A DNA stretch of 64,000 bases from Rhodobacter viridis (GTDB lineage: Bacteria; Pseudomonadota; Alphaproteobacteria; Rhodobacterales; Rhodobacteraceae): NCBI RefSeq assembly GCF_003217355.1, contig NZ_QJTK01000005.1:1-64000 (forward strand), read 5' to 3'. A program made the translations under genes and the position numbers. Below the pieces are notes generated by a model, which worked only from the letters and a program-made list of their open reading frames with translations, was not told where the DNA came from and searched no databases. Each line of letters starts with the position of its first letter. Position 1 is the stretch's first letter. This document shows positions 1-64,000 of this stretch, piece by piece.

Positions 1-32
1 TTGAACTCCTTCGTGAACTTCCGTCTCACCAT
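1..32 (-). CDS. IS3-family transposase OrfA, N-terminal 10 codons only (continues past left edge)
   Basis: Read on the minus strand from 32, the sequence gives MVRRKFTKEFK, a typical start of the small OrfA (helix-turn-helix) protein of IS3-family elements. A purine-rich AAGGAAACGGAG lies about 8 bases upstream as a plausible ribosome-binding site. Only 32 bases are in the window, so whether the element is complete cannot be judged. It points away from the plus-strand orfB relic beside it, so the two come from different insertions. Confidence 0.5.
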   Translation of the reverse strand, partial: MVRRKFTKEF

Positions 33-99
33 GTCCGATCTCCGTTTCCTTGGTCACGATCTTATCTTCGTGTCCACGAAACCGGCAGCAGGCCAGCGT

Positions 100-580
100 G
101 ACAGGATCGACTTTGCGATGGCGGAGCTTGACCGCCGGTCGAAGGGAGGGTCGAGTTCATCCTCGACCATCGCGGTGAACATGGGGTCGAGCCGATCTGC
201 AAGCTGCTGCCGATCGCCCCGTCCGCCTCTCATGAGCATGTGGCCAGGCGTGCCGATCCGGCGCGTCTGTCGGATCGCGCCAAGCGCGACGAGGCGCTTC
301 GGCCCGAGATCCGAGCCGTGTTTTCGCTGCCAACAGGCAGGTCTACGGTCGCTTCAGGGGCTTACACGGCCCCACCGGGGCCACGGTCCCCTTTCGCCAT
401 CGGCGACAGTTATGACAATGCGCTGGCCGAGACGATCGGCGGCCTGTTCAAAGCGGAGGAAATCCACCGTCGTGCTCCGTGGCGCAGCTTCGAGGCCGTC
501 GAATACGCAACCCTCGAATGGATCGACTGGATCAACAACCGCCGCCTGCTCGAGCCTGTCGGGAACATCCTGCCTGCAGG
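100..580 (+). pseudogene. IS3-family transposase OrfB relic
   Basis: Fragments of the DDE integrase-type OrfB are readable in order but in different frames. Frame 1 near 100-145 gives FAMAELDRRSK. From 150 another frame gives VEFILDHRGEHGVEP and then VARRADPARLSDRAKRDEA, to about 323. ANRQVYGRF follows in a third frame. The C-terminal block GDSYDNALAETIGGLF through NNRRLLEPVGN lies at about 400-570. The central catalytic part is deleted, and at least two frameshifts separate the blocks. It cannot encode an active transposase. The block order and wording match the IS3 family closely. Confidence 0.75.
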
Positions 581-1180
581 GCGCCAAGCGCAAGATCTCG
601 GCGCTGAAGTCCGATCTGCGTCGCACGACCGAGCAGCTCAGCATGCTGAAAAGCAAAATGTGGGGCGAGAGTTCCGAGAAGGGTCGTGAAGCGATCGAGG
701 ATGACGACACCGATCTCGCCGATATCCCCGATTTCGAGCTGGAAGAGACCGAGAAAAAGAAGGGGCGCGGGGGGACGAAACTGCCCGACGACCTTGAGCG
801 GCGGCATGTCGATCATTTTCCGCCGGAACGCCACTGCCCCTGCGGCCGCGAAAAGAAGTCGATCGGTGTCGAGACCCGGGAACGCCTGGTCACGATCCCC
901 GAACGGCAGGTGGTGGAAGTCCATCACTATCACAGCTGTGCCTGCAACCGGATCCTCTGCAAGGAGAACAAACCGATGTCCGCCAAAGCTGAACGCTACA
1001 TCATGCGCGGCCGCAAGGCCGATCTCGACACCGTGATCGAGACCGCGCGCCTGAACGATGTCGATCCGGTCAAATACGTGCGCTGGGTCGTGGGCGAGAT
1101 CGAAAGGGGGCGCGAATTGACCGATTACAGCCGCCTGATGCCCCGGGATTACAAGGCTGTGGCTCCGGCGCTCGCAAACC
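572..1180 (+). pseudogene. IS66-family transposase TnpC, internally deleted
   Basis: One open frame joins the two ends of an IS66 TnpC. The first part has the coiled-coil-like N-terminus (KISALKSDLRR), then GESSEK and the zinc-finger domain with CPCG and CACN cysteine pairs (about 830-960). The last part resembles the IS66 C-terminal domain (VIETARLNDVDPVKYV, about 1030-1140). The several-hundred-residue DDE catalytic core expected between them is absent. No start codon or ribosome-binding site of its own is evident, because the frame runs in from the IS3 relic. Inactive remnant; no tnpA or tnpB is seen nearby. Confidence 0.75.
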
Positions 1181-1343
1181 CGCCGAAAAAGATGGCGCAG
1201 CATCAGGAGACACCACATTCGAGGACGCGATTCGAGTTCAACAGGCTTCAGACGAGCCGAACGCCAGCTTGGGGACGAAATCCATGTCGATCCCCGGCCA
1301 GATGCACCGCTTACGATATTTTGGCCCCGCCAAGACTTTGGGC

Positions 1344-1958
1344 TCAGGCCTCGGGCTTGTCGCTGTCCTCGGGGGCGAAGCGGGTGAAGAGCGGGCTTTG
1401 CGCGGCAAAGAAACCCATCAGGAGCACGGTCAGGCCGAAGGTCTTGAAATTGACCCAGGTCGCATCTGAGAAATTGCGCCAGATCACCTCGTTCGCGACG
1501 GCGAGGAACAGGAAGAAGCCGACCAGCCGTTTCGTCAGGATCGTCCAGCCCTCGGGCCGCATCGGGATCGCACCATCCATCACCAGCTGCAGCCAGGGCT
1601 TGCCGCGCAGCAGGCCAAATCCCAGCAACCCGGCAAACAGCAGATAGATCAGCGTCGGCTTCATCTTGAAAAAGCGCGGATCGTTGAACCAGACCGAGAG
1701 CCCGCCAAAGACGGTAACCAGGATCAGCGTCGCCACCTGCATCGGCGCCAGATGACCCGAGAGCCGCCACAGCACCGCCATCGACAGCATCAGCACCGGC
1801 ACGAAGACGGCGGTGGCCAGAACGAAGCCGCCATAGGTCTCGCCGCCAAAGCGCACCGGATGGTCGCGCAACAGGAAGAAAGCGGCAAAGAAAACGACAA
1901 GCGGCCCGAAATCAAGCGCGAGTTTCAGCCCCTGCGGTACCGGTTTGCGTTCTGCCAT
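1344..1958 (-). CDS. yciB: YciB/IspZ family inner-membrane protein (septation protein A)
   Basis: A 204-residue, very hydrophobic protein with about five membrane spans. It matches the YciB (intracellular septation protein A) family in length and in wording such as KPTLIYLLFA, WTILTKRL and NEVIWR. Family members sit in the inner membrane and affect cell-envelope integrity and division; the molecular role is unsettled. The start at 1958 (MAERKPVPQ) is preceded by GGAGGGGGAG, a strong ribosome-binding site; the frame is open further upstream without one. It lies downstream of ftsY in the same direction, separated by about 270 bases that contain a repeat. The debris of the left-edge insertions abuts its 3' end. 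Confidence 0.88.
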   Translation of the reverse strand: MAERKPVPQGLKLALDFGPLVVFFAAFFLLRDHPVRFGGETYGGFVLATAVFVPVLMLSMAVLWRLSGHLAPMQVATLILVTVFGGLSVWFNDPRFFKMKPTLIYLLFAGLLGFGLLRGKPWLQLVMDGAIPMRPEGWTILTKRLVGFFLFLAVANEVIWRNFSDATWVNFKTFGLTVLLMGFFAAQSPLFTRFAPEDSDKPEA

Positions 1959-2104
1959 TTCTCCCCCTCCGCGGCTTCCCGCGCTCCGGGCGCCTCTCCC
2001 ATCGGGCGACCCGTGCCCGTTAGATAGGCAAGCCCGCGCGCAAGGACAGGGCTTTTCGTCGCGAGCGCGCATTCCTGACGGGATTGTGTCCTTCGCGCCG
2101 CAAC

Positions 2105-2222
2105 CCGCTTGCCTTTTCCTTGGGCGAAACGCCGGGGGGGTTGCGCGTCAGCGCAAAGCGGGGGGCAGCGCCCCCCGAAGCGCCGGGCGAGCGGCGGGCC
2201 TGCCCGCCCGAGGCGGGCGCAT
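2105..2222. repeat. Intergenic palindromic repeat, half copy, downstream of ftsY
   Basis: Reverse-complemented, 2110-2140 reads as a C-run followed by GGCGTTTCGCCCAAGGAAAA, a degenerate form of the repeat arm seen elsewhere. It is followed by a perfect small hairpin TTGCGC-GTCA-GCGCAA at 2141-2156 and the GC palindrome GGGGGGCAGCGCCCCCC at 2160-2176. Beyond that lie GGCGGGC-type hairpins. It sits 3' of ftsY, like every other copy in the window. Confidence 0.65.
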
Positions 2223-2228
2223 CCGCCC

Positions 2229-3647
2229 TCAGGCCTCTTCGAGACCGACCAGAGCCGCGGCAAATTCCTCGGGATCGAAGGGCGACAGATCGTCGATCTG
2301 CTCGCCCACCCCGATCGCATGGATCGGCAGGCCGAACTTGTCGGCCAGCGCCACCAGCACGCCCCCCTTCGCCGTGCCGTCGAGCTTCGTCATCACGAGC
2401 CCCGACACGTCGGAAATCTTGCGGAACACCTCGACCTGCAACAACGCGTTCTGCCCGGTCGTCGCATCCAGAACCAGAAGCGTGTTATGCGGCGCAGACT
2501 CGTCGATCTTGCGGATCACCCGCACGATCTTCGCCAGCTCCTCCATCAGGTCGGTGCGGTTCTGCAGCCGCCCGGCGGTGTCGATCATCAAGAGATCCAC
2601 CCCCTCGGCCTTCGCCCGCGTCAGCGCGTCAAAGGCGAGCGAGGCGGGATCGGCCCCCTCGGGCGCGGTCATCACCGGCACGCCCGCCCGGTCGCCCCAG
2701 ACCTTCAGCTGCTCGACCGCCGCGGCGCGGAACGTGTCGCCCGCGGCAATGATCACCGACTTGCCCGCGGCGCGGAACTGCGAGGCGAGCTTGCCGATCG
2801 TCGTCGTCTTGCCCGAGCCGTTCACGCCCACCACCAGCACCACCTGCGGGCGGCGCGCATAGATCGGCATCGGCCGCGCCACCGGCTCCATGATCCGCGC
2901 CACTTCGGCGGCCAGCAGATCCTTCAGCTCGTCAACCGAAAGCTTGCGCCCCATCCGCCCCTCGGCGAGGTTCGCCGTCACCCGCAGGGCGGTGTCGACC
3001 CCCATGTCGGCGGCGATCAGCACTTCCTCGATGCTTTCGAGCATCGCATCGTCCAGCACCCGGCGCGGCACGTCGGCCCGGCTGACCAGACGACCGAGCA
3101 GGCCCTGCCGCGCAGGTGCGGGCGCCGCCACCGGTTCCGGCACAGGCTCGGGCTCCTCGGGTTCCGGTTCGGGCTCGGGCTCCGGTTCGGGCGCAGCGCC
3201 CCCCCGGCCCAGCAGGCGGCCAAAGAAGCCGCGCTTCTCGGGCTCAGGCTCGGGTTCAGGCTCCGGTTCGGGCTCGGGTTCATCTTCCGGCTCGGGCTCA
3301 GGCTCCGGTTCATATTCCGGCTCAAGCTCCGGCTGAGGTTCAGGCTCGGCTTCGGCTTCCGGCTCACTCTCGACCTCAGGCTCCGGCTCCACCTCGGGCT
3401 CAAGCGTGGCCACAGGCTCCGCCTCGGCCTCCGGCGCGGGCTCGACGGCGGGTTCCGCGTCGACTTCAGGCTCGGGCTCCGGCTCGGCCACAGGCTCGGG
3501 CGCAGCCGCGACCTCCGGCTCGGGCAGTGCCTCGACTTCGGGCTCGGGCGTGGTGTCCGGGGCCTCGGCGATGATCGCATCGAGCCCCTCCTCGAGTTTC
3601 GAGGACGAGCGGGTGAGCCGGGACTTCAGCTTGTTGAAGAACGACAT
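2229..3647 (-). CDS. ftsY: FtsY, signal recognition particle receptor GTPase
   Basis: A 472-residue SRP receptor that docks ribosome-SRP complexes on the inner membrane for co-translational insertion. The NG domain occupies about 195-472, with P-loop [10 protein letters not shown] (274-283), DTAGR (356-360) and TKLDG (420-424). Residues 34-172 are an extreme Glu-Pro repeat domain (the acidic A domain). It is interrupted by short basic amphipathic segments: [11 protein letters not shown] at the N-terminus, FFGRLLGRG at 141-149 and GLLGRLVSR at 182-190. The start at 3647 has CGGAGG nine bases upstream. The acidic domain is low-complexity, so its length may vary between strains. The NG domain leaves no doubt about function. 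Confidence 0.96.
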
Positions 3648-3744
3648 CGGAGCCTCCGTTTTGCAAACCCCTAGCGGATCGAGGGGAAAGAGGGAAGGGA
3701 GAAGCCAGGACCAGGGGCCAAGGGCACGGCAGGACGCAGAGAAG

Positions 3745-3890
3745 AAAGGCCCGACTCGGGCCCTTTGCAACACCGCGGCGCCGCCTCGGAACGCGGGCGG
3801 ATTTCCGCATCCCGGACCGATCCGGCAAAGACGACGCATCGCCACAGCACCCCGATCAGCACGAAATCCGTGCGAAATCTGCCGATTTCC
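3745..3890 (-). other. Cluster of hairpins between ftsY and the AlkB-like gene
   Basis: The 368-base gap 3648-4015 has no convincing gene. It holds three small inverted repeats: GCACG-AAATC-CGTGC (3859-3873), GAAATC-TGCC-GATTTC (3874-3889), and a G+C-rich stem AAAGGCCCG-ACT-CGGGCCCTTT (3745-3766) that on the minus strand runs into CCTTTCTTCTCT. The last could be an intrinsic terminator of a short minus-strand transcript, or part of the ftsY leader. Function is inference only. Confidence 0.35.
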
Positions 3891-4015
3891 CCCGCAACTG
3901 CGGCCGTCATGGGCGAAAAACGACCTTGCGGCAAGTCGTCGCCCTGCGGATTTCTCAAAGCTGGCTACAGTGCGCGCTCAAGTCGGAGCCATCTCATGCC
4001 GGAGTACCCCGCATC

Positions 4016-5353
4016 ATGACTGAAAAGCCCGCTGAACTGTCCTTCGCGAAATTCATGGTCGCCCTACGCAGCCTGCGCAAGATCGGCCGCGAAATCCCCG
4101 AAGTCGACACTTTTGCTCTCTTCGCCTTCGCCCCAGTGCCGCTGATCTTCCTGGGCGCGCTCTTCGGAGGCCTCTTCTCCTGGCTCGCTGTCGCCTGGAT
4201 CACGGTCGGCATCTTCGTCGTCGACCGCCGCGCGCCGAAGCCCTCCCCCGATGCCCCCGAGGGCTCGGAATTCCCCGCCGCCGACAAGCTTTCCTCGGCG
4301 CTCGCGATCACCCATTTCGTGCTTCTGCCGATCGTCGTCGCCTCGCTCGCGGGCTACGCGGGCATCTCGACGATGGGCACGCTTGGCCTGATGATCGCCG
4401 CCGCGCTCTGGTTCGGGCAGATCTCGAATGCGAACGCGCATGAGCTGATCCACCGCGCCGACCGGAAATTGTTCAATCTCGGCAAGTGGGTCTACATCTC
4501 GCTGCTCTATGGCCACCACGTCTCGGCGCACCGGCTGGTGCACCATGTCGCGGTGGCGACGCCGGCCGACCCGGCCACGGCGACGCTGGGCGAAAGCTAC
4601 TGGAACTATGCTTCGCGCAGCTGGTCGGACTCGTTCAAGGCGGGCTACGCCAAGGAACAGGCGATCATCGATGCGCGGGTGAAGGCCAATCCGGGCAAGC
4701 CGACGCTCAAGGAGCGGATCAACCGCATCAACCCCTATGCCACCTATGTTCTGGGAGGCATTTGGTTCGTGATCGGCGCCGGACTTCTCTTTGGCTCGGC
4801 CGGGTTTGCGAGCTTCCTGTTCCTCTGCGCGCTGACGCAGGCGCAGCTGATGCTGTCGGATTATGTCCAGCACTACGGGCTGGTGCGACAGGAAACGGCG
4901 CCGGGCGAATATGAGCCGGTGAGCAAGGCGCACAGCTGGGATGCGATCGAGACGGGTTCAGCGCTGATGATGCTGAACGCGCCGCGCCATTCCGATCACC
5001 ACGCCCATCCGGCGCGCCCCTATCCGGCGCTGCAACTGGGCGATCTGAAGGAACAGGGGCGTCCGATCCTGCCCTACAGCCTGCCGGTGATGGCGATGCT
5101 GGCGCTGGTGCCCTCGCAATTCGCCAAGCTGATGGATCACCGCGTTCTGGCCGTGCGCAAGGGCGAAAGCGTCTACAGCGAGCCGAAACCCAAGCTCGCC
5201 CCGGCCCCGGCAGCGGCGGCCCCGACGGAAGGCGAAACGCCGCTCGTTCTGACCGGTGCCGAACCGGCCGAGGCCCCTGCCCCGCAAGTGAGCGTGGCCC
5301 CCGCGGCTCCGGCCGCCCCCGTTGCGGCGGAACCGGAAAAGGCCGACGCCTGA
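4016..5353 (+). CDS. alkB: AlkB-like membrane di-iron alkane 1-monooxygenase
   Basis: A 445-residue integral membrane protein of the AlkB / fatty-acid desaturase-like family, which hydroxylates terminal methyl groups of alkanes with O2 and electrons from rubredoxin. Histidine boxes are present: HELIH (142-146), HRLVHH (172-177) followed by VATPADPATA, QHYG (285-288), and RHSDHHA (324-330). The usual EHxxGHH second box reads AHRLVHH here, and NYxEHYG reads SDYVQHYG. Several hydrophobic spans occupy 35-70, 93-135 and 240-275. Residues 388-445 are an Ala/Pro-rich tail not needed for catalysis in known relatives. Start 4016 has GGAG 12 bases upstream. No rubredoxin gene is adjacent, so the true substrate is uncertain. 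Confidence 0.85.
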   Translation: MTEKPAELSFAKFMVALRSLRKIGREIPEVDTFALFAFAPVPLIFLGALFGGLFSWLAVAWITVGIFVVDRRAPKPSPDAPEGSEFPAADKLSSALAITHFVLLPIVVASLAGYAGISTMGTLGLMIAAALWFGQISNANAHELIHRADRKLFNLGKWVYISLLYGHHVSAHRLVHHVAVATPADPATATLGESYWNYASRSWSDSFKAGYAKEQAIIDARVKANPGKPTLKERINRINPYATYVLGGIWFVIGAGLLFGSAGFASFLFLCALTQAQLMLSDYVQHYGLVRQETAPGEYEPVSKAHSWDAIETGSALMMLNAPRHSDHHAHPARPYPALQLGDLKEQGRPILPYSLPVMAMLALVPSQFAKLMDHRVLAVRKGESVYSEPKPKLAPAPAAAAPTEGETPLVLTGAEPAEAPAPQVSVAPAAPAAPVAAEPEKADA

Positions 5354-5423
5354 AAACTTTCACGCAGGCGTGGCTTTCCACGCCCGCGCAGATCCGGCAA
5401 GCTGGGCGCAAAGGGAGACCCCG

Positions 5424-5834
5424 ATGCGCCCAGTTTTCGTTTCACTTGCCCTGATGCTCGCGCCCCTTGGCGCGCTGGCCGAGGACATCGGCCCCCCGCT
5501 CACGGCAGAGCAATTCGACGCGCAGACGCTCGGCAAAACGATCACCTATTCCGCGGGCGGCGTGACCTACGGGATCGAGGAATACCGCCCCGGCCACAAG
5601 GTCGTCTGGGCCTTCGCCGAGGGCGATTGCGAGGAAGGAGACTGGTTCCAGAAGGGCGAGCAGATCTGCTTCGACTACCACAGCCCCGATGTCGGGCTGC
5701 AATGCTGGACCTTCCACATGCAGGGCAACGCGCTGGTCGCCTGGTTCGAAGGCAAGAAGGACAGCTCACCGCTCGTCTCGCTCGACACCAGCACCGCGCC
5801 GCTGAACTGCCCCGGCCCGGAGGTCGGGGTCTGA
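5424..5834 (+). CDS. Small exported protein of unknown function
   Basis: A 136-residue protein with a clear signal peptide (MRPVFVSLALMLAPLGALA, predicted cleavage after residue 19). The mature part has four cysteines, giving possible disulfides, and is rich in Tyr, Trp and Phe (YGIEEYRPGHKVVWAF). I do not recognise a named family with confidence; periplasmic Rhodobacterales proteins of this size and pattern are common. The start is preceded by AAGGGAGACC. It follows the AlkB-like gene by 70 bases on the same strand and may be co-transcribed. A large hairpin repeat follows its stop codon. Confidence 0.75.
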   Translation: MRPVFVSLALMLAPLGALAEDIGPPLTAEQFDAQTLGKTITYSAGGVTYGIEEYRPGHKVVWAFAEGDCEEGDWFQKGEQICFDYHSPDVGLQCWTFHMQGNALVAWFEGKKDSSPLVSLDTSTAPLNCPGPEVGV

Positions 5835-5860
5835 AAGGCCGCGCCCGGCCCTGCGGGCAG

Positions 5861-5921
5861 AAAGAGGCGTATTTGAGCCAAGAAGAAACATGGGCTTCTT
5901 CTTGGCTCAAATACGCTCTTT
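5861..5921. repeat. Long perfect hairpin between convergent genes (repeat-family variant)
   Basis: Arms at 5861-5887 and 5896-5921 pair over about 26 bp, with one bulged G, around an 8-base loop. The arm core is CGTATTTGAGCCAAGAAGAA, which aligns with the arm of the repeat copy at 20017-20044. It lies 26 bases after the stop of the small exported protein and 25 bases before the end of the convergent xseA gene, so it may end transcription from both sides. Confidence 0.85.
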
Positions 5922-5946
5922 GCGCGGGTTGCCCCGTGAAAACCCC

Positions 5947-7416
5947 TCAGAACAACGAGCCCTGATCGGGTGGGGCCTTGGCAGGTTTGCGGGGTTTGGC
6001 AGGCGGTTTCTGGGCCGCCTGCGGCGGGGGGGGCGGCGCGTCGGAGGGGAGGACGCGCAGACGGCCATCCTGAAACTCGATCGCGAGCGGCGCGCAGGTC
6101 GCGGCGGTGGCGGCGGTGGTCAGCACCTGATCGGCCGGGCCACGCACCACCGCATAGCCGCGCCGCAGGGTCTCCTGATAGCCCAGCGTCTGCAGCATCG
6201 CGATGAGCCGCGCGAACCGGTCCTGCGCCCGGGTCAGCCGGGTCTTCTGCGCGCGCTCGAGCCGGTCGGAGAGCGAGGCCAGCCGGTCGCGCTCGACCCG
6301 CAGATAGGTCTGCAACAGCCGCGGCGAGATCCGGGCCTCGAGCGGCGCAAAGGCCGCGCGCTTGCGCACGACGACCATGCGCAGCGCGGGCGAGAGCCGG
6401 TCGGCGACCAGATCGAAGCGCTGGCGGCGCGGCCGGGTGATCGCCTCTGGGCGGCCGAGCGCGCGTGACAGATCGGCAAGGCGCTGCGCCCGGGTGCTGA
6501 GGCGCAGTTGCGTTGCCCGGGCGATGCGGGCCTGCATCTCGGCAAGCCGGATCGCCAGTTCCGCCCGCACCGGCACGGCCATTTCCGCCGCCGCCGTAGG
6601 CGTGGGGGCGCGCCGGTCGGCGGCAAAGTCGATCAGTGTCGTGTCGGTCTCATGGCCCACCGCGGAAATCAGCGGGATCTTGCTTTCCGCCGCCGCCCGC
6701 ACGACCACTTCCTCGTTGAAGCCCCAGAGGTCTTCCAGCGAGCCGCCGCCGCGCGCGACGATGATCAGATCAGGCCGCGGCACCTTGCCTCCGGGCGTCA
6801 GCGCGTTGAAACCACGGATCGCCGCCGCCACCTCGGGGGCGCAGGCCTGCCCCTGCACCGCCACCGGCCAGATCAGCACCCGGCGCGGAAAGCGGTCGCG
6901 CAGCCGGTGCAGGATGTCGCGGATGACCGCCCCCGAAGGCGAGGTGACCACCCCGATCACCGCGGGCAGCCAGGGCAGCGGTTTCTTGCGGGCCGGATCG
7001 AACAGCCCCTCGGCCGTCAGCGCCTTGCGCCGCGCTTCGAGCATCGCCATCAAGGCCCCCGCTCCCGCGGGTTCGACATCATCGACGATCAGCTGATATT
7101 TCGACTGCCCCGGAAAAGTGGTCAGCTTGCCGGTGGCGATGACCTCCATCCCCTCCTCGGGGCGGATCTGCATCCGCGCCACCTGCCCCTTCCAGCTGAC
7201 CGCGGCGATGACGGCATTCGGGTCCTTGAGGTCGAAGTAAAGATGCCCGGAGCCGGGACGGCTGACCCGCCCCACCTCGCCGCGCACCCGCACACGGCCG
7301 AATTCGCCCTCGATCACGCGTTTCACCGCCCCGGAGATTTCCGAGACGGTGAATTCGGGCGTGTTGCCGGAGGGCGTGTTTTCGGGGGCCGCCGGGCCAT
7401 CGTCAAGCAGATCCAT
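5947..7416 (-). CDS. xseA: Exodeoxyribonuclease VII large subunit
   Basis: A 489-residue protein matching XseA, the large subunit of the single-strand exonuclease that degrades DNA to acid-insoluble oligonucleotides. The N-terminal OB-fold (about 20-120, with GEVGRVSRPGSGHLYFDLKD) is followed by the catalytic domain (TSPSGAVIRDILHR, ARGGGSLEDLWGFNEE, SAVGHETDTTLIDFAADRRA). A basic, helical, coiled-coil-prone C-terminal third follows. It ends in a Pro/Lys-rich tail (PAKPRKPAKAPPDQ). The small subunit xseB is not in the window. ATG at 7416 with weak upstream GGGGGCAT. Its 3' end faces the hairpin at 5861-5921. Confidence 0.95.
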   Translation of the reverse strand: MDLLDDGPAAPENTPSGNTPEFTVSEISGAVKRVIEGEFGRVRVRGEVGRVSRPGSGHLYFDLKDPNAVIAAVSWKGQVARMQIRPEEGMEVIATGKLTTFPGQSKYQLIVDDVEPAGAGALMAMLEARRKALTAEGLFDPARKKPLPWLPAVIGVVTSPSGAVIRDILHRLRDRFPRRVLIWPVAVQGQACAPEVAAAIRGFNALTPGGKVPRPDLIIVARGGGSLEDLWGFNEEVVVRAAAESKIPLISAVGHETDTTLIDFAADRRAPTPTAAAEMAVPVRAELAIRLAEMQARIARATQLRLSTRAQRLADLSRALGRPEAITRPRRQRFDLVADRLSPALRMVVVRKRAAFAPLEARISPRLLQTYLRVERDRLASLSDRLERAQKTRLTRAQDRFARLIAMLQTLGYQETLRRGYAVVRGPADQVLTTAATAATCAPLAIEFQDGRLRVLPSDAPPPPPQAAQKPPAKPRKPAKAPPDQGSLF

Positions 7417-7452
7417 GCCCCCTGTTTGCCCCAGCCTATGGCCTGCGGCAAG

Positions 7453-7830
7453 TCAGTGCACGATGCAACTCACGCAGAAACCCGCCTCGGGCGTCATCCA
7501 CATGTCATAACCGCCCTGCGCAAGGTCGCGCAGATAGGCTGCCCGCGCCGCGCGGGTGCTGACATCGGGCAGATCCTGCCCCTGCGACCGGCGGATGATG
7601 TGGCGCACCGAGGCCGCGATCGCCTGCTCGGTCTCCGGGCCCCAGTCCCCGTCGACATCGCCCTGATAAAGATCGGCAAGCACCAGCATGCTTTGCACCT
7701 GCTGCCGCTGGGCGGGCGTCAGCGCCTCGAAAGCCTCGGCAAAGCCGCCGCCGTTGCCCGCAGCCGCGGGCAGGACCAGCGCGCAAAGCGCTGCCGGAAC
7801 CAGCTTCAGAAAGGCCCGTCGTCCGCGCAT
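7453..7830 (-). CDS. Small secreted protein with a peptidoglycan-binding-like segment
   Basis: A 125-residue protein. The N-terminus MRGRRAFLKLVPAALCALV followed by LPAAA looks like a signal peptide; the RR pair could suggest Tat export but lacks the full motif. The segment ADLYQGDVDGDWGPETEQAI resembles the peptidoglycan-binding (PGBD) repeat in which GDxDGxxGPxTxxAI is the signature. Two cysteines lie at the extreme C-terminus (CVSCIVH). The start at 7830 is preceded by GGGGGAAAG. It lies 36 bases upstream of xseA on the same strand. I infer a cell-wall role; the family is not certain. Confidence 0.7.
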   Translation of the reverse strand: MRGRRAFLKLVPAALCALVLPAAAGNGGGFAEAFEALTPAQRQQVQSMLVLADLYQGDVDGDWGPETEQAIAASVRHIIRRSQGQDLPDVSTRAARAAYLRDLAQGGYDMWMTPEAGFCVSCIVH

Positions 7831-8019
7831 CGCTTTCCCCCGTTCGTCAGCCCGGCGTCGCGCGGGCTTGAGGCCCTTTCCCGGTCCCGATGTGGCAGCT
7901 TCGCGGCAAGTTCCGCGAATTTTCGGCACTTGCGGACACGCTCCGCCCCCAGCATTCACAGTTGAAAGGCATCTGGGTCCGGCCTACAAGCCCGCAGGCT
8001 TTGATCCAAGGGGCGCGCG

Positions 8020-9282
8020 ATGAACATTCTCATTCTGGGCAGCGGCGGGCGTGAACATGCGCTGGCCTGGGCGGTGAAGCAGAACCCGAAATGCGACCGG
8101 CTGATCGTCGCGCCGGGCAATGCGGGCATCGCGCTGCTGGCCGAGGTCGCGGCGATCGATCCCTGCGATGCGGCGGCAGTTCTGGCCTGTGTCGAAGAAA
8201 ACGCCGTGGATTTCGTCATCATCGGCCCCGAGGCGCCCTTGGCCGCGGGCGTGGCCGATGCGCTGCGGGCGGCGGGCGTGCTGACCTTCGGTCCCTCGGC
8301 CGCGGCGGCGCAGCTTGAGGCCTCGAAGGGCTTCACCAAAGAGATTTGCGACGCCTGCGGCGCGCCGACGGCGGCCTGGGCGCGGTTCAACGACCTCGAT
8401 GCCGCGCTGGCCTATGTCCGCGCCCAAGGCGCGCCGATCGTGGTCAAGGCCGATGGTCTGGCCGCGGGCAAGGGCGTGATCGTGGCGATGACGCTTGACG
8501 AGGCCGAGGCCGGCCTGCGCGAGATCTTCGGCGGCGCTTTCGGCGCGGCGGGCGCCGAGGTGGTGATCGAAGAATTCATGGCGGGCGAGGAAGCGAGCTT
8601 CTTCATCCTGTCCGATGGCGTGAACGTGCTGCCCGTCGGCACGGCGCAGGACCACAAGCGCGTGGGCGATGGCGACACCGGGCCGAACACCGGCGGCATG
8701 GGCGCCTATTCCCCGGCGCCGGTTCTGACCACCGCCATTCAGGAACAGGTGCTGGCCGAGATCGTTCGCCCGACGGTGGCAGAAATGGCCCGCCGCGGCA
8801 TGCCGTTTCAGGGCGTGCTTTACGCCGGTCTGATGATCGAGAACGGCCGGGCGCGGCTTGTCGAATACAACGTCCGCTTCGGCGATCCGGAATGTCAGGT
8901 GCTGATGCTGCGCCTTGGCGGTCAGGCGCTTGATCTGCTGCAAGCCTGCGCCGAGGGGCGGCTGGATCAGATCACCGCGCAATGGGCCGAGGATCATGCC
9001 CTGACCGTGGTGCTGGCCGCGCAGGGCTATCCGGGTGCCTATGTGAAGGGCAGCGAGATCAGGGGCCTCGACACCCTGCCCGAGACCGCGTCGCAGATGG
9101 TCTTCCATGCCGGAACGACGGCGACGGACGGCAAGATCACCGCGACGGGCGGGCGCGTCCTGAACGTCACCGCCCGCGCCGCGACCCTCGCCGAGGCGCA
9201 ACAGCGCGCCTATGCGATGGTCGATGCGATCGACTGGCCCGAGGGCTTCTGCCGCCGCGACATCGGCTGGCGCGCGCTCTGA
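8020..9282 (+). CDS. purD: Phosphoribosylamine-glycine ligase (GARS)
   Basis: A 420-residue single-domain PurD, the second enzyme of purine synthesis, joining glycine to phosphoribosylamine with ATP. The N-domain begins MNILILGSGGREHALAW. The ATP-grasp region has VVKADGLAAGKGV (about 140-152), PNTGGMGAYSP and the metal-binding EYNVRFGDPE. Length and domain order are normal. It diverges from the small PGBD-like gene, with about 190 bases of shared upstream sequence. A full copy of the palindromic repeat family lies right after its stop, between it and the convergent sdaA. Confidence 0.97.
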   Translation: MNILILGSGGREHALAWAVKQNPKCDRLIVAPGNAGIALLAEVAAIDPCDAAAVLACVEENAVDFVIIGPEAPLAAGVADALRAAGVLTFGPSAAAAQLEASKGFTKEICDACGAPTAAWARFNDLDAALAYVRAQGAPIVVKADGLAAGKGVIVAMTLDEAEAGLREIFGGAFGAAGAEVVIEEFMAGEEASFFILSDGVNVLPVGTAQDHKRVGDGDTGPNTGGMGAYSPAPVLTTAIQEQVLAEIVRPTVAEMARRGMPFQGVLYAGLMIENGRARLVEYNVRFGDPECQVLMLRLGGQALDLLQACAEGRLDQITAQWAEDHALTVVLAAQGYPGAYVKGSEIRGLDTLPETASQMVFHAGTTATDGKITATGGRVLNVTARAATLAEAQQRAYAMVDAIDWPEGFCRRDIGWRAL

Positions 9283-9290
9283 CCCTGCGC

Positions 9291-9409
9291 GCGGGGGCGC
9301 TGCCCCCGCACCCCCGGGATATTTCAGGCAAGATAAAGCAGGTCGTTTCCTTTTATCTTGCCGCAAATATCTCGGGGGAGCCCGCTTGCGGGCGGGGGCA
9401 GAGCCCCCG
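9291..9409. repeat. Full nested palindromic repeat between purD and sdaA
   Basis: The outer GC palindromes are GGGGGCGCTGCCCCC (9292-9307) and GGGGGCAGAGCCCCC (9394-9408). Inside them, a left arm 9311-9337 (ATATTTCAGGCAAGATAAA core) pairs with a right arm 9352-9378 (TTTATCTTGCCGCAAATAT core) around a 14-base loop. The whole can fold into one long hairpin. It lies between convergent genes. Confidence 0.85.
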
Positions 9410-9459
9410 AAGCGCCCGACGCGCGGCGGGCTTGCCCGCCCAAGGCGGGCGCAACCACC

Positions 9460-10839
9460 TCAGCAGTTCGGCACGTTCACCGCCAGACCGCCAAGCGATG
9501 TTTCCTTGTAATGCTCGTGCATGTCGCGCCCGGTCTGCCGCATCGTCTCGATCGCGGCATCAAGCGGCACGAAATGCGTGCCGTCGCCGCGCAGCGCCAG
9601 CGAGGCCGCCGAAATCGCCTTGATCGCCCCAAGGCCGTTCCGCTCGATGCAGGGCACCTGCACCAGCCCCTTCACCGGGTCGCAGGTCATGCCAAGATGA
9701 TGTTCCAGCGCAATCTCGGCCGCGTTCTCGATCTGCTCGGGCGTACCGCCCAGCACCGCCGCCAAGCCCGCCGACGCCATCGCCGCCGCAGAGCCCACCT
9801 CGGCCTGACAGCCGCATTCGGCGCCGGAAATCGAGGCATTCGTCTTGATGATCCCGCCGATTGCCGAAGCCGTCAGCAGGAAATCCCCCACCCGGCTCGT
9901 CGAGGCCCCGGGCACGTGATCCAACCAGTAGCGGATCACCGCGGGCACAACCCCCGCCGCGCCATTCGTCGGCGCCGTCACCACCTGCCCTCCGGCCGCG
10001 TTTTCCTCGTTCACCGCCATCGCATAACAGGAAATCCAGTCGTTGATCGTATGCGGCGCCACCATGTTCAGCCCGCGTTCAGATTCGAGCGCCAGATGGA
10101 TCGCCTTCGCGCGGCGCTTCACCTTCAGCCCGCCCGGCAGCACGCCATCGGTCTCGAGCCCGCGCGTCAGGCAATCGTTCATCACCTGCCAGACCCGGGC
10201 GAGACCCGCCTCGATCTCCTCGTCCGAGCGATACCGCCGCTCGTTGCGGCGTTTCATCTGCGCGATCGTCAGCCCCGCGGCATGGGCCATCGACAGCATC
10301 TCGTCCGCCGTGCGGAACGGATAGGGCACCGGCGAGGGCGCCGCGAGCGCCTTGTCATCGACCGCGGCATGTTCCGCCTCGGTCAGGACAAACCCGCCGC
10401 CGATCGAATAGAAGGTCTCGCGCAGGATCACGTCGCCCTCGGCGTCGCGGGCCTCGATCACCATGCCATTCGCATGGCCGGGCAGCGGATGGCCGTAATC
10501 GAAGATCAAATCGTGCTCGGGATCGAATTGCAGCGGCGCGAGACCCGGCGGCGTCAGCATGTGGGTCTCGCGGTTGGCGGCCAGCGCCGCCTCGGCCTTC
10601 TCGGCCTCGTAGCTCTCGGGCAGGAACCCGGCGAGGCCCAGGATCGTCGCGCGGTCGGTCGCGTGGCCCTTGCCGGTGAAGGCGAGCGAGCCGTAAAGCC
10701 GCACCCGCAGATGGCGCGGATGGAAAGGCGAGGCGCGGAGCATGTCGAGAAACCGCCCGCCGGCCACCATCGGCCCCATCGTATGCGACGAGGACGGGCC
10801 GACGCCCACCTTGAAGATGTCGAAAACGCTCAGAAACAT
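9460..10839 (-). CDS. sdaA: L-serine ammonia-lyase (iron-sulfur type)
   Basis: A 459-residue single-chain L-serine dehydratase converting serine to pyruvate and ammonia with a [4Fe-4S] cluster. The beta domain starts [20 protein letters not shown]. The alpha domain carries the cluster cysteines ECGC (342, 344), TCDP (386) and VPC (397). The protein ends in PNC, the C-terminal cysteine that in bacterial type-2 enzymes folds back onto the cluster. The start at 10839 is preceded by GGGAGTG; the open frame upstream lacks a site. It is monocistronic between convergent purD and a divergent Hint-domain gene. Confidence 0.96.
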
Positions 10840-11053
10840 GGCGCACTCCCTTTGACGCCATGCTGCCCTGTCGCGCCCCGCAACGAAAGCGCGAAAGCGA
10901 CATTTCCGCGCACGCAAGCGGTGCAGCCCCTCACGTTCGCGGCACGCCGGTCCTGCCCGTCTCGGCGGGCGGCGGGAAATTCGGTAAATGGGTTAATGTG
11001 TTAAGCCCTGTTTCACCGGTTTTGGCGATACTGCCGCAAAGGCGGGAGATGCC

Positions 11054-12022
11054 ATGCCCACACTCTGTTTCTGGCCGCTCACCGACGTCACCTCCGCTGG
11101 CCCCGATCCGTTCGGTTCGGTTCCCGGCGCGGAGGAGGCCGCGGTGGGGCGCGCCCATTTCGCATTGCGCCCCGGGGCGGCGATGCGCTTCATCGACCTG
11201 CCCGACGACGGCGGGGCGGAGGCTGACGCGCCAGCGATCGAGCCCGATGTCTCCTATCTGATCCGGCCGCTCGCGTCGGAGGATGTGGCCGATACTGCCG
11301 TCGTGCATCTGATCGACACGCCCGCCACCGGGCGCGGTCTGGCCTCCTCCGAACGGCTCAAGCCCGGCCGGGCCTACCGCATCACCGGGCTCGAGGCCGA
11401 GGGGATGCTGACCCCCTTTGCCAGCCAGTCGATCTGTTTTGCCGCCGGAACCCTGATCGCGACCCGGCGCGGGCCGAAACCGGTCGAGGAATTGACGCCC
11501 GAAGACCCGCTGCAGACCTCGGACAATGGTTACCGCCCGGTGCAATGGGTCGGGCGCTGGCGCGTCGGCGGTCTGGGCGCGGCGGCGCCGGTGCGCTTTG
11601 CGCCGGGGGTGCTGGGCAATGACCGGGCGCTGTTCGTCTCGGGCCAGCACCGGGTGCTGATCCGCCCGACCACCGGCCCGCTCGCCGGGGAAGAGGTGCT
11701 CGTCGCGGCGAAGGCGCTCGTCGGCCTGCCGGGGATCGCGCGGGCGCCCTGCGAGCGGGTCGAATGGGTGCATGTGATGATGCCGACGCATGAGGTGATC
11801 TTTGCCGAAAGCGCCCGCGCCGAAAGCATGCTGGCCGGGCACAAGACAATGATGGTGATGGAACCGACGCAGGCCAAGGCGCTGCGCCAGAGCCTGAGCC
11901 ACGATCCCTTCACCGGCCTGCCCGCGCGCCCGATCGTGCCCACGCCGAAGGTCGAGAAACTGATCTTGCAGCACCGCCGCGGCCATACCCCCCTTGAAAG
12001 CGCGGGACTGATGCGGCGCTGA
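11054..12022 (+). CDS. Hint (hedgehog/intein)-domain protein
   Basis: A 322-residue protein with a Hint_2-type domain. The nucleophile-like Cys128 opens ICFAAGTLIATRRGPKPVEEL, which resembles the start of an intein. It is followed by GYRPVQWVGRWRV and FVSGQHRVLI, in which His199 sits in the block normally written SPQHR. Such domains cut their own peptide chain. The first 127 residues carry no recognised fold, and the last 60 are basic. No second extein homologous to a known enzyme is visible, so this is a self-cleaving type rather than an inserted intein. No signal peptide is evident. Start 11054 is preceded by GGCGGGAGATG. The biological role in Rhodobacterales is not known to me. Confidence 0.8.
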   Translation: MPTLCFWPLTDVTSAGPDPFGSVPGAEEAAVGRAHFALRPGAAMRFIDLPDDGGAEADAPAIEPDVSYLIRPLASEDVADTAVVHLIDTPATGRGLASSERLKPGRAYRITGLEAEGMLTPFASQSICFAAGTLIATRRGPKPVEELTPEDPLQTSDNGYRPVQWVGRWRVGGLGAAAPVRFAPGVLGNDRALFVSGQHRVLIRPTTGPLAGEEVLVAAKALVGLPGIARAPCERVEWVHVMMPTHEVIFAESARAESMLAGHKTMMVMEPTQAKALRQSLSHDPFTGLPARPIVPTPKVEKLILQHRRGHTPLESAGLMRR

Positions 12023-12121
12023 GACATCCGCCCGGCCGGGGCGCAAAATTCCCTCGCACGGGCTGGGGCCCTTGGGTATAACGTCGCGGAACATTCCAAG
12101 GTCCGAGCGACAGGAGCCGCC

Positions 12122-12907
12122 ATGCCCGCCGAGCTTTCCCCCATCGACAAGGCGAAATTCGCCGCCGCGCGTCGTGCCGTCGATTTCGTCGACGACGGGA
12201 TGAAGGTCGGTCTTGGCACCGGCTCCACCGCCGCCTGGATGGTGCGCTGCCTTGGCGAGCGCGTGCGCGAGGAAGGCCTGCGCATCATCGGCGTGCCGAC
12301 GAGCTCGCGCACCGCGGATCTGGCGCGGCAAGTGGGCATCTCGGTCGTGGGCCTCGATGAAGCGAAATGGCTTGATGTCACCATCGACGGCGCCGATGAA
12401 TTCGACGCGCAGCTGCAGCTGATCAAGGGCGGCGGCGGGGCGCTGTTGCAGGAAAAGATCGTCGCCACGGCCTCGGATCGGATGATCGTGATCACCGACG
12501 CCTCGAAGGAAGTGGTGAACCTGGGCGCCTTTCCGCTGCCGGTCGAGGTCGTGCCCTTCGGCTGGCAGACCACCCGCGCCCTGATCGAGGAAATGCTGAT
12601 CGCCACCGACGTTCTGGGGCGGCAGACGACGCTGCGGCTGAATGGCACGCAGCCCTACATCACCGACGAGGGTAACTATATCGTCGATCTGCACCTCAAC
12701 CGCATCGGCAACGCGCGGGCTTTGGCGGTGGCGCTCAACCAGATCCCCGGCGTGGTCGAGAACGGGCTGTTCATCGACATTTGCGACATGGTGATCATTG
12801 GCGGCGCCGAGGGCCAGGTCGAGCTGCGCGACATCAACGCGGGCACGATTGCCCATGAACGGATCGATTTTGCCGATGACGAGAACATCTTCGCCGACCT
12901 CGACTGA
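12122..12907 (+). CDS. rpiA: Ribose-5-phosphate isomerase A
   Basis: A 261-residue RpiA interconverting ribose-5-phosphate and ribulose-5-phosphate in the pentose-phosphate and Calvin cycles. Family signatures are VGLGTGSTAAWMV (substrate phosphate loop), VTIDGADEFD and KGGGGALLQEKI (catalytic lid), and a C-terminal DINAGTI segment. About 20 extra residues extend beyond the usual 220-235. The start is preceded by GACAGGAGCCGCC. The next gene starts 32 bases before its stop, so the two are translationally coupled. Confidence 0.96.
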   Translation: MPAELSPIDKAKFAAARRAVDFVDDGMKVGLGTGSTAAWMVRCLGERVREEGLRIIGVPTSSRTADLARQVGISVVGLDEAKWLDVTIDGADEFDAQLQLIKGGGGALLQEKIVATASDRMIVITDASKEVVNLGAFPLPVEVVPFGWQTTRALIEEMLIATDVLGRQTTLRLNGTQPYITDEGNYIVDLHLNRIGNARALAVALNQIPGVVENGLFIDICDMVIIGGAEGQVELRDINAGTIAHERIDFADDENIFADLD

Positions 12908-13370
12908 GACCCGCCCGGATCTGGTGATCCCCGGCCGGTCGGTGCTGCCTCTGGTGATGGGGGCGGTGATCGGCCTGATCGGCGTGGTGCAGATCATCAC
13001 GCCGATCCTGACGCTGGCCGCCTTCTTCGGCGAGGGCTTTCGCGACGACATGATCCTGAATGCGATCGTCGGCGCGGTGGGGGCGAGCCTGTGCTTCTAT
13101 CTGGCCTGGGTGGTGCTCTCGGTGCCGCGTCCTGTGCTGGTCTTCCGCGCCGACCGCGTTGAAATCGCCAAGCTTTTCGGCAAATACGCCAGCGTGCCCT
13201 ACGCCGAGATCAAGGGCGACGGCGCCCCTGCCCCGGCCGGAAAGGCGCCCGCGCGGCAGCGCGAGCTGTCGGTGCCGGGCTGGGTGATGACCGCCGAGGA
13301 AAACGCCGCCTGGCAAGCGGAACTGGCCGCGCGGGCGCCCGCCCTTGCCGGAACGGCGGCGCGGGGCTAA
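12876..13370 (+). CDS. Small membrane protein of unknown function
   Basis: A protein of about 164 residues. Two membrane spans (about 20-43 and 60-82: VLPLVMGAVIGLIGVVQII and LCFYLAWVVLS) are followed by a cytoplasmic-looking domain (VFRADRVEIAKLFGKYASV). The pattern resembles the small STM3941-like membrane proteins, but I am not sure. The ATG at 12876 overlaps rpiA by 32 bases and has no strong ribosome-binding site. A GTG start at about 12922 is possible and would give a protein about 15 residues shorter. It ends 44 bases before gor. Confidence 0.65.
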   Translation: MTRTSSPTSTETRPDLVIPGRSVLPLVMGAVIGLIGVVQIITPILTLAAFFGEGFRDDMILNAIVGAVGASLCFYLAWVVLSVPRPVLVFRADRVEIAKLFGKYASVPYAEIKGDGAPAPAGKAPARQRELSVPGWVMTAEENAAWQAELAARAPALAGTAARG

Positions 13371-13414
13371 GTCCTTAGGCGCGGCATCCGGCCGCGGCTT
13401 GGAAAGGACGGCAG

Positions 13415-14767
13415 ATGAGCTTCGATTTCGACCTCTTCGTGATCGGCGGGGGGTCCGGCGGTGTGCGGGCAGCCCGCATCGCGGCTGGCTATGGCGCACG
13501 GGTTGCGCTCGCCGAAGAAGATCGGATGGGCGGCACCTGCGTCATCCGCGGCTGCGTGCCGAAGAAGCTGATGGTCTTTGCGTCAAGCATGCCCGCGGCG
13601 GTGGCCGAGGCCCGCGCCTATGGCTGGGACGCGACGATCGGCGGTTTCGACTGGGGCGCGTTCAAGGGCAAGCTGCATGCGGAACTCGACCGGCTCGAAA
13701 AGATCTATCGCGCCGGGCAGCAGACTGCGGGCGTGACCGTCCACAACAGCCGCGCCACCGTGAGAGGCCCGCACGAGGTGCAATTGGCCGATGGCACGGT
13801 GATCAGCGCCAAGCACATCCTGATTGCGGTCGGCGGGCGCCCCTTCGTGCCCGCTTTCGAGGGCGCCGAGCATGTGCTGACCTCGAACGACCTCTTCCAT
13901 CTGCCCGCGCTGCCGAAGCGCCTGCTGATCGTGGGCGGCGGCTATATCGCCTCGGAATTCGCCTGCGTCTTCAACGGGCTGGGGGTCGAGGTTGCGCAAT
14001 GGAACCGCTCGCCGCTTCTGCGCAGTTTCGATACCGAATGCCGCGATCTGATCGTGGCGCAGATGAAGGCGCGCGGCATCGACGTGCATGAAAACGTCAT
14101 CATCGACCGGGTCACGAAGACCGAAACCGGCGTCGTCGCGCATTGCGGCGACGGCCGGTCGCAGGAATTCGATGCCGTGGTCTATGCCACCGGGCGGGTG
14201 CCGAACACCTCGGGGCTGGGGCTGGAAGCCGCGGGCGTGAAGCTCGCCACGAATGGCGCGGTGCTGGTTGATCAATGGTCGCAGACCAATGTCCCCTCGA
14301 TCTTTGCCGTGGGCGATGTGACCGACCGGATCAACCTGACCCCCGTCGCGATCCGCGAGGGCCACGCTTTCGCCGACACGATCTTTGGCGCGAAACCGCG
14401 TGCGAGTGATCACGAGCTTGTCGCCTCGGCCGTCTTCACCCGGCCCGAATTCGGCACCTGCGGCCTTTCGGAAGAAGCCGCCCGCAAGGCCGGCCCGATC
14501 GAGGTTTATACCAGCGCCTTCAAACCGATGCGCTCTGCCTTTGCCGGGGCCGAGGAGCGCGTCTTGATGAAACTGATCGTCTGCAAGGACACGCGCAAGG
14601 TGCTGGGCTGCCACATCGTCGCGCCGGAAGCGGGCGAGATGATCCAGATGGCCGCGATCGCGATGAAGATGGGCGCGACCAAGGAACAGTTCGACGCCAC
14701 CTGCGCGGTGCATCCGACGATGGCCGAGGAACTGGTCACGATGCGGACACCGACGCGGCATTCCTGA
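13415..14767 (+). CDS. gor: Glutathione-disulfide reductase
   Basis: A 450-residue flavoprotein disulfide reductase that regenerates glutathione with NADPH. FAD-binding motif VIGGGSGGVRAARIA (about 9-23). Redox-active disulfide GGTCVIRGCVPKK with Cys42 and Cys47. NADPH-binding fold VGGGYIASEFACVF with downstream WNRSPLLRSFD, whose arginines favour NADPH. A second FAD site is FAVGDVT, and the C-terminal catalytic segment is HPTMAEE. Length and order fit Gor rather than lipoamide dehydrogenase. ATG at 13415 with GGAAAGGACGG upstream. It lies 44 bases after the small membrane protein on the same strand. Confidence 0.95.
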   Translation: MSFDFDLFVIGGGSGGVRAARIAAGYGARVALAEEDRMGGTCVIRGCVPKKLMVFASSMPAAVAEARAYGWDATIGGFDWGAFKGKLHAELDRLEKIYRAGQQTAGVTVHNSRATVRGPHEVQLADGTVISAKHILIAVGGRPFVPAFEGAEHVLTSNDLFHLPALPKRLLIVGGGYIASEFACVFNGLGVEVAQWNRSPLLRSFDTECRDLIVAQMKARGIDVHENVIIDRVTKTETGVVAHCGDGRSQEFDAVVYATGRVPNTSGLGLEAAGVKLATNGAVLVDQWSQTNVPSIFAVGDVTDRINLTPVAIREGHAFADTIFGAKPRASDHELVASAVFTRPEFGTCGLSEEAARKAGPIEVYTSAFKPMRSAFAGAEERVLMKLIVCKDTRKVLGCHIVAPEAGEMIQMAAIAMKMGATKEQFDATCAVHPTMAEELVTMRTPTRHS

Positions 14768-14856
14768 GCGAAGCGATTGACATTGCCCCGGCCGAAGCGG
14801 TTGACTTTGCGCAAACAATCCCCACTTCGGGGCAAGAGCATTCGAAAGAGGACAGC

Positions 14857-16035
14857 ATGACCAACGGAGGACCCTGGGGCTCGGGTGGCGGCGACGATCG
14901 CGAACCGCCGCGCCGCCCCGGCCCGCGCCGGCCAAACGACACCGCGCCCATTCCGGAAATCGACCAGATCGTGAAGAAGGGCACCGAGCAGCTGCGCGTC
15001 CTGATGGGCGGTCGCGGCGGCAATGGCCGCCCGGGCGGCGGCGGGCGCGATGACGGCCCGGCCTTCACCCTTGGCACGCTCGCCATCGGCGCGGCGGCGC
15101 TGGCGGCGGTCTGGGCCTGGACCTCGTTCTACACGGTCCAGCAGAACGAGCGCTCGATCGAGCTGATGTTCGGCAAGTATTACGCCACCGGCAATCCGGG
15201 CCTGAACTTCGCGCCTTGGCCCGTGGTCTCGAAAGTGGTGATCCCGGTCACCGACGAACGCACGACCGAAGTTGGCACCGGCCGGGCCCGGCCGATCAGC
15301 TCTTCGGAAAGCAGCGACGGCATTTTCTCCTCGGGCCGCAGCGCCGATTTCGTCACCGATTCCGGGCTGATGCTGACGCGCGATCAGAACATCGTCGATG
15401 TCAGCTACCAGATCGTCTGGAACGTCTCGGACCCGTCGAAATTCCTGTTCAACCTCGCCGACCCGGAAGACACGATCCGCGCCGTCAGCGAATCCGCGAT
15501 GCGCGACATCATCGCGCGCTCGGAACTGGCGCCGATCCTGAACCGCGACCGCGGCACCATCGCCTCGGATCTGCGCACCGCCGTGCAGGCGACGCTCGAC
15601 AGCTATGCCGCGGGCATCAACATCGTGCGGGTGAACTTCAACCGCGCCGACCCGCCGCGCGAGGTGATCGACAGCTTCCGCGACGTGCAGGCCGCGCAGC
15701 AGGAGCGCGACAAGCTGGAGAAAGAGGCCGACGCCTACGCGAACCAGGTGACGGCGGGCGCCCGCGGTCAGGCCGCGCAGCTGGTGCAGCAGGCCGAGGC
15801 CTATCGCGCCTCGGTGGTCAACGATGCCCAGGGTCAGGCCGCGCGCTTCACCTCGGTCTACGAGGAATACCGCAAGGCTCCCGACGTGACGAAGCGGCGG
15901 ATGTTCTATGAAACCATGAGCACGACGCTGGGCGGCGTGAACAAGGTGGTGATCGACGGGCAATCGGGCACCGTGCCCTATCTGCCGCTGGACCAACTGC
16001 GGCCCGTGCAGACGACGAACGGGGGGACGAACTGA
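14857..16035 (+). CDS. hflK: HflK, membrane modulator of FtsH protease
   Basis: A 392-residue type II membrane protein of the SPFH/band-7 family. It forms the HflKC cage around FtsH in the periplasm. A Gly/Pro/Arg-rich cytoplasmic N-terminus (1-68) precedes one span (about 70-92, FTLGTLAIGAAALAAVWAW). The SPFH domain (about 93-290) and a helical, Ala/Glu/Gln-rich region (ERDKLEKEADAYANQVTAG) follow. ATG at 14857 has GAAAGAGGACAG upstream. The stop TGA overlaps the start of hflC (TGATG), a hallmark of this operon. Confidence 0.95.
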   Translation: MTNGGPWGSGGGDDREPPRRPGPRRPNDTAPIPEIDQIVKKGTEQLRVLMGGRGGNGRPGGGGRDDGPAFTLGTLAIGAAALAAVWAWTSFYTVQQNERSIELMFGKYYATGNPGLNFAPWPVVSKVVIPVTDERTTEVGTGRARPISSSESSDGIFSSGRSADFVTDSGLMLTRDQNIVDVSYQIVWNVSDPSKFLFNLADPEDTIRAVSESAMRDIIARSELAPILNRDRGTIASDLRTAVQATLDSYAAGINIVRVNFNRADPPREVIDSFRDVQAAQQERDKLEKEADAYANQVTAGARGQAAQLVQQAEAYRASVVNDAQGQAARFTSVYEEYRKAPDVTKRRMFYETMSTTLGGVNKVVIDGQSGTVPYLPLDQLRPVQTTNGGTN

Positions 16036-16940
16036 TGAAAGCGCAATTCGTGATCCCGCTCGCCATCATCGCGATGGGGCTGGGGCTGTCGTCGATCTAC
16101 ACCGTGGACGAGCGCGAAAAGGCGCTGGTGCTGCAGTTCGGCGAAGTCACCGCGGCGCGGACCGAACCGGGCATCGGCTTCAAGATCCCCTTCGTGCAGA
16201 ACGTGGTGAAATATGACGACCGGATCATCTCGCTGACGACGCAACCGCTGGAAGTCACGCCGCTCGACGATCGTCGTCTGGTGGTCGATGCCTTCGCGCG
16301 CTGGCGCATCGTCGATGCGGTGAAGTTCCGCGAAGCGGTGGGCGATGGCGGTGAAAGCTTCGCCAAGAACCGGCTCGACGGCATCCTGAACAACGCGATC
16401 CGCGAAGTCATGGGCTCGGTGCCTTCGACCGCCGTTCTGTCGAACGACCGCACGGCGCTGATGAACAAGATCCGCGACATCGCCAAACGCGAGGCGAATG
16501 CGCTGGGCGTCGACGTGATCGACGTGCGTCTGACCCGTACCGACCTGCCCGAGCAGAACCTCGCCGCGACCTATGCGCGGATGCGGGCCGAGCGCGAGCG
16601 CGAGGCGGCGGACGAGCGCGCCCGTGGGGGCGAAGCGGCGCAGCGTGTGCGGGCCACGGCCGATCGCGAAGTGGTCGAACTCACCTCCGAGGCGCGCAAA
16701 CAGGCGGAAATCGTCCGCGGTCAGGCCGATGCCGAGCGCAACCGGATCTATGCGGAAGCCTATGGCAAGGACGAAAGCTTCTTCGCCTTCACCCGGGCCC
16801 TGCAATTCTATGCCGAAAGCCTGAAGCCGGGCACTTCGTCGCTGGTGACGGAACCGGGCAGCCTCTACTTCGACTATGAGCGTTTCGTGAAATCGCTTGA
16901 AGCCGGGGTTCCGCCTGCAGCGCCTGCGGCCGGAAACTGA
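16035..16940 (+). CDS. hflC: HflC, membrane modulator of FtsH protease
   Basis: A 301-residue partner of HflK. One N-terminal span (about 6-22) and the sequence SIYTVDEREKALVLQFGEV begin the SPFH domain. The C-terminal half is charged and helical (RMRAEREREAADERARGGEA), and FFAFTRALQFYAESL near the end is typical of HflC. It overlaps hflK by one base at its start and the DUF2065 gene by one base at its end, so three genes are tightly coupled. Confidence 0.95.
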   Translation: MKAQFVIPLAIIAMGLGLSSIYTVDEREKALVLQFGEVTAARTEPGIGFKIPFVQNVVKYDDRIISLTTQPLEVTPLDDRRLVVDAFARWRIVDAVKFREAVGDGGESFAKNRLDGILNNAIREVMGSVPSTAVLSNDRTALMNKIRDIAKREANALGVDVIDVRLTRTDLPEQNLAATYARMRAEREREAADERARGGEAAQRVRATADREVVELTSEARKQAEIVRGQADAERNRIYAEAYGKDESFFAFTRALQFYAESLKPGTSSLVTEPGSLYFDYERFVKSLEAGVPPAAPAAGN

Positions 16941-17131
16941 TGGCATCGGTTTTCACCGCTTTGGGCCTTGTGCTCGTGATCGAGGGGCTGGCACTTGTGC
17001 TGGCCCCTTCGCGCATCGAGGAGGTGCTGGCGCTTCTGGCCAGCATCGGCCCGGTCGGACGGCGCCGGATCGGCCTTGCCGCCGTCGCCGCGGGCGTGGG
17101 CATCGTCGCGCTGGTGCATGCCTTCACATGA
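16940..17131 (+). CDS. DUF2065 small membrane protein
   Basis: A 63-residue protein with two membrane spans (about 4-22 and 43-61) joined by a short charged loop (PSRIEEVLALLASIGPVGRRR). It matches the DUF2065 family, which is often found directly after hflC in proteobacteria. Its start overlaps the hflC stop (TGATGG). Its function is unknown; the fixed position suggests an accessory to the HflKC-FtsH complex (inference). Confidence 0.85.
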   Translation: MASVFTALGLVLVIEGLALVLAPSRIEEVLALLASIGPVGRRRIGLAAVAAGVGIVALVHAFT

Positions 17132-17180
17132 GCCTCTCCACCCTCTCACACCGAAGTGACACCCCGCGACGGGCTTTCAT

Positions 17181-17210
17181 TTGAACGGCGTGACGCTTAC
17201 GCTTTTATAA
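17181..17210 (+). promoter_or_regulatory. Possible promoter of degP
   Basis: TTGAAC (17181-17186) and TTATAA (17205-17210) are spaced by 18 bases, an acceptable housekeeping or heat-shock sigma-factor spacing. They lie 44 bases upstream of the degP start, in the 122-base gap after the hflKC operon. Which sigma factor would use it cannot be told from the sequence. Confidence 0.4.
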
Positions 17211-17253
17211 GAGGCCAAGCCGGAGCACCGGCCAAGGACCACGGGAGACCCGC

Positions 17254-18762
17254 ATGACCAAGACCGCCCCTTCTCTCACGACGCCGCGCCTCGCCCGACC
17301 GATCCTGATCGCGGCGATGCTCTCGACCGCGCTCAGCCTGTCGCCGCTGGCGATGACGCCCGCGCTGGCCGGGCCGGTGCCCGAAAGCTTCGCCGATCTT
17401 GTCGAACAGGTGAAACCGGCGGTGGTGATGATCACCACCTCGACCACGGTTTCCGAACCCGCGGGCGGCATGCCGGGCTTCCCGCCCGGCTCGCCGTTTG
17501 AGGATTTCTTCAAGGAATTCGGCATGCCGAACGGGCCGCAGGGCGGACCTCAGGGCGGGCCGCAGCGCCAGCACCGCGCCGATGCGCTCGGCTCGGGCTT
17601 CGTGATTTCCGAAGACGGCTACATCGTCACCAACAACCACGTCATCAAGGGCGAAGACGGCAACACCGTCGCCGATGAAATCTCGATCGAATTTGCCAAT
17701 GGCAAGAAGCTCGACGCGAAGATCGTCGGCACCGATCCGAAGACCGACATCGCGCTTCTGAAGGTCGAGAGCAAGGAGCCCCTGCCCTTCGTCAGCTTCG
17801 GCGACAGCGACAAGATGCGCGAAGGTGACTGGGTGATGGCGATGGGCAACCCGCTGGGCCAGGGCTTCTCGACCTCGGTCGGCATCGTCTCGGCGCGCAA
17901 CCGCGAACTGAGCGGCACCTATGACGACTACATCCAGACCGACGCCGCGATCAACCGCGGCAACTCGGGTGGGCCGCTCTTCAACATGGATGGCACGGTG
18001 ATCGGGGTGAACACCGCGATCCTGTCGCCCAATGGCGGCTCGATCGGGATCGGCTTCTCGATGGCGTCGAACGTCGTCTCGAAGGTCGTCGGCCAGCTGA
18101 AGGAATTCGGCGCCACCCGCCGCGGCTGGCTGGGCGTCAAGATCCAGGACGTGACCCCCGACATGGCCGAGGCGATGAACCTGGCCACGCCGGAAGGCGC
18201 GATGGTGTCGGAAGTTCCCGAAGGCCCGGCGAAAGTGGCCGGGATCAAGTCGGGCGACGTGATCACCAGCTTTGCGGGCGCGCCGGTGAAGGACACGAAA
18301 TCGCTGACCCGCCGCGTCGCCGATGCGCCGGTGGGCGAGGCGGTCGATGTGGTGGTGATGCGCGGCGGCAAGGAAGTGACGCTGCAAGTGACGCTTGGGC
18401 AGCGCGAACTGGCCGAGAACAGTGATGCCGGCGCGAACACCGGCGCTCAGGCCCCCGCCGAGGCGGGCGGTGCGGTGCTCGGCATGACGCTCTCGCCGAT
18501 CACCGACGCGATGCGGGCCGAGCGCAACCTGCCGGCCGATCTGACCGGGCTGATGGTGACCGATATCGACGAAACCGGGACCGCCTTCGACAAGGGGCTG
18601 CGTCCGGGCGATGTGATCGTCGAGGCGGGCCAGCAGCCGGTCGCCGCGCTTGCGGATCTGCAGGCGCGCGTGGCCGAGGCGAAGGATGGCGGGCGCAAAT
18701 CGGTGCTCTTGCTCATTCGCCGCGATGGCGAGCCGCGCTTCGTGGCCGTACCGCTGCAATAA
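17254..18762 (+). CDS. degP: DegP/HtrA-family periplasmic serine protease
   Basis: A 502-residue Do-type protease that degrades and holds misfolded periplasmic proteins. The signal peptide ends near MTPALAG (39-40). The catalytic triad is His129 (NNHVIKG), Asp165 (DPKTDIALLK) and Ser238 (RGNSGGPLFN). Two PDZ domains follow (about 265-360 and 405-500). A Gly/Pro/Gln-rich stretch (91-107) lies in the LA-loop region. The start is preceded by GGGAGACCCGC. It sits 3' of hflKC, grouping envelope quality control, and ends at a strong terminator 19 bases past its stop. Confidence 0.95.
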   Translation: MTKTAPSLTTPRLARPILIAAMLSTALSLSPLAMTPALAGPVPESFADLVEQVKPAVVMITTSTTVSEPAGGMPGFPPGSPFEDFFKEFGMPNGPQGGPQGGPQRQHRADALGSGFVISEDGYIVTNNHVIKGEDGNTVADEISIEFANGKKLDAKIVGTDPKTDIALLKVESKEPLPFVSFGDSDKMREGDWVMAMGNPLGQGFSTSVGIVSARNRELSGTYDDYIQTDAAINRGNSGGPLFNMDGTVIGVNTAILSPNGGSIGIGFSMASNVVSKVVGQLKEFGATRRGWLGVKIQDVTPDMAEAMNLATPEGAMVSEVPEGPAKVAGIKSGDVITSFAGAPVKDTKSLTRRVADAPVGEAVDVVVMRGGKEVTLQVTLGQRELAENSDAGANTGAQAPAEAGGAVLGMTLSPITDAMRAERNLPADLTGLMVTDIDETGTAFDKGLRPGDVIVEAGQQPVAALADLQARVAEAKDGGRKSVLLLIRRDGEPRFVAVPLQ

Positions 18763-18780
18763 GCCCTTCAAAACGGATCG

Positions 18781-18810
18781 AAAGGCACCCTTCGGGGTGC
18801 CTTTTCTTTT
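18781..18810 (+). terminator. Intrinsic terminator of degP
   Basis: AAAGGCACCC-TTCG-GGGTGCCTTT forms a perfect 10-bp stem with a tetraloop, followed by TCTTTTTCCTT. It lies 19 bases after the degP stop and 10 bases before the 3' end of the convergent lipoprotein gene. It could serve both, although the T tract favours the plus strand. Confidence 0.9.
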
Positions 18811-18813
18811 TCC

Positions 18814-19416
18814 TTACGGCCCTTCGGGCGTCTCGAGCCAGGACACGACGCCCATCTCGCGCGCCGCGCGCAGCGAGAGCTCGGCACTCAGCAAGCCGCG
18901 CTGGGTCTGATAGCGGCGGATCGCCTCGCGCGTGGCGGCGCTCATCTGACCGTCGAGCGGGCCGTCATAAAGCCCCCGCACCCAGAGCGCGCGCTGCAGG
19001 ACCGCGGTCCGCGCCATCGTCATCTGCGAGGCGCAGACCGAGGCGAACCACATCCGCCCGCCGCCCGAGACGATGCGCGCCTGCGTGGTGGTGCGGTAGG
19101 TCGCGGGGGCAATCACGACGCCGGTTTTCGGGTCGCGGGTCTCGGGATCGACGAGCACATGTTCGGTCACCGTCTCGACCACCGCCGGGCGGCGTTCCTC
19201 GGTGAAACAGCCCTTCGCCTCGGGCCCGGGGCGGGTTTTCAACCACTCGCCCGCCAGCGAATTCGCCGGGGGGGCGACGATCGGCGTGGGATCGGGCTCA
19301 GCCTTGTCCGCGGCGGGTTTGTCCCGCGTCGCGGGGGCGTCCGCCTCGGTGCACCCGGCAAGGGCCGCGCAGAGCGCGAGCAGGGCAAGGGTCGGGCGAG
19401 GCAGGGAAAAACGCAT
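18814..19416 (-). CDS. Lipoprotein with C-terminal peptidoglycan-binding-like domain
   Basis: A 200-residue lipoprotein. The signal peptide MRFSLPRPTLALLALCAA ends in lipobox LAGC (Cys22). A Pro/Ala/Asp-rich linker (about 23-55) follows. A middle region has two cysteines (GCFTEE, SVCASQ) and the stretch PETRDPKTGVVIAPATY. The last 60 residues contain GLYDGPLDGQMSAATREAIRRY, the PGBD motif that contacts peptidoglycan. The frame continues upstream past 20100, but ATG 19416 is the only start giving an export signal. It probably anchors the outer membrane to the wall. Convergent with degP. Confidence 0.8.
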   Translation of the reverse strand: MRFSLPRPTLALLALCAALAGCTEADAPATRDKPAADKAEPDPTPIVAPPANSLAGEWLKTRPGPEAKGCFTEERRPAVVETVTEHVLVDPETRDPKTGVVIAPATYRTTTQARIVSGGGRMWFASVCASQMTMARTAVLQRALWVRGLYDGPLDGQMSAATREAIRRYQTQRGLLSAELSLRAAREMGVVSWLETPEGP

Positions 19417-19449
19417 GTCGGTTCCGGGTCGGTGTCGGCGCGACCATAG

Positions 19450-19914
<465 letters not shown>

Positions 19915-19923
19915 TCTTTCTGC

Positions 19924-19946
19924 AAGGGCCGCCTTCGGGCGGCCTT
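19924..19946 (+). terminator. Terminator-like hairpin after fdxE
   Basis: AAGGGCCGCC-TTC-GGGCGGCCTT forms a 9-10 bp stem with one bulged base, 10 bases after the stop of the ferredoxin gene. It lacks a long T tract, so it may need help from the downstream repeat. Confidence 0.6.
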
Positions 19947-19995
19947 GTCGTCGCAGGCCGGGCTTTCGCCTCGGGGCTTGCCCGAGGCGACCCAC

Positions 19996-20044
19996 GGGGG
20001 GCTCCGCCCCCCGCACCCCCCGGCGTATTTTGCCAAGGAAAAGC
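19996..20044. repeat. Intergenic palindromic repeat, half copy, between fdxE and purU
   Basis: The GC palindrome GGGGGGCTCCGCCCCCC (19996-20012) is followed by a C-run and the arm GGCGTATTTTGCCAAGGAAA. The matching second arm is missing, so this is a half element. The rest of the 335-base gap 19915-20249 holds a further imperfect inverted repeat around GCGCGTTGGCGCC (20060-20100) and no gene that I can support. Confidence 0.75.
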
Positions 20045-20249
20045 CGAAACCCGTCCCGCATTGGCGCGTTGGCGCCCGGGCCAGCACGCGCCAACGCGGG
20101 GAATGGCGCAGACCTGAGCAATTGCGACACGCAGCGTGACGTATTTTGACGATCCGCTGTCGCATCCCGGCAGGCCGCTTGCCGCAGGGCGGGGAATATG
20201 TGCTAGACGCCTCCGAGACACTCTGTAGGGGCCGCGAAAGGAACCGGGA

Positions 20250-21134
20250 ATGACGACCTATGTGCTGACCGTGAACTGCCACTCGACCCGCGGGATCGTG
20301 GCGGCGATTGCCAACTATCTGGCCGACAGCGGCTGCAACCTGACCGATTCGAACCAGTATGACGATCTGCTGACCGGCCAGTTCTTCATGCGCGTCACCT
20401 TCGTCTCGCAAACCGGGGCCACGCTCGAGAGCCTGAAGGCGGGTTTCGAGCCGGTCGCCAAGGAATTCGACATGGAATGGGCGATCCATGACGCCGAGAA
20501 GAAGGTCAAGGTCCTGCTGATGGTCTCGAACTTCGGCCATTGCCTGAACGACCTGCTGTATCGCTGGCGCATCGGCGCGCTGCCGGTCGAGATCGTCGGC
20601 GTCGTCTCGAACCACATGACCTACCAGAAGGTCGTGGTGAACCATGACATCCCCTTCCACCACATCAAGGTGACGAAGGAGAACAAGCCCGAGGCCGAGG
20701 CGCATTTGCTCGATGTGGTCGAGGAATCGGGGGCCGAGCTGATCGTTCTGGCGCGCTACATGCAGATCCTGTCGGACAAGCTCTGCCAGAAAATGTCGGG
20801 CAAGATCATCAACATCCACCACTCGTTCCTGCCGAGCTTCAAGGGCGCCAACCCCTACAAGCAGGCCTATGAGCGCGGCGTGAAGCTGATCGGGGCGACC
20901 TCGCACTATGTGACCGCGGACCTTGATGAAGGCCCGATCATCGAGCAGGAAACCGTCCGCATCACCCATGCGCAAAGCCCCGATGATTACGTCAGCCTTG
21001 GTCGCGACGTCGAGGCGCTGGTGCTGGCCCGCGCGATCCATGCCCATGTGCAGCACCGCACCTTCATCAATGGCAACAAGACCGTGGTCTTCCCGGCCTC
21101 GCCCGGCGGCTACACCTCCGAGCGTATGGGCTGA
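20250..21134 (+). CDS. purU: Formyltetrahydrofolate deformylase
   Basis: A 294-residue PurU that hydrolyses 10-formyl-THF to formate and THF, balancing one-carbon pools. An N-terminal ACT regulatory domain (about 1-85, TYVLTVNCHSTRGIVAAIA) precedes the formyl-transferase fold (from about 90). The fold carries IINIHHSFLPSFKGA (catalytic Asn/His) and VTADLDEGPIIEQE (catalytic Asp). The start is preceded by GAAAGGAACCGGG. It stands alone between two repeats. The C-terminal hydrolase motif and the ACT domain distinguish it from PurN. Confidence 0.95.
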   Translation: MTTYVLTVNCHSTRGIVAAIANYLADSGCNLTDSNQYDDLLTGQFFMRVTFVSQTGATLESLKAGFEPVAKEFDMEWAIHDAEKKVKVLLMVSNFGHCLNDLLYRWRIGALPVEIVGVVSNHMTYQKVVVNHDIPFHHIKVTKENKPEAEAHLLDVVEESGAELIVLARYMQILSDKLCQKMSGKIINIHHSFLPSFKGANPYKQAYERGVKLIGATSHYVTADLDEGPIIEQETVRITHAQSPDDYVSLGRDVEALVLARAIHAHVQHRTFINGNKTVVFPASPGGYTSERMG

Positions 21135-21250
21135 GCGGCGGTCCGAGGCGCCTCGCGCCTTGGAGTGAAGGCTCCCGTGGAGCCTTCGAAGTCGCGAACG
21201 CCCGGAGCGCAAGCGCAGGGCGGGGCAGTTGCCAGACAGCGTCGGAAAGT

Positions 21251-21315
21251 GGGGGGCTCTGCCCCCCCTTTTGGTTTCACCAAAAGTCCCCCCGAGATAT
21301 TTGTGGCAAGATGAA
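21251..21315. repeat. Intergenic palindromic repeat, half copy, between purU and lolC
   Basis: GGGGGGCTCTGCCCCCC (21251-21267) is followed by the hairpin TTTTGG-TTTCA-CCAAAA (21269-21285) and the arm ATATTTGTGGCAAGATGAAA preceded by a C-run (21287-21315). The other arm is absent. The remainder of the 307-base gap 21135-21441 holds nothing else that I can support as a gene. Confidence 0.8.
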
Positions 21316-21441
21316 AGCTGCGGGATTTCCTCCGGCGAGGAGCGCCGCAGCCACTGGCCCGCCCTCGCGGCATCTTTATGCATCGTGGCTTGACCTTTGA
21401 CCGCCCAGAGGCCAGCTTGCGCCGACCTTTGGGAGCGCTTC

Positions 21442-22734
21442 ATGGCCACTCGCACCGCGCCGTTTTCCGGCTTCGAATTTCTGATCGCCTGGCGCTACCT
21501 GCGCGCGCGTCGCGCCGAGGGCGGCGTCAGCGTGATGACCTGGATCAGCCTGATCGGCATCATGCTCGGCGTCGCGGCGCTGATCATCACGCTCGCCGTG
21601 CGCGCGGGGTTTCGGGCCGAATTCGTCGATACGATCCTCGGCTCGAACGCCCATGTCACGGTCTATTCCGCGCCGATGGAAGTGGCGCCCGATACCGACA
21701 TCTTCTCCAGCCTGATGCCCGATTACGAGGCCCGCGCCGCGCGGCTGCTGAAGGTGCCCGGCGTCACCCGCGCCGCGCCGCTGATCCGCGGTCAGGTGAT
21801 GGCGACGATGAACGACCGCTCGAACGTCGCGGAGGTCTACGGGATCTCCTACGAGAACCTGATGACCATCCCCCGCGTCGCGCATTCCGACCAGATCGAG
21901 GGCGACATCGACAGCTTCGGGCAAGGCATCGCCATGGGCTCGGAACTCGCGCGCGAACTGGGCGTCGCGGCGGGCGATACGGTCAAGCTGATCTCGCCCA
22001 ATGGCGTGAAGACGCCCTTCGGCGTCTCGCCGCGGGTGAATGCCTATACCGTCGTCTACATCTTCACCGCCGGGCGCTGGGACATCGACCGCACCCGCAT
22101 CTACATGCCCTTCGCCGAGGCGCAGAGCTTCTTCAACCGCGAGGGCGGCGCCGACGAGATCGAGGTCATGGTGAAAGACCCCGAACATGTCGACGACCTG
22201 ACGCCCGATCTGATCGCGGCGGGGGGCGCGGGCACGATGCTCTGGAGCTGGCGCGATGCCTCGGGGTCTTTCCTGCGGGCGCTGACGATGGAGGACAACG
22301 TGATGTTCGTGATCCTGTCGGTGCTGGTGCTGATCGCGACGATGAACATCACCTCGGGGCTGATCATGCTGGTGAAGAACAAGGGCCGCGATATCGGCAT
22401 CCTGCGCACGATGGGGCTGACCGAGGGCTCGGTGATGCGGGTCTTCTTCCTGTGCGGGGCCTTCACCGGCACGATCGGCACGGCGCTCGGCGTCGGGCTT
22501 GGGGTGCTCTTTGCGCTCAACATCAGCCATGTGATGGATGCGGTGAACTGGATCAGCGGCGGTGGCGCCTGGGACCCGTCGATCCGCGGCATCTACGAGC
22601 TGCCCGCCAAGCTGATCCCCTGGGACGTGGCCAAGGCGGTGGGTCTGGCGCTGGGCCTGAGCTTCGTCGTGACGATCTTTCCGGCCCGCCGGGCGGCGCG
22701 GCTGAACCCGGTGGAGGCGCTGCGCTATGAATGA
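21442..22734 (+). CDS. lolC: Lipoprotein-releasing ABC transporter permease LolC/E
   Basis: A 430-residue inner-membrane permease of the Lol system, which extracts mature lipoproteins from the inner membrane and passes them to LolA. Starts MATRTAPFSGFEFLIAWRYLRARR; first span about 25-50, then a large periplasmic domain (about 50-270), then three spans (about 285-425). It ends FPARRAARLNPVEALRYE, the classic FtsX/LolC C-terminus. Alphaproteobacteria usually have one such permease acting as a homodimer, and no second copy is adjacent. GGGAGCGCTTC precedes the ATG. Overlaps lolD by 8 bases. Confidence 0.95.
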   Translation: MATRTAPFSGFEFLIAWRYLRARRAEGGVSVMTWISLIGIMLGVAALIITLAVRAGFRAEFVDTILGSNAHVTVYSAPMEVAPDTDIFSSLMPDYEARAARLLKVPGVTRAAPLIRGQVMATMNDRSNVAEVYGISYENLMTIPRVAHSDQIEGDIDSFGQGIAMGSELARELGVAAGDTVKLISPNGVKTPFGVSPRVNAYTVVYIFTAGRWDIDRTRIYMPFAEAQSFFNREGGADEIEVMVKDPEHVDDLTPDLIAAGGAGTMLWSWRDASGSFLRALTMEDNVMFVILSVLVLIATMNITSGLIMLVKNKGRDIGILRTMGLTEGSVMRVFFLCGAFTGTIGTALGVGLGVLFALNISHVMDAVNWISGGGAWDPSIRGIYELPAKLIPWDVAKAVGLALGLSFVVTIFPARRAARLNPVEALRYE

Positions 22735-23407
22735 CGTGCTGAAGCTGGAACAGCTGGAAAAGAGCTATAACCCCGGCAAGCCGAATGCGATTGCCGTGCT
22801 GAAAGGGGTGAATCTGACAATTCCGTGCGGGCAGGTGGTGGCCCTTGTCGCGCCTTCGGGCGCCGGGAAATCGACGCTTTTGCACATTGCCGGGCTGCTT
22901 GATACGCCCGATTCCGGGCGGGTGATCCTGCAGGGGCAGGACATGACCGGGGCGAAGGACGCCGCCCGCACCGCGGCGCGGCGCGAGGCGCTTGGCTTCG
23001 TCTATCAGTTCCACCACCTGCTGCCCGAATTCACCGCGCTGGAAAACATCACCTTGCCGCAGCTGGCCAATGGCACGAGCCGCAAGGCGGCCGAGGCGCG
23101 GGCGCGCGATCTTCTGGCCCGGGTCGGGCTGACCGAGCGCGCCGGGCACCGGCCCTCGGCGCTGTCCGGGGGCGAGCAGCAGCGCGTGGCCTTCTGCCGG
23201 GCGCTGGCCAATGCCCCTGCCCTGCTGCTGGCAGACGAGCCGACGGGCAACCTTGATCCGGGGACCTCGGAGACGGTGTTCTCGGCGCTGATGGAACTTG
23301 TGCGCGCGACCGGGCTTTCGGCGCTGATCGCGACGCATAACCTTGAGCTGGCGGCGCGGATGGACCGGGTTCTGCGGCTCACGGACGGGCAGTTGGTGGA
23401 GGCGTGA
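22727..23407 (+). CDS. lolD: Lipoprotein-releasing ABC transporter ATPase LolD
   Basis: A 226-residue ABC ATPase. Walker A PSGAGKSTLLH (about 43-53), Q-loop VYQFHHLLPEF typical of LolD, signature LSGGEQQRVA, Walker B LLLADEPTGNLD and switch ATHN. It powers LolC. Start ATG at 22727 overlaps the lolC stop. Its stop overlaps the next ATG (TGATG), so three genes form one transcript. Confidence 0.96.
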   Translation: MNDVLKLEQLEKSYNPGKPNAIAVLKGVNLTIPCGQVVALVAPSGAGKSTLLHIAGLLDTPDSGRVILQGQDMTGAKDAARTAARREALGFVYQFHHLLPEFTALENITLPQLANGTSRKAAEARARDLLARVGLTERAGHRPSALSGGEQQRVAFCRALANAPALLLADEPTGNLDPGTSETVFSALMELVRATGLSALIATHNLELAARMDRVLRLTDGQLVEA

Positions 23408-23727
23408 TGATCGTTTACGGGATCAAGACCTGCGGCACGGTGCAGAAGGCGCTGGCGGCCCTGACGGCGGCGGGCAAGGCCCCGGTTCTGCGCGACATCC
23501 GCAAGGAGCCGCTGACCGCGGACGAACGCGCAGAGTTCATCGCGGCCTTCGGCGAGAAGCTGATCAACCGCAGCTCGACCACCTGGCGGGCGCTTTCCGA
23601 GGCCGAGCGCGCCGCCCCGATCGAGGCGCTTTTGCAGGCCCATCCGACGCTGATGAAACGCCCGGTGATCCGGGGCAACGGACTCACGCTCGGCTGGGAC
23701 GCCGCCGTGCAAATGGCTCAATTATAA
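23407..23727 (+). CDS. ArsC/Spx-family (YffB-like) thioredoxin-fold protein
   Basis: A 106-residue ArsC-family protein. The N-terminal MIVYGIKTCGTVQKAL has the single active-site cysteine, and RPVIRGNGLTLGWD near the end is the family's cis-Pro/Arg region. Closest in style to YffB, a presumed glutathione-dependent reductase, rather than to arsenate reductase proper; arsenate activity should not be assumed. The ATG overlaps the lolD stop by one base; a GTG one codon earlier is possible. No ars genes are nearby, so the coupling to lolCD is unexplained. Confidence 0.85.
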   Translation: MIVYGIKTCGTVQKALAALTAAGKAPVLRDIRKEPLTADERAEFIAAFGEKLINRSSTTWRALSEAERAAPIEALLQAHPTLMKRPVIRGNGLTLGWDAAVQMAQL

Positions 23728-23857
23728 CTCTTTATTACCACTGACGCGTCCAAGTAATCTCAAAGTTGCCGCGTCTTATAACTTCTGGATTATAGGCCGG
23801 CGCGCCTTTTCGCGCTACTTTTCCCGTGGGGAAGAGGCGAGATACAGGCAGGACGTC

Positions 23858-24139
23858 ATGACCGCAATTCCGAAGCCGCGGATAGAAATCCCGCGGGAGG
23901 AAATCCGCTCCCAGTCGCAAAGCTTCTGGACACAACTCGCGTGGATCAGCGCGGGGGCTTCACCGCTTATGGCTTGGCGCCGCGCGGCACGGATGAGTGT
24001 GGCCGATCTGGCCCGCGCCTCGGGCGTCGCGCCCGACGTCATCACCGCGATCGAGTCGCGCGATCACATCCCGAACCGGCTGGAGCTGGTGGCGCTCTCG
24101 GCCTCGCTTGGCCTCAGCGTCGGCGATCTCGAAGACTGA
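23858..24139 (+). CDS. Small XRE-type helix-turn-helix protein
   Basis: A 93-residue protein with a Cro/C1-type HTH at about 45-92 (MSVADLARASGVAPDVITAIESRD, then LVALSASLGLSVGDLED). The N-terminal 40 residues are basic and amphipathic, without a recognised fold. Likely a transcription regulator; no target is visible. The 130 bases upstream are AT-rich for this genome (TTATAACTTCTGGATTATAGG near 23775-23800), which suits a promoter. It is followed by its own terminator. Convergent with csp. Confidence 0.8.
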   Translation: MTAIPKPRIEIPREEIRSQSQSFWTQLAWISAGASPLMAWRRAARMSVADLARASGVAPDVITAIESRDHIPNRLELVALSASLGLSVGDLED

Positions 24140-24167
24140 GCCCGCATCGGGCTCTTCCTGCGCTTGC

Positions 24168-24198
24168 AAGCCCTGCCCGCGCGGCGGGGCTTTTCGTT
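24168..24198 (+). terminator. Intrinsic terminator of the small HTH gene
   Basis: AAGCCCTGCC-CGCGC-GGCGGGGCTT (one mismatch) is followed by TTCGTTTG. It lies 29 bases after the stop codon at 24139. Confidence 0.75.
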
Positions 24199-24241
24199 TG
24201 CCCTGTCCGGCATCGGAGCCGGCCGCCGGGGACGGCGCAAG

Positions 24242-24268
24242 AAAAAAGCCCGCGTGGGCGCCGCGGGC
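24242..24268 (-). terminator. Intrinsic terminator of csp
   Basis: On the minus strand GCCCGCG-GCGCCCA-CGCGGGC is followed by TTTTTTC, 24 bases past the csp stop codon. A textbook intrinsic terminator. Confidence 0.9.
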
Positions 24269-24291
24269 CTTCTCGACGGCAGGAGCGTCGT

Positions 24292-24498
24292 TCAGAGAAG
24301 TTTCAGATCGCCCGCCGACGAGCGGCCGTCGCGCCCCGAGATCAGTTCGAAGCTGATCTTCTGGTTGTCGCTGAGCGACTTCAGCCCGGCGCGTTCAACC
24401 GCCGAGATGTGGACGAACACGTCCTTGCCACCCCCATCGGGGGCGATGAAGCCATAGCCCTTGGTGGTGTTGAACCATTTCACGGTTCCGGTAGCCAT
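24292..24498 (-). CDS. cspA: Cold-shock domain protein
   Basis: A 68-residue single cold-shock domain. RNP1 is [10 protein letters not shown] (about 13-22) and RNP2 is VFVHIS (about 27-32). It binds single-stranded RNA and DNA and melts secondary structure. Starts [10 protein letters not shown] with GGAGAGAG upstream. Its 5' flank to about 24720 is free of genes and ends in an AT-rich patch, consistent with a long, temperature-responsive leader as in other csp genes (inference). Which paralogue this is cannot be decided here. Confidence 0.95.
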
Positions 24499-24807
24499 AT
24501 CTCTCTCCTCGTATTGGCCCGACGCGACATTGCGCCAGAACGTGCAGCCAGGTCTTCCAAGTCTTCCGGCTGCCCCAAAAGGGAGCGGTAGGAAAGTCCA
24601 AGTTCACGCAAGGGGAAGCGTGCCATACACATTCCAAAAAGCAACGGCCAAAGCGCCGCAGGTGCTGATTTCAAGGCCTGCGACATTTTTGCATCCATAA
24701 GTTGAAGATAGAATAGTTTCAGAGTGTTGCGAGGGATTCGAAGTCATGAACAAAGTCGGAACATTCGCGCGCCAGCGCCGCCCCCGCGCCATAGGCGCGC
24801 AGGTCTT
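24499..24807 (-). promoter_or_regulatory. Gene-free leader/promoter region of csp
   Basis: About 300 bases without a supported gene. The AT-rich patch at 24686-24722 (minus strand AACTATTCTATCTTCAACTT) is the best promoter candidate, giving a leader of roughly 200 bases. A short open frame inside has codon third-position GC well below that of neighbouring genes and is not called. Confidence 0.4.
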
Positions 24808-24844
24808 GAAAAACAAAGAACGCCACAGGTTTCCCTGTGGCGTT
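24808..24844 (-). terminator. Intrinsic terminator of thrS
   Basis: On the minus strand AACGCCACAG-GGAAAC-CTGTGGCGTT forms a perfect 10-bp stem followed by CTTTGTTTTT. It lies 21 bases after the thrS stop. Confidence 0.92.
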
Positions 24845-24864
24845 CCGGTGTTTCCAACGCGTTT

Positions 24865-26811
24865 TCAGCGCAGATCGGGCGGCGTCGCCTCGGCTTTCAG
24901 CGCGGCCACGATGGCGTCGAGCCCCACGGTTTCGGTGCGGGTATCGCCCAGACGGCGGACGGACACGGTGCGCGTCTCGACCTCTTTCGCGCCGATGGCG
25001 AAGATGTAGGGCACCTTGCCCAGGCTGTGCTCGCGGACCTTGTAGTTGATCTTCTCGTTGCGGGTGTCGCATTCGGCGCGAATCCCCGCCGCGATCAGCG
25101 TGGCCGCGACTTCTTCCACGTAATCATCGGCTTCCGAGGTGATCGAGGCGACAACGACCTGCCGCGGCGCCAGCCACAGCGGCAGCTTGCCCGCATGCGA
25201 TTCGATCAAGATGCCGATGAAACGCTCGAACGACCCCAGACAGGCGCGGTGCAGCATCACCGGGCGGTGCTTGGCGCCATCCTGACCGATGTAATTCGCA
25301 TCGAGCCGCTCGGGCAGGTTCGGGTCCACCTGCAGCGTGCCGCATTGCCAGTCGCGGCCGATCGCATCGGTCAGCACGAATTCGAGCTTCGGCCCGTAGA
25401 AGGCGCCCTCGCCGGGGAAAATCTCATACTCATGCCCGGCCGCGGTGACGGCATTCGCCAGCGAGGCTTCGGCGTGATCCCAGCTTTCCTCGGTCCCGAT
25501 CCGCTTTTCGGGCCGGGTCGAGAGCTTGATGCGCCATTTGTCGAAGCCGAGATCCGCGTAAACCGAGGACAGGAACTCGATGAATTTCTTCGTTTCCGCT
25601 TCGATCTGATCTTCCATGCAGAAGATATGCGCGTCGTCTTGCGTGAAACCGCGCACCCGCATGATGCCATGCAGCGCCCCCGAGGGCTCGTAGCGCGCGC
25701 AGGAGCCGAATTCCGCCATGCGCAGCGGCAGATCGCGGTAGGACTTCAGCCCGACGTTGAAGATCTGCACGTGGCAGGGGCAGTTCATCGGCTTCAGCGC
25801 GTTGATCACCTTTTCCCGCGCGCCCTCTTCGTCGACTTCGACGATGAACATGTTCTCGCGGTAGTTTTCCCAGTGCCCCGAGGCCTCCCAGAGCTTGCGG
25901 TTAACCACCTGCGGCGTGTTCACCTCGACATAGCCATCGGCGCGCTGGCGGCGGCGCATGAAGTCCTGCAGCGTGGTGTAGATCGTCCAGCCGTTCGGAT
26001 GCCAGAACACCTGCCCCGGCGCTTCCTCCTGCATGTGATAGAGGTCCATCTCGCGGCCGAGCTTGCGGTGGTCGCGTTTGGCGGCCTCTTCGAGCATGGT
26101 CAGGTGGGCCTTGAGATCATCGCGCGAGCGGAAGGCGATGCCGTAGATGCGCTGCAGCATCGGGCGCGTGCTGTCGCCCAGCCAATAGGCGCCCGCGACA
26201 TGGGTCAGCTTGAAGGCGTCCGCGGGCACCTGCCCCGTATGCTGCAGGTGCGGGCCGCGGCAAAGATCCTGCCAGCCGCCGTGCCAGTACATGCGGATGT
26301 TTTCGCCTTCGGGGATGCGATTCACCAGTTCGACCTTGTAGGGTTCGCCGGTCTTTTCGTAATGCGCGATGGCATCGGCGCGCGACCAGACCTCGGTCTT
26401 CACCGGCTCGCGGGCGTTGATGATCTGCTTCATCCGCGCTTCGATCGCGCCCAGATCTTCGGGCGTGAAGGGCTCGGCGCGGTCGAAGTCATAGAACCAG
26501 CCGGCATCGCGCACCGGGCCGATGGTGACCTTCACATCGGGCCACAGCTCCTGCACGGCGCGGGCCATGATATGGGCCAGATCGTGCCGGATCAGCTCCA
26601 GCGCCGGAACCGGGTCCTTCATCGTGTTGATGGAAATCCGGGCGTCCTGCGTGATCGGCCAGGCGAGGTCCCAATGCGCGCCATCGAGTTGCGCCGAGAT
26701 CGCGGCCTTGGCCAGCGAGGGCGAGATCGAGGCTGCCACCTCGGCCGCCGTCACCCCTGCAGGGTACTCGCGCTTCGCGCCATCGGGAAAGTGGAGAGAG
26801 ATCTGGGACAT
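24865..26811 (-). CDS. thrS: Threonyl-tRNA synthetase
   Basis: A 648-residue class II synthetase. N-terminal TGS domain (1-62) and editing domain (about 65-225) with the His motif [12 protein letters not shown]. The catalytic core carries the zinc ligands Cys in [11 protein letters not shown] and His in [14 protein letters not shown], plus motif 2 [13 protein letters not shown]. The anticodon-binding domain runs from about 540. The start at 26811 is preceded by GAGGAGGACAC. Monocistronic; upstream lies a full palindromic repeat belonging to the next gene's 3' end. Normal length with editing domain intact. Confidence 0.97.
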
Positions 26812-26925
26812 GTGTCCTCCTCGTCGGTTTGGCGGCTACAAAGCGCCCGGTTGCGGGTTATGATGACCGGTCTATGCGACGCGGCGGCAGGACTGTCAAC
26901 CACGCCGCGCTGCGGGCAGCAGAAA

Positions 26926-27061
26926 GGGGGGCTCTGCCCCCCTCTTGGCCTTCGGCCAATTCACCCCCCGAGATATTTGGAGCAAGATAAAAGGGATCAG
27001 GATTTATCTTGCCACAAATATCTCGGGGGGAGTCCCGAGAGGACGGGGGGCAGAGCCCCCC
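26926..27061. repeat. Full nested palindromic repeat downstream of the outer-membrane barrel gene
   Basis: The best-preserved copy. Outer GC palindromes GGGGGGCTCTGCCCCCC (26926-26942) and GGGGGGCAGAGCCCCCC (27045-27061) are inverted copies of each other. Between them lie the small hairpin TTGGCC-TTC-GGCCAA (26945-26959), a left arm (26964-26991, ATATTTGGAGCAAGATAAA) and a right arm (27003-27030, TTTATCTTGCCACAAATAT). The arms surround an 11-base loop. The whole could fold into one hairpin of more than 100 bases. Confidence 0.9.
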
Positions 27062-27088
27062 TTCCCGATTGTTCACACGCGGTCCGGC

Positions 27089-27724
27089 TCAGAACCGGAA
27101 GCCCGCGCGCAGCTGCACGGTGTTGAAGTTGGTGTCGACGCTGCTCGTCGAGCCGTCGAAATCGGTGCTGAGGTCGCGGCGGATCAGTTCCGCACCGACC
27201 GTCCATTTGTCATTCACCGCGTAATCGACGCCCAGACCGTAGTTCACGCCATCGGCCGCGCCGTTGGTCTGGCCGTCGCCGTTCTTCCAGTCGCCGCGCG
27301 AATAGCCGACGAAGGCATAGGGCAGCGCCTTGCCATAGGCCATCCCGGCGCGGGCCTTCAGGTCGATCATGTTGTCGAACTTGCCCGGCGCGCCATCCAG
27401 ATTGAAGTCGGTCGCCTGCGCCGCGATCTCGCCACCGTAGACGAGCGCGCCATTTTGCAGGTTGTAGCCGCCAAAGACCCCATAGCTGCCGCGGCCGATG
27501 TCAAAGCCGGTATCGGCCGAGCCGGGGGTCTTGTAGTTGGCGCCACCGCTGGTGGACGAGCCGCCGGTCACACCGGCGTAGAAGCCCTCCCAGGATTGCA
27601 CCGGCGCGGGCGCGGGAACCGCGGCGACGGGCTCGCTTTCGACCACCGGGGGCGTCAGGCCACCGGCAAAGGCGGGGGCAGCAAGGCTCGCCATCGCGGC
27701 GATCGCAACACTGAGCTTTTTCAT
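27089..27724 (-). CDS. Outer-membrane beta-barrel protein (Omp25/OmpA-barrel-like)
   Basis: A 211-residue protein with signal peptide MKKLSVAIAAMASLAAPAFA. A short Pro/Val-rich linker (about 21-43) precedes a barrel domain beginning SWEGFYAGVTGG, the typical start of the opacity/Omp25-31-like fold. Alternating hydrophobic strands follow, and the protein ends in VQLRAGFRF with the C-terminal Phe recognised by the barrel-assembly machinery. Likely a small 8-strand porin-like barrel with a structural role. The stop is 28 bases from a full repeat element. The 5' flank of about 185 bases is AT-rich. Confidence 0.88.
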   Translation of the reverse strand: MKKLSVAIAAMASLAAPAFAGGLTPPVVESEPVAAVPAPAPVQSWEGFYAGVTGGSSTSGGANYKTPGSADTGFDIGRGSYGVFGGYNLQNGALVYGGEIAAQATDFNLDGAPGKFDNMIDLKARAGMAYGKALPYAFVGYSRGDWKNGDGQTNGAADGVNYGLGVDYAVNDKWTVGAELIRRDLSTDFDGSTSSVDTNFNTVQLRAGFRF

Positions 27725-27848
27725 CTTACTATTCCTTCAGTCAAGATGCGTCATGCCCGCAAGATTTGCCTTTTTCCGAGCAAGTTCAATATTTTGACCG
27801 GGAACATCGAAACACGTTCGCTCAAGACCTTGTGCCTTGGCCGTGATG

Positions 27849-27879
27849 AAAAGGCCCGCGTCCTTGCGGCGCGGGCCTT
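27849..27879 (-). terminator. Intrinsic terminator of proS
   Basis: On the minus strand AAGGCCCGCG, a 9-base loop and CGCGGGCCTT are followed by TTCATC. It lies 31 bases past the proS stop. The plus strand also reads into CTTTTC, so it may be bidirectional. Confidence 0.85.
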
Positions 27880-27909
27880 CTTTTCAACCGGTTCGGCGCC
27901 CGGACGGGC

Positions 27910-29247
27910 TCACAACCCGGCGTAGATCTGCACGATGCGATCGACCGCGGCCTCGGCCGACATTTCCTCGCTTTCGCCGGTCCGGCGCGAGGTCAGCTCG
28001 ACCACGCCATTGGCCAGACCGCGCGGGCCGACGGTGATCCGCCACGGCAGGCCGATCAGATCCATCGTGGCGAATTTCGCCCCGGCCCGCTCGTCGCGGT
28101 CGTCGTAAAGCGGGTCGAGCCCCTTCGCCACCAGCGCCTTGTAAAGCCCGGTGCAGGCCGCGTCAGTGCCCGCATCGCCCTGTTTCAGGTTCACGATGCC
28201 GACATGGAAGGGCGTGACGCCTTCCGGCCAGATGATGCCCTTGTCGTCATGGTTCGCCTCGATCAGCGCGCCCAGAAGGCGCGAGACGCCGATGCCGTGC
28301 GAGCCCATCTCGACCGGGACGCGGGTGCCGTCGGGGGTGACGACGGTGGCGCCCATCGACTCGGAATACTTCGTGCCGAAGTAGAAGATCTGCCCGACTT
28401 CGATGCCACGGCCGACGCAGCGGCGCTCTTCCGGGATCTGGTTGAACACCGACTCGTCATGGGTTTCGTCGGTGCGGGCGTAAAGCGTGGTGAATTCCTC
28501 GCAGATCGAGGCCACCTGCGCGCGGTCGTCGTAATCGACATCGCGCTTGCCCAGTTTCAGCTCCGGCACCTTGGCGTCGTAGAAGACTTCGCTTTCGCCG
28601 GTCTGCGCCAGCACGAGGAATTCATGCGTGTTGTCGCCGCCGATCGGGCCCGAGGCCGCGCGCATCGGGATCGCCGTCAGGCCCATGCGCTCGTAGGTGC
28701 GCAGGTAGCTGACCATGTGGCGGTTGTAGGCGTGCAGCGCGTCTTCCTTGGTCAGGTCGAAGTTGTAGCCGTCCTTCATGTAGAATTCGCGGCCGCGCAT
28801 GACGCCGAAACGCGGGCGGACCTCGTCGCGGAACTTCCACTGGATGTGGTAAAGCGTCAGCGGCAGGTCCTTGTAAGACGAGACATGGGCGCGGAAGATG
28901 TCGGTGATCATCTCCTCGTTCGTCGGACCGTAGAGCATGTCGCGGTCGTGCCGGTCCTTGATGCGCAGCATTTCCTGACCGTAGTCGTCATAGCGGCCGC
29001 TTTCGCGCCACAGATCGGCCGGCTGCAGCGTCGGCATCAGCAGCGGGATGTGACCGGCGCGGATCTGCTCTTCATGCACGATCTGTTCGATGCGCTTGAG
29101 CACCTTGAAGCCGAGCGGCAGCCACGAATAGATCCCGGCCGCCTGCTGCTTGATCATGCCCGCGCGCAGCATGAGCCGGTGCGAGACGATCTGCGCCTCG
29201 GCGGGGTTTTCCTTGAGAACGGGGAGGAAGTAGCGGGACAGGCGCAT
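27910..29247 (-). CDS. proS: Prolyl-tRNA synthetase, short type
   Basis: A 445-residue ProRS of the alphaproteobacterial/mitochondrial type, which lacks the large editing insertion between motifs 2 and 3 (normal bacterial length about 570). Catalytic motifs: [16 protein letters not shown] (motif 1 area), [27 protein letters not shown] (motif 2, about 135-161) and [14 protein letters not shown] (motif 3). The anticodon-binding domain follows, ending in [11 protein letters not shown]. The start [12 protein letters not shown] at 29247 is chosen from the family; the frame extends 47 codons upstream without a signal. Editing of mischarged Ala-tRNA must come from elsewhere. Confidence 0.95.
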
Positions 29248-29370
29248 GGACAAGCCTCGGGACAGGGGTTTTCGTTGCGCAATTGGGTAGAGGAAACGCG
29301 GTCTCGGGGCAAGATGGGCCGGGCGCGCAGGCAGGGTCGAAAATCCGGCTGGCAGGGCTGGCCGATTCGC

Positions 29371-29404
29371 CCTATGGTTGCATTCCAATCATCCATAGGT
29401 TGCA
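29371..29404 (+). promoter_or_regulatory. Possible operator upstream of the orphan gene at 29483
   Basis: CCTATGG (29371-29377) and CCATAGG (29393-29399) form an inverted repeat, and GGTTGCA recurs directly at 29376 and 29398, exactly 22 bases apart (two helical turns). It lies in the 235-base divergent gap between proS and the orphan gene, about 80 bases before the latter's start. A dimeric regulator site is inference. Confidence 0.45.
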
Positions 29405-29482
29405 ATTTGTTCCCGGGCGGCTCCTGTCAATCGGGAAGACGTCGATAGCTTCATACCGAACCGTTCAGGAAAGGTCGAACCC

Positions 29483-29884
29483 ATGTCGCAATGTCTCTAT
29501 CTCGTCACGCTGCAACTGCGAAAGGATCACTTCGTCGGGGGTGCCTCTGCCCAACTTCGCTTGGGCGTCGATACCGTCGATCTGGAAGTCTCTGGGAATG
29601 TCACAGGCACCCGGCTGGAAGGGACACAATTCCCGCAGCAGTTCAATGGCGCGGTGAATGGCGGGTATCATGACCTCAACAAGGACCCGGAAAAACGCGT
29701 CGTGGTGGTGCATGGCCGGGTCGTGGAAGAAAGCCGCGGCGGTCAGCCGAGCGCCCATCTGAACAGCTTCACCGCGCTTTTGCGGGTGAACACGCAATGG
29801 GAAGGCACGGCGCAATTCTGGATCGGGGACGCCGAATATCCCTGTGACGTGACGCAGCTTCGCGTGCCCGAACCGGCCGAGTGA
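29483..29884 (+). CDS. Orphan protein of unknown function
   Basis: A 133-residue, soluble-looking protein without signal peptide or membrane span. The sequence is rich in beta-formers and alternating polar residues (VDTVDLEVSGNVTGTRL, EKRVVVVHGRVVEE), suggesting an all-beta fold. I do not recognise the family. The ribosome-binding site is CAGGAAAGG, and the start at 29483 is clear. It stands between divergent proS and the peptide-uptake operon, with its own upstream region holding a two-turn palindrome. A stress- or metabolite-controlled single gene is possible, but nothing in the protein shows its job. Confidence 0.7.
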   Translation: MSQCLYLVTLQLRKDHFVGGASAQLRLGVDTVDLEVSGNVTGTRLEGTQFPQQFNGAVNGGYHDLNKDPEKRVVVVHGRVVEESRGGQPSAHLNSFTALLRVNTQWEGTAQFWIGDAEYPCDVTQLRVPEPAE

Positions 29885-30125
29885 TCCTGCACGCCCGCCC
29901 CCGCGGCCGCGGGATCGCGCCGCGTTTTCCGGGGCGGTCCGACAGCCGATCCGCGTGCCGCCCCGGGGGACACATGACCTGGGCGCATGGCGGCCATGCC
30001 CATGAAAAGTCAGATTGTTACCGAAAACGACATGTTCGCGGTGTTTCTGAACAGAGTTTCCCTTCCCGGGCAGAGCAATCTGATCCGGTGAGGCCTTCCG
30101 GGCCCGCCAAGACCCGAAGGCCCGA

Positions 30126-31064
30126 ATGCACCGCTACCGCTTCATCCTGTTCCGCCCGCTGCAGTTCATCCCCGTCCTGTTCGGCATTTCGATCATCACC
30201 TTCGTTCTGGTGCGGCTGATCCCGGGGGATCCGGCACGGATCCTGCTCGGCACGCGGGCGACACCGACGGCGATTGCGAAGATCCGTGCCCAATACGGTC
30301 TCGATGACCCGATGTGGATGCAATATCTCTATTTTCTCAAGAACCTCGCCGCGGGCGAGATGGGAAAATCGACGCTTTACAAGATCGATGTGCTGCGGCT
30401 GATCGCGACGCGGATCGAGCCGACGCTGGCGCTGGTGGTGATGGGCGTGGTTCTGGCGCTGCTGATCGCGGTGCCCTTTGCCGCGCTCTCGGCCCGGCGT
30501 CAGGGCGGATTGGCCGATCATGGCGTGCGACTGGTTTCGACCGCCGGGATCGGTTTTCCCTCATTCTGGCTGGGCGCGATGCTGATCTTGCTGTTTTCGA
30601 TCCGGCTCGACTGGCTGCCGGTCTCGGGCTACGGCGAGACCCCGGTGGACAAGCTGCAACACCTGATCCTGCCGGGGCTGACGATTGCGCTGTCGCTGTC
30701 GGCGGTGCTGACGCGCTCGCTGCGGGCGGGGATGATCGCGGGGCTGTCCTCGGATGTGGCCACCGCCGCACGGGCGCGCGGGATGCCGGAAAACACCGTC
30801 TTCTGGCGCCATGTGGTGCCGAATGCGCTGGTGCCGACGGTGAACCTGCTCGCGGTCAACATCGGCTGGCTGATCGGCGGCACCGTCGTCGTCGAGAGCG
30901 TCTTTGCCGTACCGGGGCTTGGCCAGCTGATGGTGCGCGGCATTTTCAGCCGCGATTACATGGTGGTGCAGGGCGTCGCGCTGACCTTTGCCGTGGCGAC
31001 CGTGCTGATCAACTTTGCCGCCGATATCATCACCGTGGCCCTCGACCCGAGGATCAAGCTGTGA
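30126..31064 (+). CDS. Peptide ABC transporter permease (DppB-like)
   Basis: A 312-residue inner-membrane permease with six predicted spans. The N-terminal signature RPLQFIPVLFGISIITFVLVRLIPGDP is that of DppB/OppB, and the EAA loop that meets the ATPase is about 205-235 (ATAARARGMPENTVFWRHVVPNAL). First gene of a five-gene operon. The start at 30126 has only weak AAGGC upstream. The stop overlaps the GTG start of the next permease. Substrate is likely peptides; the D-aminopeptidase at the operon end points to D-amino-acid-containing peptides. Confidence 0.92.
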   Translation: MHRYRFILFRPLQFIPVLFGISIITFVLVRLIPGDPARILLGTRATPTAIAKIRAQYGLDDPMWMQYLYFLKNLAAGEMGKSTLYKIDVLRLIATRIEPTLALVVMGVVLALLIAVPFAALSARRQGGLADHGVRLVSTAGIGFPSFWLGAMLILLFSIRLDWLPVSGYGETPVDKLQHLILPGLTIALSLSAVLTRSLRAGMIAGLSSDVATAARARGMPENTVFWRHVVPNALVPTVNLLAVNIGWLIGGTVVVESVFAVPGLGQLMVRGIFSRDYMVVQGVALTFAVATVLINFAADIITVALDPRIKL

Positions 31065-31912
31065 CGGCCCCTGCCCTGTCCCGTCGCGCGCCGCGCTGGC
31101 GTGCCTTCCTGCGCCGCCGCACCATGCTGGTCGCGGGTCTCGCGATCCTCGCCAGCTTCGTGCTGCTTGCCCTGCTCGCGCCCTGGGTCGCGCCCTCAGA
31201 TCCGATCTTTCAGGACACGACGGCGAAGCTCTTGCCCCCCTCGCTGGCGCATCCGATGGGCACCGACAATTTCGGTCGCGACGTGCTGGCACGGGTGATC
31301 TGGGGGGCGCGGATCGACCTGCAGATCGCGGTGATCGGCGTCGTCTTTCCCTTCCTGATCGGCACCGGCGTCGGCACCGTCGCGGGCTTCTTCGGCGGCT
31401 GGGTCGATGCGCTTTTCATGCGGATCATCGATGTCGTGTTGGCCTTCCCCTTTCTGGTGCTGATGCTCTCGATCATCACCATCCTCGGGCCGGGGCTTGG
31501 CAGTTTCTACATCGCGATGGCGCTCGTCGGCTGGGTCAGCTACGCGCGGCTGATCCGGGCGCAGATCCTTGTGCTGAAAACGCAGGATTTCGCCGTCGCG
31601 GCGCAATCGCTCGGCTTTTCGCGGGCGCGGATCATGTTTCGCCACCTGCTGCCGAATGCGCTGGCGGGCTCGCTTGTCTTCGTCATGTCAGATGCGGTGC
31701 TGGTGCTCTTGAACGGCGCGGCGATCAGCTATCTGGGCCTTGGCGTGCAACCGCCCTTGGCCGAGTGGGGCGTGATGGTCGCCGAGGCGCAGGGCTTCAT
31801 CACCCAGGCCTGGTGGATCACGCTGTTCCCCGGCCTTGCGATCGTGACGCTGGCCTTCGGCTTTTCGCTGACGGGCGATGCGCTCGCCGATCTGCTCGGG
31901 GTGCATGAATGA
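31061..31912 (+). CDS. Peptide ABC transporter permease (DppC-like)
   Basis: A 283-residue partner permease, about six spans, with family wording HPMGTDNFGRDVLARVIWGAR (about 64-84) and an EAA loop (AVAAQSLGFSRARIMFRHLLPN). The start is GTG at 31061, overlapping the previous stop (GTGA), so translation is coupled. It ends four bases into the ATPase gene. Normal length for DppC. Confidence 0.92.
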   Translation: MTAPALSRRAPRWRAFLRRRTMLVAGLAILASFVLLALLAPWVAPSDPIFQDTTAKLLPPSLAHPMGTDNFGRDVLARVIWGARIDLQIAVIGVVFPFLIGTGVGTVAGFFGGWVDALFMRIIDVVLAFPFLVLMLSIITILGPGLGSFYIAMALVGWVSYARLIRAQILVLKTQDFAVAAQSLGFSRARIMFRHLLPNALAGSLVFVMSDAVLVLLNGAAISYLGLGVQPPLAEWGVMVAEAQGFITQAWWITLFPGLAIVTLAFGFSLTGDALADLLGVHE

Positions 31913-33564
31913 GCGCGCAACTGGAAATCCGCGGCCTCTCGGTCGTCTATCGCGATGCCGGGGAAGAGCGCGAGCTGCTGCAAGACATCAGCCTTGATCT
32001 GCAGCGGGGCGAAATCCTTGGGCTGGTGGGGGAATCCGGTTCGGGCAAAAGCCTGCTCTGCCGCACCGTGATCGGGCTGATGCCCTCGCGCAGCCTGACG
32101 ATGACCGCGGGTACAGTGACGCTTGACGGCGTGGCGATCCACGACACCGACATGGCCGGGCTGCGCGGGCGCCGCATCGGCATGATCTTTCAGAACCCGA
32201 CGAGCCATCTGGATCCGGTGATGACGATCGGCAAGCAGATCGCCGAGGGGCTGCGCCATCACAAGCGCCTGTCGGCCGTGGCGGCGAAGGCCGAGGCGAT
32301 CGGGCTGTTGCGGCAGGTGGGCTTTCCCGATCCGGGCCGCGCCTATGGCAGCTATGCGCATGAATTTTCGGGCGGGATGCGGCAACGCGCGATGATCGCG
32401 GTGGCTTTGGCTTGCGATCCCGAAATCCTGATCGCCGACGAACCGACGACCGCACTCGACGTGACGATTCAGGCGCAGATCCTGCGGCTCTTGATCGAGC
32501 TGCGCGACCGGCGCGGGCTCTCGATCATCCTGATCACCCACGATCTGGGCGTCGTTGCGCAAAGCTGCGACCGCATCGCCGTCATGCGCGCGGGCCGGAT
32601 CGTCGAAGAGGGCGAAAAGCGCGCGCTTCTGGCTGATCCGCGCCATCCCTACACAAGGCAGCTGATCGACTCGCATCCGACGATGACGCACGCGGGCGAC
32701 GAACCCGCGCCGCATCCGCATGACCGCAAGCCGATCTTCGAGATCGACGATCTGCGCGTGCATTTCCCCGCGGGCGGCGGTTTTCTGACCCCGAAACGCG
32801 AGTTTCAGGCGCTCAAGGGCGTGTCGCTGCGGGTCTGGCCGGGCGAGACGGTGGGGATTGTCGGCGAAAGCGGCTCGGGCAAAAGCACGCTCGCCCGCGC
32901 GATCCTGGGCCTGACCCGCATCACCTCGGGCCAGGTCAGCTTCGAGGGCCATGTGCTCACCCGCGATCCGAAAGCGACGCTGAAACATCTGCACCACGGC
33001 GCGGCGATGGTGTTCCAAGACCCGTTCAACGCGCTCAATCCGCGCCTGACGATCGGCGAGACGCTGGCCGAGGTGCTGCGCACGCAGGGCGAAACCCCGG
33101 CGGCCGAGATCGAGACCCGGATCGGCGAGTTGCTCGACATGGTCGGGCTCGAGCGCAGCTATGCCACCCGCCGCCCGCGCTCGATGTCGGGGGGCCAATG
33201 CCAGCGCGCGGGCATCGCGCGGGCGCTCGCCGTCAATCCGCGGGTGATCATCGCCGATGAATGCGTGGCCGCGCTCGACGTGACGATTCAGGCGCAGATC
33301 GTGGCGCTTTTCCGCGATCTGATCGCGCGCACCGGGCTGACGCTGATCTTCATCGCGCATGATCTGGCGATCGTGCGGACGCTGTGCGAGCGCGTCGTCG
33401 TCATGCATCACGGCGCCATCGTCGAGGAAGGCCCCTCGGCGCGGATCTTCGCGCGGCCCGAACAGGCCTATACCGCGGCGCTGATCGCCGCCGTCCCCGA
33501 CATAGACCCGGACCGACCGTTGAACGGCGGCCAGACAACCTTGCAACAGGAGAGTGCGACATGA
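31909..33564 (+). CDS. Peptide ABC transporter ATPase, DppD-DppF fusion
   Basis: A 551-residue protein with two complete ABC ATPase domains in one chain. NBD1 has Walker A GESGSGKSLLCR (about 42-53), signature FSGGMRQRAMIA and Walker B ILIADEPTTALD. NBD2 (from about 275) has GESGSGKSTLAR, MSGGQCQRAGIA and VIIADECVAALD. Each ends with the oligopeptide-type C-terminal segment (DPRHPYTRQLI; RPEQAYTAALI). Such fusions replace separate DppD and DppF. The NBD2 Walker B region has Cys-Val where Pro-Thr/Val is common; catalytic Glu is kept. ATG overlaps the previous stop (ATGA). Confidence 0.94.
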   Translation: MSAQLEIRGLSVVYRDAGEERELLQDISLDLQRGEILGLVGESGSGKSLLCRTVIGLMPSRSLTMTAGTVTLDGVAIHDTDMAGLRGRRIGMIFQNPTSHLDPVMTIGKQIAEGLRHHKRLSAVAAKAEAIGLLRQVGFPDPGRAYGSYAHEFSGGMRQRAMIAVALACDPEILIADEPTTALDVTIQAQILRLLIELRDRRGLSIILITHDLGVVAQSCDRIAVMRAGRIVEEGEKRALLADPRHPYTRQLIDSHPTMTHAGDEPAPHPHDRKPIFEIDDLRVHFPAGGGFLTPKREFQALKGVSLRVWPGETVGIVGESGSGKSTLARAILGLTRITSGQVSFEGHVLTRDPKATLKHLHHGAAMVFQDPFNALNPRLTIGETLAEVLRTQGETPAAEIETRIGELLDMVGLERSYATRRPRSMSGGQCQRAGIARALAVNPRVIIADECVAALDVTIQAQIVALFRDLIARTGLTLIFIAHDLAIVRTLCERVVVMHHGAIVEEGPSARIFARPEQAYTAALIAAVPDIDPDRPLNGGQTTLQQESAT

Positions 33565-35075
33565 TCAGAAAGCTAACCCGCGCGGCCATGCTGGGCCTTG
33601 CGATGACGACGGCGCTTGTCTCGGTGGCCGAGGCGCAGGGCGTGCTGTCGATCGGCCGACGCGAGGATTCGACCACCTTCGACCCGATCGCCACGGCGCA
33701 GAACATCGATTTCTGGGTGTTCTCGAACGTCTTCGACGTGCTCGTGCGGGTGGACAAGGCGGGCCAGAACCTGCTGCCGGGTCTTGCCGAAAGCTGGGAG
33801 GTCTCGCCCGATGCGCTGAGCTATACTTTCCATCTGCGCGACGCGAAATTCTCGGACGGCACGGCGGTCACCGCCGAGGACGCCGCCTATTCGCTGACCC
33901 GCATCCGCGACAGCGAGCTGTCGCTCTGGTCGGACAGCTACAAGATCATCAAGGATATCCAGACCCCCGACGCGAAGACGCTGGTGATCACGCTCAACGG
34001 TCCCTCGGCGCCGTTCCTGTCGACGCTCGCCATGCCCGGGGCCTCGATCATCTCGAAGGCGGCGATGGAAAGCATGGGCGAGGAAGCCTTCGCCGAAAAG
34101 CCCGTCGGCTCGGGCGCCTTCATGGTGGATGAATGGCGGCGCGGTGATCGGGTGATCCTGAAGAAGAACCCGAATTACTGGGATGCGACCGATGTCAGCC
34201 TGGACGGCGTGGAATGGATTTCCGTGCCCGATGACAACACCCGGATGCTGGCGGTGCAGGCGGGCGAACTCGATGCGGCGATCTATGTGCCCTTCTCGCG
34301 CGTCGAAGAGCTGAAGAAGGATGCGAAGCTGAACGTGATCGTCGATCCCTCGACGCGCGAAGATCACCTGCTGATGAACCAGCAGCATGCACCGCTTGAC
34401 AATGTGAAGGTGCGTCAGGCGCTGGATTATGCCGTAGACAAGCAGGCGATCGTCGACACCGTGACCTTCGGCATCGGCGAGGTGGCGAATTCCTACATCC
34501 CGAAAGGCGCGCTGTATCATAGTGACGCGAATGGCGCGCGTGGCTTCGATCCGGCGAAGGCCAAGGAGCTGCTGACCGAGGCGGGTGTCGGGCCGATCAC
34601 CCTGAATTATGTCGTCAACGCCGGCAACGAGGTCGACGAGCAGATCGCCGTCCTGCTGCAACAGCAGCTTGGCGCGGTCGGTGTCACGCTGAACCTGCAG
34701 AAGATGGACCCGAGCCAGACCTGGGACATGCTGGTGAACGGCGAATATGATCTCTCGGTGATGTACTGGACGAACGACATCCTCGACCCCGATCAGAAGA
34801 CCACCTTCGTTCTGGGCCATGACGTGAACCAGAACTACATGACGCGCTACCAGAACGAGACGGTGAAGACCCTCGTGGCCGAGACGCGGCTGGAGATGGA
34901 CCCGACCAAGCGCGAGGCGCTTTACGCGGAGATCCAGAAAACCGCCAAGGCCGACGTGCACTGGATCGACCTCTACTACAGCCCCTATCTGAGCGTCACC
35001 CGCAAGGGGATCGAGAATTTCGGCCAGAACCCGCTTGGCCGGTTCTATCTCGAAGAGACGAAGAAGACCTATTGA
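33561..35075 (+). CDS. Periplasmic peptide-binding protein (SBP_bac_5)
   Basis: A 504-residue solute-binding protein of the DppA/OppA family. The signal peptide ends VSVAEA-Q (about residue 25). It continues VLSIGRREDSTTFDPIATAQN and LLPGLAESWEVSPDALSYTFHLR, the standard family block, then FSDGTAVTAEDAAYS. It captures peptides for the permease pair upstream. ATG 33561 overlaps the ATPase stop (ATGA) with AACAGGAGAG ahead. Being last of the transport genes is unusual, since binding proteins are often first. Confidence 0.93.
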   Translation: MIRKLTRAAMLGLAMTTALVSVAEAQGVLSIGRREDSTTFDPIATAQNIDFWVFSNVFDVLVRVDKAGQNLLPGLAESWEVSPDALSYTFHLRDAKFSDGTAVTAEDAAYSLTRIRDSELSLWSDSYKIIKDIQTPDAKTLVITLNGPSAPFLSTLAMPGASIISKAAMESMGEEAFAEKPVGSGAFMVDEWRRGDRVILKKNPNYWDATDVSLDGVEWISVPDDNTRMLAVQAGELDAAIYVPFSRVEELKKDAKLNVIVDPSTREDHLLMNQQHAPLDNVKVRQALDYAVDKQAIVDTVTFGIGEVANSYIPKGALYHSDANGARGFDPAKAKELLTEAGVGPITLNYVVNAGNEVDEQIAVLLQQQLGAVGVTLNLQKMDPSQTWDMLVNGEYDLSVMYWTNDILDPDQKTTFVLGHDVNQNYMTRYQNETVKTLVAETRLEMDPTKREALYAEIQKTAKADVHWIDLYYSPYLSVTRKGIENFGQNPLGRFYLEETKKTY

Positions 35076-35131
35076 GCCCTTTGCGGCGGCCGGTCACGGC
35101 CGCCGCCCTTCCCTTCGCCGCAGGACATGCC

Positions 35132-36691
35132 ATGACCCAGATCGACCTTTCTGCGCTGGAAACGGCGCTTGATGCGCTGCCCAAACGCCATCCCGGCCCC
35201 GGTGGGGTTGCAGGCGTTCTCAAGGATGGCGTGGTGATCGCCACCCGGGCCTGGGGCTATGCCGATCTCGACACCGCCCAGCCGATGACGGCCAGGACCC
35301 GGCTGCCGATCTGCTCGATCTCGAAGCAGTTCACCTGTCAGGTGCTGCTGGCCGAGGTGGAGGATCTGGCCCGTCTCGATGCGAAAGTCGCGGCCTTCCT
35401 GCCGAAATTCACCGGGCCTCTGCCGACGGTCCGGCAACTCTGCGACAACCAGTCGGGCCTGCGCGACTACTGGGCGCTGACGGTGCTGCAGGGTGCAAAG
35501 GCCGAGCAGACTTTCACGCGCGGCGATGCCCTGCCGCTGATCGCGCGGATGAAGACCGGGCATTTCCCGCCCGGCACCGCCTATTCCTATTGCAACTGCA
35601 ACTACCGGATCGTGTCGGAGCTGATCGAGGCCGAAACCGGCGCCGCCCTGCCCGATCTCTACCGCAAGCACATCTGGGGTCCGGCGGGCATGACCACCGC
35701 CGTGCTGACCGCCGACACCCGCGCCCCCGAAGACGGGGTGATCGGCTACGAGGGCTCGGATGCGACGGGCTTCTTTCCGGCCGACAACGGGATTTACTGG
35801 ATCGGCGATGCGGGGATCTCCGCCTCGCTCGACGACATGCTGGCCTACGAGCGCTGGATCGACGCAACCCGCGAGGACGAGACCAGCCTCTACCGCCGCA
35901 TCTCGGCACAGCCGCATTTTTCCGACGGGACGCCCGCCGCTTACGGCTTCGGCCTTGCACAGCACGATATCGCCGGGCAGCGCTTCACCGGCCATGCGGG
36001 CGCCCTGCGCGGCTTCCGGGCGCAGCGGCTGAATGCGCGCGACGCCCGGCTCTCGGTCGTGGTGATCTTCAACCACGAGGGCGACACCTTTGGCGCGGCG
36101 CAAAGCCTGATCGAGGCGGCGCTCGGCCACAAGACCCCCGCCCCCGCGCCCCTCCCCGAGGGCTGGGACGGCCAATGGCTCGCCGATGACGGGCTGATTG
36201 TGCAGATCGAAAGCGGGCGGCGCAGCGCCAGCCTGCGCTATGCAACCGGGGGCGAGACGGTCACTCTGGCCGCCGACGGCACGCTTTGCGGCTCGGGCGT
36301 GGTGCTTGCCCGGACGGCCGAGGGGCTGCGGATGACGCGCAGCAAGGACAACACCGCCCCCGCGCTAGTGGCGCTTCCCGCGCTCGACAGCGCCGATGCG
36401 GCCGAGATCGCCGGGCGCTACAGCTCGGCGGAACTCGAGGCCGATCTGGTGATCGAGGCCCGCGACGGCGCCGCTTTCGCCCGGTTCGAGGGGATGCTGG
36501 GCGCGGGCCGGATGGAGCGCATGGCCCCCGCCGGACGCGATGTCTGGACGGTGGCCACGCGCCGCTCTATGGATGCGCCCGCGCCGGGCGACTGGACGCT
36601 TGTCGTCACCCGCGACGCCACCGGTGCGGTGCACGGGCTGACGCTTGGCTGCTGGCTCGCGCGCGGGGTGGTTTACAGCCGGGCGTCCTGA
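35132..36691 (+). CDS. dap: D-aminopeptidase (serine-type, penicillin-recognising family S12)
   Basis: A 519-residue protein close in length and motif spacing to the Ochrobactrum D-aminopeptidase. The nucleophile/base pair Ser62-x-x-Lys65 lies in CSISKQF, Tyr153-x-Asn155 in SYCNCNY, and HAG later in TGHAGALRGF. Two C-terminal beta-barrel-like domains (about 345-519) follow the catalytic domain. The family releases N-terminal D-amino acids (D-Ala, D-Ser, Gly) from peptides. No signal peptide, so it acts in the cytoplasm on imported peptides. It lies 56 bases after the binding-protein gene in the same operon. Start chosen at MTQIDLS, with GCAGGACAT upstream. Confidence 0.9.
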   Translation: MTQIDLSALETALDALPKRHPGPGGVAGVLKDGVVIATRAWGYADLDTAQPMTARTRLPICSISKQFTCQVLLAEVEDLARLDAKVAAFLPKFTGPLPTVRQLCDNQSGLRDYWALTVLQGAKAEQTFTRGDALPLIARMKTGHFPPGTAYSYCNCNYRIVSELIEAETGAALPDLYRKHIWGPAGMTTAVLTADTRAPEDGVIGYEGSDATGFFPADNGIYWIGDAGISASLDDMLAYERWIDATREDETSLYRRISAQPHFSDGTPAAYGFGLAQHDIAGQRFTGHAGALRGFRAQRLNARDARLSVVVIFNHEGDTFGAAQSLIEAALGHKTPAPAPLPEGWDGQWLADDGLIVQIESGRRSASLRYATGGETVTLAADGTLCGSGVVLARTAEGLRMTRSKDNTAPALVALPALDSADAAEIAGRYSSAELEADLVIEARDGAAFARFEGMLGAGRMERMAPAGRDVWTVATRRSMDAPAPGDWTLVVTRDATGAVHGLTLGCWLARGVVYSRAS

Positions 36692-36697
36692 GCCGGG

Positions 36698-37069
36698 TCA
36701 GACCTCCGGCGCCTCGGCCAGCGCATAGACGCGCAGCCGGTGCCCGTCGGGATCGACCGCAACGAAGCTGGTGCCGAAGTCGAGATCGGTCGGCGGCATC
36801 AGCATCGTCACGCCCCTCGCCAGCCAGTCGGCATGGGTCTGCGCCACCTGCTCCGGCGCGACCTTGAAGCCCAGATCGCAGGCCCCGGGCGCGTGCTCGG
36901 GCCGGGGCTGCACCCCGTCCTTGCGCCACAGGCCCAGCGCGAGGCCGGAGTCGAGCACGAACAGCGCAAAGGTCGGACTTTGCTCGACCGGCGGGCGGCC
37001 CAGAAGGCGGCTGTAAAAAGCGACACTTGCGGCCGGATCGGCGACGTAGAACAGCAGGATGTTGGACAT
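36698..37069 (-). CDS. VOC (glyoxalase/bleomycin-resistance fold) protein
   Basis: A 123-residue protein of the vicinal-oxygen-chelate fold in two half domains. It starts MSNILLFYVADPAASVAFYSRLLG and ends FVAVDPDGHRLRVYALAE. Substrates cannot be inferred; relatives include glyoxalase-like and drug-binding proteins. It lies 67 bases downstream of the WYL regulator on the same strand. The gap holds a 17-bp motif shared with the regulator's own promoter, so it is probably the regulator's target. Tail-to-tail with the dap gene, 6 bases apart. Confidence 0.85.
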   Translation of the reverse strand: MSNILLFYVADPAASVAFYSRLLGRPPVEQSPTFALFVLDSGLALGLWRKDGVQPRPEHAPGACDLGFKVAPEQVAQTHADWLARGVTMLMPPTDLDFGTSFVAVDPDGHRLRVYALAEAPEV

Positions 37070-37117
37070 GTTCGGCTCCTGTGGAACGGGGTTGCCGGAC
37101 TGTCTTACGAGTCACTA

Positions 37118-37134
37118 CTGTCAGTTTCTGTCAG
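37118..37134 (-). promoter_or_regulatory. Operator-like motif upstream of the VOC gene
   Basis: CTGTCAGTTTCTGTCAG: a 17-base motif of the form CTGTCA-N5-TGTCAG, 49 bases upstream of the VOC start and 2 bases after the regulator's stop. The same form is found upstream of the regulator gene. Binding by the WYL regulator is inference. Confidence 0.55.
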
Positions 37135-37136
37135 CA

Positions 37137-37829
37137 TCATGCGCCGGGTGGCAGGCCCTGCCGCTTGCGCCATTCTGCCAGAAGCACTTGCCGCCGTTTC
37201 GGAGCCCGCGCGTCGAGCAGCTCGGCGCTTTCGATCCGGTCGGCCCGGAAGCTGCGAAAATCGGCACGCCATTCGCACCAGCCGACCAGCAGGCGGACCT
37301 GATCGAAAAACGCATAGGCAAAGGGCCAGATCACCCGCGTGCTCGTGCGGTCGGCCCCGTCGCGATAGGTGATGGCCAGCTTGTGCTCGGTCCGGATCGC
37401 CTTGCGCAGCAGAACCGGATCGACCGCCGGGGCCGAGAGCGCCGCGCCGGGACCAACAAGCAGCGGTGCCGCCTCCATCGCCGCCCGCATCTCGGCCGGA
37501 AACGCCGCCGCGATCCGGGCCAAAGCGCTTTCGGCCTGCTGGCGCAGGCTCTCGTCGCCGCGCTTGGCCACCCAGCGCGCGCCCAGCACCAGCGCCTCGA
37601 TCTCCTCGGCGGGAAAGGACAAGAGTGGCAGCAGGAACCCCGGCCGCAGCACATAACCCACACCCGGCTCGCCCGCGACATCGGCACCCATCGCCTGCAG
37701 GCTGGCAATGTCGCGATAAAGCGTGCGCAGGCTGATGCCCAGCTCGTCCGCCAGCGCCTGCCCGCTGACCGGAAAGCGATGGCGACGCAGCACGTCGAGC
37801 AGATCGAAAAGGCGTTCGGAACGGGACAT
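37137..37829 (-). CDS. YafY-type HTH + WYL-domain transcriptional regulator
   Basis: A 230-residue regulator. The N-terminal winged HTH of the HTH_11 type (MSRSERLFDLLDVLRRHRF, then ALADELGISLRTLYRDIASLQ, about 1-60) precedes a WYL ligand-sensing domain (about 137-215, with LAITYRDGADRTSTRVIWPFA and LVGWCEWRADFRSFRADRI). It typically controls a neighbouring VOC or related gene. The start at 37829 has weak upstream GTTCCGA. Two copies of a 17-bp motif flank the gene, suggesting self-control and control of the VOC gene. Confidence 0.9.
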   Translation of the reverse strand: MSRSERLFDLLDVLRRHRFPVSGQALADELGISLRTLYRDIASLQAMGADVAGEPGVGYVLRPGFLLPLLSFPAEEIEALVLGARWVAKRGDESLRQQAESALARIAAAFPAEMRAAMEAAPLLVGPGAALSAPAVDPVLLRKAIRTEHKLAITYRDGADRTSTRVIWPFAYAFFDQVRLLVGWCEWRADFRSFRADRIESAELLDARAPKRRQVLLAEWRKRQGLPPGA

Positions 37830-37850
37830 GGTCAGAGCCTAGCACGGATC

Positions 37851-37867
37851 CTGACAAGATGTGACAG
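37851..37867 (-). promoter_or_regulatory. Operator-like motif upstream of the WYL regulator gene
   Basis: CTGACAAGATGTGACAG; its reverse complement is CTGTCACATCTTGTCAG, matching the motif at 37118-37134 at both 6-base ends with the same 5-base spacer. It lies 22 bases upstream of the regulator start, where a bound repressor would block transcription. Confidence 0.55.
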
Positions 37868-38010
37868 GAGGTGTCGGCACGCGCAGATGATTGGCTCCGC
37901 CGGGCAAAGAAGTCTGCGGCCTTTTGCCGACAAGCCCAGCGCGACCTTGACCCTGCGCCATCAATCGCTTTCGATCGCGGCGCCGATACTGCCGTCTTTC
38001 GAGCGTTTTC

Positions 38011-38484
38011 ATGATCTATTTGCTTGCCCTGATCCCCGTCCTTCTTGTGATCACGCTGGTCGTGCTGTTGCGCCGCCGACGCCCGCACATCCTGATCGAC
38101 GGATCGAACGTCATGCACTGGCGCGACAACAGCCCGAGCCTCGAGCCGGTGCGCGCGGTCGTGACCCTGACCAAGAAGGCGGGCTTCACTCCCGGCGTCG
38201 TCTTCGATGCCAATGCGGGCTACAAGCTCGAGGGGCGCTATCGCGACGACCGCCATCTGGCGCGGGCGCTGGGCCTGCCCGAAGCCCAGGTGCTGGTGGT
38301 GTCGAAGGGCCAGCAAGCCGATCCGGTGCTTCTGGCCGTGGCGCGGGACCGCGGCGCCCGGATCGTGACGAATGACCGCTTTCGCGACTGGGCCGCGCCC
38401 CACCCCGAAATCGCGACGCCGGGCCATCTGATCCGCGGCGGCTGGCGCGACGGGGCGGTCTGGCTCGATCTGGGCGAAGAGTGA
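38011..38484 (+). CDS. Membrane-anchored NYN/PIN-like ribonuclease-domain protein
   Basis: A 157-residue protein. One N-terminal span (about 2-20, IYLLALIPVLLVITLVVLL) and a basic RRRR stop-transfer precede a compact NYN-type nuclease domain. This has HILIDGSNVMHW (catalytic Asp30), an acidic patch around GRYRDDRHL (about 75-83), and ARIVTNDRFRDW near 123. The pattern is that of the Zc3h12a-like RNase family. A nuclease tethered to the inner membrane, facing the cytoplasm, would act on RNA, but no target is visible. Start ATG 38011 lies shortly after CGAGCG, without a good ribosome-binding site. Confidence 0.8.
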   Translation: MIYLLALIPVLLVITLVVLLRRRRPHILIDGSNVMHWRDNSPSLEPVRAVVTLTKKAGFTPGVVFDANAGYKLEGRYRDDRHLARALGLPEAQVLVVSKGQQADPVLLAVARDRGARIVTNDRFRDWAAPHPEIATPGHLIRGGWRDGAVWLDLGEE

Positions 38485-38563
38485 TCGGCGAAATCCGCCC
38501 CTTCCGCGGCTTGAGCGGAAAATTTCATTTGGCGTCAGGGCAAAGCCTTGCCATGCTGCAGCC

Positions 38564-38830
38564 ATGATGACCAACGCGCCCTTCCTGATCGAAAGTGACC
38601 ATGCCTTGCTGCGCCACCACCTGCGCGGCATTCGCATCATCGAGCTGCGCCAGATCGGCGGCACGCCCGAACACGGCGCCGAAATGATGGCGCATCTGGA
38701 AAACCTCGGCTTTGCGGTGAAATTCCGCAAACTCGAACGCATGTCACCCCCGCCGCTGCTGCGCATCGCCTTCCGCTATCCCGGCCCCGGCACGGCCGAA
38801 ATGACCATCGCCCCTGACGTCGGCGCCTGA
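38564..38830 (+). CDS. Small protein of unknown function
   Basis: A soluble 88-residue protein (MMTNAPFLIESDHALLRHHL) rich in Arg and Leu, ending in TIAPDVGA. I do not recognise the family. It lies between the NYN nuclease and the AI-2E transporter on the same strand. The start at 38564 is a double ATG without a clear ribosome-binding site, so the exact start is unsure. Codon usage (GC-rich third positions) is like the neighbours, which supports a real gene. Confidence 0.55.
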   Translation: MMTNAPFLIESDHALLRHHLRGIRIIELRQIGGTPEHGAEMMAHLENLGFAVKFRKLERMSPPPLLRIAFRYPGPGTAEMTIAPDVGA

Positions 38831-38944
38831 AGCGCCGGGGCGCTCCCGACGTCGGCCGCCGATCCGGCGCCGTTTCACGCCATCGGCACTTGCAACCGCA
38901 GCACAAAACCCCGATTTTGCGCCGGTAATCGCAAGGAGAGGCGC

Positions 38945-40048
38945 ATGGCCCTGCCGGTTCGCAGCCAAATCACCATCTGGGGCATCGCGGCCGCGGTGCT
39001 TGTTCTGGTGCTGTGGAAACTGGGCGACGTGCTGCTGCCCTTCCTCGTCGGCGGCGCCATCGCCTATTTCCTTGATCCGCTCGCCGACCGGCTGGAGCGC
39101 GCGGGCCTGTCGCGCACGCTTGCCACCACGACCATCGCGCTGATCGCGACGCTGGCGCTCGTCGTTCTGGCGCTCGCCATCGCGCCGCTGCTGGTGCGCC
39201 AGCTGATCGGTCTGGTCGAGACCGCCCCGGCGATCGCCGCCCGGCTGCAAAGCTTCCTTGTCACCACCTTCCCCTCGATCATGGAGCATGGCTCGGTGAT
39301 CAACGACTCGCTCGCGAGCCTTGGCAATGCGATCAAGGCCCGGGGCGGAGAGCTGGCGCAGGGGCTGTTGTCCTCGGCGATGACGCTGGTGAATGCGGTC
39401 GTCTTCATCGTCGTCGTGCCGGTCGTGACCTTCTACATGCTGCTCGACTGGGACCGGATGGTGGCGCAGATCGACGGGCTTCTGCCGCTCGATCACGCGC
39501 CGACGATCCGGCGTCTGGGCGTCGACATCGACCGGGTGCTGTCGGGGTTCGTGCGCGGGCAGGTCTCTGTCTGTCTGATCCTGGGCGCCTTTTACGCCGC
39601 GGGGCTGATGGCGGCGGGGCTGAGCTTTGGCCTGCTCGCGGGCGCCATTGCCGGGGCGCTGACCTTCATTCCTTACGTCGGCGCCCTTGTCGGCGGCGTG
39701 CTGGCGATCGGGCTGGCGCTGTTTCAGTTCTGGGGCGACTGGATGTCGATCGGCATCGTCGCCGGGATCTTCGCCATCGGCCAGTTCCTCGAAGGCAACG
39801 TCATCACCCCCCGCCTTGTCGGCAATTCGGTCGGTCTGCATCCGCTGTGGCTGATCTTCGCCCTGTCGGCCTTCGGCACGCTTTTCGGCTTTGTCGGCAT
39901 GCTGGTCGCGGTGCCGGTCTCGGCGATGATCGGGGTGCTGATCCGCTTCGCGATCGAACATTACCGGCTGGGGCGGCTTTACCGGGGCCTTGCCGGGCTG
40001 GACGAGGCGCCGACGACGCTCTCGGACGCGACCGAGGACAAGGCCTGA
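38945..40048 (+). CDS. AI-2E family transporter (PerM/YhhT-like permease)
   Basis: A 367-residue membrane protein with about seven to eight spans. An N-terminal cluster (about 10-85) precedes a long extramembrane segment (about 85-145), then spans to residue 345. The loop GALTFIPYVGALVGGVLAIG and GNVITPRLVGNSVGLHPLW are family hallmarks. Family roles vary: AI-2 export, Na+/H+ exchange or unknown. AAGGAGAGGCGC precedes the start. The hda gene starts 2 bases after its stop, so the two are co-transcribed, an arrangement I associate with alphaproteobacteria. Confidence 0.9.
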   Translation: MALPVRSQITIWGIAAAVLVLVLWKLGDVLLPFLVGGAIAYFLDPLADRLERAGLSRTLATTTIALIATLALVVLALAIAPLLVRQLIGLVETAPAIAARLQSFLVTTFPSIMEHGSVINDSLASLGNAIKARGGELAQGLLSSAMTLVNAVVFIVVVPVVTFYMLLDWDRMVAQIDGLLPLDHAPTIRRLGVDIDRVLSGFVRGQVSVCLILGAFYAAGLMAAGLSFGLLAGAIAGALTFIPYVGALVGGVLAIGLALFQFWGDWMSIGIVAGIFAIGQFLEGNVITPRLVGNSVGLHPLWLIFALSAFGTLFGFVGMLVAVPVSAMIGVLIRFAIEHYRLGRLYRGLAGLDEAPTTLSDATEDKA

Positions 40049-40049
40049 C

Positions 40050-40727
40050 ATGTCCCGCCAGCTGACCCTGCCCTTGCCGGTGCGTGTCGCCGAGGGACGC
40101 GAGGATTTCTTCGTCGCCCCCGCCAATGCGCTGGCGCTGAGCCTGCTCGATGCGCCGGAAAACTGGCCGCAGGGGCGGATGCTGCTGCTGGGCCCCGAGG
40201 GCGCTGGGAAAAGCCATCTGGCCGCGATCTGGGCCGCCGAGCGCGGCGCGGCGCTGCGCACCGCCGCCGACCTGACGCCCGAGACCGTGGCGGTGCTCGC
40301 CGCCGCGGGCGCCGTGGTGATCGAGGATGCGCAGCATCTGGCCGGTCACGCTGCGGCGGAACAGGCGCTCTTTCATCTGCTGAACCTCACCGCGGCCGAG
40401 GGCGGGCGCTGCCTGATGACCGCCCCCTGCCCGCCGCGCGACTGGGGCATCCGGCTGCCCGATCTGAAAAGCCGTCTCGACGCCACGCAATCGGTGCGCA
40501 TCGCGCCGCCCGACGAGGCGCTTCTGGCCGCCGTGCTGGTGAAGCTGTTCGCCGACCGGCAACTGACCGTGCCGCACAGCCTGATCGACTGGCTGGTTCT
40601 GCGCATGGAGCGCTCGCTCGGCATGGCGCGGAGCGTCGTTGCGGCGCTCGACGCAAGGGCTTTGGCCGAGGGACGCGCAATTACCCGTGCGATGGCTGCC
40701 GAAGTGCTGGACAGGTTGCAAGGCTGA
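40050..40727 (+). CDS. hdaA: Hda-like regulatory inactivator of DnaA
   Basis: A 225-residue AAA+ protein related to DnaA domain III. The N-terminal QLTLPL (residues 4-9) is the sliding-clamp-binding motif of Hda. The P-loop is [11 protein letters not shown], Walker B is VVIEDAQHL, and [19 protein letters not shown] forms the C-terminal lid. Bound to the DNA-loaded clamp, Hda stimulates ATP hydrolysis by DnaA and limits re-initiation. The DNA-binding domain IV of DnaA is absent. Coupled to the upstream transporter gene; ppk follows after 47 bases. Confidence 0.88.
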
Positions 40728-40774
40728 GGCCAAACTGTCATCGCGCCGTTACAATCGAGAAGCATAAGCGCCCC

Positions 40775-42949
40775 ATGACACTCGCCGATTTCCTTGCCGC
40801 CCCCTATCCTGCCCCCGTTGCCATTCCGGACGAAGAACGCGTTGGTCCGAAACGCTTTTTCAACCGGGAACTGAGCTGGCTCGCGTTCAACTGGCGCGTG
40901 CTCGAAGAGGCGGCGAACCCGCGCGTGCCGCTTCTGGAACGGCTGCGCTTCCTGTCGATCTCGGCCAACAACCTTGATGAATTCTACACCGTCCGCGTCG
41001 CGGGCCTGATGGAACTGGTGCGCGAACGCAACATCGTGCCCTCGGACGACGGTCTGACGCCGGCCGAACAGCTGGTGCTGATCAACGCCGACGCGCGCAA
41101 GCTGATGGAAACGCAGCAGACGACCTTCAACAAGCTGCGCCGCGAGATGGAGGCCGAGGGCATCCAGCTTCTGACCCGCACCAAGATCAACGCGCGCGAC
41201 CGGGCGTTTCTGGCCGAGCACTTCCTTGCCAATGTCTTCCCGGTGCTCTCGCCGCTCGCCATCGACCCGGCCCACCCCTTCCCCTTCATTCCGAACACCG
41301 GCTTCTGTCTGGCGCTGGAACTGGAACGCGAAGTGGACAAGCGCCGGATGCAGGCACTCTTGCCGATCCCGCAGCAGATCGCCCGTTTCGTCCGCCTGCC
41401 CGGCGAGGCCCGCTTCCTGCCACTTGAAGAACTGCTGCTGCTGCATCTCGGCATGCTCTTCCCCGGCTATACCGACACCGGCCATTGCGCCTTCCGGGTG
41501 CTGCGCGACAGCGACCTTGAAGTCGAGGACGAGGCCGAAGATCTGGTGCGCGAGTTTGAAACCGCGCTGAAACGGCGTCGCCGCGGTCAGGTGATCCGGC
41601 TCAAGATCACCTCGGGCGCGCCCGAGGCGCTGCGCCGTCTGATCATGGACGAATTGCAGGTCGCCCCCGATGCGGTGGTCGAGGTCAAGGGGCTTCTGGG
41701 CATCGCCGATCTGTCGCAGCTGGTGCTGAACACCCGCCCCGACCTGCTCTGGCCGCCGTTCAGCCCGCGCGTGCCCGAACGGGTCGAGGATCACGCAGGC
41801 GACATGTTCGCCGCGATCCGGCAGAAGGACATCCTGCTGCACCACCCCTACGAGACCTTCGATCTGGTGATCCGCTTCCTCAATCAGGCGGCGCATGACC
41901 CGAACGTGCTGGCGATCAAGCAGACGCTTTACCGGACCTCGAAAGACAGCCCCGTGGTCGATGCGCTGTGCGAGGCGGCCGAGTCGGGCAAGTCGGTGAC
42001 GGCGCTCGTGGAACTGAAGGCGCGCTTCGACGAGGCCGCGAACATCCGCCAGTCGCGGCGGCTGGAACGCGCCGGGGCGCATGTGGTCTATGGCTTCATG
42101 CATTTGAAAACGCACGCGAAAATCTCGACCGTTGTGCGGCGCGAGGGCGATGCGCTGGTGACCTATACCCATTACGGCACCGGCAACTATCACCCGATCA
42201 CCGCGCGGATCTACACCGACCTGAGCTTCTTCACCTGCGATGCGCAGCTGGGCCGCGACGCGACCAAGGTATTCAACTACCTTTCGGGCTATGTGCAGCC
42301 CGAGGGGCTGGAAAACCTCGCGATCTCGCCGATCACGCTGAAGCCGCGGCTCCTTGAGCTGATCGCGGCAGAAGGCGAGCATGCCCGCGCGGGCCGTCCG
42401 GCCGAGATCTGGGCGAAGATGAACAGCCTGATCGACCCCGAGGTGATCGATGCGCTTTATGCCGCCTCGAATGCCGGGGTGAAGATCTCGATCGTCACCC
42501 GCGGCATCTGCGGCGTGCGGCCCGGCATCAAGGGCCTGTCCGAGAATATCCGGGTCAAATCCATCGTCGGGCGCTTCCTTGAGCATTCGCGGATCGTCTG
42601 CTTCGGCAACGGCCACGGCCTGCCTTCGGAGCAGGCGCGGGTCTTCATGTCCTCGGCCGACTGGATGGGGCGCAACCTGACGCGGCGGGTCGAAACGCTG
42701 GTCGAGGCGAAGAACGAGACGGTGAAGGCGCAGATCGTCGGGCAGATCATGACCGCGAACATGGCCGATACCGCGCAAAGCTGGCTTCTGGGCCCCGATG
42801 GCAACTACACCCGCCATCTGCCTGAAGGAAAAGAACTTTTCTCCTGCCACCGCTACTTCATGGAGAACCCGTCGCTCTCTGGCCGCGGATCGGCCGGGGC
42901 AAAGGACGTTCCTGCCCTTGCTCATTCCCCCCTCGACACGATAAGTTGA
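40775..42949 (+). CDS. ppk: Polyphosphate kinase 1
   Basis: A 724-residue PPK1 making polyphosphate from ATP. N domain (about 25-130) with [20 protein letters not shown], head domain, and two PLD-like catalytic domains. These carry the phospho-histidine region [10 protein letters not shown] (about 442-451) and [13 protein letters not shown] (about 600-612). The length is usual. ATG at 40775. Its stop is 39 bases before the best ppx start, an arrangement found in many proteobacteria. Confidence 0.96.
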
Positions 42950-42987
42950 TACCGCTCACACCCGGTTACGACTCAGCAGGCTGCCCG

Positions 42988-44541
42988 ATGAACGCAAAGA
43001 CCGTTGCCCCGCATTCGGACAACGAAGACTGGGATCCGTTCGGCCGCGAACTCTTCGACGACCCTTCGGCGCGGGCGCTGTCCCGCGTCGGTGTCGTCGA
43101 TGTGGGTTCGAACTCGGTGCGGATGGTGGTCTTTGACGGCGCCGCCCGCTCGCCCGCCTATTTCTACAACGAAAAGGTGATGGCGGGTCTGGGTCAGGGT
43201 CTGGCCGAGACCGGCATGCTGTTTCCCAAGGGCCGCGCCCGGGCGCTCGCTGCGCTGAAGCGCTTTGCGCTTCTGGCGAAGGGGATGGACATCGGCCCCC
43301 TCACCTGCGTCGCCACCGCCGCCGTGCGCGAGGCGAAGGACGGGCCGGAATTCCAGAAACAGGTCGAGCATGAAACCGGCCTGCGTCTGCATGTGATCGA
43401 CGGCGCCGAGGAGGCGCGGCTCTCGGCGCAGGGCGTGCTCGTCGGCTGGCCCGAGGCGCAGGGGATCATCTGCGACATCGGCGGCAATTCGATGGAACTC
43501 GCCGTTCTGGGCGGCGGCAAGGTCGGCGCGCGGGCCACCTCGCCCTTGGGGCCGTTCCGGCTGCAACAGGTGAAGGGCGGCCGCAAGGAGCTGACCGCGC
43601 ATATCCGCGAGCACATGGCGAAGCTGGTGAGCGCCGTCGGGCTGGGCCACGAGCGGCTGTATCTGGTCGGCGGCTCGTGGCGGGCGATTGCCCGGCTCGA
43701 CATGGAGCGGCGCAACTACCCGCTTCTGGTGCTGCACGAATACCGGATGGACCCGGAAAACCTGCTGAAAACGCTCGAATGGATCGGCAAGCAGGACATG
43801 ACGGCGCTGCGCACGAAAACCGGCACCTCCGAAGCGCGGATGGAGCTGGTGCCGCTCGCTTCGCTGGTGCTGCGCGAGCTGATCGAGACCTTCAAGCCGA
43901 AGGAGATCGACGTTTCCTCCTATGGCATCCGCGAGGGGCTGCTTTACGAAAAGATGCCCGACAAGCTGCGCGCCCGTGATCCGCTGATCGAGGCCTGTCG
44001 GCATGCCGAACGCACGATGTCGCGGCTGCCGGGCTTCGGCAAACGGCTGCACGCCTTCATCGAGCCGCTCTTTGGCGAGGTGTCGCCGAAACGCTACCGG
44101 CTGATGCGGGCGGCGTGCCTGTTGCACGACACCACCTGGCGCACCCACCCCGACTACCGCGCCGAGGCCTGTTTCGACAACGTGACCCGCGCCAACATGG
44201 CCGCGCTGAGCCACCCCGAGCGGGTGTTTCTGGGCGTCTCGCTGCTGCACCGCTACAAGAATTCGCGCGCGGGCAGCCGGTTCGAGCCGCTCTTCTCGCT
44301 GCTCTCGCCCGAACAGCTGCGCGAGGCCGAGATTCTGGGCAAGGCGATGCGGTTTGGCGCGATGTTCTCGATCCAAGACCCGGGCGATGCCGGGGAGCTG
44401 AGCTACAATGCCACGACGAATGCGATCGAGCTGCGGCTGACGAAACGCGGCGCGGGGCTGTTTGGCGAGGTGGCCGAGGCCCGCTTCGCCTCGCTCGCCG
44501 CGGCGATGAAGGCGACGCCGATGGTGGTGCTGCCGGGCTGA
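42988..44541 (+). CDS. ppx: Exopolyphosphatase / guanosine pentaphosphatase
   Basis: A 517-residue Ppx/GppA enzyme that trims polyphosphate and may cleave pppGpp. ASKHA-fold phosphate loops are VVDVGSNSVRMVVFD and IICDIGGNSMELAVLGG. A C-terminal HD-like helical region (about 320-517) contains CLLHDTTWRTHPDYRAE. Start at MNAKTVAPHS. A TTG 42 bases earlier would overlap ppk by 4 bases and cannot be excluded. It is coupled with ppk so that synthesis and breakdown are set together. Confidence 0.94.
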   Translation: MNAKTVAPHSDNEDWDPFGRELFDDPSARALSRVGVVDVGSNSVRMVVFDGAARSPAYFYNEKVMAGLGQGLAETGMLFPKGRARALAALKRFALLAKGMDIGPLTCVATAAVREAKDGPEFQKQVEHETGLRLHVIDGAEEARLSAQGVLVGWPEAQGIICDIGGNSMELAVLGGGKVGARATSPLGPFRLQQVKGGRKELTAHIREHMAKLVSAVGLGHERLYLVGGSWRAIARLDMERRNYPLLVLHEYRMDPENLLKTLEWIGKQDMTALRTKTGTSEARMELVPLASLVLRELIETFKPKEIDVSSYGIREGLLYEKMPDKLRARDPLIEACRHAERTMSRLPGFGKRLHAFIEPLFGEVSPKRYRLMRAACLLHDTTWRTHPDYRAEACFDNVTRANMAALSHPERVFLGVSLLHRYKNSRAGSRFEPLFSLLSPEQLREAEILGKAMRFGAMFSIQDPGDAGELSYNATTNAIELRLTKRGAGLFGEVAEARFASLAAAMKATPMVVLPG

Positions 44542-44567
44542 TCGCGCGGGTGCAGGCGACTAAACGA

Positions 44568-45017
44568 CTAAAGATCCGTGACCGGCCCCGGCTCGGCCGG
44601 TTTCGCCCGGTCATCGGGCGCAGGCAGCGGCGGCGGTTTCGGTGCCCCCGGCAGACGGCGGATCACGATATCGCCGTTCGGCAGCCGCTCGGGCGCCTGA
44701 TAGTTCCGCACGTCGTCAATCAGCGCCAATATCTCGCGCAGCTTCGGCCCCAGCTGTTCGGCCGCCGCGCCCAGCCCCTTTTGCATATCCTCGATTTCGG
44801 GCGCCATTTCCTGCAAGAGCCCGCGCAGGAACATGTCTGCGCCCCGCTCGACCAGCGACTTGCCCGCCGCCATGTCATCGCGCGGCGTCGGCGGGGGGAC
44901 CTCGACGTCCGGCGCAGGCGGGGTCAGGCGCTGCGGCGGGTCCTCGGCCCAGACCACCCAGCCGCCCAGAAGAAGGGCGGCCGCGGCAGATCCCAACAGA
45001 AGCGGATGCGGTTTCAT
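44568..45017 (-). CDS. Exported small protein of unknown function
   Basis: A 149-residue protein with a signal peptide or anchor (MKPHPLLLGSAAAALLLGGWVVWA), a Pro-rich linker, a helical centre (FLRGLLQEMAPEIEDMQKGL) and a Pro-rich tail. Seen in Rhodobacterales as a putative exported AAA+-family-labelled protein, a label the sequence does not support: no P-loop is present. It lies 18 bases before the EEP nuclease gene's 3' end on the same strand, and tail-to-tail with ppx. Confidence 0.7.
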   Translation of the reverse strand: MKPHPLLLGSAAAALLLGGWVVWAEDPPQRLTPPAPDVEVPPPTPRDDMAAGKSLVERGADMFLRGLLQEMAPEIEDMQKGLGAAAEQLGPKLREILALIDDVRNYQAPERLPNGDIVIRRLPGAPKPPPLPAPDDRAKPAEPGPVTDL

Positions 45018-45035
45018 GCCGCCACTATAGGCGGC

Positions 45036-46064
45036 TTACAGCGCCAAATCTACCGAGACGGGAAAGTGATCCGAGGCCTGCAGCAACGCCTCGCGCAATT
45101 CCGCCACCCGGTAACAGCCCGGATCGTCAAACGGATGCCAGATCCGCCACTTCGGTGCATGCGCGCACAAATCGGGCGAGAGCGCGATATAATCGAGCAT
45201 GGCCGAGAAGAACTGCCCCGGCGGCGGCTCGGGGATGAAGAACCGCGCCGAGGCGGGCAGCGCCGTCGTCTTGCCGCGCGGCAGCCTTGCATGCGGGTCG
45301 TGCAACTGCCGCGCGGGCGGCCCGCCAGTGCCCAGAACGATCTCGAGACCCGAGCGCCCGAACAGCTGCTCGTATTCGTCAAGCCCCGGCCCGTCGTTGA
45401 AATCGCCAAGCACGATCAGGCTTTCGCCCGTATCCAGAACCTCATCGACCCGACGCCGCAGCCACAGACATTGCGCCAGCTGCTTGCGCCGGTTCTCGAT
45501 CGCCAGCCGCACCTCGCCCGCCGGATCCGTCGCCCCATGCGGCGCCTTCGATTTCAGATGCACCCCGATCAACCGCAGCCGCTTGCCCGTGGCGGGACCG
45601 GTCAGCACCTCCAGTTGCATTTCGAGCGGCGGTTTTGAAAAATGCACCGTGTCGAGCCGGTCATCGATATCCAGATCGATCTGCAACGACAGGTCGAACC
45701 GCGGCGCGCTGACGCTGCCCTCGGAGGGCTCATGCGAGAGGCAGAGCACATCGGGGTCGTAAAGCGCGGCAATTTCCTGCTGGGTGTCGTTTTCAAACCC
45801 CAAAAGCGCCCGACGCTGCCGCAGCCCGTATTTCGCCGCAAAGGCCTCCAGCATCGCCACGGTCTTGCGACGCATATTGTTGTCGGGGGCCTCGATGATC
45901 ACGATGCAATCGGCCTCAAGCGCGGTGAAGACGATGCCGAGCGCGCCCAGCTGCTCGGCCCGGGTGACGCCATAGCGCCCCGAGTCCTGCGCATCTTCCA
46001 GAATCCGGCCGCGCCGATCAAAGAGCGAGGTGAACCATTCGACATTGTAACAGGCGATCCGCAT
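45036..46064 (-). CDS. Endonuclease/exonuclease/phosphatase (EEP) family protein
   Basis: A 342-residue protein with the EEP fold of DNase I and sphingomyelinase. MRIACYNVEWF opens the domain. DCIVIIEAPD supplies the metal-binding Glu, RLIGVHLKSK a central strand, LIVLGDFNDGPG the catalytic Asp-x-Asn, and SDHFPVSVDL the final His. All catalytic motifs are present. No signal peptide, so it acts in the cytoplasm. Start 46064 overlaps the stop of the DjlA-like gene by one base. The substrate (DNA, lipid or other phosphodiester) is not clear. Confidence 0.88.
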   Translation of the reverse strand: MRIACYNVEWFTSLFDRRGRILEDAQDSGRYGVTRAEQLGALGIVFTALEADCIVIIEAPDNNMRRKTVAMLEAFAAKYGLRQRRALLGFENDTQQEIAALYDPDVLCLSHEPSEGSVSAPRFDLSLQIDLDIDDRLDTVHFSKPPLEMQLEVLTGPATGKRLRLIGVHLKSKAPHGATDPAGEVRLAIENRRKQLAQCLWLRRRVDEVLDTGESLIVLGDFNDGPGLDEYEQLFGRSGLEIVLGTGGPPARQLHDPHARLPRGKTTALPASARFFIPEPPPGQFFSAMLDYIALSPDLCAHAPKWRIWHPFDDPGCYRVAELREALLQASDHFPVSVDLAL

Positions 46065-46768
46065 CAGAGCGCCGCCTGTTTCGCCCCGGCCGAGATTTCT
46101 TCCCAGGCGCGGTTGAGCGCGATCACCCGCTCCTCGGCCAGTTTCACCGCCTCGGGCGGCAGGCCACGCGCCATCGCGCGATCGGGGTGGGCCTCGCGCA
46201 CCATCGCCTTCCACTGCGCCCGTGCCGCGGCCAGATCGCTGCCCGGCGCCAGTTCCAGCACCGACCACGGATCGGGCACGGCATCGGGCACATAGGTGGC
46301 GCGGATCGAGCGGAAACAGGCCTCATCCAGCCCGAAGATCGACGAGACCTCCTGCAGGAAGGCGTCTTCGTTCTCGTGATATTCGCCATCCGCCATCGCG
46401 ATGGTGAAAAGACCCTCCAGAATGTCCTGCAACACCGGCGCGCCGGGGCCGAACATCGCGGCGATCTTGCGGGCATAAGCGTCAAAGCCCGCCACATCGG
46501 TCCGCGCCATGTCGAAGACGCGGGCGGCATTCTGTTCCTCGTCCGGCGGGATCTGGAAGATGCGCCGGAACGCCGTCACCTCGTCGCGCGTCACCAGACC
46601 ATCGGCCTTGGCCATCTTGGCACCAAGCGCGATCACCGCGATGGTGAAGGCCACGGTGCGTTCGGGCGGGGTTTTCAGATGATCGAAAACCGCCGAGAGT
46701 CCCTCGCCCCGAGCGAGAGCCGAAAGCGCCTCGCCGATGCGGGCCCAGAGAGAAAGCGGCTTGTCCAT
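46064..46768 (-). CDS. DjlA-like TerB/J-domain cochaperone
   Basis: A 234-residue protein. A TerB-type helical domain (about 35-150, IAVIALGAKMAKADGLVTRDE and IAMADGEYHENEDAFLQEVS) precedes a C-terminal J domain (from about 168) with the HPD motif in MVREAHPDRAM, which stimulates Hsp70 ATPase. Compared with DjlA it lacks the N-terminal membrane segment, so it is likely soluble. Translationally coupled to the EEP protein downstream. Confidence 0.9.
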   Translation of the reverse strand: MDKPLSLWARIGEALSALARGEGLSAVFDHLKTPPERTVAFTIAVIALGAKMAKADGLVTRDEVTAFRRIFQIPPDEEQNAARVFDMARTDVAGFDAYARKIAAMFGPGAPVLQDILEGLFTIAMADGEYHENEDAFLQEVSSIFGLDEACFRSIRATYVPDAVPDPWSVLELAPGSDLAAARAQWKAMVREAHPDRAMARGLPPEAVKLAEERVIALNRAWEEISAGAKQAAL

Positions 46769-46785
46769 GCGGTCAGTCTAAACCG

Positions 46786-47271
46786 TCACAGCAGCTTTTG
46801 CATCAGCACAAGGTCGATAAAACGGCCAAATTTGTACCCGGCCTGCGCAATTCGTCCGGCCTCGACATAGCCGACGGCGGCATGAAAGGCGAGACCGGCG
46901 GGGTTTTCCGCCGAGACGCCCGCCACCATCAGATGCACGCCGCGGGCGCGGGCGTGCTCCTCGATCGCGGCCATCAGCGCCCGGCCGACACCCTTGCCGC
47001 GCGCCGCGGGAGCGAGGATGATCGTGTGCTCCATCGAGCGCGCATAGCCGAGCCCCTTGCGGAACTGGTCGTAGCTCGCAAAGCCCAGCACCTGCCCGTC
47101 GATCTCGGCGACGACAAAGGCGCGGTCATCACCTTGCCGCGCGGCGATCTGCGCGCTCAGGCTGTCGACCGTATGCGGGGTCGGCGAAAACCCCACCGTC
47201 GCGGTTTCAATGAGCGGATTCCAGAAGGCGAGAATGGCCGGAACATCGGCGGGCGTGGCAGGGCGGATCAT
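46786..47271 (-). CDS. GNAT-family N-acetyltransferase (phosphinothricin acetyltransferase-like)
   Basis: A 161-residue acetyltransferase of the Pat/MddA type. MIRPATPADVPAILAFWNPL, then GFASYDQFRKGLGYARSMEHTI, acetyl-CoA loop APAARGKGVGRALMAAIEEHA and a C-terminal GAGYKFGR-like segment (IAQAGYKFGRFIDLVLM). Relatives acetylate methionine sulfoximine, phosphinothricin or similar amines. The start at 47271 is preceded by AGGAGTCTCAAG. Adjacent to the DjlA-like gene by 18 bases. Divergent from nhaA. Confidence 0.88.
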   Translation of the reverse strand: MIRPATPADVPAILAFWNPLIETATVGFSPTPHTVDSLSAQIAARQGDDRAFVVAEIDGQVLGFASYDQFRKGLGYARSMEHTIILAPAARGKGVGRALMAAIEEHARARGVHLMVAGVSAENPAGLAFHAAVGYVEAGRIAQAGYKFGRFIDLVLMQKLL

Positions 47272-47424
47272 CTTGAGACTCCTTTCGCGCACCATGGCCC
47301 GTGGCATTCCCAGATGCAATCGCGGGCGCAGGGGCGGAAAACGACGCCGCGAGAGGTCGATTTTTCTTGAACGGGGGCCATCAGTCCCCATGTCGGAAGG
47401 GAAAACACAGGGACAGGAGGGGCC

Positions 47425-48585
47425 GTGCTGGGACGGATCGAGAGACTTTTCGCGCATGAGGCCGCCGGGGGCATCGTGCTGATGCTGGCGACGGCGCTGG
47501 CGCTGGTGCTGGCGAATACCGATCTTTCAGGGCTTTACGCGCAGGTCCTGCATCTGAAATTCACCATCGCTCTGGGCGAGACGGGGCTGTCGAAGCCCCT
47601 GATCCTGTGGATCAACGACGGGCTGATGGCGGTCTTTTTCCTGCTTGTCGGGCTGGAGTTGAAGCACGAGATGCGCGAGGGGCGGCTGAAGACGCCCTCG
47701 AACGTGGTGCTGCCCGGGGTGGCGGCGCTGGGGGGCATGCTCGCGCCCGCGCTGATCTATCTCGCCTTCACCTGGGCCGACCCGGTGCACCGGACCGGCT
47801 GGGCGATCCCGACCGCGACCGACATCGCCTTTGCGGTCGGCGTCGTGGCGCTTCTGGGCAAGCGGGTACCGCCCGCGCTGAAGCTTTTTCTGCTGACGCT
47901 GGCGATCCTCGATGACCTTGGCGCCATTCTGGTGATCGCGCTGTTCTACACGGCCGAGTTGAAACCCGCCTATCTGGCACTGGCCCTGATCCCGATCGCG
48001 CTGATGGCACTGCGGCTCTGGACGGGCGCGCATCGGATTGCGCCGACGCTGATCCTCGGCGCGGTGCTTTGGGTGCTGGTGCTGAAATCCGGGGTGCATG
48101 CGACGCTGGCGGGGGTGGTCACGGCCTTCTTCCTGCCGATCCGCGACCGCCACGGCAAGTCACCCCTGCATGCGCTGGAACACGCGCTCTCGCCCTATGT
48201 CGCCTTCCTGATCGTGCCGATCTTCGCGCTGGCCAATGCGGGCGTGGGGCTGACGGGCCTCGGCCTCGCCGATCTGGCGGCGCCGCTGCCCTTGGCGATC
48301 GCGCTGGGTCTGGTGATCGGCAAGCAACTGGGCGTCTTCGGGGCCACTTTCGCGCTGGTGAAACTGGGCTTTGCCCGCCTGCCCGAGGGCGCAAGCTGGC
48401 TCCAGCTTTACGGCATCGCCGCGCTCGCCGGGATCGGCTTCACCATGTCGCTCTTCATCGGCTCGCTGAATTTCGAGACCGATGCGCAGATGAATGCGGT
48501 GCGGCTGGGGGTTCTGGCGGGCTCGCTGGTCTCGGCGCTCGTAGGCTATGCAGTGCTGCGGCTTGCCCCGCAACGGGCCGCGTAG
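47425..48585 (+). CDS. nhaA: Na+/H+ antiporter NhaA
   Basis: A 386-residue, 12-span antiporter exporting sodium in exchange for protons, important at alkaline pH and high salt. The sensor/transport aspartates match the E. coli numbering: Asp133 in TATDIAFAVGV and Asp163-Asp164 in AILDDLGAI. Start is GTG at 47425 with ACAGGAGG upstream. No nhaR is seen. A full palindromic repeat starts at its stop codon. Confidence 0.95.
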   Translation: MLGRIERLFAHEAAGGIVLMLATALALVLANTDLSGLYAQVLHLKFTIALGETGLSKPLILWINDGLMAVFFLLVGLELKHEMREGRLKTPSNVVLPGVAALGGMLAPALIYLAFTWADPVHRTGWAIPTATDIAFAVGVVALLGKRVPPALKLFLLTLAILDDLGAILVIALFYTAELKPAYLALALIPIALMALRLWTGAHRIAPTLILGAVLWVLVLKSGVHATLAGVVTAFFLPIRDRHGKSPLHALEHALSPYVAFLIVPIFALANAGVGLTGLGLADLAAPLPLAIALGLVIGKQLGVFGATFALVKLGFARLPEGASWLQLYGIAALAGIGFTMSLFIGSLNFETDAQMNAVRLGVLAGSLVSALVGYAVLRLAPQRAA

Positions 48586-48742
48586 GGGGGCGCTGCCCCC
48601 CTCTTCCCTGCGGGAATTCACCCCCCGGGATATTTTCGGCAAGATAAATCAGCACGAAAAAGGCGCCCCTTTCGGAGCGCCTTTTGCTTTTATCTTGCCC
48701 CAAATATCCCGGGGGAGTCCGAAGGACGGGGGCAGAGCCCCC
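48585..48742. repeat. Full nested palindromic repeat with a terminator between its arms
   Basis: GGGGGGCGCTGCCCCCC (48585-48601), small hairpin TTCCC-TGC-GGGAA (48604-48616), left arm (48621-48648, ATATTTTCGGCAAGATAAA) and right arm (48689-48715, TTTATCTTGCCCCAAATAT), then GGGGGCAGAGCCCCC (48728-48742). In the loop lies AAAAGGCGC-CCCTTTCGGA-GCGCCTTTT (48658-48685), an intrinsic-terminator-like hairpin. It lies between convergent nhaA and mcm. Confidence 0.9.
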
Positions 48743-48751
48743 TCTCCGGTG

Positions 48752-50881
48752 TCAGCTGCGCGCCGCGCGGATCAGATCGAGGATTTCGCGCGCCGCGGCG
48801 GGGATGTTGGTCCCCGGCCCGAAGATCGCCTTCACCCCGGCCGCCTTCAGGAAATCGTAGTCCTGCTGCGGGATCACGCCGCCACAGATGACGAGGATAT
48901 CCTCGGCGCCCTTTTCCTTCAGCGCTTCGATCAGCTTCGGCGCCAGCGTCTTGTGACCCGCCGCGAGCGAGGAGATGCCGACCACGTGCACGTCGTTGTC
49001 GACCGCATCCTGCGCCGCTTCCTCGGGGGTCTGGAACAGCGTGCCCACATCGACGTCGAAGCCGATGTCGGCAAAGGCCGTCGCGATCACCTTGGCGCCG
49101 CGGTCATGGCCGTCCTGCCCCATCTTCACGACAAGCATCCGCGGACGGCGCCCCTCGGCCTCGGCGAAGCTGTTCACATCGGCCTGGATCTGCGCAAAGC
49201 CCGCGTCGCCTTCGTAAGCCGCGCCATAGACGCCCGAGAGCGTCTTCACCTCGGCGCGGTGACGCCCGAAGATTTCTTCCATCGCCATCGAGATTTCCCC
49301 CACCGAGGCCCGGGCGCGGGCCGCTTCGACGGCGGCTTCGAGAAGGTTGCCGCCCTCTTTCGCGCGCCGGGTGACTTCGGCCAGAGCGGCCGCACATTTC
49401 GCTTCGTCGCGGGTCTCGCGCATCTTCGTCAGCCGCGCGATCTGGCTGTCGCGCACCGCCATGTTGTCGATGTCGAGAATGTCGAGATGCTCTTCCTTGG
49501 CGAGACGATACTTGTTCACGCCAACGATCACATCCTCGCCGCGGTCGATTGCGGCCTGACGCTTGGCGGCCGATTCCTCGATCCGCAGTTTCGGCATCCC
49601 CGAGGCCACGGCCTTGGTCATGCCGCCCATCTCTTCGACTTCCTCGATCAGCGCCCAGGCCTTCTCGGCCAGTTCCGCCGTCAGCGCCTCGACATAATAG
49701 CTGCCCGCGAGCGGATCGACGACCTTGGTGACGCCGGTCTCTTCCTGCAGGATGATCTGGGTGTTGCGCGCGATCCGGGCCGAGAATTCGGTCGGCAGCG
49801 CAATCGCCTCGTCCAGCGCGTTGGTGTGCAGCGACTGCGTCCCGCCCAGCGCCGCCGACATCGCCTCATACGCCGTGCGGATGACGTTGTTGTAGGGGTC
49901 TTGCTCCTGCAGCGACACGCCCGAGGTCTGGCAATGGGTGCGCAGCATCAGCGAGCCGGGTTTCTTCGGCTCGAATTCCGACATGATGCGGTGCCACAAG
50001 AGGCGCGCCGCCCGCAGCTTCGCCGCTTCCATGAAGAAGTTCATGCCGATGGCAAAGAAGAACGACAGACGCCCGGCGAAATCATCGACGTTCATGCCAC
50101 GCGCCAGCGCCGCGCGCACATATTCGCGCCCGTCGGCCAGCGTATAGGCGAGTTCCTGCACCAGGTTCGCGCCCGCTTCCTGCATGTGGTAGCCGGAAAT
50201 CGAGATCGAGTTGAACTTCGGCATCTCTTTCGAAGTGTATTCGATGATGTCCGCAATGATCCGCATCGAGGGTTCGGGCGGATAGATATAGGTGTTGCGG
50301 ACCATGAACTCCTTGAGGATGTCGTTCTGGATCGTGCCCGACAGAAGCGCGCGGTCGACGCCCTGTTCTTCGCCGGTGACGATGAAGTTCGCCAGCACCG
50401 GGATCACGGCGCCGTTCATCGTCATCGAGACCGAGACCTTTTCGAGCGGGATGCCGTCAAACAGGATCTTCATGTCTTCGACCGAGTCGATCGCCACGCC
50501 GGCCTTGCCGACATCGCCGACGACGCGCGGGTGGTCGCTGTCATAGCCGCGGTGGGTGGCCAGGTCGAAGGCGACCGAGACGCCCTGTTGCCCTGCGGCC
50601 AGCGCCTTGCGGTAGAAGGCGTTGCTTTCCTCGGCGGTCGAGAAGCCCGCATATTGCCGGATCGTCCAGGGACGGCCCGCATACATCGTCGCCCGCACGC
50701 CGCGGGTGAAGGGGGCAAAGCCCGGCAGGCTGCCCATATGCGGCAGCTCGGCCGTGTCTTCGGCGGTGTAAAGCGGTTTGACCGCGATGCCTTCGAGCGT
50801 GTTCCAGGTCAGCGCGTCAAGCGGCTTGTCACGCAGCTCCTTCTGAGCGAGCTTCGCCCAGTCCTCTTTCTTCGTGGTCAT
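48752..50881 (-). CDS. mcm: Methylmalonyl-CoA mutase
   Basis: A 709-residue B12-dependent mutase interconverting methylmalonyl-CoA and succinyl-CoA, the last step of propionate assimilation and part of the ethylmalonyl-CoA pathway. The N-terminal TIM barrel carries [18 protein letters not shown] and GYHMQEAGA. The C-terminal cobalamin-binding domain has DGHDRG with the axial His592. Start 50881 has GAAGAAGGAAAGTCCC upstream. It overlaps the sulfotransferase gene by 53 bases at its start. Last gene of the pccA-led minus-strand run; a full repeat follows its stop. Confidence 0.96.
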
Positions 50882-51752
50882 GGGACTTTCCTTCTTCCTC
50901 TGTCGGCCATCCCGGATGTGCCCCCGGTTGGCCATGGTCTTGCGTCGGTTCGGTCTCAAAGCAGGTGATCCCCGGGCGCGGCACCGAAAGCCAGGCCAGG
51001 TCTTCCAGATAGCGCGTCATCATCCAGCCGCGCTGGTCGAGCGTGAAGGGCGAGGGGCTGCGGGTCGGCACGGCATTCATCGCGCGGCCGTGGTCGTAAA
51101 GCCCGTCGGGCAGCGCGACAGTGCCGAGCATCGCCTGCATCTGATCGTGGTTGCGGCCGACCATGCGCTCGAACGGCCAGACGGTGACCGGGCGGCCCTG
51201 CCCCTCCTCGCGCAGGATCTGCACGAGGCGTTTCCAGCCGCGCGGATGGCGGGCGAGACGGTCAAGCCCGCGCGCATCGGGCAGGCGACGGCCGCGGCGG
51301 CCCTGATCGGCCAGAAGCGAGGCCCACCAGCCGTCATAGCGGCGGATCGTCAGCGCAAGGCCGGTCAGATGCGGCCCGAGCGCGGCAACGATGCGGCGCA
51401 GCCGCGCGCCCGCATCGGGGTAAAGCGTTTCCTGTTCAAGACAGTGCGGCATCGTGCCGAGGAAATTTTCCTCGGAGATCACCAGCGCGCGGGTGCCCGC
51501 CTCTTCCAGACGGTCGATCTGCATCCGGATCGCGGTGGCCGAGGCACGGGCGATGCGCTCATCCTCGGCGTCAAGCCATTCGGGGCGCTTCATCAGCCCG
51601 GCGAAAAGGCCCCCGCGCGTCACCTGCGGCCCCCAGACGGCGATGCCCGCGGCCCGAAGCGCGTCTTCGTTCTGCAGCGCCCAGGACTGCAGCGAGGTGG
51701 TGGCGGTGCGATGAGCCCCCAGATGCACGATCACGTCCATAGCGCTATCCAT
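50829..51752 (-). CDS. Sulfotransferase-like P-loop protein
   Basis: A protein of about 307 residues. It starts [22 protein letters not shown], the 5'-phosphosulfate-binding loop of sulfotransferase-like enzymes (HxGxxRTxTT). [19 protein letters not shown] resembles the 3'-phosphate-binding block. The last 50 residues are Pro/Glu-rich and overlap the mcm start in another frame. Start is uncertain: 51752 is chosen, with 51740 (second Met) and 51791 also in frame. None has a strong ribosome-binding site. The acceptor is unknown; the GT-C-like gene next to it suggests a surface glycan. The 272-base gap upstream (51753-52024) has an A8 tract at 51921-51928 and no other gene. Confidence 0.7.
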
Positions 51753-52024
51753 GCGGGCGATGCGCCCGCGCGGGATGCGCGAACCGATCATGCCCCGTGC
51801 AAATCCTGCACCCGGATCTTGCAACAGGGGCTTAAGGTTAAAATTGCGGCGATTGGACCGGAGCGCTTGACGCTGCGGCAGGCGCAGCCCTGCGAAACGG
51901 GCCACAACCCGTTGATCTGTATTTTTTTTGCACCCCGCTGCCGGGCGGAAAACCGCGTCGCAGGCGGGCGATGCGACAAATTCGAAGCAAATGCGCGGAA
52001 CGGCAGCGGATTGGCGCGGGGCGG

Positions 52025-53598
52025 TCATGGCGCCCCCCCGGTCAGCGGATCAAGCCGGATCACCGCATCCTTCGGCAGCGTCATCGCGAAATCGGCCAGT
52101 TTCGCCTGCAGCTCCTGCGCCACCTCGGGACGCGCGGCGTAGAAGTCCACGCTCATGTCGCCCAGCGCGCCATGCGGGTTTTCCATGTCGAGCTGGCCAA
52201 GGCGGACCCAATCGGGGCTTTTGCCGATGCGCAGCCAGCTGTCGTAGATCATCACCAGATCGACGCCATGCGCGCGCACCAAGGGGCCGGCCCAGCCCGG
52301 CACGCCCGCGCTCAGGCGGGCGTTCAGCGCCTCGAGCGAGCCCAGCCCCCAGAGGTCGAGCACGTCATTCGGGTTCTGCCAGGCGACCCAGCCGATGTCG
52401 TTCACCGCGACCGGGGCCTTGACCCAGTCCTTGGCAAAGCGGGCCATCTGCGCCTGTTGCAGGTGGATGGCGCGCGGGTTCCAGATGGTGCGCAGCGTGA
52501 TCGGGGTCCAGAAGCCGACCGCCGCGAACAGCGCAAGGGCGGTGAACAGCCCGCTCGCCCAGGCGGCAAGGCGGGACCCGGCGCCGGTGGTGACCAGCAT
52601 CAGCCCGGTCAGCTCGGCCATCAGGATGTAATGTTCGTAGCGGTTCATCCAGCCGATCTGCGCGGCCAGAAGATGGGCAAGCCCGGCGATGCCGAGCACG
52701 GCCAGAAGCCAGCCGCGACCGTCGCGGCGGCAGCCGGGCGCGAGCAGCGGCAGGGCAAGGCAGGTGGCGGTCATCGCGGCGAGGATCAGCCCCGGCAGGC
52801 TGCCGAGATTGGTCCCGAGCGTCGCGATCAGCCGGGTGATGCCGCTCGTGCCCGCGCCCACCATCGCGCGTTTGGCGATGACCGAGGCGGGCAGCGGTTC
52901 GAGCCCGAGATGCAGCAAAAACGTCATGAAGCCCAGCACCGGCGCCGCGATGCCGATGCCAAGGGCCGTCGCCATGCGCACGCGCCCCCGCAGCGCCAGC
53001 GTGGCGCAGACAAGACCCGACAGCGCCAGCCCCTCGAGCCGCAGCAGCGGCGCGGCCAGCGTTCCCGCGATCAGCAGCAGGCCGATGCGGCCCTCGCGCA
53101 GATAGGACCAGAGCCCGATCACCGTCGCCATTGCGGCCACGGCATGCAGGCTGTTCTCCATGCCGGTGAAGCCCACGCCCGCGATGTTGAAGCCAACGGG
53201 CACAAGCGCCGCCAGCGTCCAGCGCCCGCGCGCGCCAAGGCCCGAGTTTGCGAGGGCAAAGCCCCAAAGCCCGCCCGCCAGCGCCACCGAAAGCGTGTTC
53301 CACAAAAGCGGCAGAACCCCCTGCACCGCAGTGCCCGCGAAAGGCACCAGAAGCAGCGGATACAGGATCGAAGACGAGGCCGAGGCATATTCGCCGGGGT
53401 TGATGCCGTAGCCCCCCGCGGCGATCCCCTCGGCCATCGACAAATGGATGTAGACGTCGTCAAGCGGATAGTCGAAGGCCCCCCCCGCAAGCACCAGCGC
53501 CACGCCTTGCAGCGCGGCGAAGGTCGCAAGCGCGATCAGCGCCGAGACAGGGACCAAGGTCCCTGCCCCGGGCTTCGCGCCGATGCGGGGGTCGGCGA

Positions 53599-53602
<4 letters not shown>
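52025..53602 (-). CDS. Polytopic membrane protein, GT-C glycosyltransferase-like
   Basis: A 525-residue protein with about ten membrane spans in the first 390 residues and a soluble C-terminal domain. The early loop FDYPLDDVYIHLSMAEGIAAGGYG carries an Asp-Asp like the catalytic DD/DE motif of GT-C enzymes. YGINPGEYASASSSILYPLLL fits such proteins in alphaproteobacteria. It probably transfers sugars from a lipid carrier on the periplasmic side (inference). It overlaps the pccA stop by four bases (ATGA), so it is translated with pccA. Confidence 0.65.
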
Positions 53603-55602
<2,000 letters not shown>

Positions 55603-55755
55603 GGTCAGTCCCTTCCTCCGGGCGCGGATTGGCCCGCGCCCCCTTTCGTGATGTCATGTGCCGTCAAGGCGGGCGAAACGAAACGCCACCGAGGGGGGAA
55701 CCCTCGATGGCGGCATGAGTTTGCGACCCGCGCAGGCGGGTGGATGATCGTGCGA

Positions 55756-55995
55756 TCAGCGGTAGCAGGGACCGCCGACACCGACGTTGCAGCTGGCGCC
55801 ACCGGCCAGCGCGCCGATCGCCGCGCCAGCGATCGCATTGCTGTCGGTCGCATCCGCGATGATGGCACCGGCGGCGGCACCGGCGAGCGCGCGCCCGCCT
55901 TGGGTTTGCAGCACCGGGGCCCCGCTTTGGGTTTCCATGCAGCCGGCCAGAGCCGAAGCCGCGACGAGAGCGAGAAGAAGGGAAGTGCCACGCAT
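55756..55995 (-). CDS. Small glycine-zipper lipoprotein
   Basis: A 79-residue lipoprotein. The signal peptide ends in lipobox LAGC (Cys19), followed by an Ala/Gly zipper (GGRALAGAAAGAII, then AIAGAAIGALAGG) and a C-terminal CYR with a further internal cysteine. It resembles the YMGG-like or 17-kDa surface-antigen class. A short, repetitive membrane-associated envelope protein; function unknown. TGGAGGCAAATACTC precedes the start. It lies 153 bases upstream of pccA on the same strand. Confidence 0.8.
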   Translation of the reverse strand: MRGTSLLLALVAASALAGCMETQSGAPVLQTQGGRALAGAAAGAIIADATDSNAIAGAAIGALAGGASCNVGVGGPCYR

Positions 55996-56332
55996 GAGTA
56001 TTTGCCTCCAGCAAGGGTTATGATTGACCCAGAGTCTAGCGCATCAACGCAGCAGCACAACGGATAGTTCCGCGGCGGGAAACAAACTTGTTCCGCGTCG
56101 GCAAGGGTTTGCCCATCGGCCCCCGCGCGGGCAGGCGCGGCAAAGATGTGGCGCGGCCCGGCGTGAGAGCCGGACCGCGACAGCAAGACGCTAACATGGA
56201 GGTTGGACGGCGCGGCTTCGAAACACGCCATCTGCACTCCGATATGGGGCGCAAATGACGCATTGCCAGAGGCGGGCCCGAAAGCCCCGCCAAAATAGGC
56301 GGTTTCTTGCCGATATGCCGTCCGGACCGCGG
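55996..56332. other. 337-base gap without a supported gene
   Basis: No open frame here has a ribosome-binding site plus normal third-position GC. An imperfect palindrome around GGGAAACAAACTTGTTCC (56079-56096) could be a regulator site or a small hairpin. The segment probably holds the promoter of the 79-residue lipoprotein gene. Nothing else is evident. Confidence 0.4.
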
Positions 56333-56731
56333 TCATTCCCAGTCGTCCTCCGCGTCGTCCTCGTCCCAGTCGAAGGCGTCGGGATCGGCGAAAACTTCCG
56401 GGAAGCTCGCCTCGGCGCGCTTGCGGTCGATGCGCAGGAGTTGCTCGTAGCTGCAGGGATCGGCGGGTTCGGAGGCCCAGACGACCTCGCGCCCGATCAG
56501 CCAGGACAGGCGACCGGCGTCGAGATTGCCCCGCTCGAAGGGTTCTTCGCCAAAATGGTTCCACAGGGCCGCCATGAAGCCCGCATCGGCGCGACGGTCG
56601 GGCGCGGCCCGATCCTTGTAACGCTCGCGGCGGACGATCTTGGTGGCGCCCTTCTTGGCATTGGCGCGACGGATGACGAACTGGAAATCTGACCCGGGAA
56701 GACGCCCCGGGAAGCCACGGTGTTTCAGCAT
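56333..56731 (-). CDS. Small protein of unknown function with acidic tail
   Basis: A 132-residue soluble protein. Basic N-terminal third (MLKHRGFPGRLPGSDFQFVI, then ANAKKGATKIVRRERYKD), neutral middle, and strongly acidic C-terminus (FDWDEDDAEDDWE). The charge split suggests a nucleic-acid or partner-binding protein, but I recognise no family. Start 56731 has GAAAGGGGCACATC upstream. It sits between small envelope genes in the pccA-pccB interval. Confidence 0.65.
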   Translation of the reverse strand: MLKHRGFPGRLPGSDFQFVIRRANAKKGATKIVRRERYKDRAAPDRRADAGFMAALWNHFGEEPFERGNLDAGRLSWLIGREVVWASEPADPCSYEQLLRIDRKRAEASFPEVFADPDAFDWDEDDAEDDWE

Positions 56732-56833
56732 GATGTGCCCCTTTCCAGCGCGGGGTCGCACATCAGACCCGTCCCGCGCAAGCGCGGAACGGGAAGGCCG
56801 GGGGCTTGGGCCGGGCCCTGCCCCCGAAACCGA

Positions 56834-56953
56834 TTACTTGTACTTGCCGGTTTGGACCGGTTCGACGGTGACCGGAGCGACCGGCTCGGTTTTGGGCGCG
56901 CAGGCGGCCACGAAAGCGATCGCAACGAGGGCGAAGAGGACTTTGTTCGACAT
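56834..56953 (-). CDS. Very small lipoprotein (39 residues)
   Basis: A 39-residue product, MSNKVLFALVAIAFVAACAP then KTEPVAPVTVEPVQTGKYK. Lipobox VAAC puts the modified cysteine at residue 18, leaving a Pro/Val/Thr mature tail of about 22 residues ending in Lys. CAGGAGACACCC is an excellent ribosome-binding site, and the third positions fit the genome. Comparable small lipoproteins (entericidin-like) are easily missed. Function unknown. Confidence 0.75.
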   Translation of the reverse strand: MSNKVLFALVAIAFVAACAPKTEPVAPVTVEPVQTGKYK

Positions 56954-57158
56954 GGGTGTCTCCTGTCAGGACCGCACAGCGGACGGAGTGCCCCGCCCAT
57001 AAGGTCCTTGATTGTCATTTTTCGAACCGGATGATTCCGGTCGCGCGTCAACTTAGCCCGGTCGCCAAGGGGGATGAAGCGAAAAGCGCGTGAACACAAA
57101 AGTTTCGGGGCAACCGTGACCGGGCCCCCATCCTTTGTGTCTTGGCGCAGCATCGCCA

Positions 57159-57698
57159 TCAGAAAAGCTCCCACTGACAGGCCCCATCGGTGATGGAATA
57201 GGCCTCGAAAAATTGCACCGCGGTTTCATCGGAAGCCCCGAACGGCACCACGCGGTCGGCCAGATCGAGGACGAGTTCGGCCGGTTGCGGCCCGGTCTTG
57301 GAAACGCGCGGCAGGGCGTAGCCGTCGCACAGGGCCTGCAGATCGGCCGAAGCCTTTTCGGCGTCATAGCCCGCCCCGGCCACGGCCGGAGCGACGAAGC
57401 GGAAGCGCAGGGTCATCCCCTGCGGACCGGCGGTGTCCATCCGGGTCTCAAGCCAGTGCAGCGCGATTCCCGAGGGCACGGCAATCGCCGGGCCGGAGGG
57501 CGTAGGCACGGGGCCCGTCTCCTGCGCCGGCGCGGGAAGATCTTCCCCTCCGGTCGGGGCGGGCATCGCGGGGATCATCTCCCCCTCGCCCGCCTCGTCT
57601 TCCTGGGCATGGATGGGCCGGGCGGTCAGGGTCACAGCGAGGACGATCGCGATCGCCCCCCGCAAGGCTGCGCCTGCCTGCCCGGCCCCACGAAGCAT
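57159..57698 (-). CDS. Exported protein of unknown function upstream-linked to pccB
   Basis: A 179-residue protein. The signal peptide (about 1-31: LRGAIAIVLAVTLTARPIHA) is followed by a Pro/Glu/Ala linker (about 32-73) and a globular domain with two cysteines (LCDGYALPRVSK, DGACQWELF). Rhodobacterales homologues beside pccB may belong to DUF6497; I am not certain. It starts 11 bases after the pccB stop with GAGGGGCGCGG upstream, so it is co-transcribed with pccB. No enzymatic motif is seen. Confidence 0.7.
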   Translation of the reverse strand: MLRGAGQAGAALRGAIAIVLAVTLTARPIHAQEDEAGEGEMIPAMPAPTGGEDLPAPAQETGPVPTPSGPAIAVPSGIALHWLETRMDTAGPQGMTLRFRFVAPAVAGAGYDAEKASADLQALCDGYALPRVSKTGPQPAELVLDLADRVVPFGASDETAVQFFEAYSITDGACQWELF

Positions 57699-57708
57699 TC
57701 CGCGCCCC

Positions 57709-59241
<1,533 letters not shown>

Positions 59242-59311
59242 GGGGTCCCCTCCGAGAATTTCCGTGCAACCTACCGGAACGAAAGATTGTTACCAAGCGG
59301 ATTCGGGAAAA

Positions 59312-59360
59312 TTTGCAAATAATTCTCAAGCCGCGCAGTGCGAATTGCAACACTGCAAAT
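59312..59360 (-). promoter_or_regulatory. TTTGCAAA-type motifs upstream of pccB (probable PccR sites)
   Basis: TTTGCAAA at 59312-59319 is 71 bases before the pccB start. A second cluster ATTGCAAC-A-CTGCAAAT spans 59344-59360. From memory, PccR/ScfR of R. sphaeroides recognises TTTGCAAA half-sites near pccB and its own gene. The sites here are imperfect as pairs, so PccR binding is inference from the shared half-site. Confidence 0.65.
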
Positions 59361-59417
59361 AATCTGGCATCGGCAGCCCGGTTGCGTTAGGGGAAAGCCA
59401 GCCAGTTCGAGGTGATC

Positions 59418-59768
59418 ATGACCCTGCCCGCCCCTCTCGTCACCTTTCTTTTGCTGACCGCGTCGAATGTCTTCATGACTTTCGCCTGGTATGGGCATCT
59501 GCGCTTCAAATCGGCGCCGATGATCGTGGCGATCGGCGTCTCCTGGGGCATCGCCTTCTTCGAATACTGCCTGATGGTGCCCGCCAACCGCATCGGCTAC
59601 GGCATGATGTCGGCGGCACAACTGAAAGTGATGCAGGAGGTGATCTCGCTCACCGTCTTCGTCGGCTTCAACACCTGGTGGCTGGGCGAGCCACCGACCT
59701 GGCGCACCTTGGGCGGATTCGTCCTGATCATCGCTGGCGCGGGGCTGATCTTCTCGAACAAGGGCTGA
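59418..59768 (+). CDS. DUF486 small membrane protein
   Basis: A 116-residue protein with four membrane spans (VTFLLLTASNVFMTFAWYG; MIVAIGVSWGIAFFEYCLM; VISLTVFVGFNTWW; GGFVLIIAGAGLIF). It matches DUF486, a family related to the small drug/metabolite transporter fold. Function unknown. ATG 59418 chosen; a GTG 6 bases upstream is possible. It shares the divergent TTTGCAAA-bearing promoter region with pccB, so it may be under PccR control. Confidence 0.88.
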   Translation: MTLPAPLVTFLLLTASNVFMTFAWYGHLRFKSAPMIVAIGVSWGIAFFEYCLMVPANRIGYGMMSAAQLKVMQEVISLTVFVGFNTWWLGEPPTWRTLGGFVLIIAGAGLIFSNKG

Positions 59769-59838
59769 GCCCGGCCGATCTTGTGACGCATACATTTTCC
59801 CCCGTGGACAAAATGACGCGCGCGGCCTAGCCGGGCGC

Positions 59839-61023
59839 ATGGCCTTCCTGAACCGCAAGACGCCGCCGCATATCGTCACCCTTGTGCTCACCACCGGGGT
59901 GGCGGCGCTCAGCCTCAACATCTTCCTGCCCTCGCTGCCCGGCATGGCCCGGCATTTCGGCGTCGATTACGGGCTGATGCAGCTCGCCGTTTCGGCCTAT
60001 CTGGCAGCCTCGGCGGTGGCGCAATTCGTGGTCGGGCCAATCTCCGACCGCTTCGGACGCCGCCCGGTGCTGCTTTGGGTGGTGGCGATCTTTACCCTGG
60101 CCTCGGTCGCGGCGCTTTTCGCGCCGAACGCGCAGGCCTTTCTGGCCGCGCGCTTCGTGCAGGCGGTCGTGGCCACCGCCTTCGTGATCTCGCGCGCGGC
60201 GGTGCGCGACATGGTCCCCGGCCCTGCGGCCGCCTCGATGATCGGCTATGTCACGATGGGGATGTCGGTGGTGCCGATGATCGGCCCGGCAGTCGGCGGC
60301 CTGCTGGACGGGCTTTTCGGTTGGCACGCCAACCTTGCGGTGCTGGCCGTCTCGGGGGCGGCTCTTTTCGCGCTGATCTGGGCCGACATGGGCGAGACCG
60401 TCTCGGGCGGCGGCCTTGGCTTTGGCGCGCAGATGCGGGCCTATCCGATCTTGCTGCGCTCGAGCCGGTTCTGGGGCTATGCGCTCTCCGCCGCCGCCTC
60501 GGCGGGGCTTTTCTACGCCTATCTCGGCGGCGCGGCGCTGGTGGGCGAGCAGGCCTTCGGCCTTTCGCCGGTCGAGGTCGGCTATTTCTTCGCCCTGCCC
60601 TCGCTCGGCTATCTGATCGGCAACTGGGTCTCGGGGCGGTTCTCTCTGCATCTGGGCATGGACCGGATGGTGCTCTGGGGCACGACGCTTGCCACCGCCG
60701 CGATTGCCGTGGCGCTGATCGCCAAGGCGGCGGGCGTGCTTGGCCCCGTCGTCTTCTTCACCGCCGTCGGCATCACCGGCATCGGCAACGGGCTTTCGCT
60801 GCCCTCGGCCAATGCGGGGCTGATGTCGGTGCGGTCGGATCTGGCGGGCACGGCCTCGGGCCTTGGCGCGACGATGACGATCGGCACCGGCGCCGTTCTC
60901 GCCAGCCTGACCGCGACGCTGCTTGGCCCCGAGGTCGAGGTGGCGCGGCTTCTGTGGGTGATGTTCGCCTCTTCGGCGCTGTCCGTGGGCGCGATCCTTT
61001 GGGTGATGCGGCGGCCTCAATAA
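59839..61023 (+). CDS. MFS transporter, Bcr/CflA-type multidrug efflux
   Basis: A 394-residue, 12-span major facilitator. The cytoplasmic loop SDRFGRRPVLLW (about 70-81) is the MFS motif A. SRAAVRDMVPGPAAASMIG and FLPSLPGMARHFG are characteristic of the Bcr/CflA subfamily (DHA1). Exports drugs or metabolites; the substrate is unknown. It lies 70 bases after the DUF486 gene, same strand. Its stop overlaps the convergent lipoprotein gene by 7 bases. Confidence 0.9.
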   Translation: MAFLNRKTPPHIVTLVLTTGVAALSLNIFLPSLPGMARHFGVDYGLMQLAVSAYLAASAVAQFVVGPISDRFGRRPVLLWVVAIFTLASVAALFAPNAQAFLAARFVQAVVATAFVISRAAVRDMVPGPAAASMIGYVTMGMSVVPMIGPAVGGLLDGLFGWHANLAVLAVSGAALFALIWADMGETVSGGGLGFGAQMRAYPILLRSSRFWGYALSAAASAGLFYAYLGGAALVGEQAFGLSPVEVGYFFALPSLGYLIGNWVSGRFSLHLGMDRMVLWGTTLATAAIAVALIAKAAGVLGPVVFFTAVGITGIGNGLSLPSANAGLMSVRSDLAGTASGLGATMTIGTGAVLASLTATLLGPEVEVARLLWVMFASSALSVGAILWVMRRPQ

Positions 61024-61577
61024 CCGTAGGCGGGCGAGGTCGCGACCCTGTCCCCGATGGCAATCGCCTCGCGCTCGAGCGGGATCAGATTGTCCGGCAG
61101 CACCAGCGTTTCGGCAAGATAACGCCGCAGCATCGGCTCGGGCCCGAGACGCTCGTATTGCGCCACATGCGCGAGCTCATGCGCCAGAAGCCACTCCGGC
61201 ACCGGCGCCTTCGTCACCGTGATGCCATAGCCCGTCGTCAGCCCCCAGGCACGGCTGACGGGGAAAAGCGTCGCGAGCCGCGGATCCGCCATCGGCGGGA
61301 TCTTTGCGACCCGCAGAAGTCGCACCTTTTCCGGATGTTGCACGCCGACCTTGCGGGCGATCTCCTGCTCGGCGGCACTCAGCCTGCGCCCCTCGGACAG
61401 CGCACGGGCGTCCCGCGCCATCTCCTCGGCGCGCAGCGCGGGCGTCAGTTCGGCGATCTGCGCCGCAAGCGCCGGATCGGGCGCGGCAATCCGGGCCACC
61501 TCGGCCGGCGTGATGTCCGGCGGCACATGGCTGCAGCCGCACAAACCCAAAACGATCAGACCCAACAGCCGCCGCAT
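61017..61577 (-). CDS. Lipoprotein with HExxH (zincin-like) motif
   Basis: A 186-residue lipoprotein. Signal peptide MRRLLGLIVLGLCGC with lipobox LCGC (Cys15). A helical Ala/Glu-rich part (about 20-80) precedes a C-terminal domain with LLAHELAHVAQYERLG, where HELAH is a zinc-protease type HExxH motif, and a later Glu-rich segment EREAIAIGD. Possibly a small outer-membrane peptidase (inference). The start at 61577 has GGAGGGGAT just upstream. Divergent from pccR. Confidence 0.75.
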   Translation of the reverse strand: MRRLLGLIVLGLCGCSHVPPDITPAEVARIAAPDPALAAQIAELTPALRAEEMARDARALSEGRRLSAAEQEIARKVGVQHPEKVRLLRVAKIPPMADPRLATLFPVSRAWGLTTGYGITVTKAPVPEWLLAHELAHVAQYERLGPEPMLRRYLAETLVLPDNLIPLEREAIAIGDRVATSPAYGY

Positions 61578-61646
61578 ATCCCCTCCGCATCCCGCCCAAG
61601 CTAGGACGCTTTGTCCCAGCAATGCAACCTCCCCTTGCAGGCGCCG

Positions 61647-61674
61647 TTTGCAAAGGCTACGAAACCTTTGCAAA
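61647..61674 (+). promoter_or_regulatory. Paired TTTGCAAA motif in front of pccR (probable autoregulatory operator)
   Basis: Two perfect TTTGCAAA palindromes at 61647-61654 and 61667-61674 are separated by 12 bases and end 12 bases before the pccR start. The same half-site precedes pccB. The position covers the ribosome-binding/promoter area, consistent with autorepression as I recall for PccR in R. sphaeroides. Confidence 0.75.
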
Positions 61675-61686
61675 GCGGAGGGCATC

Positions 61687-63084
61687 ATGGCCACGCAAAA
61701 ACTCTATGCCGGTGTGAAACTGCGCGAAACCCGGGCGCGGCTCGGGCTGACGCAGAAGGCTTTCGCCGATCGCCTGGGCGTGTCGCTGCCCTATCTGAAC
61801 CAGATGGAGAACAACCACCGCCCGGTTTCAGCCGCGGTGGTGCTGGCTTTGGCGGGCGAGTTCGGGCTCGACGTGACCGAGCTTTCGGCGGGCGATGCCG
61901 AACGTCTGGTCAGCGACATGCGCGAGGCGATGGCGGACCCGGTTTTCGCCGATGGCGGCACGCCGCCCTTGGCCGATCTGCGGCTGGCGGCGTCGAACGC
62001 GCCCGCACTGGCCCGCGCCTTTCTGGAACTGCATCGCGCTTACCGTCAGGCACATGAACGGCTGGCTTCGCTCGACGAGGCTCTGGGCCGCGAAGGCGCG
62101 CAGACGGTGGTTTCGCCCTGGGAAGAGGTCCGCGACTTCTTTCACTATTGCGACAATTACATCGATGCGGTCGATCGCGCCGCCGAGCGGTTTTCCTGCC
62201 CGGATGGCAAGAGGTTGGACCCGATCATCCGGGCCTGCGATGCCCTGCGCGCCCGGGGTGTCGAAGTTCACTTTTCGAACATTTCCGAGCTGCGCTCGCG
62301 CGAGGGCGATCGCATCCTGATTTCCGCCCATGCCAGCCGCTCGACGCAGGCGTTTCAACTGCTGCATCAGGTCGCGCTGATCACCCAAAACGAGCTTCTG
62401 GAAGCCACGCTCGACCTCGCGCGGTTCCAATCCGAGACCTCGCGGGCAATCGCCAAGATCGGTCTTGCGAACTATTTCGCGGGCGCGGCACTGCTGCCCT
62501 ATCGCGCCTTCCTCGAGGCCGCGCAGGACACCCGCCACGATCTGGAGCGGCTGGCCGATGCCTTCGGCGCCAGCATCGAGCAAGTGGCGCACCGGCTCTC
62601 GACGCTGCAACGGCCGGGCGCGAAGGGGATTCCCTTCTTCTTCGTCCGCGTCGATCAGGCGGGCACGATCACCAAACGCCACTCGGCGACGCGGCTTCAA
62701 TTCGCCCGCTTCGGCGGCGCCTGCCCGCTCTGGAACGTGCATCAGGCCTTTGAAACGCCGACGAAATTCCTGCGCCAACTGGCCGAGACGCCGGACGGGG
62801 TGCGCTATCTCTGCCTTGCCCGCGACGTGTCGAAAACCGGTGGCAGCTTCACCGCCCCGGTGCGGCGCTATGCGATTTGTCTCGGCTGCGAGGTCAGCCA
62901 CGCCCGCGGCCTCGTCTATGCCGACGACATGGAACTGGGCAATCCGCGCGCCTATCAGCCGATCGGAATCTCCTGCCGGATCTGCGAACGCAAGGATTGT
63001 CACCAGCGCTCGGTGCCGCCGCTTGAACGCCGCTTGCGCGTCGATCCGAACCGGCGCGGCATGCTGCCCTACGACATCGCCTGA
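61687..63084 (+). CDS. pccR: PccR, short-chain acyl-CoA regulator (ScfR family)
   Basis: A 465-residue regulator. N-terminal XRE helix-turn-helix (about 9-63, KLRETRARLGLTQKAFADRL and SLPYLNQMENNHRPVS). Central domain of the IrrE/DUF955 type (about 150-290, ILISAHASRSTQAFQLLHQVA) without the catalytic zinc motif. C-terminal ScfR domain ends with CLGCEVSHA and CRICERKDC cysteine groups. RamB/PccR relatives sense propionyl- or acetyl-CoA and control propionyl-CoA carboxylase genes. Gene position (about 2.4 kb from pccB) and the paired TTTGCAAA motif in its promoter support this. CGGAGGGCATC precedes the start. Confidence 0.93.
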   Translation: MATQKLYAGVKLRETRARLGLTQKAFADRLGVSLPYLNQMENNHRPVSAAVVLALAGEFGLDVTELSAGDAERLVSDMREAMADPVFADGGTPPLADLRLAASNAPALARAFLELHRAYRQAHERLASLDEALGREGAQTVVSPWEEVRDFFHYCDNYIDAVDRAAERFSCPDGKRLDPIIRACDALRARGVEVHFSNISELRSREGDRILISAHASRSTQAFQLLHQVALITQNELLEATLDLARFQSETSRAIAKIGLANYFAGAALLPYRAFLEAAQDTRHDLERLADAFGASIEQVAHRLSTLQRPGAKGIPFFFVRVDQAGTITKRHSATRLQFARFGGACPLWNVHQAFETPTKFLRQLAETPDGVRYLCLARDVSKTGGSFTAPVRRYAICLGCEVSHARGLVYADDMELGNPRAYQPIGISCRICERKDCHQRSVPPLERRLRVDPNRRGMLPYDIA

Positions 63085-63094
63085 CCCCCAGACA

Positions 63095-63122
63095 TCGAAA
63101 AGCCCCGGAAACTCCGAGGCTT
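63095..63122 (-). terminator. Intrinsic terminator of the DUF465 gene
   Basis: On the minus strand AAGCC-TCGGA-GTT-TCCGG-GGCTT (one mismatch) is followed by TTCG. It lies 23 bases after the stop at 63145 and just past the convergent pccR stop, so it may serve both. Confidence 0.7.
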
Positions 63123-63144
63123 GTCGATCAGTCTGTGGAGGTCG

Positions 63145-63384
63145 TCAGGAATGGTGCAGCATGTAGGCGATTTCATCCTTGATGTGCGCGCGTTGCTTGC
63201 GCAGGTCCACCTCGGCGAAATGTTCGACCGGTTCGACGTTGGTCTCGGCCCGATGAACCTTGTCATTCACCGCGTCGTAATCTTCCAGAAGCTTCGCGAA
63301 ATGCGCATTGGAGACCTTCAAAGCGTGCAGCTTTTCCATCTCGAACGGGAATTCATCGGACAGCGTATGCGGGGTGTTCGACAT
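63145..63384 (-). CDS. DUF465 (YdcH-like) small protein
   Basis: A 79-residue helical protein (SDEFPFEMEKLHALKVSNA, LRKQRAHIKDEIAYMLHHS) matching the YdcH/DUF465 family, whose helices pack as a hairpin. Function unknown. The gene is AT-richer than its neighbours. Start 63384 has GGGAGAGGCCC upstream. Convergent with pccR. Confidence 0.9.
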   Translation of the reverse strand: MSNTPHTLSDEFPFEMEKLHALKVSNAHFAKLLEDYDAVNDKVHRAETNVEPVEHFAEVDLRKQRAHIKDEIAYMLHHS

Positions 63385-63460
63385 GGGCCTCTCCCTTTTC
63401 GGTCGTCATTTCTTACGACTCAAGCCTAGACCCGACCCGCTTGCGCCACCTTGACCCGTG

Positions 63461-64000
63461 TCAAGTTGCCCCCCCGTCGCGCTTTTGCGCAGCGCCCACC
63501 GCCGCCGCAATCGCATCGAGCCGCGCGTCCAGCGTCGCAAACCGCCCTTCAAGCGCAACCATCCGCAAATCATCAAGTTTTTCATGCAACCGCATGATCT
63601 CGATTTCCGCCTTCAGGTTCACCTCGTAATCATGCGCCGCGGCAAGGCGATCTTTTTCCGCCTGCCGGTTCTGGCTCATCATGATCACGGGCGCCTGCAC
63701 CGCGGCCAGCATCGACAGGATCAGGTTCAGGAAAACAAAGGGATAGGGGTCGACCGCCGTGGCCAGAATCACGGTGTTGAGTACCACCCAGCCGACCAGA
63801 ACCAGCGCGAACAGGCCGATGAAACTCCACGAGCCGCCAAAGGCCGCGACCCGATCGGCAACCCGCGCGCCAAAGTCGGGCTGATGCAGGCTCAGATCGC
63901 GCGCCACCGTGCCATGTTCCGCCACATGGCGCAGAACGCGCAGGTCGCGTTCATTCAAGTCCTCAAATTTCTTGCGTAAAAGCCGCTCGGAAAGGATGCG
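63461..64000 (-). CDS. DUF1003 membrane protein, N-terminus outside the window
   Basis: At least 179 residues are visible. The frame is open without a stop to the right edge (RILSERLLRKKFEDLNERDL), so the real start lies beyond 64000; a TTG at 63958 is not needed. Two spans (about WSFIGLFALVLVGWVVLNTVI and VFLNLILSMLAAVQAPVIMM) form the DUF1003 hairpin. A long helical C-terminus (KLDDLRMVALEGRFATLDAR) follows. Cation-channel-like or CNG-related roles have been suggested for the family; unproven here. Confidence 0.88.
   Translation of the reverse strand, partial: RILSERLLRKKFEDLNERDLRVLRHVAEHGTVARDLSLHQPDFGARVADRVAAFGGSWSFIGLFALVLVGWVVLNTVILATAVDPYPFVFLNLILSMLAAVQAPVIMMSQNRQAEKDRLAAAHDYEVNLKAEIEIMRLHEKLDDLRMVALEGRFATLDARLDAIAAAVGAAQKRDGGAT

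Follow-up and report, generated by a model that had tools for sequence, protein, structure and literature searches.

A two-part repeat at gene ends of a Rhodobacter genome, with a tag that changes in concert between species

Why do near-identical palindromes recur behind the genes of one bacterial genome? Bacterial gene-end hairpins are usually thought to require folding only. The window, the whole 64,000-nt stretch analysed, is C5:1-64000 in a draft of 3.87 Mb and 55 contigs. At its positions 26926-27061, we find a paired element in which two sequence blocks surround three free bases; across many loci these blocks are near-identical, and from species to species they change together. The original prediction had seen palindromes at gene ends, but it had missed the three-base gap, the species dialects and the concerted switch of one block.

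The PurD protein of the window shares 93% identity with its counterpart in Rhodobacter capsulatus SP108 and 87% with the one in R. aestuarii; judged by PurD alone, the genome would belong to a Rhodobacter near R. capsulatus. Gene positions were taken from a codon-based caller, independent of annotation, which placed 758 genes in an 804-kb set made up of two contigs and the 64-kb window in which the element was first noticed. A 1.09-Mb set with 98 clusters of arms is enriched, as 40 of its stretches were picked for hits.

Elements in the window

Each arm of the element has a head, RTATTT, that three free bases (N3) separate from a tag of 10 nt. The copies in the window are as follows.

26926-27061, no strand: whole paired element, in the gap between a minus-strand gene at 24865-26811 (its start) and a minus-strand outer-membrane beta-barrel gene at 27089-27724 (its stop)
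26926-26942, plus strand: left GC hairpin GGGGGGCTCTGCCCCCC of the 26926 element
26973-26991, plus strand: left arm of the 26926 element, ATATTT-GGA-GCAAGATAAA (head, N3, tag)
27003-27021, minus strand: right arm of the 26926 element, ATATTT-GTG-GCAAGATAAA
27045-27061, minus strand: right GC hairpin of the 26926 element, the reverse complement of the left one
5861-5925, no strand: CCAAGAAGAA-subtype pair that lacks GC hairpins, in the convergent gap between a plus-strand gene at 5454-5834 and minus-strand xseA (5947-7416)
9293-9408, no strand: pair (copy 9291), in the convergent gap between purD (8020-9282, plus) and a serine dehydratase gene (9460-10839, minus)
48585-48742, no strand: pair enclosing a canonical terminator-like hairpin, in the convergent gap between nhaA (47425-48585, plus) and a methylmalonyl-CoA mutase gene (48752-50881, minus)
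21251-21315, plus strand: single unit with GC hairpin, second hairpin and an arm at 21297-21315 with the standard core, downstream of a formyltransferase/ACT gene (20250-21134, plus)
19996-20043, plus strand: minor-subtype single unit GTATTT-TG-CCAAGGAAAAG with a 2-nt spacer, downstream of a ferredoxin-type gene (19591-19914, plus)
2113-2176, minus strand: decayed single unit (copy 2105) with GGCGTTTCGCCCAAGGAAAAG behind the GC hairpin, downstream of an SRP GTPase gene (2229-3647, minus), ftsY by domain order

All seven places predicted to share a core do exist, but copy 2105 is a decayed arm without an intact core. The arms are inverted, as had been described, in the four full pairs (5861, 9291, 26926 and 48585), while 21251, 19996 and 2105 are single arms. 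The proposed folding into one hairpin is borne out by the computed fold of the 136-nt copy at 26926-27061, which reaches -100.5 kcal/mol (z = -10.7).

Structure of the repeat unit

The unit is directional and runs, in order, from a GC hairpin (of the GGGGGCTCTGCCCCC type, in one subtype) through a C-run and the head RTATTT to N3 and the tag, which in this genome reads GCAAGATAAA, GCAAGATGAA or CCAAGAAGAA. We aligned the two main arm types, A and B. In type A, the hairpin is G4-6, a loop of CTCTG or CGCTG, and C4-6; it is followed by GGA, GCA, AGA or a second small hairpin, then by C4-6 and GAG or GGG, and the arm ends in RTATTT, N3 and GCAAGATRAA. Type B reads AAGGGCGTATTT, N3, CCAAGAAGAA and mostly has no GC hairpin. 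Conservation in the arm alignment drops sharply 3' of the tag. The three run lengths of type A are equal in 67 of the 81 readable arms, with 6:6:6 in 22 of the 81, which suggests alternative pairing or strand-switch correction. The lengths of the hairpin G-run and of both C-runs in type-A arms correlate at r = 0.81-0.87.

GC hairpins of the unit type occur 35 times in 804 kb, and 27 of these are intergenic, lie immediately 5' of an arm and point in the same direction; hairpin and arm thus form one directional unit. The other eight comprise two that precede a same-direction arm inside called ORFs, three elsewhere near an arm, and three that precede a minor-subtype or decayed arm. Where arms are paired, their orientation is nearly always tail to tail: 46 of the 98 clusters in 1.09 Mb are '+-', one is '++-' and one is '-+'.

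Position relative to genes

The placement of arms was checked against gene ends over the 804 kb and found to be strongly non-random. Among 58 exact arms, 42 lie in convergent gaps, 14 in tandem gaps, one in a divergent gap and one in a called ORF, or 5.68 arms per kb of convergent gap, 0.30-0.33 of tandem gap, 0.04 of divergent gap and 0.0014 of coding DNA. Convergent gaps hold 26 of the 37 intergenic clusters, against 9.7% expected by length (p = 1.4e-18), whereas divergent gaps are shunned (1/37 against 31.8% expected, p = 1.3e-5). The claim that every copy lies 3' of a gene therefore stands for all seven copies in the window and fails for the one divergent arm; the claim that coding regions are free of copies does not hold, given the one arm within an ORF, near its C-terminal end. 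Divergent gaps, as called, hold 7 of the 98 clusters in the hit-enriched 1.09-Mb set; an uncalled gene is probably hidden in at least one of them (L170), and others appear truly divergent. Including overlapping genes, 28 of 113 convergent junctions carry the element, and many element-free ones have a canonical-looking terminator or hardly any gap. From this placement, the purpose of the unit should concern gene ends.

A strand-specific RNA signal would predict that solo arms are oriented in the sense direction. We counted 26 sense and 17 antisense solo arms (p = 0.22), no significant strand preference, and this idea was dropped; a reader of DNA would thus fit at least as well as a reader of RNA.

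Sequence constraint and pairing

The pattern GATATTTNNNGCAAGATRAA, with at most one mismatch, has 116 matches in the genome, and RTATTTNNNSCAAGANRAA marks 218 exact arms in the 3.87 Mb; the reversed pattern gave 0 in both searches. A known tag follows 60 of the 101 intergenic RTATTT heads in 804 kb exactly, 10 with one to four changes and 31 with five or more, in a count that required only the head, so that copies with a decayed head such as 2105 escape it. Within coding DNA, 2 of 180 RTATTT have a tag. Counting arms within two mismatches in 804 kb, a range outside which heavily decayed copies like 2105 fall, the solo arms are exact in 15 of 17 cases and the paired arms in 43 of 49. Thirty loci of genome G067, fetched with a pattern that fixes 12 of 16 positions, share one head and tag sequence and show 14 N3 values. 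Copying would have carried N3 along, so its variety indicates that head and tag are kept by selection rather than by recent copying. These data, with few decayed copies seen, argue for sequence-specific selection on head and tag, with N3 free.

Does pairing between the arms explain this constancy? A finder that requires only the heads returned 50 pairs in the genome, 11 in R. capsulatus, 16 in the records L069-L147 and 0 in reversed sequence. Arm complementarity in these pairs was 0.18-0.58 over N3 and 0.69-1.00 over the next ten bases; at the eleventh base it was 0.36 in this genome and 0.69 in the others. With a tag-blind finder, 18 pairs at 15 loci of named records had a tag match of 0.861, compared to 0.501 when permuted (maximum of 10,000 permutations: 0.683), while their N3 match was 0.259 compared to 0.271. 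In the source genome, N3 pairs slightly above the permuted level (0.480 vs 0.419, p = 0.03). Both pairing and identity of the tag are kept, and N3 is free save for this slight excess.

We consider it unlikely that an inverted pair acts by folding alone, whether it would block 3'-5' exonucleases or belong to a bidirectional terminator. This reading draws on the strong folding of the pairs tested (z from -9.2 to -11.5, the 48585 pair left out), on the 30 of 47 pairs whose loop is 8-12 nt long and on the compensating tag differences across species, yet pairing leaves identical tags at unlinked loci unexplained. Single arms are mostly intact, as counted above, though 3 of 20 solo clusters in 804 kb have a diverged partner; the G067 loci are mostly solo; and one solo unit that was folded did little better than shuffled sequence (z = -1.4). 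The tags of the two arms are also unlike in 10 of the 47 pairs, and intact solos together with these mixed pairs suggest that the single arm is what is read.

Tag variants across the Rhodobacterales

The family is present in the Rhodobacteraceae as species "dialects", which are nearly pure in some genomes. Of 196 genomes in the order, 74 match the RTATTTNNNSCAAGANRAA pattern, and 43 do so at ten or more places (reversed control: 5 in all). The remaining 122 have no match to this pattern, which fixes one tag kind while other dialects exist, and they may use another tag. In a class-wide sample of 115 genomes, the eight other matching genomes all belong to other families and have 1-2 matches each, near the control level (5). 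With a search pattern that left four of sixteen positions open, 99 of 100 listed places in G067 read ATATTT-N3-GCAAGAAGAA and 97 of 100 in G023 read GTATTT-N3-CCAAGATGAA; a looser pattern found GCAAAATGAA at 51 of 59 listed places in Pseudothioclava arenosa. Some genomes have several tags: R. capsulatus and R. aestuarii two or more, R. capsulatus indeed three or more, and Thioclava indica two tags at two loci.

Downstream of purD, relatives show the same head with other tags, such as TCAAGATGAA, GCAAAATGAA, GCGATTGGA and AACAGATGAA, and many of the 80 loci have no such unit; a finder requiring a 9-nt paired tag detected 22 pairs in these 80 loci and 0 in reversed sequence. Head pairs numbered 0 in 50 kb each of Ruegeria TM1040 and P. 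denitrificans, although a BLAST match elsewhere in Ruegeria TM1040 does show the unit. No phage record matched the unit. BLAST placed it in 26 Rhodobacterales plasmid records, as partial matches only. Of five plasmid units inspected, four immediately follow an annotated gene (RidA, iolC and GIY-YIG twice); the annotation around the fifth, in Ruegeria TM1040, is incomplete and gives a divergent gap. A nearly identical single unit was noted 6 nt behind a GIY-YIG nuclease gene at 1196-1263 of both L272, a conjugative plasmid of Phaeobacter, and L273, a mobilizable one of Thioclava, so plasmids can move a tag between genera.

Comparison with R. capsulatus

Of 615 junctions in the source genome, part of them picked for hits, 34 have both flanking genes in the fetched R. 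capsulatus stretches. Eleven of these carry the element, and ten of the eleven also do so in R. capsulatus; at the other 23, R. capsulatus has no element. Five of the ten shared loci (9282, 26811, L150, L176 and one arm of L168) carry GCAAGATRAA here and CCAAGGTRAA in R. capsulatus. At 26811, the locus of the 26926 element, both R. capsulatus arms carry the tag CCAAGGTGAA; at 9282, both arms have likewise switched, and the spacer of the second R. capsulatus arm is 2 nt. The sequence around 26811 is well conserved, as is one flank of 9282; the flanks of L150 and L176 are conserved less well. Smaller differences from R. capsulatus were observed at L175, where the head base differs in both arms, and at L179, where TAAA became TGAA in one arm. 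Type B tags are the same in both species at 5834, L186 and one arm of L168, and at L169 R. capsulatus has an apparently different intergenic repeat in place of the element. Conserved positions with the same tag change at five loci argue for selection on the sequence itself, probably through a putative trans-acting factor that co-evolves with the tag.

Could the unit instead be a mobile repeat, or one that was mobile in the past, and be no more than tolerated at gene ends? REPs and REPINs are extragenic and of high copy number, form inverted doublets that fold into hairpins and are species-specific in sequence, according to the parts consulted of PMC3116915 and PMC3733652. The unit works most like these REP/BIME/REPIN systems, being a short extragenic palindrome in hundreds of copies with inverted hairpin doublets and species-specific sequence, and single units also occur on conjugative or mobilizable plasmids, yet it fails the tests for a Y1/RAYT transposase and for singlet decay. 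Searches for the Y1 transposase (PF01797) gave 0 in the source genome and a match in 3 of 10 element-bearing genomes, with none in 7; the control was positive in 5 of 14 known genomes. Unlike in REPINs, singlets are not more decayed than doublets, and, unlike in REPs and REPINs generally, the unit has a free N3 gap between two fixed blocks, conserved positions and a tag that switches in concert. The 10/11 shared positions, with no gain at the 23 others, and the variation of N3 inside identical copies also speak against mobility. Two pairs examined by eye showed no evident target-site duplication, and N3 itself as a duplication is at odds with the top-strand triplets, which differ within both the 26926 and the 9291 pair (by eye). 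No GTAG or CGTC end of the kind given in section 6 of PMC3733652, the part consulted, was seen by eye in logos that span only -24 to +34 of the arm. The miniature mobile element that the original prediction had offered as an alternative is thus disfavoured, and we regard it as distinctly improbable. The word "Rhodobacter" is absent from the main texts of the repeat papers PMC3733652, PMC2817692, PMC12306157, PMC2267715 and PMC3116915, and no description of the unit was found in the literature searched, mostly at the level of titles and abstracts.

Terminators and transcript ends

A role at transcript ends or in 3' protection had been predicted as well; the gene-end placement on which it was built is strongly supported, and the role itself we infer. 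As inverted repeats between convergent genes, with GC hairpins, the units resemble bidirectional intrinsic terminators, and TCTTT-like stretches come after the GC hairpin in some of them. If the unit took the place of ordinary terminators, convergent gaps that carry it should have fewer of these. Terminator-like hairpins were found in 18 of 28 convergent gaps with the element and 19 of 31 without it when the unit's own hairpins are included; when these are excluded, they are somewhat rarer beside the unit (10/28 vs 19/31, p = 0.07), and in three of those 10 the T-run is the head itself (by eye). This difference left the odds of our leading interpretation (below) as they were and slightly raised those of the plain terminator. 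It is nonetheless very unlikely that the units are ordinary intrinsic terminators of a GC-rich genome, alike through shared ancestry and composition only. Unlike bidirectional terminators, the core hairpin has no consistent U-tract, or long T-run, behind it in the listed junctions (by eye), and sequence conservation exceeds what hairpin formation needs. Canonical-looking terminators among the same junctions share no evident sequence (by eye), and ordinary terminators would not account for an N3 that is free where head and tag are fixed, or for tags that switch in concert.

Rfam gave no match over the element at the gathering score; at a permissive threshold, the best of 28 matches was mir-988, with 28.2 bits compared to a gathering score of 72. 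The head RTATTT resembles the RN-WUU consensus of RNase E. AU enrichment is described at R. sphaeroides sites in the part of PMC6238624 consulted. By this analogy the head may be an RNase E site, which we treat as a lead only.

Neisseria DUS and Pasteurellaceae USS are near-exact motifs that vary as species dialects and form inverted pairs where convergent genes end, and these uptake sequences are frequent in coding DNA. An uptake-like signal made uniform through molecular drive (biased DNA uptake) would share with them the near-exact short motif, the dialects and the inverted pairs between convergent genes, but is highly improbable for a unit that is two-part with a free spacer, almost absent from coding DNA (1/58 exact arms) and sparser, at 218 arms in the whole genome.

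A putative reader of gene ends

The placement, the intact solo arms and the mixed pairs lead us to favour a trans-acting factor that would read head and tag where genes end. Our leading interpretation, which we hold tentatively and rate somewhat short of probable, is that the arms are sites for this putative factor, that the unit separates transcription units at gene ends, and that the copies follow as the specificity of the factor drifts. Each arm (head, N3 and tag) would be recognised by the factor, whether on DNA or RNA, and would stand at gene 3' ends, often with a GC hairpin and mostly as an inverted pair between convergent genes. Such a pair would also fold into a long hairpin in RNA from either strand, and the unit would define or protect RNA 3' ends, or stop read-through, from both sides. 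Drift of tag specificity between species would leave one or a few dialects per genome. Of all this, the computation establishes how the unit is built and where it lies, a steady head and tag beside a free N3, the dialects, the shared positions and the tag change in concert, whereas the factor and the role at transcript ends are putative. As some genomes have several tags, one factor per genome may not suffice. For a candidate gene of the factor, we looked for a common protein family beside the divergent, reversed and in-ORF copies and saw none by eye.

A broader reading, which we find doubtful but worth stating, is a family-wide system of gene-end addressing, with a constant head, a fast-drifting tag and a fast-evolving trans-acting reader, in which convergent ends are rewritten in concert. 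The pattern points to a putative gene-end reader in a well-studied family, that of R. capsulatus, and head, tag and N3 offer a clean, testable prediction. The units could possibly serve as portable bidirectional end parts for phototroph engineering.

Additional observations

A second intergenic repeat, GC-rich and about 230-280 nt long, was seen by eye at convergent gene ends of the source genome (C2:54557-54805 and 60035-60271; C3:11980-12215, 176197-176444 and 179216-179500), and the repeat at the R. capsulatus orthologue of L169 resembles it by eye. At C2:31102-31120, the reading frame of an ORF that resembles an L,D-transpeptidase (named by eye) runs through an antisense arm and its GC hairpin near the C-terminal end. 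A 56-nt repeat, 88% identical between window positions 2172-2227 and 9404-9459, adjoins copies 2105 and 9291. At positions 3157-3549 of the window, the N-terminal part of the FtsY-like protein contains a long low-complexity repeat that stays in frame. Finally, an ALIL pseudoknot (RF01497, 79 bits), which we take to be the frameshift signal type of IS3-like insertion sequences, was detected at 108-221 on the plus strand of the window.
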